Positions 1 to 33,706 of a stretch of 33,706 nucleotides of DNA are shown piece after piece. A program made the position numbers and the translations under genes. Source of the DNA: Fodinibius roseus (lineage in GTDB: Bacteria > Bacteroidota > Rhodothermia > Balneolales > Balneolaceae); assembly GCF_900129315.1 (NCBI RefSeq), contig NZ_FQUS01000029.1:1-33706 (forward strand). Direction: 5' to 3'. The stretch's first letter is position 1; each line of letters starts with the position of its first letter. A model generated the notes under the pieces. That model searched no databases. It was not told the origin of the DNA and saw only the letters and a list, made by a program, of their open reading frames with translations.

Positions 1-18
1 CGCTTGACCCAATGACCA

Positions 19-1158
19 TTAACCGCTAATATCGCTGATGGAAAGTGGCACTATATGCTCCGAAATGAGTGGCACCATATGACCGAAATAGCCACTATTA
101 TCATCTATAATTCCATATGCATGGATAATTAGCGTTAAGTTTGGATTATAAAGACCGGTTCTGATTATATCATTGATATGCTCATCTAAAAATGAATAAC
201 CCACTAATACTAGGGTATTTTGTGTTTCTGATAGGTTTTTAGAAAAGTAACGAAATAACTCGCTATACGGTAAATCTAATGAATAGGATTTCTTAGTCTG
301 TATAGGATAGATTACTAAAGACTCATAATTAAAGTCGTCCTTATCAAAGTTATCCGATACTTGAACTTCTTTTATTTTATAAAGGTCATCTAAATTATCA
401 GAGTATTGCCAAGAAATGCTTCCATGAAGTTTATATAGGTTAAGATAAGTACCAAGTTTTTTATTCTTACCAGTCTTATCTTGCTTAATGTATCTTTCAT
501 TATAGAAAGTATCCGGATCAAATTTTCTCAGATGGGTACCTCTAAAACCATTGTTGTAACTAACTCCAATTTTTTCACAAGAGTTTTCAAAGGCTAAATC
601 ATAATTTAGGGTGAATATATTCGGTCTATTTAGCTCCTCTTTACGGCTAATAATTTTATTTATAAATAATGTATGATCTTCCAATTTTGATTGATAATAA
701 TCCTTAGGAAATGGGATAAAACCCTCAATAAACTGTTCTAAAATTTTTTCAAAATAATCCTTAATCTCCTCTGCTATGTCTTCATCTTCCACATTATTTA
801 AATAGTATAGGTACTCTTGATTAATGCGATCAAATTTATCTTCTAATAAGTCATCACTATCTAAATATTTAATTAATTGTTTAATGTGATCTTTTGGATC
901 ATCAATTTCTCTTAGTTCATTTAAAACACCATTAAATGGATTTTCATCTGAATCATTTATCGTTTCACCACCTAAGCTAACTGATGTACCAGATCCGCAA
1001 AGAAAATTTAAATTTTCATTCAAATAGTACTTACCTAAGCGTTCAATAGGAATGCTCTCATTTTCCCTGAATACTTCATCTATATCAGATTCTTCATATA
1101 GCTCATCAGGAAATTCAATTTCCTCAGTTTCTCCATCAATAGTTACTTTATTTATCAT
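19..1158 (-). CDS. SIR2-like domain protein, probable NAD-consuming defence protein
   Basis: This 379-residue cytosolic protein has the hallmarks of the SIR2-like fold found in many anti-phage proteins. A glycine-rich nucleotide motif GSGTS lies at residues 55-59, TLNYD at 183-187, KLHGS at 243-247 and GYSFLDEHIND at 320-330. In related families (ThsA, DSR-type proteins) such domains bind and usually hydrolyse NAD+ when infection is sensed, killing or stalling the cell; that role is inferred here. There is no signal peptide or membrane segment, and no second effector or sensor domain is obvious, so the acidic first 45 residues or the C-terminus may do the sensing. It is the leftmost cargo gene, on the same strand as the type III restriction genes but 389 bases beyond res, so it probably has its own promoter. 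The stop lies 18 bases from the window edge and the gene is complete. Confidence 0.8.
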   Translation of the reverse strand: MINKVTIDGETEEIEFPDELYEESDIDEVFRENESIPIERLGKYYLNENLNFLCGSGTSVSLGGETINDSDENPFNGVLNELREIDDPKDHIKQLIKYLDSDDLLEDKFDRINQEYLYYLNNVEDEDIAEEIKDYFEKILEQFIEGFIPFPKDYYQSKLEDHTLFINKIISRKEELNRPNIFTLNYDLAFENSCEKIGVSYNNGFRGTHLRKFDPDTFYNERYIKQDKTGKNKKLGTYLNLYKLHGSISWQYSDNLDDLYKIKEVQVSDNFDKDDFNYESLVIYPIQTKKSYSLDLPYSELFRYFSKNLSETQNTLVLVGYSFLDEHINDIIRTGLYNPNLTLIIHAYGIIDDNSGYFGHMVPLISEHIVPLSISDISG

Positions 1159-1367
1159 CTTTAGGTGATCTTGCCATATAAATAGAATTATTTTACTTAT
1201 ACCAACGTAATAGATAATTATACTAAAATGTGAAAGAACTTGAAATTATTAATAAATAGTCTTTTTAGTTGTATGCAGAGTAGATAGGCGTTGTTATACC
1301 TATGTTTTACCATTATATCATAACTTTATGCATATTACAGACTTTATAGTTCCCCACCCAAACTTAG

Positions 1368-1450
1368 TATAAGTGGAATAATGTTTGCACCAATATTTGT
1401 ACCCAAACCAAAAAACCCTTGCAAACCAATGACTTATAGGGTTAGGGTAC
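1368..1450. other. Interlocking inverted repeats, possible pseudoknot RNA
   Basis: TATAAGT (1368-1374) and GTTTGCA (1383-1389) are complementary to TGCAAAC (1420-1426) and ACTTATA (1432-1438). GTACCC (1399-1404) and AACCCT (1414-1419), which lie in the loop of that hairpin, are complementary to GGGTAC (1445-1450) and AGGGTT (1438-1443) just downstream. The two helices interlock as in an H-type pseudoknot, or they compete. The same complementarity exists on both strands, so the transcribed strand is unknown. Function is not known. An untranslated leader, a small RNA, or a protein-binding site for SIR2-gene control are all possible. Confidence 0.35.
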
Positions 1451-1518
1451 GACTGATATTTTAAATTCGTGTCAAAGAATTTTAAATGAGTCTTTAGCTT
1501 TAATACCCTCAACAATAA

Positions 1519-1547
1519 AGCTAAATTTTTTAATAATTTAATTAGCT
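1519..1547 (-). terminator. Weak hairpin after res
   Basis: Immediately after the res stop codon, AGCTAATT and its near-complement AGCTAAATT can pair across a 12-base AT-rich loop. On the minus strand they are followed by TTTATTGTT. The stem has one bulge and few G-C pairs, so this is at best a weak intrinsic terminator for the mod-res transcript. Confidence 0.3.
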
Positions 1548-4184
1548 CTAAACACTGATTATCTTCTCAAACTCTTTCTCAAACTCCCGACGACGTTTAT
1601 TTTCATTATAGAAAGGTAATCCCCACAGTATATACTCTTTGTCTCTCCAGACTGGAATCAGATCGTAGTCATCTTTCAATTCCTCAAGAAACTCTTCCTT
1701 CCATTCATCATGCTCAAGAAGGTGATCTCCTTTAGGTTCAATGAATATCTGATAGTGTAAACTCTTTTCGGGATCTTCTTTTTTTAGAAACAATACAAAA
1801 TCTGGCTCAAAACCTTTCCCATCCTCAAAGTTATAAATTGTGAAATGACTCTCATTCCGCACTAAGTATATTTCATCAAAAGAGGGTTCTAATTTCTCAT
1901 ATACCTTATCTATATATTTGACGAATTTCTTTTCTTCTGATGTACCAAAGTTATCATTAAAAGCATACCATTCTTTTTCTCCTAAAGGTATCATTAAGTC
2001 TTCTGACTGTGGATCAGTCTGGGGGATTCCTTTATACCGATCATCCCCCTCATCTTTAGCAACACTGATTTCTTTATCAGAAATGACCTCACTTACAAGC
2101 TCACCCTGAAAATCCTTAGTTCCTTTATACTCAACAGTGCCTGACTTTATTTTGGATGCTAACTCATCAAGAACTTGAACAGTAATATCCAGCTTATCAG
2201 TTGGAGATAAGTTGTTTAACCGATCTTCTACTCCTGTTACCTCAACTTCAACTCTTGCCAAATAATCTTCTGAATTGATAAACTCAGTGTGCGAAGTTAA
2301 ATGGGGGAAGTAGTTTTTTAAATTACTAAAATAGTAGAACTGTAAGCGATTCAATGCTTTTTTAACAATTCGCTCTCCAAAATCAGCAATTTTATAATTC
2401 TGTCGAGCCGTTTTTAATTGTTTACCACTGGTGTCTTCATAAATGGTAGTGGTAACCATATACCCTGTTCTTAGCTTAACTTTATAAAGATGATTTTGAG
2501 CATGTTCATCGAGGCTTTTTATATCCTCTCTTTTATACTTCTTTTTCTGATTCGTATAGATATACCCTTTCTTATACGTAGGCGACTGTTTGAATGATGG
2601 TTTAAGGTTAAGGCTAACCTGATAATTTCGCTTAGCTTTTATTCCCACTTCTTCAAGGGCTGTATTGAGCTCATCAATATATCGGGGGTTGTGGGCACTG
2701 TGATAGTAAAGCTCCTCACATATTTTCAACTCATATTCTTCTTCATCTCCTACAATATCATACTTTCTCTGATATAAAGGTTGCTCTTCATTTAATTGAA
2801 AGGGACAGTATCTTGCTCCTCGTCCAATTAATTGAGCCTCTGACATGGTTGTTTTACCAGGTCTTCCACTCTTAGCATCACGGGTATTGTACAACCTTAC
2901 GATGTCAAACAGGTTCAATACATCCCATCCTTCATTCAGCTTGTCTACCGCAAAAATACCTCTATACTCATTGTCATCATCTTCTAATGTATTAACGGCA
3001 ATCTGCTTCTCTTCACTTTCGCTTTTACTGTTAATAGTGAGACATTTATCCTCTGAGAACTCTTCTCGTATTTCTTGTGCAAGGTTTTCCAGTGAAATTG
3101 ATTTATCCTCGAAATACTGAAAAGCTTCTTTAAGAATAGGGTCAAGGGATGGGTTATTTTTCACCTGTTGTAAATCGTTTCCGCTGAGATCTTTAATTTC
3201 TGTTTTAAACTTTTCATAGAAAGCCTCACTATCTTTTATAATACGAGATTTAAATAATATTACTGGCTTAATAAGTATCTGATGGTCTGCAAATACCTTT
3301 CGGCGGTATTGACTTAAAATTATTGCCTGAATAGCACGTTCAAACTTCTCTAAATCAGCTTGTAAGACTTTAACCTCTTTTGAGTAACCATCCTTTCTGA
3401 ATTCTTTCAAGGGGTAGTCCATTATAATCTTATCCTGATACTTCTTTTTTATATCAGGATTCCCTAAATCAATAGTAGCTGTAAATTCTAAAAGAATATT
3501 CTCATCATGGGAATTAAAGATCTTAAATACAGTCTGCTCCCAACTTGTGATATTCTCTTTTTCTGCTTCTAAAAGCTTATACCCCTTTTTCGTTTCCGCA
3601 TTAATATGATGTGCTTCGTCAGAGATTAATACTACCTTTTCATCCTCAAAATCTTCGTAAGTAACTGAATTTTCTCTCGGAGTATTTAACCGTGAATGTA
3701 ATCCCTGGATTGTTGTAAAAATAATATTTATATCATCTGGGTGTGATGACGAAAAATTATCAACTTCTCGAACTCGTACTCGCTTCTCCCCTATTTGTAT
3801 ATCATCGGCAAATAAATACTTATTAGAAGCATTGTTTAAGAAGTTTTCTCGGGTTTTGTTAATGATATTTGAACTATCTACAAAGAATAAAAAATTACGG
3901 TATCCTTCTTCATAAAGGAATAACAGTAATCCAGCCATTATCAGTGTCTTACCGCTCCCCGTCGCCATGTGGAATAAGTTCTGTAGGGGCTGTCCTTTAG
4001 GACGATTATCATACTTATTGAGGTAATATATATATCTCCCAAACGCTTCCTGCTGGTAAGGTCTTAGCTGAAACATTGGAGCTAAGTTATTGGGAATGTA
4101 GGACGGAACCTGTTTTTTATAAACATCCTCTCCTGCAAACTTTTTGTACGTCTGAAGATCTTTATATAACAACTCTTCTTCCAT
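1548..4184 (-). CDS. res: Type III restriction enzyme, Res subunit
   Basis: This 878-residue protein is the helicase/nuclease subunit of a type III restriction-modification system. It uses ATP to translocate or diffuse along DNA from unmethylated asymmetric sites and cuts when two complexes meet. Visible motifs, in order, are the Q-like RPYQQEA (41-47), Walker A TGSGKT (75-80), DEAH (189-192), TAT (235-237) and helicase motif VI (QLIGRGARY, in the second RecA domain). A C-terminal PD-(D/E)XK nuclease follows, with FEPD at 792-795 and EPKG at 816-819. Length is close to, or slightly under, known Res subunits (about 900-970). All catalytic residues are present, so it is probably active. It starts 2 bases after the mod stop, which means co-transcription and probably translational coupling with its methyltransferase. 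It acts in the cytoplasm together with Mod. Confidence 0.95.
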   Translation of the reverse strand: MEEELLYKDLQTYKKFAGEDVYKKQVPSYIPNNLAPMFQLRPYQQEAFGRYIYYLNKYDNRPKGQPLQNLFHMATGSGKTLIMAGLLLFLYEEGYRNFLFFVDSSNIINKTRENFLNNASNKYLFADDIQIGEKRVRVREVDNFSSSHPDDINIIFTTIQGLHSRLNTPRENSVTYEDFEDEKVVLISDEAHHINAETKKGYKLLEAEKENITSWEQTVFKIFNSHDENILLEFTATIDLGNPDIKKKYQDKIIMDYPLKEFRKDGYSKEVKVLQADLEKFERAIQAIILSQYRRKVFADHQILIKPVILFKSRIIKDSEAFYEKFKTEIKDLSGNDLQQVKNNPSLDPILKEAFQYFEDKSISLENLAQEIREEFSEDKCLTINSKSESEEKQIAVNTLEDDDNEYRGIFAVDKLNEGWDVLNLFDIVRLYNTRDAKSGRPGKTTMSEAQLIGRGARYCPFQLNEEQPLYQRKYDIVGDEEEYELKICEELYYHSAHNPRYIDELNTALEEVGIKAKRNYQVSLNLKPSFKQSPTYKKGYIYTNQKKKYKREDIKSLDEHAQNHLYKVKLRTGYMVTTTIYEDTSGKQLKTARQNYKIADFGERIVKKALNRLQFYYFSNLKNYFPHLTSHTEFINSEDYLARVEVEVTGVEDRLNNLSPTDKLDITVQVLDELASKIKSGTVEYKGTKDFQGELVSEVISDKEISVAKDEGDDRYKGIPQTDPQSEDLMIPLGEKEWYAFNDNFGTSEEKKFVKYIDKVYEKLEPSFDEIYLVRNESHFTIYNFEDGKGFEPDFVLFLKKEDPEKSLHYQIFIEPKGDHLLEHDEWKEEFLEELKDDYDLIPVWRDKEYILWGLPFYNENKRRREFEKEFEKIISV

Positions 4185-4186
4185 TC

Positions 4187-6118
4187 TTAGCCACTGATAT
4201 TATAAAACTGATGATTTAATTGCTTATCTGATTCGCTAACTTCAAAATCGTTATTATCCATTTCAGAATAATTCACATATAATTGATTCTTGTCTAAAAT
4301 CTCTAACAGTATTTTTTTCTGATCATCCAAACTCAGTTTTTGGAATTCATCAGCTCTATCATCAAAATCAGTTGTATCTATACGATAACTTAAAAATGCA
4401 TTTTCAGTCATTTTATTCCATATATTTAAAAGTTCCTCCTGAGTATCAGCATTCTGTATTAGATTAATAAATTGCTCATTAAATTTTTGCATCTCTGTAA
4501 AAATAAAGGACCCACCACCTTTCCAATCATAATCATCACTAATACCTGTTTCATCACCTTCAATAGCTTTATTAAGACGTTTTAAGGTCACGGATTCAAC
4601 ATAGTCCATTTGTTCACATATTATATATTGTCTTCCCATTTTATGCGCAACCGATCCTGTTGTGCCACTTCCACCAAAAAAATCTAATACTAAGTCCCCT
4701 ACATCAGTTGTAATCTTCAATACATCTGCTATTAAATGTGGTGACTTAGGATAACTAAATACCTTATCGTCAAATAATGATTTCAATTCATGAGTGCCAG
4801 TTTGCCCAGAATATTTGGATTTATCCCAAATTGTTTTAGGCTTTTCTCCTTCGTAGTCACTTTCCCTCTCTTTTATATAAATACTAAAGCTATCACCAGT
4901 TTTCTTCACTTCGATATACTTATCTTTCTTTTTTATAAGAGTCTCTGGACCCCATCTCCAACACCTTTCAATTCCATTAGTATCGATGGGTAATATCTCA
5001 ATATCATTATCTTTTTCTTTTTTAATCTTTAGTCTTTGTGAATCTGGATTGTAATAAAGTGGATAATATAAACCAGGTCTTTCCTCCTTTTTAGAATTAC
5101 TCCCACTTCTTCGAAAACCCCTTAATTTATACCTTCCGTATTCATCCTTATATCGAAATTCTGCCAGCTTTTCTTCTGACATTCCTAAAGTATTTAACTC
5201 TGCTCTATTAATATCTTTCGCATAAAAAAGCATGTTCTCATGCGCTGTAGGGAAAAAGTTATCATCCTGCCTTCCACCAGGATTATGGACAACTGCAGCA
5301 ACTCCCATACGGTTCTCTCTGCCATAAATCTCATCTAACATTACTCCAAGATAAAATAGTTCAGCATGATCTATAGAAACAGCAAAAATTCCATTTTCCC
5401 GCAATAAATGTTTTGCAACTTCAAGTCTATTTTTCATAAAAGTGAGCCAGGAAGAATGATTAAATGTATTATTATACGCAAAAGTATTAGCCGCACCTCT
5501 CGTATTATAAGGCGGATCTATATATATCAATTTTACTTTCCCTGTATAACTCTTTCTTAGGGAGTGCAAAGCCAACAAATTATTTCCCTTAATAACTAAA
5601 TTATTTTTTTCTGTAATCTCATTAACGTCCTGTTCTCCATCATTATCGAAGAACGTAAAATTTGTGAATACCTTCGGATCAAGTAATCTATCAATCTGAT
5701 CTGGAGCTAACGTTTCATTCCAAAATATTTCTTCTCTTTTAGCCTCTTCTTCCGTTTGCCCTCCTTCAAGCACACAATCCTTATATGCCCAAGCCAAAGT
5801 TACATCTTTTGAGTCAGATAAGTATTCATCACCATTGCTTAATCCAATCTTATTCTTAAAGACTGTATAACTATCGGGTAAAAATTGTTTGTTACTGATA
5901 AAGCGTTGAAATTTCTGTGTATCAAATACAAAAGTATCATTTACTTTTTGAAAGAAATGCTCTCTTAATCGATCATTACTTAGGAGTAAATTGAGTAACT
6001 TTTCATCTAACTTGAGTCCTAATTCAACAATTTTATTTTTTACTAACTTGTCGTCGATTACAAGGCGTTTATCCTCAGCCAGTACACGTTTTAATTCTTC
6101 AAGTAAATTTCTTTGCAT
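4187..6118 (-). CDS. mod: Type III DNA methyltransferase, Mod subunit
   Basis: Mod recognises the target sequence and methylates adenine N6, protecting host DNA; Res needs it for specificity. With the start chosen here the protein has 643 residues. DPPY (motif IV, residues 201-204) precedes FGGSG (motif I, S-adenosylmethionine binding, 481-485), the beta-class order typical of type III enzymes. The long stretch between them is the likely target-recognition domain. I chose the ATG at 6116-6118 (protein begins MQRNLLEEL). An in-frame start 23 codons earlier would overlap the radC end and lie inside the terminator hairpin at 6162-6184, and its extra residues look unlike a Mod N-terminus. No simple tandem repeat that could cause phase variation is visible in the gene. 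It forms an operon with res, 2 bases apart. Confidence 0.95.
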   Translation of the reverse strand: MQRNLLEELKRVLAEDKRLVIDDKLVKNKIVELGLKLDEKLLNLLLSNDRLREHFFQKVNDTFVFDTQKFQRFISNKQFLPDSYTVFKNKIGLSNGDEYLSDSKDVTLAWAYKDCVLEGGQTEEEAKREEIFWNETLAPDQIDRLLDPKVFTNFTFFDNDGEQDVNEITEKNNLVIKGNNLLALHSLRKSYTGKVKLIYIDPPYNTRGAANTFAYNNTFNHSSWLTFMKNRLEVAKHLLRENGIFAVSIDHAELFYLGVMLDEIYGRENRMGVAAVVHNPGGRQDDNFFPTAHENMLFYAKDINRAELNTLGMSEEKLAEFRYKDEYGRYKLRGFRRSGSNSKKEERPGLYYPLYYNPDSQRLKIKKEKDNDIEILPIDTNGIERCWRWGPETLIKKKDKYIEVKKTGDSFSIYIKERESDYEGEKPKTIWDKSKYSGQTGTHELKSLFDDKVFSYPKSPHLIADVLKITTDVGDLVLDFFGGSGTTGSVAHKMGRQYIICEQMDYVESVTLKRLNKAIEGDETGISDDYDWKGGGSFIFTEMQKFNEQFINLIQNADTQEELLNIWNKMTENAFLSYRIDTTDFDDRADEFQKLSLDDQKKILLEILDKNQLYVNYSEMDNNDFEVSESDKQLNHQFYNISG

Positions 6119-6150
6119 GGTTCTTATATGTAAATTATTGTACCAGATTT

Positions 6151-6184
6151 TGAAAGCAAAAGTAGGAAGGAGAACCCTTCCTAC
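6151..6184 (-). terminator. Intrinsic terminator of radC-like gene
   Basis: On the minus strand a perfect 9-bp stem GTAGGAAGG/CCTTCCTAC (6176-6184 with 6162-6170) closes a 5-base loop and is followed by TTTTGCTTT. The upstream arm contains the radC stop codon (TAG, 6181-6183). It separates radC from the mod-res operon and implies that mod has its own promoter between about 6119 and 6160. Confidence 0.85.
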
Positions 6185-6657
6185 CAAATGATTTCTTTTT
6201 CTCTAAATGAAATATAGTTATCCGCCGTGAGTATTACATGATCTTCCACCTCAATACCAAGCATCTTGCCTGATTTCTTAATGCGTTTGGTTAGTTTTTT
6301 ATCTGCGGATGATGCTTCCAAATTCCCGCTTGGATGATTGTGAGCTAGAATTATAGAAGTAGCATTAGCTAACAAAGCAACCTGAAATACGGAAGCCGGA
6401 TCAACAATCGTAGCTGTTGCTCCACCAGAGCTTATTTTACTCCAGCCTAGTAGTTTTTTGGCGTTATTTAGGAGCAATACTACGAACTCTTCTCTCAATT
6501 GCAGCTGATCTTTATCCCATATTTCACGAAGCACCTGTTCTGCTTGCTTGGGTGAGGTAATTTCTGGGAAAGATTGGGTGGGTTGGTTGTTTTTATATGA
6601 TAGTTTGACTTCTGCCAGCGTGGGTGACTTTTCAATAAGGGTATCGTTGTTATTCAT
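6181..6657 (-). CDS. RadC-like JAB/MPN domain protein of mobile elements
   Basis: This 158-residue protein is a JAB (MPN+) metallopeptidase-fold protein of the RadC family. The metal-binding motif HNHPSG (residues 106-111) with downstream Asp119 and an upstream Glu near 56-57 (REEF) is intact. It lacks the N-terminal helix-hairpin-helix region of chromosomal RadC (about 225 residues), which is typical of the short copies carried by integrated elements in Bacteroidota. The biochemical role of RadC is unsettled; links to DNA repair are historical, and in mobile elements a role in element biology or anti-defence is only a guess. It is bracketed by terminators at 6685-6708 and 6162-6184, so it is a one-gene transcript. 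Its stop codon lies inside its own terminator hairpin. Confidence 0.85.
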   Translation of the reverse strand: MNNNDTLIEKSPTLAEVKLSYKNNQPTQSFPEITSPKQAEQVLREIWDKDQLQLREEFVVLLLNNAKKLLGWSKISSGGATATIVDPASVFQVALLANATSIILAHNHPSGNLEASSADKKLTKRIKKSGKMLGIEVEDHVILTADNYISFREKEIIW

Positions 6658-6680
6658 GGGTCTAATGATTGTACTGTTAA

Positions 6681-6708
6681 AATTAAAAAAGGGAGCACTG
6701 TGGCTCCC
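6681..6708 (-). terminator. Intrinsic terminator closing the DUF3871 operon
   Basis: A perfect 6-bp GC-rich stem, GGGAGC/GCTCCC (6703-6708 with 6691-6696 on the minus strand), has a 6-base loop and is followed on the minus strand by TTTTTTAATTTT. It lies 30 bases after the stop of the 61-residue gene, and so supports that small gene as the last member of the operon. Confidence 0.85.
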
Positions 6709-6738
6709 CTTCTGGCGGTGACTAATTACGGTTAAGTG

Positions 6739-6924
6739 CTATGGCTCTTGATCATGATATTCCTCAAGATCAAAGTTCGCCTGCTGGATGCTAATGCAGT
6801 AGGTTTTGTCTTCGGCTTTAAACCAAATAAACCCTACGTTATCATCTACCCTGCAAATAGTATCAAGGTTAATATTCCTGAATTTCAACGCTTTCAGGAG
6901 TGCGGTTAATAGTTGAATGAGCAT
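6739..6924 (-). CDS. Small hypothetical protein (61 aa)
   Basis: I do not recognise this 61-residue protein. It has a hydrophobic first helix (residues 1-13) and a likely beta-rich remainder ending in an acidic tail (LEEYHDQEP). It is soluble-looking and has no motif. Support for it being real is positional. It lies 39 bases after the preceding small gene, on the same strand, and is followed at once by a clear intrinsic terminator. It is probably an accessory protein of the integrated element. Confidence 0.5.
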   Translation of the reverse strand: MLIQLLTALLKALKFRNINLDTICRVDDNVGFIWFKAEDKTYCISIQQANFDLEEYHDQEP

Positions 6925-6963
6925 AAGAGATTGGATTTACGTTGTTATTATTATTATTGGGGC

Positions 6964-7212
6964 TCAGACCTGAATGGAGAAATGGTAGTGGTAATATCCC
7001 TTGCCGTTTATGATATAGACGAGCTTCAGCTCCGGGGAGACCTTTACTTTTACCACTTCCAGCTCTTCCCCCACCATGTAGCTATCCACGGATTGAATAA
7101 CATGGACTTTAAATGGGCAGTGAAGCCGGATTAGCCCCCTGCTTTGGGTATGTACTAAGAGGCTATCTGAGCTTGTGTATTTGTTAATGTCATCGATAAG
7201 CTTACTTCCCAT
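6964..7212 (-). CDS. Small hypothetical protein (82 aa)
   Basis: Unrecognised protein of 82 residues from the ATG at 7210-7212; an in-frame GTG two codons earlier (7218) is an alternative start and would lie 2 bases from the DUF3871 stop. The sequence alternates hydrophobic and polar residues (for example VEVVKVKVSPELKLVYIING-like strands), suggesting a small beta-rich fold, and it ends in a YYHYHFSIQV tail. It has no signal peptide or membrane helix. Its tight spacing behind the DUF3871 gene indicates co-translation, so a joint role in the element's maintenance is plausible but unproven. Confidence 0.5.
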   Translation of the reverse strand: MGSKLIDDINKYTSSDSLLVHTQSRGLIRLHCPFKVHVIQSVDSYMVGEELEVVKVKVSPELKLVYIINGKGYYHYHFSIQV

Positions 7213-7220
7213 AGCCACAC

Positions 7221-8207
7221 TTAGTTGAGAAACCAGAAATCGGTATCCTCTTCCAGTGCCTTGGCAATATGAGCAGTAAATTGAGTGGCATTCACGCTCC
7301 TGTCCAGAAAGGTGTCTATGTAGGAGGATTTGTTAGCCCCTGTAAAGAGATTATACAGGTCCCACAAATTGATACTTCCATCAGACCTGCCCCCAAAGTG
7401 ATCATTCCTGTAATACTCTTTGGCTACCGTAGCTATCTGGGTATCATTGAGGGAAAGCTCCGGCAGTTGTTTTTTCTGCTTCGATGGCAGGTATTGGTAT
7501 AGCCTTGCTCTGCCAACTAGCTGTGCAAACTGCTCTTCGGTAAGCTCGAAGTTGTTATATTTTTCTAACTCCTTTATGCATGAATCTATATCAAATTCGG
7601 TAATAAGATTATAAATCCTGCCTTCAAGCTCCCTGGCACTGGTTACTTCAAGGGTTTCAGAAAATCCTTTGCCCCATATGCATAGGTTTGTACATATTTT
7701 ATTAATAAAACCAATACAGATTTTGAAATGCTCAAGGGACCCTTTTTTGCTGTTCATGTTGTCCAAATTGTAGGCTTTAACTCCGCCCACAGTAAGGGAA
7801 AGAGAATCTCCCTGTATCTGGTTGGTAATTGAGGGGATCTGGATTACAAAGGCAAGTCTTTCGTAGTACAGGGTCTTCTCATGTTCTTCCAGCTGATCAG
7901 CAGGCTTACCTTTGGCAGAGGGGATTCGCCCTTTTACAGGATGAGATATTCTGACATTTGGCTCCAGAATCGTTTCCCCCTCAAAGACATGGTGACATAT
8001 ACCCCTAGCCCTTTCAATGAACTCAGCGTGAGATATAAGCGGCTCATTGTCTTTGACAAACACAGGGATGATATGATTTTCGGCTATCTCCTCTAAACTT
8101 GATGAAATGGTGTTTGCTTCGATGAAAGGAGAATCATCATCCGGCAGTGGATTACCATCAGCTTCTGTAGGTTGAAGGTGGTGTTGATTTGATAATTCGA
8201 TGTCCAT
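7221..8207 (-). CDS. DUF3871 family protein
   Basis: This 328-residue protein matches, from memory of the family, DUF3871, found in integrated elements and plasmids of Bacteroidota. Typical stretches are the segment around HPVKGRIPSAKGKPADQL, the following EKTLYYERLAFVIQIPSI, and TVGGVKAYN. The C-terminal part has NLWDLYNLFTGANKSSYIDTF, similar to DUF932-type phage and plasmid proteins where such a segment follows the recombination or replication-associated core. Function is unknown. No catalytic motif, signal peptide or membrane helix is visible. It is the largest gene of a short operon (119-residue protein, DUF3871, two small proteins) that faces the repeat-rich non-coding block, so a DNA transaction role for the element is a fair guess. 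Confidence 0.75.
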   Translation of the reverse strand: MDIELSNQHHLQPTEADGNPLPDDDSPFIEANTISSSLEEIAENHIIPVFVKDNEPLISHAEFIERARGICHHVFEGETILEPNVRISHPVKGRIPSAKGKPADQLEEHEKTLYYERLAFVIQIPSITNQIQGDSLSLTVGGVKAYNLDNMNSKKGSLEHFKICIGFINKICTNLCIWGKGFSETLEVTSARELEGRIYNLITEFDIDSCIKELEKYNNFELTEEQFAQLVGRARLYQYLPSKQKKQLPELSLNDTQIATVAKEYYRNDHFGGRSDGSINLWDLYNLFTGANKSSYIDTFLDRSVNATQFTAHIAKALEEDTDFWFLN

Positions 8208-8228
8208 GATATATTGTTTTCAGGTTAG

Positions 8229-8259
8229 AAATAGAAAAGGCGGACCTTATGCCCGCCTT
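8229..8259 (-). terminator. Hairpin between the 119-aa gene and DUF3871
   Basis: On the minus strand AAGGCGG (8253-8259) and CCGCCTT (8237-8243) form a perfect 7-bp GC-rich stem with a 9-base loop. It is followed by a short T-rich tail that reads TTCTATTTC after the stem. It lies 33 bases after the stop of the upstream gene and 22 bases before the DUF3871 start, so it may be a partial terminator or attenuator that lowers expression of the downstream genes, or a processing site. Confidence 0.5.
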
Positions 8260-8291
8260 ATTACTTTTAGAGATTATGTAGAGCGTCCTTC

Positions 8292-8651
8292 TTAGAAAGC
8301 GACTTTCTGCTGCCGATCTCCCTCAAAGACATGCTCTTCGGTGGATACGCTAACTGGCTCTGGATTATACTGCCAAGAGTGTTCCAGGATGATCTTTTCC
8401 CCTGTTTCTGGGATCTCGTATTCATAAGGGTCACAGGGAACTTTTTCGATAGCTCCAGGCATTTCTTTGCCAATTAACTTTTCACACATGGCATCGTCAA
8501 AGGTGGAAGCAATCATGGTCTTTCTTGCCGTTGCATAATGTCTTCCTGTTTCCTCAGATTGAACCATTTCTACCTCCCCCTGGAGCTTGAGCATGTTAAA
8601 GGGTTCTCCGTTTTCATTGGTAGCTTCTTGATATCCGACTATAGTGATCAT
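8292..8651 (-). CDS. Hypothetical protein (119 aa), first gene of the DUF3871 operon
   Basis: Unrecognised. The protein begins MITIVGYQEATNENGEPFNM, with a run of short predicted strands (GEPFNMLKLQGEVEMVQS) that recalls small single-strand-binding or OB-like accessory proteins. The similarity is by eye only. It contains a DPYEYEIPETGEKI stretch, has two cysteines and an acidic overall composition, and shows no signal peptide. It is the first gene after the repeat-rich block and its upstream region holds three hairpins and a nine-G tract, so it is the gene most likely to be controlled by that block. Confidence 0.6.
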   Translation of the reverse strand: MITIVGYQEATNENGEPFNMLKLQGEVEMVQSEETGRHYATARKTMIASTFDDAMCEKLIGKEMPGAIEKVPCDPYEYEIPETGEKIILEHSWQYNPEPVSVSTEEHVFEGDRQQKVAF

Positions 8652-8694
8652 TTTATTCTATGATTTAATTTATGTTTGTTATATATGATAAGGC

Positions 8695-8782
8695 GGGAAT
8701 GGTTTAAAATTCCCAAAACCAAGGCGGGGTTGGTTTGATGTGGTTCTCGCTTGCGAGAAATAAGGGGGGGGGTATTTTTTTT
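8695..8782. promoter_or_regulatory. Hairpin leader with nine-G and eight-T tracts
   Basis: Upstream of the 119-residue gene are three stem-loops: GGGAAT/ATTCCC (8695-8714, 8-base loop), CCAA-AACC with GGTTGG (about 8714-8733), and TTCTCGC-TT-GCGAGAA (8744-8759). The last is nearly a perfect palindrome that could equally be a protein operator. Beyond them are a run of nine G (8764-8772) and a run of eight T (8775-8782). Homopolymer G runs of this length are slippage-prone and often tune expression by phase variation; here that is an inference from length and position only. Confidence 0.45.
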
Positions 8783-8811
8783 AGAAAAAATTTTTTAAGA
8801 GGCAAACTGCC

Positions 8812-8935
8812 AAGTCTGGATAGGCAATACGCTATACGTCTTCATTATTTGCAGAATAAATCTTGTCCTATTCACTGCCAACTACATGCGGTTAAATTTT
8901 TGTTCTGTAAATAATAAAGATGGTTAGGGGGCTAA
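8812..8935 (+). repeat. Long degenerate repeat, unit A
   Basis: Unit A and unit B (9049-9172) align over about 120 bases. Shared blocks in order are GGATAGG, TA.GCTAT, AGAATAAA, ATTCACTGCC, CTACATG, GTTCTGTAAATAA, AATAAAG and GGGGGCTAA. The units are diverged but collinear, which points to constrained segments rather than recent duplication. Within unit A GGATAGG (8818-8824) can pair with CCTATTC, so a folded RNA is possible. The 3' portion (about 8903-8935) is the part also found in units C and D. Confidence 0.65.
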
Positions 8936-8966
8936 CGGTTTCTGCTTACCAACCAGTGATACCCAA

Positions 8967-9037
8967 GACTTGAAATCAAGTCATTAAATGAAAGTATGTA
9001 ATAACTATGGTATTCTCTATTAATGACGTGATTTCAA
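8967..9037. repeat. 18-base inverted repeat with nested palindrome
   Basis: TTGAAATCAAGTCATTAA (8970-8987) and TTAATGACGTGATTTCAA (9020-9037) are inverted copies with one mismatch, 32 bases apart. Overlapping the left arm is GACTTGA-AA-TCAAGTC (8967-8982), a perfect palindrome with two central bases; the right arm's single mismatch breaks the equivalent palindrome. This looks like a strong and a weak binding site for a dimeric regulator or initiator, or a cruciform. It sits between repeat units A and B. Confidence 0.6.
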
Positions 9038-9048
9038 AGGTAGACCAA

Positions 9049-9172
9049 AGGTCGGATAGGTAGTAAGCTATTAGACTTTATCATTTAGAGAATAAAAATA
9101 TAGCCATATTCACTGCCTGCTACATGGAGTTTTATCTGTTCTGTAAATAAATAAAGAGGTGAGGGGGGCTAA
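9049..9172 (+). repeat. Long degenerate repeat, unit B
   Basis: Second copy of the roughly 120-base unit, about 237 bases downstream of unit A in the same orientation. Its 3' core reads TTCTGTAAATAAATAAAG followed by AGGTGAGGGGGGCTAA (9139-9172), against a one-base-shorter version in unit A. See unit A for the shared blocks. Confidence 0.65.
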
Positions 9173-9190
9173 ATTTTACCGTTGTTACAA

Positions 9191-9266
9191 CGAATAGCGA
9201 TTACATCCAATATTATCATTCGCCGGGGGAATTTTCTCTACTGTAAATGAATAAGTGGAGGGGAAA
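9191..9266 (+). repeat. Partial repeat, unit C
   Basis: ACTGTAAATGAATAAGTGGA and the following GGGGAAA (about 9239-9266) match the 3' core of units A and B. Upstream CGAATAGCGATTACATCC (9191-9208) resembles the TTCACTGCC..CTACATG part in shortened form. The orientation is the same as A and B, with spacing of about 100 bases from B. Confidence 0.45.
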
Positions 9267-9340
9267 TCTCTCGAAAAATGTTTTAGTAAACGAAATAGTC
9301 CAAATGTTATATAATTAAAGGAATGCCCTTCTTTGTCATG

Positions 9341-9369
9341 TTTCCTCCCCCTTTATCATATTTACAGAT
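9341..9369 (-). repeat. Partial repeat, unit D (inverted)
   Basis: Read on the minus strand, ATCTGTAAATATGATAAAGG followed by GGGAGGAAA matches the 3' core of units A-C. This single inverted copy faces the other three, so the array is not a simple tandem duplication. Confidence 0.5.
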
Positions 9370-9583
9370 CAGATGGGGACCTCAAACTCTGCAAAATAAT
9401 CAAATTAGCATATACCATAGGGTTTCTACACCCTTTGGAATATACCCCCGGCTACTGGAAGTGTCATATTGTATAGATGCCCTTCAAAAATAGATGAGGA
9501 TTATTTCCCCTTGAAATCCACTTACGGTGGCAGGAACTTGCTCCCGCACTACGTGATAATTTTAAAATAAAAAGGCAGGAATA

Positions 9584-9711
9584 TTCCAGTCTAAAAATGG
9601 ACTAAGTATGGTTAATGTATAATATTTAAATAGGTATATAATTATATTATAATTACTAATAATAATAGCTAATAAAATAATATACTTATATAGTCCACTT
9701 TTGAACTGGAA
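9584..9711. other. AT-rich segment flanked by 21-base inverted repeats (candidate origin)
   Basis: Arms at 9584-9604 and 9691-9711 match in inverted orientation at 18 of 21 positions (cores CCAGT, AAAA and TGGACTA). Between them lie 86 bases composed almost only of A and T. The structure lies 19 bases past the stop of the winged-helix-like replication gene and faces the repeat units. An easily melted segment bounded by initiator-sized inverted repeats next to an SF3 helicase operon is what a satellite replication origin would look like. A miniature inverted-repeat element is the main alternative. Confidence 0.45.
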
Positions 9712-9730
9712 ATTGGTTACCTCAATTTTA

Positions 9731-10264
9731 TCACGTTATAGAAGGACCTGGGTCCTTGTTTTCTTCTATGTCTTCCGGGGGGGTAACCTTATGAGCATCC
9801 TCATAGGAAGAAGCTCCATGATAATCATACCTATAGCATAAATCTTTTTTATAGGTTTCAACATCTTTTTTTGGCAGGTCACCAAAATCATATATTTTTT
9901 CCAGCGAATTTTTAATGCACTCATAATCAATGGTATACCTGTTGAGCTGTCTAGTACCATCGCTCTCTTCTCTTTTGATTTGTAAATACCCGTCTTCTTC
10001 CAACTCTCCTAGATATTTGGCTACAGAGCCTTTACTCATCTGCGTAGCTTCTGTTATCATTGTATATTTTTGGGTAAAACTTTCCCCTTTTTTGCCATGC
10101 TTTCTAGCGGTGATGAGCATGTACTCATACAGGAATATTTTTTTGAGATTCCAATCGGGATGATATCCGCCTAACCTGTTAAACTGAATGGCGAATAAAT
10201 TAATTTTAGATTCTTTCTTCCCTGATTCCCCTTTCCACTCTTTGTAGCTTCCGTGATCATACAT
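9731..10264 (-). CDS. Winged-helix-like protein of the replication operon
   Basis: This 177-residue cytosolic protein has a central region (about residues 45-115) with the pattern of a winged-helix or MarR/replication-initiator type HTH. A helix with TARKHGKKGESF precedes ITEATQMSKGSVAKYLGELE, whose ATQMSKGSVAKYLGELEEDG segment is a classic recognition helix followed by a wing (YLQIKREE). The C-terminal 60 residues are polar and likely disordered. I chose the ATG at 10262-10264, which overlaps the preceding stop by 8 bases (ATGTATGA) and has AAGGTG about 7 bases upstream; an earlier in-frame ATG at 10297 would overlap by 41 bases. Last gene of the HTH-helicase operon. It could be a replication initiator or a regulator; the family is not recognised with certainty. 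Confidence 0.7.
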   Translation of the reverse strand: MYDHGSYKEWKGESGKKESKINLFAIQFNRLGGYHPDWNLKKIFLYEYMLITARKHGKKGESFTQKYTMITEATQMSKGSVAKYLGELEEDGYLQIKREESDGTRQLNRYTIDYECIKNSLEKIYDFGDLPKKDVETYKKDLCYRYDYHGASSYEDAHKVTPPEDIEENKDPGPSIT

Positions 10265-10541
10265 AAGTTTCACCTTGATTTTGTAGGTATTCGTCAATTT
10301 CTATTTTGTTAAAATAATTCGTGCCTCCAAGCTTTCGGGCTTTAATAACACCTTCGGCTTTTAACACACTTATTTGAGAGGTTGACAGGCTTAGGTACTC
10401 CGCCAATTCACCTGTACGCAGCCACCTCTTATTGAGTTGAATTTCATTTATTGCCGCTTTCAGTTTTGTTTCCAGGATGTCCATAAATTCCTGTTTGAAT
10501 TCATCAAGATCCTGTCTTGTCAGTAGTTCTGATTGTTTCAT
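10257..10541 (-). CDS. Helix-turn-helix (excisionase/MerR-type) DNA-binding protein
   Basis: This 94-residue protein has an N-terminal helical segment (about 1-40) followed by an HTH_17-type domain. WLRTGELAEYLSLSTSQISV, then KAEGVIKARKLGGTNYFNKIEIDEYL, is the excisionase/MerR winged helix with the usual terminal 'I-D-E-Y-L' helix. Such proteins bind bent DNA as excisionases or as regulators of element genes. It lies 60 bases downstream of the helicase gene and overlaps the next gene by 8 bases, so it is part of the same operon. It is a distant relative of the HTH protein at 12119-12403, which shares this layout. Confidence 0.8.
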   Translation of the reverse strand: MKQSELLTRQDLDEFKQEFMDILETKLKAAINEIQLNKRWLRTGELAEYLSLSTSQISVLKAEGVIKARKLGGTNYFNKIEIDEYLQNQGETYV

Positions 10542-10601
10542 AATTGATTATTTAATTAAAATTCATTCATTAGGTTTTTGAAAGACCTTACACAAGTTAC
10601 A

Positions 10602-12116
10602 CTAATTCTCTTCGTATAGATGTACGTCATAGTATACACCGTCATTTTTCCGCTTCCTTTGGATTCCATTTCTCATTAAGGCTTGGGAAAATTGTTTAAT
10701 ACCTAAACGGCTATAACCATAATCTAAGCAGTAATTTGAGTATTGTTCATGTAGCTCACTCGATTTTTTTGGATTCTGAAATTCATCTTGAAAATGATAA
10801 AGGAAGGAATTAACAGTATCTGATTCCCTACGGTAAGCTTGTAAAATACGGTCAGCACTTTCACATTTTGAGAATTCTTGTTGATTTTCTAACCGGACGA
10901 GTCCTTCTAAGACCCAGTTCATAATCCCGGGTAATTCATCTTCAGTAATTTTATCTGCTAAGCGAAGATCTACTTTTTCATCCGGTATATAGATCTCATA
11001 ATGTATAATGAGGAAGCGTCGGAAAAACCCCTCGGAGTAGTCTTTTGTATCGGGCAGCTGATTACAGTTGAAAGCCAGACGAGCATAATCCTCCATTTCA
11101 AAAGGTTTTCCGTATGGATATCTAGCACTAACCTTCTCACCTGATGCCAGTTTTTTGAATATATCAGAATTTACTTTTGTGGATATTTCGCCAGAGTAAT
11201 TCAGCAAAGCATCGGATAAATCACCAATGAAATAGAGTTTGCTATCTGAGAGAGATTCCAATGTATGGCTACATAAATTTTCTGATCCAAGCAAAGCGGA
11301 AGTGATATCCAGCTGGACACTTTTACCGTTTCTGCCAGTTCCATATAAGATAAGTGCTTTCTCGTGTTTGATGTCGGAAAATACAGACCCCAAAAACTCG
11401 GCTAATACTTTCTGTTTGTCCTTTTCAGGAATAACGTAATTGAGATATTCCTTGTACATCGGGCATTCTGCCTGCGGATCATATTCATATGGCAGGACAT
11501 ACCTGATGAAGTCGTCAGGGTTATGGTTCCTAAGCGTAAAATTTCCAGAACCGTCAAATTCCAGGGTGCCATTTTGAAAATTTAATAAGGTGCCTTCTGT
11601 TTTAGTGGGTTTTATATGAGCGGACTTTTTGAATTGCTCCAATCCTTGTCTTATGAAACTAGCGTCAAGTGCCATTGTTTTGGGAACGCCCAATAGATAG
11701 TAGCATTTTTCCAGAAACTTTTGGAAATCAGGTACTGGATATTTATCCCAGCATAAACCGTTAAACACAAAAACAGCACCGTTTCTAGCAGCTAGGGGGT
11801 ACGACAGTTCCTTAGCTTTTTCGAGTATTTCCCACGTTGATATTACTTTATAGTCTCTTTGGGTTGGATCTTTTCCATCCAGCAGATTTTCTATATCTGC
11901 CATCTTATTATTTATTTTTTCTTCATCAGCTTCCTCATTTTCTTTTTTCTTGTGTAGCTTGCTTAATCTTTCCTCTATTTTTTGGCTGTTTGGATGCAGT
12001 TTTAATTTAAAATTTATTTTTTCGAGGGATTCCAATATATCCTTTAGGACGTCCTCGGTTTTTTGTTGTGTAACTTGTGTAGGGTTTTCCGAACCTTTTT
12101 TGTAATCAGTAAACAT
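10602..12116 (-). CDS. P4/D5-type SF3 helicase, replication protein of the element
   Basis: This 504-residue protein belongs to the phage/plasmid D5-P4 alpha group of replication helicases. After a charged coiled-coil N-terminus (about 1-80) comes a D5_N-like region (about 95-240), then Walker A GTGRNGKS at 259-266 and the SF3 core with LLNYSGEIST and the sensor-1-like RLAFNCNQLP. A C-terminal winged-helix-like tail ends the protein. No archaeo-eukaryotic primase or TOPRIM domain is visible at the N-terminus. If it is a full replicase it must recruit a primase, unlike P4 alpha. It starts 2 bases after the upstream HTH gene. The likely substrate is the repeat-rich block at 8.65-9.73 kb as origin. 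Confidence 0.85.
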   Translation of the reverse strand: MFTDYKKGSENPTQVTQQKTEDVLKDILESLEKINFKLKLHPNSQKIEERLSKLHKKKENEEADEEKINNKMADIENLLDGKDPTQRDYKVISTWEILEKAKELSYPLAARNGAVFVFNGLCWDKYPVPDFQKFLEKCYYLLGVPKTMALDASFIRQGLEQFKKSAHIKPTKTEGTLLNFQNGTLEFDGSGNFTLRNHNPDDFIRYVLPYEYDPQAECPMYKEYLNYVIPEKDKQKVLAEFLGSVFSDIKHEKALILYGTGRNGKSVQLDITSALLGSENLCSHTLESLSDSKLYFIGDLSDALLNYSGEISTKVNSDIFKKLASGEKVSARYPYGKPFEMEDYARLAFNCNQLPDTKDYSEGFFRRFLIIHYEIYIPDEKVDLRLADKITEDELPGIMNWVLEGLVRLENQQEFSKCESADRILQAYRRESDTVNSFLYHFQDEFQNPKKSSELHEQYSNYCLDYGYSRLGIKQFSQALMRNGIQRKRKNDGVYYDVHLYEEN

Positions 12117-12118
12117 AA

Positions 12119-12403
12119 TTACACCTCCGCTGCTATGTAGTTGACATTAAAGAACTCGTCCAGGTCTTCGGCTTTGAAATAGATCTTGCGACCGTTTTTC
12201 ACATAGGAGATTTGCTCGGTGTCCCTTAAGTACTGTAGATGCCTCCGAGAGACATCTAATATCTCGCATGTCTCTTCAATGGTATAGTAGTCTTTGCGAT
12301 TTGTTTTCTTGATTATTTCGGGGAGCTTGTCGGAAACTGTTTTTTCAACAGCTTTTTGAATAATCTCCTCAAGCTCATCTTTTGTGGGTATAAATGTATG
12401 CAT
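12119..12403 (-). CDS. Helix-turn-helix (excisionase-type) DNA-binding protein
   Basis: This 94-residue protein has a charged N-terminal helix (1-38) and an HTH_17 domain: YYTIEETCEILDVSRRHLQY followed by the wing ISYVKNGRKIYFKAEDLDEF. This is the architecture of element-encoded excisionase or repressor proteins. It is the first gene of the replication operon, 2 bases ahead of the helicase. A double inverted repeat sits directly above its start (12407-12448), the natural place for its own operator, so it may autoregulate. It resembles the protein at 10257-10541 in layout but not closely in sequence. Confidence 0.85.
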   Translation of the reverse strand: MHTFIPTKDELEEIIQKAVEKTVSDKLPEIIKKTNRKDYYTIEETCEILDVSRRHLQYLRDTEQISYVKNGRKIYFKAEDLDEFFNVNYIAAEV

Positions 12404-12406
12404 GAT

Positions 12407-12448
12407 GTTACTCGTTTTGTTGAAAATTTAATTCAACAGTAGAGTAAC
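12407..12448. promoter_or_regulatory. Double inverted repeat upstream of the replication operon
   Basis: GTTACTC (12407-12413) pairs with GAGTAAC (12442-12448), and inside it TGTTGAA (12418-12424) pairs with TTCAACA (12432-12438), with spacers of 4, 7 and 3 bases. Two concentric perfect 7-base inverted repeats this close to the start codon (4 bases) could be a regulator binding site or a 5' untranslated stem-loop that hides the ribosome binding region. Confidence 0.55.
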
Positions 12449-12467
12449 AGATAAGCTAAAAGAGCTC

Positions 12468-12507
12468 GATTGCAAGCTTATTGAAAGGTTGTTGCAATCT
12501 TATTTGA
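12468..12507. repeat. Overlapping inverted and direct repeats after the 278-aa gene
   Basis: GATTGCAA (12468-12475) and TTGCAATC (12492-12499) are perfect inverted 8-mers. TGCAAGCTTATTGAA (from 12471) and TGCAATCTTATTTGAA (from 12493) are near-identical direct repeats 22 bases apart, about two helical turns. Read on the minus strand the inverted pair is followed by GAGCTCTTTT, so it may also serve as a weak terminator for the gene ending at 12522. Two-turn spacing fits a dimeric DNA-binding protein, possibly the HTH protein encoded next door. Confidence 0.5.
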
Positions 12508-12521
12508 ATATTCGAATTGCG

Positions 12522-13358
12522 TTATTTTGTTGTGCGTGAGTAGTAAAATTGCAACCAACTTTGCTCCCAGTTTTTGAGTGTATTATCATGATCGGGGAAA
12601 GAAATTTTCTTTTTCTTCAACTCCTTTTTAGCTGAAGCTCTTGGGTAACTTACTCCTTGATATTCATTCCAATGGATTAGATAATTGTAGATTAAATCTT
12701 GTGAGTAGCTGGCTCTTTCGGCAAACTTTTTTGAGAACTCTTTTATGAGGTTTTTGATAGAAGGTGGTAATTGACCCTCTGAAGAGTTAAGTTGTTCTTC
12801 AATTTTATTGAATTCAGATAATAGTAGGTGTATTTCAAATGTTTCATTAACTCGAAACTCATTTAGGTGACTGCCGCTGGAAGGATCAGCTGATATTTTA
12901 GTATAACTTTTTTGGGATTTCCCATTTCGGTCTCTATTTAAAATTTCCTTACATATTTCAGGTGTAAATGCCGTTAAGTCTAAATTTTCGTTTAGTTTAG
13001 ATAATCTGTTAGCTCTCGTATTTTCTATTCTCTTCTCAAGATAGATTTTACGTTGTTTTAAATATTTATCTTGATCAGCTTTGTTTTGGAAGCTATTAAT
13101 CTTTTGTGTCGCTTGTTTTACATGATAGTTAAGTAATATTTTATACGCCTCTTTCTGCTTTTTTCTGACCTTTTTGAAATCTTCCTCTTTCATTCTACCT
13201 AACTTATACAAAGCCAAAGGAATATCAGATGCTTCCTCCGACGGTAAGTGCTTATTTATTTCAAATAGGCTTACTCTCTCATCTTCTGGATACTGAGTCG
13301 GAAGAGTTTCACCATTATCCCAATCTTCAAATGTATATTGTTTTTTTGATTTACTCAT
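12522..13358 (-). CDS. Unrecognised coiled-coil protein next to the integrase (278 aa)
   Basis: I do not recognise this 278-residue protein. It is very rich in lysine, glutamate and asparagine, with a long predicted coiled coil from about residue 55 to 125 (EEDFKKVRKKQKEAYKIL and the following EKRIENTRANRLSKLNENL). A second helical segment lies at about 175-225, and a basic C-terminal motif includes ASAKKELKKKKISF. It has no signal peptide, membrane helix or catalytic motif. It ends 9 bases before the integrase gene stop-side neighbour begins on the same strand, so the two are probably co-transcribed (integrase first). Such integrase-linked genes often encode directionality factors or DNA-binding partners, but nothing in the sequence proves that here. 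Confidence 0.7.
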   Translation of the reverse strand: MSKSKKQYTFEDWDNGETLPTQYPEDERVSLFEINKHLPSEEASDIPLALYKLGRMKEEDFKKVRKKQKEAYKILLNYHVKQATQKINSFQNKADQDKYLKQRKIYLEKRIENTRANRLSKLNENLDLTAFTPEICKEILNRDRNGKSQKSYTKISADPSSGSHLNEFRVNETFEIHLLLSEFNKIEEQLNSSEGQLPPSIKNLIKEFSKKFAERASYSQDLIYNYLIHWNEYQGVSYPRASAKKELKKKKISFPDHDNTLKNWEQSWLQFYYSRTTK

Positions 13359-13367
13359 GATTAGGTG

Positions 13368-14684
13368 CTAACTGAATAACTTGTTCATGCTTTTATCTAA
13401 CAGCTCTTCGTCAAAAGTTTTAAGGTATTCCTCCGTTACTTTTAAATCAGAATGTCCTAATGCCTTGCTAATGGCATATAAATCCATTCCTTTTTTCAGG
13501 GCATAGTGAGCAAAGGAATGGCGGCTCACGTGAAAGGATATATTAGCCTGTATTCCCGCTTTTCCTGCAATGATTTTTAGGCGTTTGTTTGCCTGGACAT
13601 TCTTACTGCTGATTTTTCTACGCAATTCCATCGGATCTTCATAATGCTCATCCAGGATAGGGAAAATATACTCATTTGCATGCGATTGTGCATATTGGTG
13701 AATCATAGGCATTAACAGGTCCATTGGGTCAACGGCTTTTTGTAATGTATCCTTAGGATCCCTTCTGGAGAGTATGATATACTGACCACAATTTGTAACA
13801 TAGTGCAACAACAGCTGATACATTGGAGGGAGCTGATTAATGCTTTTTTGTTTCCCGGTCTTATTCATTGCATAAACCAGCCGCCCATCAATGAGGTTTC
13901 CCCATGTCAGGCAGCATAAATCTCCAAAGCGAATACCCGCATTATAAAATGAATACATAAAATAATTACGCGTATGCCACACCTTAGAACCTTTTTCCAA
14001 ATTCAGATTTTCAATAGCCGAAATCTGGTCAAATGATAATTTTATTTTATTACTAGTTCTCTTTGGTTCCACCTTATCAACCCTGGAAAAGGGATCTTGT
14101 TTTATTTCTTCATTTTTGAAGAGCCAGTCTGTCATTCCTTTCAACCGCTGTATTTTTTTGCGGACCGTGTTATTAGCATTCCCCACTTCGGTAAGAAGAT
14201 AATCTTGAAAATCCTCAATCCACTGGGAGTCCAGGTTGTTAAGTTGATCGGGCTTTTTACGGTCTTTGATGAAGGATTTTAAATTACCAAGCACTACTTT
14301 AAAATGCCTGCGAGCCCAATACCTGTCTTCATCCTGTAGATATGTTCGGTATATTTCTCCCTGGTTAATAATAGAACGGTTATCCTTATCCTCAGAAATA
14401 GCGTCAAGCAGGGTATCTTTACTTAGGTTGCCATTTATTTCTAAATCATCTCTAACAGTTTCAACTTCACGATATAACCGCCGGAGCTTGATATTTATAT
14501 GTTTATATCGACGGTGTGACCCCTTGACCTCTTGCTCCTTATTATCCCAGTCTTTTTGCTTGACCCAAAAACCAGTACTCCTGTAACTGGACTTTCTATT
14601 TTCTGTGATCCGTAAATAGATAGGAATAGTGCCATCATCTCGCTGTCGTCTTTTGAGAAGAGTAAAGTTTATTGTTAGTCCCAT
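13368..14684 (-). CDS. int: Tyrosine-type site-specific integrase
   Basis: This 438-residue tyrosine recombinase inserts and excises the element by strand exchange between attP and attB. It has an N-terminal arm-binding domain (about 1-95, beginning MGLTINFTLLKRRQRDDGTI), a core-binding SAM-like domain (about 105-200) and a catalytic domain. The catalytic residues are Arg252 (GIRFGDL), His385 and Arg388 (HVSRH), His411 (LGHSD) and the nucleophile Tyr420 (TEEYLKTF). All are present, so it should be active. Length and layout match the phage-integrase-SAM-like integrases of Bacteroidota elements. It is the right-most gene of the element and is transcribed inward, as in P4-type elements whose att site lies just upstream of int. 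Confidence 0.95.
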   Translation of the reverse strand: MGLTINFTLLKRRQRDDGTIPIYLRITENRKSSYRSTGFWVKQKDWDNKEQEVKGSHRRYKHINIKLRRLYREVETVRDDLEINGNLSKDTLLDAISEDKDNRSIINQGEIYRTYLQDEDRYWARRHFKVVLGNLKSFIKDRKKPDQLNNLDSQWIEDFQDYLLTEVGNANNTVRKKIQRLKGMTDWLFKNEEIKQDPFSRVDKVEPKRTSNKIKLSFDQISAIENLNLEKGSKVWHTRNYFMYSFYNAGIRFGDLCCLTWGNLIDGRLVYAMNKTGKQKSINQLPPMYQLLLHYVTNCGQYIILSRRDPKDTLQKAVDPMDLLMPMIHQYAQSHANEYIFPILDEHYEDPMELRRKISSKNVQANKRLKIIAGKAGIQANISFHVSRHSFAHYALKKGMDLYAISKALGHSDLKVTEEYLKTFDEELLDKSMNKLFS

Positions 14685-14686
14685 GA

Positions 14687-14848
14687 TCTCTGTATGGATT
14701 ATTATCTGTTTATAACAAGGACAAAATTGTTACAAACAATAAGTGTATTATTTTACTAATAGTCAATGAAGAGCAGTACAATTATTGGTTTATGATCTTT
14801 AAAAAGGGATATTCAGAGAAGCCTAAGGAGGAGTACCCTAATATTTAA
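14687..14848 (+). pseudogene. Possible 3' remnant of the interrupted target gene at the right att site
   Basis: On the plus strand a frame is open for 53 codons from the TGA at 14684-14686 to a TAA at 14846-14848. It ends in YNYWFMIFKKGYSEKPKEEY followed by PNI and stop, with an intrinsic terminator 22 bases further on. The only ATG is 18 codons before the stop. A coding-looking tail with its own terminator directly behind the integrase is what one expects when an element integrates into the 3' end of a plus-strand gene. The part derived from the element and the part restored by the att core cannot be separated here. No tRNA 3' end is visible as an alternative target. Confidence 0.3.
14726..14740. 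promoter_or_regulatory. Palindrome ATTGTT-ACA-AACAAT upstream of int
   Basis: A perfect 6-base inverted repeat with a 3-base centre lies 42 bases above the integrase start. Its TTGTTACAA core also occurs in the palindrome at 9180-9192 of the repeat block. It may be an integrase arm site, an operator, or the att core region. Confidence 0.4.
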
Positions 14849-14870
14849 GTTCTGCATTACCCACACCCCA

Positions 14871-14902
14871 AAGGCCTTTAATCATATTAAGGGTCTTTTT
14901 TT
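14871..14902 (+). terminator. Plus-strand intrinsic terminator near the element's right end
   Basis: GGCCTTTAAT (14873-14882) pairs with ATTAAGGGTC (14886-14895), 10 pairs including two G-U, around a CAT loop, and is followed by seven T (14896-14902). There is no complete plus-strand gene upstream in the window, so it belongs to a gene whose body lies on the far side of the integrated element or to an unseen short transcript. Confidence 0.75.
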
Positions 14903-15130
14903 GCTGAACTTTGCCCAGATTTTGAGTTCTGCGATAATTCCGTTGTACTTGCGTTCCCACGCAAGCTTCAACTGACATTTTTCGACTTTTGGGGTTATAA
15001 TGTATTGTCGGAGGATGACTGTTTTCTACAGCTCATCCGATTTCGGAATAAACCTCATTTGGAAAGGCCACAAATACGGTATCTCCAATACGAAACGAGT
15101 GCATTGACATGTGAATGGGGCGGGATCCGG
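14903..15130. other. Intergenic region right of the element, two hairpins
   Basis: No gene is seen. Two stem-loops stand out. One is GTTG..CTTGCGT-TCCC-ACGCAAG..CAAC (14942-14972, a perfect 7-bp inner stem and a 4-bp outer stem). The other is GGATGA-CTG..CAG-TCATCC (15013-15038, with one bulged C). Neither has a T-tract, so they are not obvious terminators for the DUF952 gene. They may be att-site arms or remnants of a small repeat. Confidence 0.4.
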
Positions 15131-15490
15131 TTATGTCCTGGAGCTGAAAGCAATGTTAAAATCCCCGTTGTCCTCAGCATAAATAGTAAGTTTATCCATA
15201 ATGGCATCTATATTCAGGGGGCCATAAATATGAGGATATTTTTCTCCGGTCTGTTCATCCATATCATATTTCACATCGGAGCTGAGCGTTGAAATATCAA
15301 TAATAAGCAACAATATTTCATCCCGGTCAGGAAAAATCCGGTTCGCCGTTGCTTCAATCTGTGTTCCTTTAGAGCAGTGTATAAACCCCTTGCTATCAAG
15401 AGATTCAGGCTGGTATCTATTATTTACTTTATGATCCTGAAAGTATTCTTCTGTGGTGACATGGAAAATTAAATCGTCTCGCATATCCAT
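15131..15490 (-). CDS. DUF952 family protein
   Basis: This 119-residue cytosolic protein fits DUF952 by its typical start IFHVTTEEYF, the RYQPESLDSKGFIHCSKGTQ block and the late HIYGPLNIDAI segment, where members carry a conserved Y/H-G-P-L motif. Family length is about 95-120. Members adopt an ADP-ribosyl-transferase-like fold by some structural predictions, but no function is established. It begins 111 bases after the end of the aspartoacylase-like gene on the same strand and may be read through from that operon. An alternative start two codons later (MRDDLIF) is possible. Confidence 0.85.
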   Translation of the reverse strand: MDMRDDLIFHVTTEEYFQDHKVNNRYQPESLDSKGFIHCSKGTQIEATANRIFPDRDEILLLIIDISTLSSDVKYDMDEQTGEKYPHIYGPLNIDAIMDKLTIYAEDNGDFNIAFSSRT

Positions 15491-15510
15491 TTTTTTAATC
15501 GTTTAAAGGT

Positions 15511-15612
15511 CTACTTCACAGCCGTCGGGCCGGGAAGAACAACAATACCTGCTAAAAAGCAGATAAATATTCCAATTAGTTTTGTGCCGGATGGTCTTAT
15601 CTCAAACCGTTT
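15511..15612 (-). pseudogene. Possible C-terminal remnant of a membrane transporter
   Basis: A 33-codon minus-strand frame with no start codon reads SGTKLIGIFICFLAGIVVLP then GPTAVK and a stop. A single hydrophobic helix followed by a short polar tail looks like the end of a multi-pass permease of the DMT/EamA kind. It overlaps the stop of the aspartoacylase-like gene in another frame. It may be the tail of a gene lost by deletion, or chance; too short to decide. Confidence 0.2.
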
Positions 15613-16558
15613 TTATAAAATCACATGCTATATGAACCAGAGCATCTCCTTTGTACACAACCGGGGCGTTGTTAATGCCGATAATGCGCCCTTTCTCCGG
15701 ACTCTTAACTTCGGCCCAAAGTGCTCCATAGGGATCGCTTATGTATCCCAACAGCTGATCTTTCTCCACATGCTCGCCCAGCTCTGCTTTGTGCTGGAAA
15801 AGCCCGCCATATTCAGCACGGATCCACGGAGAGGCCTCATAGATTTCCGTATCCTGACCTTCCTGGGGCTCCGATATCATCCCGAGGTATGTCATAAGCC
15901 GCAGTGTTCCGTCAATTCCTTCCTGGATAGCGAATTCATCAAATCGCAGCGTCTCGCCCCCTTCGAAAACCAAAATGGGCGTTCCCTCATCCTGGGCGGC
16001 TTTGCGAAACGTATTATCAAGTACGGATGAATCAATAATCAGAGGAGGAGAAAAAGCTTTTGCTATGTCACGGTTTGCTTCTACGGCCCATTCACACCGA
16101 ATTTGCGGGTAATTAGCCCGGGCATCCCCGCCGGTATGGAAATCAACTCCGTAATCGACATGCGGAAGAATCTGCTTCACCAATGTATAAGCCATCAGAC
16201 TGGCCAGCGAACCTGATTTTGAGCCCGGGAAGCTGCGGTTGATATCTTTTCCATCGGGCAACCCGCGGATGTTCTGGATGAAGCCGTAGGTATTCACCAG
16301 GGGCATGACGATGACGGTTCCCTTTTCAGGGATTAACTGGTCGTTATGAATCATCCGCCGCAAAATTTCAACTCCATTGATTTCATCACCATGCAGTCCG
16401 CCGGTAAGCAATAATACCGGCCCCTCCTCTTCCGCCCTGTACAGGTGGATGGGAAGATCGATACTGGTATGGGTAGGCAGACGGGCAATATTGAGTTCAA
16501 TCTCCTTCTCCTCTCCCCGGCCAATACGGTAACCGTTGATTTCTATGATATCAGACAT
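15602..16558 (-). CDS. Succinylglutamate desuccinylase/aspartoacylase family zinc hydrolase
   Basis: This 318-residue zinc carboxypeptidase-fold enzyme of the AstE/AspA family cleaves amide bonds of N-acyl amino acids or short peptides. The zinc ligands His56 and Glu59 (GLHGDE) and His141 (VDFHTGG) are in place. The DINRSFPG substrate motif is at 105-112 and the probable catalytic Glu199 lies in LVFEGGE. A C-terminal beta-barrel lipoyl-like segment (about 235-310) is usual for the subgroup. It is the third gene of the rimB-rimK operon, 18 bases after rimK. The true substrate is unknown. The neighbourhood suggests it trims glutamate or another acidic residue from a RimK product. Acts in the cytoplasm; no signal peptide. 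Confidence 0.88.
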   Translation of the reverse strand: MSDIIEINGYRIGRGEEKEIELNIARLPTHTSIDLPIHLYRAEEEGPVLLLTGGLHGDEINGVEILRRMIHNDQLIPEKGTVIVMPLVNTYGFIQNIRGLPDGKDINRSFPGSKSGSLASLMAYTLVKQILPHVDYGVDFHTGGDARANYPQIRCEWAVEANRDIAKAFSPPLIIDSSVLDNTFRKAAQDEGTPILVFEGGETLRFDEFAIQEGIDGTLRLMTYLGMISEPQEGQDTEIYEASPWIRAEYGGLFQHKAELGEHVEKDQLLGYISDPYGALWAEVKSPEKGRIIGINNAPVVYKGDALVHIACDFIKTV

Positions 16559-16576
16559 TACTTGATAGTTAATGTG

Positions 16577-17464
16577 TTAAGAATGAGGGCCGTTTATACT
16601 GCGTTTGATAAACGCTACGATTTCACCGGCAATATTTTTCCCGGTGGCCGCCTCAATACCCTGAAGTCCCGGCGAAGAATTAACTTCAAGCGCCAGCGGG
16701 CCCCGACTGGACTGTAACATATCCACGCCCGCCACGGAAACGCCCATCGATTCTGCGGCAATCAGAGCCGTTTTTCGCTCTTCAGCGCTCAGCTCTATGA
16801 GGGACCCGGAACCACCCCTGTGCAGGTTAGACCGGAACTCTCCCTCCTTCCCTTTCCTTTTCATAGCCCCCACTACCTTCCCATCCACCACAAAGGCCCT
16901 GATATCTTCACCTTTAGCTTCTTCAATATATTCCTGGACAATAACACGCGTTTCCATGCTGTGAAAGGCCTGGATGATTGATTCTGCTGCCTGGAACGTG
17001 GGTGCCAGTATCACCCCTACTCCCTGGGTTCCCTCAAGAAGCTTCACAATGAGCGGAGGTCCGCCCACCAGCTCTATAATTTTACGGACTTCTGTCGAGT
17101 CATTGGTAAAAACCGTTTTGGGCATGCCAACGCCCGAACGAGCCAGTATCTGCAAACTGCGCAGTTTATCACGGGAGCGGACCAGCGCCTGGGATTCAAC
17201 CGTAGAAAACACTTTCATCATTTCAAACTGCCGGACAACCGCAGAGCCATAAAAAGTCACCGAAGAGCCGATACGGGGAATTACCGCATCAACCCCCGTT
17301 ACTTTGGTGCCCCTGTAAAGAATACAGGGATTATCCTGCTCGCTGATGATATCACATTTCAGGTGATCCAAAACCGTAGCGATATGCCCCTCATCCTCGA
17401 TTGCTTCCACCAGTCGGGAAGTTGAATACAGTTTAGCGTTTCGTGATAAAACAACAATGTGCAT
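16577..17464 (-). CDS. rimK: RimK-type alpha-L-glutamate ligase (ATP-grasp)
   Basis: This 295-residue ATP-grasp ligase closely follows E. coli RimK (300 residues). It begins MHIVVLSRNAKLYSTSRLVE and has RIGSSVTFYG, the lid region LIVKLLEGTQGVGVILA, VQEYIEEAKGEDIRAFVVDG, RSNLHRGG and the metal/ATP site AGVDMLQSSRGPLALEVNSS followed by PGLQGIE. In E. coli RimK adds glutamates to the C-terminus of ribosomal protein S6 and makes poly-alpha-glutamate. The same role is likely but the substrate here is inferred. It lies 23 bases after rimB and 18 before the aspartoacylase-like gene, a trio often seen together. Confidence 0.93.
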   Translation of the reverse strand: MHIVVLSRNAKLYSTSRLVEAIEDEGHIATVLDHLKCDIISEQDNPCILYRGTKVTGVDAVIPRIGSSVTFYGSAVVRQFEMMKVFSTVESQALVRSRDKLRSLQILARSGVGMPKTVFTNDSTEVRKIIELVGGPPLIVKLLEGTQGVGVILAPTFQAAESIIQAFHSMETRVIVQEYIEEAKGEDIRAFVVDGKVVGAMKRKGKEGEFRSNLHRGGSGSLIELSAEERKTALIAAESMGVSVAGVDMLQSSRGPLALEVNSSPGLQGIEAATGKNIAGEIVAFIKRSINGPHS

Positions 17465-17487
17465 GTAGTGTGGAGCCTATGCCCCGT

Positions 17488-17928
17488 TCATTTTTTTGTT
17501 AAATATTTCTTTGAAGGATCTACCAGAAAATGCCCGCTGATCAATTTACGTCCGATCAACACAGGGTAACGCATTTCCGATCGATTCGTCAATGATAATT
17601 CCGCTTCCAGCTCCCGGTCCAAAACGCGAATAACGGTCTTAATAATAAATCTCTTCTCGGTCGTACCATTGGAGCTTTTAATCGTCTTTGTCGAATAAAC
17701 CGGCAGCTTAAATAGCTTGTCGTTGTATATTTCATGGGATGGATCCAGCAGGTTAAACCGGACATATGGCTTGCCATCCTTTTCAAACGATTCAATACGA
17801 TGGCAGTGCAGGCTCGAAGTATATGCGCCCGTATCTATTTTGGCATCAATATTAACGATATCCCATTCGGGAAAATCGATGGGTTCGAGCCGCCCTATGG
17901 TGGCTAAACTTCTTTTATTGCTGCTCAT
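17488..17928 (-). CDS. rimB: RimB-like retropepsin-fold protease (COG4067)
   Basis: This 146-residue protein belongs to the COG4067 group, annotated in databases as ATP-dependent zinc protease and in Pseudomonas as RimB. The aspartic-protease-like motif AKIDTGAYTSSLHC (Asp32-Thr-Gly-Ala) and the late block MRYPVLIGRKLISGHFLVDP are diagnostic. Retropepsin-like single-domain members act as dimers. In Pseudomonas RimB and RimK together tune ribosome composition by modifying and trimming S6. First gene of the operon rimB-rimK-aspartoacylase. It is exactly single-domain size. The gene has no membrane segment, so it acts in the cytosol. Confidence 0.9.
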   Translation of the reverse strand: MSSNKRSLATIGRLEPIDFPEWDIVNIDAKIDTGAYTSSLHCHRIESFEKDGKPYVRFNLLDPSHEIYNDKLFKLPVYSTKTIKSSNGTTEKRFIIKTVIRVLDRELEAELSLTNRSEMRYPVLIGRKLISGHFLVDPSKKYLTKK

Positions 17929-18033
17929 AGCTATTTTAAAATCGGTAAATAAACGGCCTTAAGTATACAAGTTATTCTGCTTTCAATCATATACAGAATG
18001 AACTTTTCTTTTGCGCGGGAATAACGTCATAGT

Positions 18034-18069
18034 AAAAATCCCCGGACCTTTAAAGGTGCCGGGGATTTT
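18034..18069. terminator. Strong bidirectional terminator
   Basis: ATCCCCGG (18038-18045) pairs with CCGGGGAT (18059-18066), with ACC/GGT pairing inside, one unpaired G and a TTTAAA loop. It is flanked by AAAAA on the left and TTTT on the right, so it can terminate both strands. It most likely ends the transcript of the exported coiled-coil gene (minus strand), 151 bases beyond its stop, and insulates the rimB operon promoter. Confidence 0.85.
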
Positions 18070-18219
18070 GGACCGGTACAGGGTCAAAAACCGGAATTTT
18101 TTAGTTATTTATAAACGGTTTTCCATACCCGTGATGCCCTGGTTCCTCGCCTTTGAGAGGGATATGGCGACTTGTAGTCCTCATCAGGAGTTCCGCAAGC
18201 GCCTCCTATCCCCTACTTT

Positions 18220-19485
18220 TCATGCTTTCTTTTTTTCTTTCCCATTTCCTTTGGTCTTTTCCCGGATCAATAAACCGCCTAAAACAATAGCTACCACCGC
18301 CGTTATAATCAGAAGGTATGTCATGGTATTTGATTCCGGCTCGGCATGCTCCCCCCATGTATCGGTCTTTTCGGAAATGGTTGCCAACTGGGTATTGGTC
18401 ATAATGCCGGCCTCGGTAAAGTAGCTGCTCCATTGACGCTCGACCCGGTTCCAGAAATCCCGGAAAGCCTGAAAACGCTCGTAATTTTCTTCACTGGTCC
18501 CGTCTCTGCTCTCCGTAATAACGGTATCCAGGTAAGCATTCAGGGAGTTGTTAAACTCTTCTGCATTCTCAAATTCACTAATGGCCACTCCTTTTTCACG
18601 CAGGGAATCATGCAGTGTGGCAAACGTTCTTTCCTGCAGCAGCTCATCCCACTTTTGTATGTTAGCCTCTACTTCCCGGGCAAGTTTTCCGGCATCGCTT
18701 CCCCCGTAGACTGCAGCTATTTTAGTACCAAGTCTATTCCACATCTGCTCAAAACGCTGCTGGACCGTCTGCATACGCATATAATCCTCAAGGTGTAAAT
18801 TACTGCTGTTTTCCTCGAGGATATTCAGATTTTCAGCCGAGATATCACGAATCATTTGTAGCGCATTCCCGTCGGAATTCAGACGGGCTTTGGAGTTCAT
18901 ATCCTGCAGCTCCCTGAAGGCCTGCATATCTATCTGCTGGTAGGCTACCACGGTAGAGTCGATAAAGTCCAATACGAGCTGGTCGCGTTCTTCGAGATTT
19001 CTCCGGTAGTTACGTACCATTCCCGAAAGCTGTTTTTCACTTTCAATAGACTCTTGCATCGCCTGCTTAAGGGAATCCGCTTCCCGGGTCAACTCATATA
19101 CATGTTCCTGGTATGCCAGCAAACGAAGCTGCAGCGTGGTAAGCTGGTCATCTTGCCGCTCCATCTTTTGAAGACGACTGGCTGCCAGTGTAGCCGCCTG
19201 ATTGAGTTCATTCATCATCTCTTCATAGGTTTCGGGATAAAGTGCCTTGTCCAGCAGTTCTTCATGCGGCCGGTACTTTTCATCCAATTCCTGAATACTT
19301 TCTTTAATTGCCCGGGCACTGTCGGCAACAGTAACCGTATCGATCTTATTACTGAACTGTTGATACTCTGTTTTAAAATTGCTCTGTATTTCGTAGTCCG
19401 ACAGTTCCTCCTGCTGGGCCAGTCCCCGGGTCGTACAGAACAGCAGTAATGCGCTAAAGATGGTGATAGGTATTGATAATTTCAT
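18220..19485 (-). CDS. Exported membrane-anchored coiled-coil protein
   Basis: This 421-residue protein is not a family I recognise. It has a cleavable signal peptide (about 1-23, ending GLAQ) and a long, mostly helical, acidic and glutamine-rich body with several coiled-coil stretches, such as around RLQKMERQDDQLTTLQLRL and YELTREADSLKQAM. One C-terminal membrane helix (MTYLLIITAVVAIVLGGLLI) precedes a basic KKKA tail. That places the body outside the inner membrane, in the periplasm, with the C-terminus inside. It lies 2 bases after the lipoprotein gene upstream and is surely co-transcribed. The pair may span the envelope; no enzymatic motif is present. Confidence 0.8.
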   Translation of the reverse strand: MKLSIPITIFSALLLFCTTRGLAQQEELSDYEIQSNFKTEYQQFSNKIDTVTVADSARAIKESIQELDEKYRPHEELLDKALYPETYEEMMNELNQAATLAASRLQKMERQDDQLTTLQLRLLAYQEHVYELTREADSLKQAMQESIESEKQLSGMVRNYRRNLEERDQLVLDFIDSTVVAYQQIDMQAFRELQDMNSKARLNSDGNALQMIRDISAENLNILEENSSNLHLEDYMRMQTVQQRFEQMWNRLGTKIAAVYGGSDAGKLAREVEANIQKWDELLQERTFATLHDSLREKGVAISEFENAEEFNNSLNAYLDTVITESRDGTSEENYERFQAFRDFWNRVERQWSSYFTEAGIMTNTQLATISEKTDTWGEHAEPESNTMTYLLIITAVVAIVLGGLLIREKTKGNGKEKKKA

Positions 19486-19487
19486 AA

Positions 19488-19982
19488 CTATTGGTTTTCC
19501 GTATTTGTTGTTAATCCCTCTTCTTCCAACCCTTCAGGAGTTAACCGGTAGCTTTCCCCGGTAGACCGGTTCACAAGCTGTACAAAACCATCGCGCTGGT
19601 TAAAAGCAGGCTTATCGAAGCCCGTCTCTCCGATTTTAAATTTTTCCCGGAATACCAACTCGTTTTTTTCAGGGGCCATCAGATATACATGCTGATAGGT
19701 GGGGGCCGTAATATAAAACCAGCCGCTTGCTCCCCGGATATAGCGCACTTCTGATGTCGTAACGGAAGTCGTATCCTGCGTCTCCATGTACTGCAAAGGC
19801 AGCATATTAAACTCAAGTCCGTAGCGGTCATCCTTGACCATTCCGTCTTCATCGGGCGTTAAAACTGATTCTATAGGCTGTGAATAATTGACGTCACTGA
19901 TAACCATGGGCTGCTTACAGCCACTTATCAAAAGCATGGCCACTACCGTTAAGCCCATCAAAGCTCTTCCGTATAATTTCAT
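19488..19982 (-). CDS. Predicted lipoprotein (164 aa)
   Basis: This small lipoprotein has a basic start (MKLYGR), a hydrophobic segment and a lipobox LISGC, so it is cut before the cysteine (about residue 22) and lipid-anchored. The mature part is mostly beta-strand, without a recognised domain (for example ASGWFYITAPTYQHVYLMAP). The last third resembles a small barrel and the tail is threonine/glutamate rich. It is the first gene of a two-gene operon with the exported coiled-coil protein, 2 bases apart. Function unknown. Confidence 0.8.
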   Translation of the reverse strand: MKLYGRALMGLTVVAMLLISGCKQPMVISDVNYSQPIESVLTPDEDGMVKDDRYGLEFNMLPLQYMETQDTTSVTTSEVRYIRGASGWFYITAPTYQHVYLMAPEKNELVFREKFKIGETGFDKPAFNQRDGFVQLVNRSTGESYRLTPEGLEEEGLTTNTENQ

Positions 19983-20074
19983 AGGTGTATCCGCTTATTT
20001 GTTGTCGTTAACCCACACCAACGTGGTAATACAGTTACTTATAGAGCGGTGCCATAAAATTGTTCCAGCGTTGT

Positions 20075-20623
20075 TTACAGGGAAAGCAAAACTTTCACAG
20101 GTACCCCGGGAGCCAGTAAGTCGGTACCCCGCAGCGTCTCCAGTGCTATTATAAAGGAATAGCCCACAACCTTCCCTCCCAGTTCTTCCACCAGTTCCGT
20201 GGCGGCGGCAGCGGAACCGCCGGTAGCAATAAGGTCGTCATGAACCAATACACGGGCCCCCTCCGAAAAGGCGTCTTTATGAATTTCAACAGTGTCGTTC
20301 CCGTATTCCAGCGCATAGGTAGCCGACAGGGTTTCCGCGGGCAGCTTGCCCGGCTTTCGGATGGGAATAAATCCGGCATGAAGATCCTGAGCCAGATTCG
20401 TCCCAAAAAGAAACCCCCGGGATTCAAGTCCCACTACATAATCGATATTCTTTTTGCGGAAGGGACGTGCCAACACGCGGGATGTCAATTCAAGGGTATC
20501 CGGATTTTGCAGCAGAGGGGTGATATCTTTAAATTGGATGCCGGGCTGAGGGAAATCCGGAATGTTTCGGATATTCTCTTTCAGCAAGGCAATAATTTGT
20601 TGTTTTACTTGATCCATTCCCAT
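20075..20623 (-). CDS. apt: Adenine phosphoribosyltransferase
   Basis: Converts adenine and PRPP to AMP in purine salvage in the cytoplasm. It aligns over its full length with E. coli Apt (183 residues). Matching segments are IPDFPQPGIQFKDITPLL, VVGLESRGFLFG, PIRKPGKLP, the ALEYGNDTVEIHKDA block and the PRPP loop VLVHDDLIATGGS. I start at the ATG at 20621-20623 (MGMDQVKQQ, 182 residues); the ATG two codons later fits equally well. A longer in-frame start at 20674 would add 17 residues not found in the family. It is transcribed away from tadA and lies 92 bases upstream of the lipoprotein operon. Confidence 0.95.
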   Translation of the reverse strand: MGMDQVKQQIIALLKENIRNIPDFPQPGIQFKDITPLLQNPDTLELTSRVLARPFRKKNIDYVVGLESRGFLFGTNLAQDLHAGFIPIRKPGKLPAETLSATYALEYGNDTVEIHKDAFSEGARVLVHDDLIATGGSAAAATELVEELGGKVVGYSFIIALETLRGTDLLAPGVPVKVLLSL

Positions 20624-20752
20624 TATCTTATCGTTTATCTTATTGAACCTTTTCAAAACCGTTGTTTTGCCCATTTTTCGAATTTTTGCGATTTCAATAT
20701 CCTCACCTGTAGACTGAACACTGCGGTATTGAAATCGCGCAGGTTTTGGTAT

Positions 20753-20786
20753 AGAATAAGGCCCCTGTTTTCAAAGGCCTTATTCT
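20753..20786. promoter_or_regulatory. Long hairpin in the apt/tadA divergent region
   Basis: AGAATAAGGCC (20753-20763) and GGCCTTATTCT (20776-20786) form a perfect 11-bp stem with a 12-base loop, in the gap between the divergent apt and tadA genes. It is not followed by a clear T-tract on either strand, so it is more likely a regulator site, insulator or repetitive palindrome than a terminator. Confidence 0.45.
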
Positions 20787-20835
20787 GGTTTGATAATACC
20801 TATTTACAACCCAAGGAAGCAAATCATTAATACCT

Positions 20836-21330
20836 ATGGATACCGATATTTCCGGCGCACAAAAGCACCTTCGTTATATGCAGCAGGCCTTTCTGCTGGC
20901 CGAACAGGCTTACGAAGAAAAAGAAGTCCCGGTCGGGGCTATTGTGGTCCGCGACGATGATATAATAGGCAAGGGATATAATCAGCCCGAGCGCCTGAAC
21001 GATCCGACCGCTCATGCAGAAATGCTGGCTATTTCAGCCGCGTGCGCCACGATCGGACAAAAATACTTAACCGGCTGTACCCTCTATGTCACCCTGGAAC
21101 CGTGCCCCATGTGCGCAGGTGCTCTTGTCTGGTCCAAAATCGATACGATTGTTATCGGTGCGCTGGATGCCCGGGCCGGGGGCTGCGGCAGCGTCTTCAA
21201 TATTGCCGGAAGCGATAAGCTAAATCATAAGCCCAACGTTCTGCACGGCTTTATGGAGCAGGATTGCGAGTGGATCCTGAAAAAGTTTTTCCGGCAGCGG
21301 CGGTCTTCAAATAACGGATCAGCCTATTAG
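20836..21330 (+). CDS. tadA: tRNA-specific adenosine deaminase
   Basis: TadA converts adenosine 34 to inosine in tRNA-Arg(ACG), an essential decoding step. The 164-residue protein has the deaminase fold with HAE (His60-Ala-Glu62) and PCPMC (Cys90 and Cys93 as zinc ligands). It also has the typical VGAIVVRDDDIIGKGYN start and GALDARAGGCGSVFNI block. The length matches E. coli TadA (167). It is divergent from apt and probably monocistronic, with a terminator about 95 bases downstream. A cytosine or guanine deaminase is much less likely given the ARAGGCGS block. Confidence 0.93.
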   Translation: MDTDISGAQKHLRYMQQAFLLAEQAYEEKEVPVGAIVVRDDDIIGKGYNQPERLNDPTAHAEMLAISAACATIGQKYLTGCTLYVTLEPCPMCAGALVWSKIDTIVIGALDARAGGCGSVFNIAGSDKLNHKPNVLHGFMEQDCEWILKKFFRQRRSSNNGSAY

Positions 21331-21424
21331 AGACCTTTGCAACCCGTTGTTATGGCCAATCTCTACATTTTTGCGGTTTTAACATCTGAATGAATAGTCT
21401 TAACACTTCGGTTTTGGAATCACT

Positions 21425-21458
21425 CAGGGGTTGGTAGCGAATAAAACCCCTGGTTTTT
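21425..21458 (+). terminator. Intrinsic terminator after tadA
   Basis: CAGGGGTT (21425-21432) and AACCCCTG (21445-21452) form a perfect 8-bp stem with a 12-base loop, followed by GTTTTTC. It lies between the convergent tadA and DUF1080 genes. The opposite strand lacks a T-tract. Confidence 0.75.
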
Positions 21459-21480
21459 CGAAGCCCTTTGCCAAGCATAA

Positions 21481-22263
21481 CTATTCGTTCAATTCTCTCA
21501 GCCAAATATTCCGAAAACTCACGGGATTGCTGTGATCCTGCAACATAATGGGCAGCTTATCCTCGTGGGCCTCATAAGAGGGATGCCCGATATATTCGGT
21601 CGGCCCCTCTAATTCGACATCATCCTGTACTAAAATACCGTTCCAGAAAACGGTCATACGCGCCGGCGACTCCAGGCTTCCATCCCCTTTAAACTCCGGA
21701 GCCGTATACACGATATCATAACTCTGCCATTGTCCCGGTTCGCGAGCCGCATTAACCCGTGGGATATGCTGCTTGTAAATACTGCCGGCCATCCCGTTAG
21801 AATAGGTCTCATTATTATAACTGTCCAGCACCTGCAGCTCATACATAGTTTGCAGGAAGACCCCGCTGTTGCCGCGGCCCTGTCCCTCGCCCTCTATCTT
21901 TTCCGGTGCACGCCACTCAATATGCAGCTGTACCGATCCGAACCCCTGCCGGGTTTGAATACTGCCGGTCCCGGGAGCCACCGTAACGTGATCACCGGAA
22001 ACCTTCCATTCGGCGGCAGAACCATCCCCCGCTGATTCCCACTCATCCAGATCGCCACCATTAAAAAGTACCACCGCATCCGAAGGGGGCGCTTTATCAT
22101 TAAATCCGTTGGGATCCACCTTTTCGGGGACCGGCTCCCAAACCTCGGTTTCTTCCGGCTTCATATCCTGTTCTCCCTCCTGGGCACAGGAAATATTAGC
22201 AAAAACAGTACATAATAGCATAAATGAGAGCAGTAATACATACGACGGGACAATTTTCTTCAT
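21481..22263 (-). CDS. Secreted DUF1080 (3-keto-disaccharide hydrolase) domain protein
   Basis: This 260-residue exported protein belongs to PF06439 (DUF1080). After a signal sequence (about 1-27, ending near NISCAQ) comes an acidic linker, then the concanavalin/jelly-roll domain. Its markers are VVLFNGGDLDEWESAGDGSA, EWKVSGDHVTV, GNSGVFLQTMYELQVLDSY, YDIVYTAPEF, TVFWNGILVQ and the end IMLQDHSNPVSFRNIWLREL. Members bind or cleave sugars; several have been called 3-keto-glycoside hydrolases. A cysteine near the cleavage point may make it a lipoprotein, but the residues before it do not fit a good lipobox. It is monocistronic and divergent from apbE. Confidence 0.88.
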   Translation of the reverse strand: MKKIVPSYVLLLSFMLLCTVFANISCAQEGEQDMKPEETEVWEPVPEKVDPNGFNDKAPPSDAVVLFNGGDLDEWESAGDGSAAEWKVSGDHVTVAPGTGSIQTRQGFGSVQLHIEWRAPEKIEGEGQGRGNSGVFLQTMYELQVLDSYNNETYSNGMAGSIYKQHIPRVNAAREPGQWQSYDIVYTAPEFKGDGSLESPARMTVFWNGILVQDDVELEGPTEYIGHPSYEAHEDKLPIMLQDHSNPVSFRNIWLRELNE

Positions 22264-22456
22264 GAATTTCGGTTGTAGTTAAGTAGGAATATTAAGTGAT
22301 TTGGCATTGATATGTTATCAGACCAATATTGAAAAAATGGCAATCCCGTTCAAGGATTTTTATCAAAACAACCCCTGGCACTCTTTGCTTTTCCAGAAAT
22401 TCTTCTCCTGCATCAGCATTCTTTAGGCGTCTTCAATTGCACCATATCCCGGATAT

Positions 22457-23515
22457 ATGAAAACAATCAGATACGGCCTGTTACTTCTGCTACCCTTTGC
22501 TGTTTTCCTCTCGTTAAGGCCGCCCGATGCGGCGGCACAGGACACGATGCGCTACGAGTTTACGGAAAGGAAGATGGGCACGACGTTTAAGATTACGTTC
22601 TATGCTGGGGATGATTCCATCGCCCGGGCGGCTTCCGAACAGGCTTTCCGGCATGTGGACAAACTAAATGGTATTTTAAGTGACTATGAACCCGAAAGCA
22701 ATGTAAATAAGCTCTCCGCACGCTCGGGAAGCCGCAGGTTTTTCCCGGTTCACCCGGCCCTTTTCCGGGTGATCAGCAAGGCACAGGAAGTGTCCAGGGA
22801 AACCGATGGCGCTTTTGACGTTACGGCAGGCCCCTTTGTAAAGCTGTGGAGAGAGATACGGCGTTCGGATTCCCCCGAGCTCCCGTCAGCAAAGCAGCTC
22901 TGCACCTACCGCAAACGCGTGGGCTACCAGCATGTGAAACTCGACTCATCGGCAACCGCTGTAGCCCTGACCCGTCCCGGCATGCAGCTGGACTTCGGGG
23001 GTATTGCCAAGGGATACGCCGCTGACGAGATCCTGCGTATACTTCGGACCTTTGACATACGATCGGTACTGGTGGATGCCGGCGGAGATATCAGATTGGG
23101 CGACCCGCCGCCGGGCAAGAAAGGCTGGATCATCCGGATTCCGGCTCACAACGAAAAGGGCCGGCGCCACTGGACCACCCTGCAGCTGGCCAATCGCGCA
23201 GTAGCCACCTCCGGGGATCTTTTTCAGCACATCGATATCGACGGGAAGCGCTACTCCCATATTATCGATCCCCAGACGGGATTGGGCCTGACAAATCAGA
23301 GCATGGTTACTATTATCGCTCCCGATGGCATTACGGCGGATAGCTATGCCTCGGCCGTGAGCGTACTGGGAGCAGACCGGGGAATTTCCTTTATAGCATC
23401 CAAAACCGGCTGTGCTCTCCGAACTGAGTTCAAGAAAAAAGGAGAGGCCGATCGGATCAGCATACGCAAATCACCTGCCTTCGACCGGTTTAGAATCGAT
23501 ACTTCGTCGAAATAG
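22457..23515 (+). CDS. apbE: FAD:protein FMN transferase
   Basis: ApbE moves FMN from FAD to a threonine of partner proteins in the periplasm (for example Rnf or Nqr subunits), with magnesium. The 352-residue protein has a signal peptide (about 1-27, ending AAAQD), the MGTTFKITFYA start, and FDVTAGPFVKLW. The flavin/metal site DFGGIAKGYAADEI is followed by VDAGGDIRLG, SGDLFQHIDIDGKRYSHIID, PQTGLG and the ITADSYASAVSVLG block with the catalytic aspartate. Length is normal. No Rnf/Nqr partner is in the window. It is convergent with the FGE-like gene, with a hairpin terminator between. Confidence 0.93.
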   Translation: MKTIRYGLLLLLPFAVFLSLRPPDAAAQDTMRYEFTERKMGTTFKITFYAGDDSIARAASEQAFRHVDKLNGILSDYEPESNVNKLSARSGSRRFFPVHPALFRVISKAQEVSRETDGAFDVTAGPFVKLWREIRRSDSPELPSAKQLCTYRKRVGYQHVKLDSSATAVALTRPGMQLDFGGIAKGYAADEILRILRTFDIRSVLVDAGGDIRLGDPPPGKKGWIIRIPAHNEKGRRHWTTLQLANRAVATSGDLFQHIDIDGKRYSHIIDPQTGLGLTNQSMVTIIAPDGITADSYASAVSVLGADRGISFIASKTGCALRTEFKKKGEADRISIRKSPAFDRFRIDTSSK

Positions 23516-23518
23516 CAG

Positions 23519-23610
23519 GCCATGATCATCTGGCTCCCGGGAGCAGGATACGGGATAAATTCCCACTTACTGTACTGATCATGCCCAAAATAAGGTACCG
23601 GAACGGAACC
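23519..23610 (-). terminator. Palindromic terminator region between apbE and the FGE-like gene
   Basis: On the minus strand GGTTCCG-TTC-CGGTACC (23594-23610, one mismatch) is followed by TTATTTT, a likely terminator for the FGE-like gene. To its left CATGATCA (23521-23528) and TGATCATG (23576-23583) are inverted repeats that bracket the perfect 12-base palindrome GCTCCCGGGAGC (23533-23544), directly after the apbE stop. That pair may end apbE transcripts, though no T-tract follows. Confidence 0.5.
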
Positions 23611-23632
23611 ATGTCAAGAACCATTCTCTCCG

Positions 23633-24616
23633 TTAATAATCTTCCATGGCTTCCAGCCAGTACTCTTCTATCTTCTCTTGCGGAGGGGGACTTTCGGGAC
23701 GCACTAACCGGAACCCTACGAAAGGAGCATTCGTAAGCCACCAGAGACTTTTGGGCAGCTGCGGATCGTGCTGCTTCCATTTGGCCTGGGATCCACGTCG
23801 TTCTGCGCAACGTAATTTTACCGGCTCATCCTGCCAGCTGCCGCCCCGCAATGAACGGGGATACAACTCATCCGGTTTATGCCAGGGATTATCAGCCGTT
23901 TCACCCTTAAATTGCTCATAATAATCGGGATCATACTGATCCATGGTCCATTCCGCAACATTTCCGTGGATATCGAACAATCCGAGTGCATTGGGCTCCT
24001 TATTGCCTATTTTCTGATACCCGCCCTCGCTATTCTCTTCATACCAGGCGTATTTATCCAGCTTTCCGGGATCGTCGCCAAACGTATAGGTGGAATTGTT
24101 CCCGGCCCGGCACGCATACTCCCATTCGGCTTCGGTGGGCAATCGATAAAAATGACCCGTCTCAGCAGTGAGCCACTTGGCATACATCACGGCCGCATAC
24201 TGCGTCATATTAATAGCGGGATATCCATCACGTCCCATACCAAAGCTCATATCGATATAGGGTGGAGTCGGAAGTGAAACGGCATCGGCTTTGATATCGA
24301 CCTCTCCCCCGCCGGCAGCAGTTACATCCTCAATTTTCTCTTCTACGAACAAGTCGTACTGATCCCAGGTTATTTCATATTTCCCCATCCAGAAGTTGTC
24401 CACTGTTACCTTGTGTCGGGGACCTTCGTCCTCTTCGCGGCCGGGTTCATCTTCGGGACTCCCCATTAAAAAGGTGCCGCCTTCGACCGGTACCATCTCA
24501 ATTTGTTGATCCGATTCCGGAATTTGTTCTTCATAGGGGGCAAAGTCCTGACCTTCTGCCTGGATTGCGGTCCCTATTATAAAACTAATGAACAGTAAAA
24601 GACAACGGTATTTCAT
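23633..24616 (-). CDS. Secreted formylglycine-generating-enzyme-like (SUMF1) protein
   Basis: This 327-residue exported protein (signal peptide about 1-23, ending AEGQ) carries one FGE-sulfatase/SUMF1 C-type-lectin-like domain. Markers are MVPVEGGTFLMGSPEDEPGR, VTVDNFWMGKYEITWDQYD, YPAINMTQYAAVMYAKWL, YRLPTEAEWEYACRAG, GLFDIHGNVAEWTMDQYD, LRGGSWQDE and APFVGFRLVRP. The paired catalytic cysteines of true sulfatase-activating enzymes are not both present; only RCAERRG near the C-terminus has one. A binding or protein-partner role is more likely than formylglycine formation. It is monocistronic as far as seen; no sulfatase is nearby. Confidence 0.88.
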   Translation of the reverse strand: MKYRCLLLFISFIIGTAIQAEGQDFAPYEEQIPESDQQIEMVPVEGGTFLMGSPEDEPGREEDEGPRHKVTVDNFWMGKYEITWDQYDLFVEEKIEDVTAAGGGEVDIKADAVSLPTPPYIDMSFGMGRDGYPAINMTQYAAVMYAKWLTAETGHFYRLPTEAEWEYACRAGNNSTYTFGDDPGKLDKYAWYEENSEGGYQKIGNKEPNALGLFDIHGNVAEWTMDQYDPDYYEQFKGETADNPWHKPDELYPRSLRGGSWQDEPVKLRCAERRGSQAKWKQHDPQLPKSLWWLTNAPFVGFRLVRPESPPPQEKIEEYWLEAMEDY

Positions 24617-25029
24617 AAGGAAATAAAATATGGTTAAGTGATAGTCTTGCGATAACAGGCCCTGAGCTTAGCAAAGAAAAAAGCAAGATGCAATTTCAAA
24701 ATAAAGAAATCTGCCGGGCAGACGGACTACGTTATCAGATCTTGTCATATCGTTCGCATTTATGCCCTTGTTGAAGTATCTATTCGCCTGATCACAGCTA
24801 TGTAACGTATGGTGCTGTAACTTATTGGCCAGGAAATTAAAACGGCGGATCGGGAGGTTTATGCAAATACTGCGTTGAAGTTGCCCTGAAACGGTCTGGC
24901 GGCAGTGCCTTGTAGCTGGCGGGCCATTGACGGAGGAGGATGGCCTCATTTTATTCGAGGATGTAGCCCTCATTATTCCAGCGAAGACATAGCCCCATTT
25001 TCCAGGATATAACCAAACGTAATCAGTTA
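24617..25029. other. Intergenic region with a short tandem repeat and a decayed coding tail
   Basis: No intact gene. A 121-codon minus-strand frame (24668-25033) is open but has no domain and unusual composition. In another minus-strand frame from about 25000 to 24835 a tract reads RWNNEGYILE, one stop, then NEAILLRQWPASYKALPPDR and PPDPPF at its end, which looks like a decayed C-terminus. At about 24935-25012 are three imperfect copies of a roughly 25-base unit (minus strand CTGGAATAATGAGGGCTACA and its variants). A small stem TCTGCC-G-GGCAGA lies at 24710-24722. The FGE-like gene promoter is also here. Confidence 0.4.
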
Positions 25030-26073
25030 TCATTGATCGAAAGAGAGCATCATCTGCCAGTGATACGCTTGATAGGCCTCCAGCACTGTTGAGGGGAAAT
25101 TCGGGTGGTGCGGGGAATCGGGAAAATGCTGCGGCTCCAGGCAGAAAGTCGAATCAATGCCTGGCATCGGGTTCTGGCTTACATAGAACTGGAGTCCCGG
25201 TTCGGTCGTATAGAGTTTCAGGGACCGGCCGGATTCCGGCTCCTGTACCCCGGCGGCAAGATATAGCTGATTTTCTCCCTCTCCTACTCTTTTTCCTTTC
25301 CCTTCTTTACTTAATACAAAGTTATGGTCATAGCCGTCGGTATGCTCGAGGTAAGAGTGACCGGATTCCCGGTCCTTTCCTATGGGTTTGGGACTCCTGA
25401 AATCGAGGGGACTCCCTTCCACGTCCGCTATTTCTCCTGTAGGTATCAGATCGGCATCCACCGGGGTAAATTGCTCCGACCGGATCTCCAGCCGGTGACT
25501 ATCGACAGAACCGCCGTTATTTGCGCCATGCAGGTTATAATAGGCATGGTGTGACATATTCAAGATGGTCCGTTCATCCGATTCGGCCCGGTAGCTGAGA
25601 TGCAACTCATTTTGGTCGGTTAACCGGTAGGTGACCTTTACGCCTAGGTTGCCCGGATACCCTCCCTCCCCATCTACCGACCGGTACGACAGGTGGAGCG
25701 TCCGGGGATTCACCTGGTTGCCCCCCCATACAACCCGGTGAAATCCCGCGGGTCCCCCATGCAGGTGGTGCGCGCCTTCATTGGCCCGAAGCGAGTACTC
25801 CTGTCCGTCCACCGTTATCTTGCCGCTGGCAATACGATTAGCGTACCGGCCGATGACCGCCCCAAAATAGTTTTCCCGGTCATCCAAAAACGCTTCCATT
25901 GAACCGGGGCCAACAACGATATTATCAAAATTACCTTCCCGATCGGGCACCTTCAGCTCTACCAGACGAGCCCCGTAGTTCGTGACGGAAACTTTACACC
26001 CGTTGCTATTCGTGAGCGTATACAAGTTGACCGAACGATCGCCCAGGGTACCCTTAAAATCTGCTTTATTCAA
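25030..26073 (-). CDS. galM: Aldose 1-epimerase (mutarotase)
   Basis: GalM interconverts alpha and beta anomers of glucose and galactose. The 347-residue cytosolic protein has the whole galactose-mutarotase beta-sandwich. Markers are VTNYGARLVELKVPDR, FGAVIGRYANRIASGKITVD, the first histidine region HHLHGGPAGFHRVVWGG and SHHAYYNLHG with the second catalytic His. HTDGYDHNFVL with the aspartate and FCLEPQHFPDSPHHPNFPST with the catalytic glutamate follow. All catalytic residues fit E. coli GalM (346). No signal peptide. It starts with MNKADFKG; no sugar operon surrounds it, so it may be constitutive. Confidence 0.93.
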   Translation of the reverse strand: MNKADFKGTLGDRSVNLYTLTNSNGCKVSVTNYGARLVELKVPDREGNFDNIVVGPGSMEAFLDDRENYFGAVIGRYANRIASGKITVDGQEYSLRANEGAHHLHGGPAGFHRVVWGGNQVNPRTLHLSYRSVDGEGGYPGNLGVKVTYRLTDQNELHLSYRAESDERTILNMSHHAYYNLHGANNGGSVDSHRLEIRSEQFTPVDADLIPTGEIADVEGSPLDFRSPKPIGKDRESGHSYLEHTDGYDHNFVLSKEGKGKRVGEGENQLYLAAGVQEPESGRSLKLYTTEPGLQFYVSQNPMPGIDSTFCLEPQHFPDSPHHPNFPSTVLEAYQAYHWQMMLSFDQ

Positions 26074-26448
26074 TGGTATATGGTCTAATCCTGAAGTTAA
26101 GTGTCAGAGGATCTTGCAAAACCGGTCTTTTGACCGATTTCGGCGCTATCGGCCGGTTGAAGTTCTCACCTACCGGCTAAATGCCCCGGTTACAACCTTA
26201 CTGTGGAGGTGATTTGGTAGAAAAATAATCCTGGTTTTAAAGTCCTCTGTCAGTAAATTGCCTGCCTTTAAACGTTTGCATCAAAAAATAAAGGAATGGC
26301 AGAATAATACAAGAACCAATTACCAGCGCAATAACGAGTTGAACCAGGGTCGCGTCGGGTGCGGCCGCGTTGTAGAACGTCAGTGCGTGATACGTTTTTT
26401 GTGTTTACGCGCAATTTTTAGCAAACTACTCTTATGTGCAGAATGTGA
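26074..26448. other. Intergenic region upstream of galM, cruciform-like repeat
   Basis: An 88-codon plus-strand frame (26258-26524) is open but shows no protein-like features. At 26120-26158 AACCGG and CCGGTT flank CGGTC-TTTT-GACCG and CGAT..ATCG, giving alternative stems that could form a branched structure. It lies about 50 bases upstream of galM on the opposite side of its start, so an operator or a repetitive palindrome is possible. Beyond that I see nothing. Confidence 0.4.
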
Positions 26449-26601
26449 TTGTATTTTGGGCTTGTTCTTTCTGGATCAGGTGAAAAACTTGCCCTTGTAC
26501 AGCTACCAAAAGACGGCATGTTAACTCATGTTTCTGACCAACATCTTGGATTTCGCGTTGATGATCATGTGTTTGCGCTTCTTGAGCCAATTAAATTATA
26601 A
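26449..26601 (+). pseudogene. C-terminal fragment of a six-bladed propeller protein (copy 1)
   Basis: An open plus-strand tail of about 50 codons after a stop (26446-26448) reads GSGEKLALVQLPKDGMLTHV, then SDQHLGFRVDDHVFALLEPI and KL before a TAA at 26599-26601. It looks like the last blade of a six-bladed beta-propeller protein such as the intact one at 26975-28153, with the pattern 'G-E-K-L-A..V-x-L-P' and '(L)G..D-(D)-x-x..' at the end. The rest of the gene is missing or decayed upstream. By eye only, so the family assignment is tentative. Confidence 0.4.
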
Positions 26602-26917
26602 TGCGGGTTTTACAGAAATTCTATCGCAGTACGAGGTTTCCGGAAACGTAGCCTGCATTAAACGCCATGTTGATTGATGATGAAAACAGGCTTTCGGTCT
26701 CTACTATTGGCGGTGATAAAAAAATTACAAGTGGTGGATTCTTAATCGGGATGGAGAACTATTGGCAAAATTTAAACGACCGGGAAACCGATTGAACCGC
26801 GATGTCAGGACGCCTGGAATAATCGAAATAAAAACCGATTTTTTTTATGCTCGTGAGATTGATGAGCAAACCGGAGTGCAAGAAGTTGTCAGGTATAAAA
26901 TCGATATGAATATGTAA
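26601..26917 (+). pseudogene. Decayed six-bladed propeller gene fragment (copy 2)
   Basis: This C-terminal fragment of a second propeller gene is broken by an in-frame TAG (26649-26651) and a frameshift in a seven-A run (26718-26724). Before the shift it reads LQKFYRSTRFPET, stop, PALNAMLIDDENRLSVSTIG. After it KNYKWWILNRDGELLAKFKR leads to REIDEQTGVQEVVRYKIDMN and a TAA at 26915-26917. 'LIDDENRLWV', 'WWILNRDGELLA' and the ending '..EVVRYKI' are typical of the 6-bladed beta-propeller proteins of this phylum. It lies 57 bases ahead of the intact paralogue. Confidence 0.6.
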
Positions 26918-26974
26918 TTTCAGGGCGTATCAAGAAAGAAGCGAACAATAAATTTCAGATTACAATTTAATGTC

Positions 26975-28153
26975 ATGAAACTTAATATCCTCACCTCTCC
27001 TCCAAAATTATTCTGGGCGGCAGTCTATATCCTGCTTTTTGCCATAAGCGGATTTGTTTCAGATTTTGCACCTGAAAAGTTATCACTTTCTTTTGATGAA
27101 TCATTTTCTATCGGCGAAAATACGGGTGCAGATGCAAATTATTTTCTGGCATCACCTTATCAAATACGTACGGACAACCGGCAGAACATCTATATCGCAG
27201 AGGGACAGCAAAAAACGATAATGGTGTTTGGGCCACACGGCAAACATTTGCGATCCATCGGTCGATCGGGCAAAGGCCCGGGTGAGTTTCCTTCCGGACC
27301 CAGGTTCCATTTTAATAATGAAAATAAAATTGTGGCGCTTGATATGGTGAGTCAGCGCGTCACGTGGTTTTCAAAAAAAGGAGATATCCTCTCAGAGTAC
27401 GCTCCTTCGCAGTCGGGTATGGTGTGGTCGGAAAAGTTCTTTCAAACAGCGGATGGGAACTACATCATGCTAAAAAAACCCAGAGACATTGGGGAGAGTG
27501 ATCCCAGTAATTACCGGGAATACGTTTTTCATCGCTACAGTAAATCATTTGAAGATCATATCAATTTTTTTGGGAAGTTTGATCGCCTGGTGCCAAAATC
27601 CGACTCCAAGTTTGTTAATATGATAAGCAACCGCATAAATAGCGGGAATTTTGTAAAAACAGGGAAAAATTCCTTTTGGTATACCCCCGGTATTTATGAT
27701 GGAAAAGTTTATAAATTTGAAAATTCAGCAGATGAATGGAAGCTCGTTAATACATTTGATGGATACACGGATTGGGAGGAAGCGATAGTGGTGAATACGG
27801 AGGAGGATGGCAGCATGTCTATCGTTACCTATGGAGAGGAAGGACAGCAACGGTCGCGAGGCAAAATTAACAGCTATAGCATTGGCCTTGTACAAACAAA
27901 CGATGGGAAGGTCCTTCACTTCAGTGGTCAGCGCATGGCGAATAAAGATTCACTAAAGACCATGGTTGAGGTTTTTAATCCACAAGGAAACTTGATCGGA
28001 ACCGGCTCCTTTGATGAAATAGCGATTGACAGCAACCTTGCATATTTCTCATCCCACGATCCTGCCATTTGGATGGATGAAAAGAACCGGTTCTATTTTG
28101 TTGATTATGACGATGTGCCTGTGGTAAAAGTAGGTAAGATTGAGGGTTTATAA
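26975..28153 (+). CDS. Six-bladed beta-propeller protein, exported
   Basis: This 392-residue protein has an N-terminal signal or anchor (about 10-33) and NHL-like blades. Examples are YQIRTDNRQNIYIAEGQQKT then IMVFGPHGKHLRSIGRSGKG followed by PGEF, and EVFNPQGNLIGTG near the end with FYFVDYDDVPVVKVGKI. These match the 6-bladed beta-propeller (BF3164-like) proteins abundant in Bacteroidota envelopes. They have no known enzymatic activity and are thought to bind ligands or proteins. The start is the ATG at 26975, one of several near possibilities. It is downstream of two decayed relatives, so the locus was once a tandem array. Confidence 0.8.
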   Translation: MKLNILTSPPKLFWAAVYILLFAISGFVSDFAPEKLSLSFDESFSIGENTGADANYFLASPYQIRTDNRQNIYIAEGQQKTIMVFGPHGKHLRSIGRSGKGPGEFPSGPRFHFNNENKIVALDMVSQRVTWFSKKGDILSEYAPSQSGMVWSEKFFQTADGNYIMLKKPRDIGESDPSNYREYVFHRYSKSFEDHINFFGKFDRLVPKSDSKFVNMISNRINSGNFVKTGKNSFWYTPGIYDGKVYKFENSADEWKLVNTFDGYTDWEEAIVVNTEEDGSMSIVTYGEEGQQRSRGKINSYSIGLVQTNDGKVLHFSGQRMANKDSLKTMVEVFNPQGNLIGTGSFDEIAIDSNLAYFSSHDPAIWMDEKNRFYFVDYDDVPVVKVGKIEGL

Positions 28154-28712
28154 TTAATTAGCCACTTATTTGCCAAGCTCTCCCCCCTTATTGGGTTAAT
28201 GAAATTTTTATCCCGAATATCTCATATCATAGTCTCGTACAACAGCCTGTACGGCAGTTGACCGAAAAATTACCCGCCCCCCCAACGTTCACTTCTCTTT
28301 GCTGTGTTACTTCAAAAAAATTTCCCTGCCGGGCAGGGGTTTTGAAGTACTGTCTTCGACAGATTCCCTCCTTCTCAGCCACCTGGGATGAATCCGCACA
28401 CCATGAAATTCTACAAAGCGAACTCCCAATTGGCATACGCCTGCTCCGTCCGGTAGCTGTAGCTTCTGCGGCGACTGGCTGTTCACAGCCTGGCATAGGA
28501 GCAGAATTCTCCATAGATAATTGCATTTATCTATCTTAGCTACTTGCTCGAATAGTATCTCTGTTCGCTGACAGTCTTTAGTTTTTTTCTTGAAATCTTT
28601 GAAAAATGGGCGTATATGTAGTATTCGTTTAATATTTGTTAAACTCAATTCTTTCGAACGGTCGTACACGGGACACGGATACGGAAAACCTAAAGAAAAC
28701 ACGTAATAGGTA
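28154..28712. other. Intergenic region with a large double hairpin
   Basis: This 559-base gap lies between the propeller gene and the kinase operon. Frames open on both strands here (plus 28258-28539, minus 28227-28526) are not protein-like. The striking feature is the hairpin set at 28308-28362 (separate entry). The kinase promoter should lie between about 28560 and 28700, but no element is assigned. Confidence 0.4.
28308..28362. repeat. Large imperfect palindrome with adjacent small hairpin
   Basis: TACTTCAAAA (28308-28317) pairs perfectly with TTTTGAAGTA (28340-28349), enclosing CCCTGCC-G-GGCAGGG (28324-28338) with an AAATTT internal loop. One base later CTGTC-TTC-GACAG (28350-28362) forms a second stem. 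The inner CTGCCGGGCAG core also appears in the hairpin at 24710-24722. This may be a dispersed palindromic element (REP-like) or the terminator of the propeller gene, though no T-tract follows. Confidence 0.6.
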
Positions 28713-29939
28713 ATGGAACAGGAAATAAGGCAACAACTGGAAAAGTACAAGGGGATGATAGAACAGGCACCGATCGGTCTGGTGGAAGTTGATCGGGATG
28801 GCACGTTGATCGAAATTAATCTGGCAGGCGAAGAAATGCTCGAACCCATCATGGATATGGGGGCATTCGACGGGGACAACATATTTCCTGTTCTGGACTA
28901 TATGGCACCTGAAATGTCGGATAAGATTAAGTCATTTCCGGAACAGAACGGATTGGTATTTATACACGAACTCCACCGGTTTATCTTACCGGAAAACGAT
29001 GAAGAGCTCGAGAAATATTTTGATTTTTCCTGTAACAAATTATCCGACGACTGTCTCATAATCAGTATCGAGGATATGACGGAAAAGCTTCAAAAAGAGC
29101 AGCGGATGAGGGAGATCGAATTGGACCAGGCTATCATGCAGGGAAAATTCGAAATAGCTTCCAACGTATTGCATGATATCGGGAACGCCGTCGTTGGCTT
29201 CGGATCCCATCTGACCCGGGTTAAACGATTGTTGAGGCAGGATGAACTCAACACCCTTGAAAAGCTCGCCGACTTTTTCCGGGACCGGCAGTCTGCCGTG
29301 GCTGAAGCTTTAGGCAAAGAAAAAGCCGAGGCTTTGGCTGAAATGCTCCGGGGCATCATACAATCCCGAAAAAAACACCTCAATGAACTGGACTCGTCCA
29401 TTTCACAACAAATCCGTATCATCAGCCACATCCAGGAGGTACTGGACATACAACGCCAGTACATCAGGGGAGTAGACATTCAGGAACGACAGAAGGTAGT
29501 TCTCCCAAATATCATCACTGATTGCGTTTCCATGCTTTCCGCCTCCCTTGAAAAGCGGGGTATCACGCCCGCCATCGATATCGACTCTCAACTTCCTTCG
29601 TTGAAAGGGGATCGTACCAAGCTGATGCAGGTAATGTTGAATATTCTTAAAAACGCTATCGAGGCCAACGATGTCGAATCGGAAACGAATGAAATTTCCA
29701 TATCGATCAAGTCTCCCACACCTAATCTCCTGCAGATACAGATCACGGATAACGGAACCGGTTTCGACCCGAGCCTCGCCGAAAAGCTGTTCGAGCGCGG
29801 CTTCACTACCAAAAATTCCGGTACGGGGCTCGGCTTGTACAACTGCCGGATGATCGTGGAAAACCACGGCGGCACGATCGATATTCACAGCGACGGTCCC
29901 GGCAAAGGGGCGACCGTTCAAATTGATTTTAATCTTTAA
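28713..29939 (+). CDS. Soluble PAS-domain sensor histidine kinase
   Basis: This 408-residue kinase has no membrane segment, so it works in the cytoplasm. Residues about 10-125 form a PAS-like sensor (APIGLVEVDRDGTLIEIN, ending ISIEDMTEKL). A helical linker and the phospho-accepting His154 in NVLHDIGNAVVGF follow. This H-box belongs to the 'H-(D/N)-x-G-N' subgroup. The ATPase part has the N-box (LNILKNAIEAND), G1 DNGTGFD and G2 GTGLGLYNCR. It lies 11 bases before the receiver-kinase gene and is co-transcribed with it, so the likely phosphate acceptor is the receiver domain there. Signal unknown. Confidence 0.9.
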   Translation: MEQEIRQQLEKYKGMIEQAPIGLVEVDRDGTLIEINLAGEEMLEPIMDMGAFDGDNIFPVLDYMAPEMSDKIKSFPEQNGLVFIHELHRFILPENDEELEKYFDFSCNKLSDDCLIISIEDMTEKLQKEQRMREIELDQAIMQGKFEIASNVLHDIGNAVVGFGSHLTRVKRLLRQDELNTLEKLADFFRDRQSAVAEALGKEKAEALAEMLRGIIQSRKKHLNELDSSISQQIRIISHIQEVLDIQRQYIRGVDIQERQKVVLPNIITDCVSMLSASLEKRGITPAIDIDSQLPSLKGDRTKLMQVMLNILKNAIEANDVESETNEISISIKSPTPNLLQIQITDNGTGFDPSLAEKLFERGFTTKNSGTGLGLYNCRMIVENHGGTIDIHSDGPGKGATVQIDFNL

Positions 29940-29950
29940 ACCAGAACGTC

Positions 29951-31525
29951 ATGAAAGAAGCAATCAATACTAACGTACTTGTAATCGATGATGAGGAAAT
30001 GGTTAGAGACAATATTAAGGATATTCTGGTCCCGCCCGGGCAAAATCCCGAAGAGGATGCGATAGATAAGGCCTCCAGCATCCTGTTCGATGAACCTCAA
30101 ACTGTATTGGAACCCCGCAATAGCAATATTCCCGACTTCACCGTTGATACCGCCTCCAACGGAATGGAAGGGGCCGGCAAGGTCAAGCAAGCCGTCTCGG
30201 AAGGAAAGCCCTATGCAGTCATATTTCTGGATATGCGAATGCCGGGCTGGGATGGACTCGAAACCGCTATGGAAATCCGGAAACATGATAAAAAGGCGGA
30301 AATTATATTCATTACAGCCTATAGCGACCGCTCGATACAGGAAATCGTGAATCAGGCCGGGCAGAATGTCGGTTATCACTGTAAGCCATACGCTACGGAA
30401 GAAATAACTCAACTGGCCACCAAAGCGGTGACGGACTACAATAAACTTAGGAACCTGGAACAGCTGATCGAGGTAATCGCATCCATCAATCTTGACGAGC
30501 ACCAACTGCGTTCGGTATTGCAAAATATTCTGGATCAACTGGCCACTTATATCGAAACCGATATGGCCCTGCTTGGGAAATTGCATCAGGATCATACCTA
30601 TGAAAAAATATTCTCCATTGGTCCGGTTGAGGAAGAAATCAATATAGATGAGCTCATTTCTCTGGTCCAATCGGTCGAAATTCCCAAAGAGGAAGAGGTT
30701 ATCCAGGTAGACGAGGTGGTATTGGCCCAAATGGAAGACTATACGATTTTTGCGATTCTTAATCACCAGGAAAAACTAAAAACCGAAAAACTCTATCTGC
30801 TCAGGCTGTACGTACTGAATGCCGCCAAGGCGATTCGAAATGCCGAACTCCACGAAAAAATGTTGCAGAAAGAAAAACTCTCGGCTGTTGGCAATGCCGT
30901 CAGCATGGTAATGCACGACCTGCGCTCTCCGATCAAAAATATTCCGCTGCTGACAGACTTATTGCGCGAGGATGATATCGAAAGCGAATACCTGGATATG
31001 ATCGACGAGAGTGCCGATCAGGCTTCCGAAATTTTTGACGATTTCCTGGATTTTTTGAGGAAGTCACCCGTCGAAAAAAAGCCAGTGGACGTTACGGAAA
31101 TCGTCCATGAAGGGATCAAACTGGCTGAATCCAGAAGCGAACAGCATGATATCGAGATTCTCACGGATATACCTGGCGCATTGAAAGTACACGGGGATGA
31201 AAGCAAGCTTAAACGGACGGTCATGAACCTGGTCCATAACGCGATGGAAGTGCTGAAGAATACAAAAATTGAAGATCCTCAAATTAGGATTTTGGCCCAC
31301 CAAAATAATAACGGAAAAACGATACTTCGTGTACGGGATAACGGGCCCGGTATCCCCTCAAATATACTAAAAACACTTTTCGAGCCATTTGTCACTGAGC
31401 AAAAAAGCACCGGGACCGGCCTTGGACTGGCGATTGTGAAACAGTATGTCACGGCTCATGGAGGTACAATCGACGTGGAAAACGATAACGGTGCCCTGTT
31501 TACGGTTACGTTACCCGACACATGA
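29951..31525 (+). CDS. Hybrid receiver-(GAF-like)-histidine kinase
   Basis: This 524-residue cytosolic protein has an N-terminal receiver (acidic pair Asp13-Asp14, phospho-acceptor Asp94, Thr122, Lys145). A GAF-like or coiled region (about 165-300) follows, then a HisKA domain with His322 in MVMHDLRSPIKNIPLL and an HATPase with NLVHNAMEVL, DNGPGIP and GTGLGLAIV. A receiver normally has about 45 residues between the acidic pair and the acceptor; here there are about 80. An insertion of some 35 residues (roughly 27-66, proline- and acid-rich) therefore interrupts the fold. Receiver-first, kinase-last order implies it receives phosphate from the upstream kinase and gives it to an unseen partner. 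No DNA-binding domain. Confidence 0.9.
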   Translation: MKEAINTNVLVIDDEEMVRDNIKDILVPPGQNPEEDAIDKASSILFDEPQTVLEPRNSNIPDFTVDTASNGMEGAGKVKQAVSEGKPYAVIFLDMRMPGWDGLETAMEIRKHDKKAEIIFITAYSDRSIQEIVNQAGQNVGYHCKPYATEEITQLATKAVTDYNKLRNLEQLIEVIASINLDEHQLRSVLQNILDQLATYIETDMALLGKLHQDHTYEKIFSIGPVEEEINIDELISLVQSVEIPKEEEVIQVDEVVLAQMEDYTIFAILNHQEKLKTEKLYLLRLYVLNAAKAIRNAELHEKMLQKEKLSAVGNAVSMVMHDLRSPIKNIPLLTDLLREDDIESEYLDMIDESADQASEIFDDFLDFLRKSPVEKKPVDVTEIVHEGIKLAESRSEQHDIEILTDIPGALKVHGDESKLKRTVMNLVHNAMEVLKNTKIEDPQIRILAHQNNNGKTILRVRDNGPGIPSNILKTLFEPFVTEQKSTGTGLGLAIVKQYVTAHGGTIDVENDNGALFTVTLPDT

Positions 31526-31728
31526 TTCAACATCTAATTCAATTGGGAAGCCGGCGCAGCAACACAAGTGTGACAAACTACCTGTGCCTTGGATCGCCAA
31601 CAACGGCTGCCGGTGCAAATGATGGCTATGCGATTATCAAATTCCCATCTTCCATAAACATGCTCTGTCCGAAACTAAAATTTCTGCGGCGAATAGTTGT
31701 ACTTAGCCGGATCAAAAAGTCAATAGAA

Positions 31729-32529
31729 CTACTTGCTCCTGCTAAGAAATATACGAGCCTCGCCCACTAATTTTTGAAAAATGCGACGTTGTGGTGGAAT
31801 TTGGGGCATGTATTCAGGATGCCACTGAACGCCCAACACAAAATCACGACTCTCGTGCTCAACAGCCTGCACAACACCGTTTTCCTCCCGGGCCACAATC
31901 TTCAGATCACTGCCGAGGGTATCAACAGCCTGGTTGTGCAGAGCATTAACCCACACAAACTGATGTCCCAGAATGCGATGAAGGATGCTTTCAGCCGCAA
32001 GCCGGACTTTCTTTTTAGGCCAGACCGTTTTAACCTGCGGTTGCTCTGTATAATAATTGCTAATATCACCATGCAGGGTTCCGCCAAGGTGAATATTGAT
32101 CAGCTGAGCACCCCGGCAAATCCCTAAAATAGGTATCCCCTTGTCAAGAGCCTGCTTCAGAATGGTAAATTCAAGCTCATCCCTTTCCTTGTCAACACCG
32201 GATGCACTTGTTGAAAACATTTTTCGAATAAGATAAATAAACGGAAAAAAGAAAATGGTGGCCAGGTAAATAAAAAACTGCCGCAGTCCCGATACATCCT
32301 GATCTTCCGATAATAAATCTTTTACTTCATCACTTCTATAATAGGTGGGATTGATATCCGCCCCACCGCCAATGACAAGTCCGTGAATATCATCATCGGG
32401 GATCCCCTCCTGAGGACGAATGCGAATGGCACGCCCACCGTGAATAAAAATAGCAAACCAGGTAAACCACCAGGCAGCCTGTCCCCCCTTATCCGGACCT
32501 GTTACGCCAATGTTCGGTCGTTTACTCAT
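31729..32529 (-). CDS. Class I glutamine-amidotransferase-like hydrolase (peptidase C26) with hydrophobic insert
   Basis: This 266-residue protein is related to gamma-glutamyl-GABA hydrolase (PuuD, peptidase C26). The catalytic triad is present: Cys138 in GICRGAQLIN, and His237 and Glu239 in GVQWHPEYM. The GGADINP motif at 55-61 is usual for the family. Between the first and central parts lies a hydrophobic stretch, FFIYLATIFFFPFIYLI (85-101), flanked by basic residues. That is not normal for C26 enzymes and could anchor it to the membrane. It overlaps the amidoligase gene by 8 bases (ATGAGTAA), so translation is coupled. Likely reaction: hydrolysis or transfer at a gamma-glutamyl-type amide bond made by the ligase; this is inferred. 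Confidence 0.85.
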   Translation of the reverse strand: MSKRPNIGVTGPDKGGQAAWWFTWFAIFIHGGRAIRIRPQEGIPDDDIHGLVIGGGADINPTYYRSDEVKDLLSEDQDVSGLRQFFIYLATIFFFPFIYLIRKMFSTSASGVDKERDELEFTILKQALDKGIPILGICRGAQLINIHLGGTLHGDISNYYTEQPQVKTVWPKKKVRLAAESILHRILGHQFVWVNALHNQAVDTLGSDLKIVAREENGVVQAVEHESRDFVLGVQWHPEYMPQIPPQRRIFQKLVGEARIFLSRSK

Positions 32530-33520
32530 CGAGATCTAATAGAATTGTCACGGTAGTTGCCCATTCTCTTCGAAACGACATGACCGTTTCTTCATTGCGC
32601 GTTAGATATAATCGGCTCAATTTATGGAGCATCTCTTTGTCTCCTGCCAACTTTTCGATTTCCAGCCAGCGATTCCATTCATCTTCAAAACGCCATTCCG
32701 GATCATCGATACGGCTGTTTGGCAGCCGATAATGAAAGGTTGGCCGGGGATCATTTTTTCTACCCTTCATCACCGGATAAATTAATTTGTTATTTACCCT
32801 CGCAAAAATAGGCATCATGTCCAGCGGTCGGTTTCGGGTGGGATTAAACTCCAGATAATCACGGATAAACTGTTCCTGATCCGGATTATACGATGGTTCC
32901 AAAATTTTGACTACATACTTTTGAGAAAAGGGATCAACAAAGGGGCTAATTCGTCGTGAAAAATCTACCTCCAACACTTCCAACAGCCAGGGATAAAGGA
33001 TCAAAAATGATCGCAGATAATTGAGCAGCGTTTCCGTTTTCAAATCGGGCGACTCAATATTTATGTGCATCCCGAATGCGTGTACGAACGAAGTGTGAGT
33101 CCCCTCAGCCTTGTTTTCTTGCAGTCTTTCTCGCAGGTCTTCCAACCGGTAAAGCTCAGTCACCGGTATCGGCGGCATGACCACTTCCAATGGCACAACC
33201 GTCTTTGCCAATTTGTCTACGGCATCTTCCAATGATTTTCGAATGGATTCTTCCTCAAGGTCTGTCCCCCACTTCCCAAAAATATCCCTGTTGGCCATCT
33301 TGCGCAAGATTCTTGCATCAAGTTCTATTCTGAAATCCCCAAGCTTACTGTCTGAAATTTCATAATGATAACGATGCTCCTCATTTATGTCCCCTCCATA
33401 CAACGATTGTACAATTTCAGCAACCTTCTCAATTTCAATCCCGGCCAATTCCAGCTCAAGCCCCACTTTTCGCTGATCTCCCCGCGCAGTATTTATAATC
33501 TCAGGTAATTTATATGACAT
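32522..33520 (-). CDS. Glutamine-synthetase-fold amidoligase family protein
   Basis: This 332-residue protein fits the amidoligase_2 group (PF12224), glutamine-synthetase-like ATP-dependent ligases. Diagnostic segments are VGLELELAG with Glu22 and Glu24 as metal ligands, HYEISDSKLGDFRIELD (second acidic patch), EVVMPPIPVTELYRL, and HAFGMHINIE (His147, His152, Asn154). NPTRNRPLDMMPIFA follows. It should join an amine to a carboxylate with ATP in the cytoplasm; the substrates are unknown. It is the first gene of a pair, overlapping the C26-like hydrolase by 8 bases. Iyer, Aravind and colleagues described such ligase-hydrolase neighbourhoods for novel peptides or modifications. Confidence 0.82.
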   Translation of the reverse strand: MSYKLPEIINTARGDQRKVGLELELAGIEIEKVAEIVQSLYGGDINEEHRYHYEISDSKLGDFRIELDARILRKMANRDIFGKWGTDLEEESIRKSLEDAVDKLAKTVVPLEVVMPPIPVTELYRLEDLRERLQENKAEGTHTSFVHAFGMHINIESPDLKTETLLNYLRSFLILYPWLLEVLEVDFSRRISPFVDPFSQKYVVKILEPSYNPDQEQFIRDYLEFNPTRNRPLDMMPIFARVNNKLIYPVMKGRKNDPRPTFHYRLPNSRIDDPEWRFEDEWNRWLEIEKLAGDKEMLHKLSRLYLTRNEETVMSFRREWATTVTILLDLDE

Positions 33521-33706
33521 CGTATTTAAAATCTCTTACCAAGGTACACCCGGGCAAACTACAGGAAAAGTTAAAAAAAGCAATAGAAGATAATAGTCAT
33601 CCTCTATTTAATACCTGAATCCGTGAGTTAATTTAAAATTAGTTATATAACTTTACTAATAACAAGCAGTTACCAGTTTTTGTATATTCACCTAACAGGT
33701 GAAGTT

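Follow-up and report, generated by a model that had tools for sequence, protein, structure and literature searches.

Gene neighborhood of the gap

The window analyzed here, the whole stretch of 33,706 nucleotides of Fodinibius roseus DNA, contains a repeat-rich non-coding gap at positions 8652-9730. The gap extends exactly from the start of the p119 gene (8651) to the stop of the HTH36 gene (9731), as had been annotated, and the element genes around it are all encoded on the minus strand. On one side is an operon that begins with p119 (8292-8651) and continues with genes for a DUF3871 protein (7221-8207), a small conserved protein, p84 (6964-7218), and a RadC-like JAB protein (6181-6657). Beyond the operon are type III restriction-modification genes and a SIR2 gene; positions 19-6187 of the window read as defense cargo (a SIR2-type protein, a type III restriction enzyme and a methyltransferase). 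Integrative elements that carry defense cargo are frequent in bacteria.

On the other side of the gap is HTH36 (9731-10297), a protein of the winged-helix type that resembles phage replication initiators and DnaD-like loaders. It is followed by HTHa (10257-10541), an HTH_17/excisionase-type protein, an SF3-type helicase (10602-12116) and a tyrosine recombinase (integrase; 13368-14684). The helicase has DUF5906 and D5_N domains and matches the C-terminus of P4-family primases (TIGR01613) with 148.7 bits against a cut-off of 108.7. The operon of p119, DUF3871, p84 and RadC would be part of an integrative element with a replication module and defense cargo.

In several relatives, the DUF3871 gene adjoins a gene for a RecA-like ATPase. 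The only copy tested, from locus L003, matched AAA_24 at E 2e-15 and gave tblastn matches to phage proteins annotated as RecA-like. We take the ATPase beside DUF3871 to be of the Sak4 type, and in this adjacency the relatives are like phage recombination operons that have a RecA-like (Sak4-type) ATPase. The operon in the window differs from these in being part of an element with an integrase, a type III restriction-modification system and a SIR2 gene, and no RecA-like gene was seen in it. DUF3871 is mentioned in PMC10434189.

The p119 protein had no protein family match, and a search of the PDB with the p119 sequence alignment gave three chance-level matches only (E 0.75-0.87). A structural model made from a two-sequence alignment (mean pLDDT 75) has the order b1-b2-b3, helix, b4-b5, which is the predicted strand order of an OB-like fold. 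The Foldseek list for this model consists mostly of SSB and PriB proteins, all of them weak matches (lowest E 0.032, with none at E ≤0.001); among the chains aligned, PrgE was the best (VIA; Z 4.7, rmsd 4.3, 74 residues). From this predicted fold, it is plausible that p119 is SSB-like.

Distribution of related loci

We found p119 in 7 of 92 genomes of the family, one of them with two copies, in 8 of 128 genomes of the order (one extra genome), and in 12 of 395 genomes spread over the phylum (7 further genomes). The resulting set of p119 loci numbered 17, including the window and L002. There was no relative of DUF3871 or p119 in a collection of viral contigs, and p119 had no match among plasmids or phages at E 1e-3. 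The genera of the eight named DUF3871 relatives presumably belong to the Bacteroidota.

The closest relative of the window, L027, has the order HTHa-HTH36-gap-p119 and a homologous block in the gap. Two stretches of its gap align with that of the window: 87 nt beside p119 (76% identity, E 3.4e-11) and 39 nt around the short core AATTATATAACA (85%, E 9e-6).

Several loci have arrangements of their own. The genome of F. roseus has a second element (L030, G000 contig 16) with p119, DUF3871, p84 and RadC; its upstream block is different from that in the window and has its own pair of C-runs, 29 nt apart. In L080-L082, DUF3871 and p119-RadC are separated by approximately 6-9 kb with other genes between them, as if cargo had entered the operon. 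A circular record of 15.5 kb from Bacteroides finegoldii (L088, NZ_OY725960.1) contains DUF3871, two integrases and an Eco57I-type gene, and possibly represents an element of this kind in its excised, circular form.

Repeat units and inverted boxes in the gap

Two repeat units, A (8812-8935) and B (9049-9172), both on the minus strand, are located in the half of the gap near p119. Comparison of the region with itself by blastn aligned them over 122 nt with 76% identity (E 1.6e-15), and a MAFFT alignment displayed shared blocks, including ATGTAG and GGCAGTGAATA, with drifted sequence between them. The duplication that the first-pass annotation had recognized is certain. Its core, TCTGTAAATAAATAAAG, is letter-perfect in B and only there, as A is short of one A; the partial copies D and C have one and two mismatches, respectively, to the first 11 letters of the core.

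Each unit also has a second, inverted copy of the box that had been missed, at a distance of 59 nt from the first in both. In unit A, box A-left (8904-8914, plus strand; TCTGTAAATAA) is followed by a G-run and has A-right (8845-8855, minus strand; TCTGCAAATAA) as its inverted partner. In unit B, the corresponding boxes are B-left (9140-9150, plus strand; also TCTGTAAATAA and followed by a G-run) and B-right (9081-9091, minus strand; TCTCTAAATGA). Box C (9240-9250, plus strand; ACTGTAAATGA) precedes GGGG, and box D (9358-9368, minus strand; TCTGTAAATAT) precedes GGGGG. In all, the block has six copies of TCTGTAAATAA at ≤2 mismatches; at ≤1 mismatch, it holds four of the window's five sites. A reading of the six boxes as three inverted pairs (A, B and D/C, the last around AATTATATAACA) is possible, but the pattern is suggestive only. 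Sixteen-codon ATG frames start at the right-hand box of each unit, A and B, or immediately beyond it (within 8790-9091; MKTYSVLPIQTWQFAS and MIKSNSLLPIRPLVYL); these are possibly leader peptides or due to chance.

When the word was fixed beforehand, the six copies of TCTGTAAATAA exceeded the shuffled sequences (mean 1.12, maximum 5 in 300 shuffles), although the boxes of A and B do not count as independent, the units being copies of each other. When the word was left free, the best 11-mer was another, AT-rich word that occurred 10 times; shuffles averaged 7.4, and 3 of 60 reached 10. That a short AT-rich word is repeated here is therefore unremarkable in itself.

We searched the 92 family genomes with a model of the unit (R1), taking the best 33 or fewer candidates per genome. 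Among the matches listed, there were only A, B and one weak match (E 0.02; G081, L090), and the long A/B units appear to be private to this element as far as searched. Comparison of A and B gave no compensatory change, with 0 of 17 predicted pairs altered on both sides in these two sequences. Given these two results, neither an iteron family nor an RNA fold of the units is supported. Folding itself was inconsistent: A folded better than shuffled sequences (z -2.4 on the minus strand and -3.7 on the plus strand), B did not (0.17 and 0.34), and there was no covariation, so a folded RNA made by the A/B units was rejected. An invertible promoter was also rejected, since by direct reading the inverted boxes appear too diverged to be recombination sites.

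A strand-specific C-run motif upstream of the operon

The part of the gap nearest to p119 has a different kind of feature. On the sense strand of the operon there is a run of nine C's (8764-8772, minus strand; G9 on the plus strand), and related loci are enriched for such runs in the same place. Of the 17 p119 loci, 16 had sense-strand runs of five or more C's (C5+) in the 400 nt before p119, the exception being L083. Such runs were also present in six of six further loci that gave no p119 match and for which the operon's first gene served as the anchor, giving 22 of 23 loci in total. These counts leave out L004, a near copy of L003, and L005, which has no C5+ run within 2500 nt; with L005 counted, the number is 22 of 24. 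Runs of five or more G's (G5+) occurred in the same 400 nt in 2 of the 23 loci. The density of C5+ runs upstream was 4.13 per kb, compared to 0.25 and 0.16 in the other non-coding and the coding DNA of these loci, respectively; G5+ runs were not enriched (0.22 per kb upstream, 0.22 in other non-coding DNA and 0.29 in coding DNA). Because the loci are related, and L085 and L086 are near copies, the C-run counts do not represent independent events.

Spacing between the runs was also preferred. A distance of 26-31 nt between two runs of four or more C's was seen in 16 of 28 loci, and every other 6-nt bin contained at most six; the C-runs of L108 are not independent in this count because that locus was found by the motif model described below. 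Four DUF3871 elements fetched later (L129-L132) all had sense-strand C5+ runs and no G5+ run in the 400 nt before the chosen start. Where an AAA_24-DUF3871 pair is split from p119 (L133-L135), a C5 run preceded it in only one of three loci. The ORF start used as anchor is uncertain in L001, L007, L130 and L132, and L130 and L132 have C-runs elsewhere as well. An A/T tract, AAAAAATTTTTT, is at 8785-8796 in the window, and by raw count such a tract occurs ≤450 nt upstream in 14 of 23 loci.

Closest to the gene is a conserved leader motif of approximately 55 nt (8686-8740, minus strand), about 35-90 nt before the p119 start and in the same place in relatives. It has the layout ACCC(C), about 12 nt, a CTTGGG-like block, a short loop, and CCCGCC; in the aligned leaders this reads ACCCCC, about 12 nt, (G)TCTTGGGG, a short loop, and CCCCGCC. 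We built two models of it, R2 from 11 sequences and R3 from 13 sequences including that of G016, and searched with the best 66 or fewer candidates per genome for R2 and the best 14 or fewer for R3. Among the matches listed for R2 in the 92 genomes, ranks 1-6 were training leaders (E 1.5e-7 to 1.1e-5). Rank 7 (E 0.012) was in G016, outside the training set, and directly upstream of an ORF that matches DUF3871 (E 6.8e-20). Rank 8 (G019 contig 1, E 0.022) was between two ORFs unlike element genes. The DUF3871 frame in G016, found by way of the leader model, is short (L098:292-933, minus strand, contig 11; 213 aa, profile positions 6-168 of 318) and has a divergent HTH_17 gene beside it. A p119 search of the G016 genome found nothing.

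In leave-one-out searches, the true place was ranked first in the locus of its own for 8 of the 11 leaders (E 1.2e-5 to 0.09), with failures for L028, L087 and L006. Among the matches listed for R3 in the 395 genomes, eight had E ≤0.05, and because all of these were training leaders, R3 adds specificity and no new case. In 21 further loci, R3 gave E ≤1 in only two, L108 and L107, the latter a chance match. Since C-runs are found in most of the remaining 19, they alone are widespread, and the complete motif has a narrow distribution. Overall, related elements in the phylum keep a strand-specific C-run motif immediately before the operon.

Predicted RNA folding of the leader motif

On the minus strand, positions 8670-8800 folded better than 200 of 200 shuffled sequences (z -3.46). 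The 5-pair hairpin of the leader did not have significant covariation, as 56 of 500 and 103 of 500 shuffles scored as high. Changes on both sides were present in two of the five pairs, a level reached by 272 and 306 of 500 shuffles, and some rows of the alignment seem to be one base off register. In RNAalifold, the first C-run paired weakly with the G-run (-1.0 kcal/mol), by which two mutually exclusive hairpins would be possible. No Rfam family matched the window at the gathering score. A structured RNA, which the first-pass annotation had left open, is thus possible only for the part of the gap next to the operon and not for the A/B units, in which no pair changed on both sides.

Scans for ordinary signals gave little. 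A promoter matching the Bacteroidetes-type consensus was not found beside the motif, the nearest -7-like site being at -391, and scans for generic sigma-70 promoters and terminators found 10 and 2 sites compared to 5.7 and 1.1 expected.

Palindrome, conserved core and AT-rich dyad

The palindromes that had been reported for the gap are present. One is imperfect, with 27-nt arms that are 81% identical, and is located between A and B (8970-9037). Its RNA folding gave z -2.0, with 11 of 200 shuffles equally good, and its one match in Rfam, to MIR8675, was weak (25.1 bits against 90.8). The other is an AT-rich imperfect dyad (9584-9711) directly 3' of HTH36, a candidate origin or terminator. A similar AT-rich dyad is in the same place in L027. 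Inverted-repeat scores 3' of HTH36 were 58 in the window (maximum of 40 shuffles, 43) and 72 in L027 (maximum of 40 shuffles, 42).

The core AATTATATAACA (9305-9316, minus strand) is between boxes D and C. Upstream of p119, its 12 letters recur in L027 and L029 and 10 of them in L028, all three loci being from the same genus; in L027 the core has diverged box-like sequences on both sides. By itself it is unspecific, being present in 47 of 92 genomes. The view that fixed blocks in the gap are under selection is supported, mainly by blocks other than those first proposed, namely the C-run motif (8686-8772) and this core.

A proposed control region for the recombination operon

The motif is in the place expected of a promoter or leader, tracks the operon and not the helicase, and is kept where no HTH36, SF3 or p119 was found. 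For these reasons we read the block as the region that controls a phage-type recombination operon by way of a promoter or leader, with boxes specific to this element further upstream, and put the probability of this reading at about one half. The operon-proximal stretch of about 120 nt (8686-8796) would be the promoter/leader device, read either at the RNA level or as a directional operator. Farther from the operon, boxes A, B and C/D, together with the core AATTATATAACA, would be element-specific operator sites; because the A/B units are not shared, we infer the role of A and B from position only. Local duplication may have multiplied a module of C-run plus box, which would strengthen the same control or allow it to loop.

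The reader of the device would be a host factor, or the device may be purely cis-acting, as RNA. A search by phmmer with three HTH_17-type queries for a common element-coded regulator found relatives in at least 8 of 28 loci. This is a lower bound, because an ORF in L008 that is alike by eye was missed; a ninth match, in L081, was to the p119 frame. We found no element protein shared by all loci, which makes a host factor or a cis-acting device likelier than one dedicated element protein.

The alternative that we take most seriously, while considering it unlikely, is that the excised element uses this block as its replication origin, with HTH36 and the SF3 helicase acting on the AT-rich dyad and the boxes serving as initiator sites. 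The best matches of HTH36 are to phage replication-initiation and DnaD-like families (E 4.1e-8 and 4e-7). The dyads here and in L027 scored above all shuffles, and the boxes beside the initiator-like HTH36 can be read as inverted pairs, one of them around the conserved AT-rich core, although their word is unremarkable in the free-word test. Against an origin, the block has neither the DnaA-box consensus, TTWTNCACA, nor the type I iteron of P4, GGTGAACAG, at ≤1 mismatch (the window has 6 iteron matches compared to 4.87 expected). The inverted repeat 3' of HTH36 in L032 (51, maximum of shuffles 39) reads as an ordinary terminator, and in L028 no inverted repeat stands out there (24, maximum 47). 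Elements that gave no HTH36 or SF3 match still have the C-run motif, and none of 23 related loci (15 + 8) has an SF3 relative by tblastn at E 1e-3. Satellite P4 with its ori and crr is similar in combining an integrase, a P4-family helicase and a repeat-rich non-coding block; it differs in having the iterons, and the conserved motif here does not track the helicase. For the repeats, a P4 crr or iteron-type origin is not supported, as P4 iterons are lacking in the block and the unit has only one weak match elsewhere in the family genomes as far as searched; the supposed link between the block and the helicase is weak. The AT-rich dyad next to HTH36 may well be the origin, in which case origin and operator may share the gap.

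It is rather improbable that A, B, C and D are neutral, decaying duplications without function and that only the p119 promoter/leader is constrained. Such decay would fit a unit that is unmatched elsewhere except for one weak match, the free-word test and the A/B comparison without compensatory pairs. It fits less well with the box-like flanks of AATTATATAACA in L027, the recurrence of the core in L028 and L029, and the 59-nt spacing of the arms in both A and B, the last of these between units that are mutual copies.

Two further explanations are special cases of the control-region reading, and we consider both very unlikely. In the first, the operon-proximal motif would be an RNA operator by which an SSB-like p119 represses its own mRNA, as T4 gp32, an mRNA-specific autogenous repressor (PMC535899), does. 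The OB-like model of p119 and its weak SSB/PriB matches, with PrgE as the best chain, agree with this, and T4 gene 32 likewise has a leader motif before the first gene, although the gene here is only possibly SSB-like. The hairpin covariation was not significant. The leader is also present where p119 was not found: before RecA-like/DUF3871 operons in L003 and L006, and before DUF3871 in G016, which lowers the case for autoregulation by p119. In the second, the C-rich sense strand would be a Rho-type loading region, and Rho would keep the operon silent as long as no antiterminator is at work. Over the last 400 nt, the sense strand has more C than G in 19 of 28 loci (86 compared to 56 in the window), and the failure to find an element protein common to all loci is compatible with this; in the other 9 loci C is not above G, and the 26-31 nt spacing and the CTTGGG block are unexpected for a loose C-rich region.

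Returning to the control-region reading, a wider form of it is speculative, and we give it a low probability. The strand-specific device of two C-runs 26-31 nt apart with a CTTGGG-like core would be common to the recombination operons of integrative elements in the phylum and read by a host factor, and in this element it would have been multiplied into a dyad array. A literature search, judged from its search summaries, gave nothing on a C-run leader motif, and we know of no account of how this group of elements switches on its recombination and replication genes. If the wider form is true, the element would sense the state of its host before launching excision, replication or recombination. 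The conserved cis-motif is in any case a handle with which such operons can be found and their control tested, and it has pointed to one additional DUF3871 gene.
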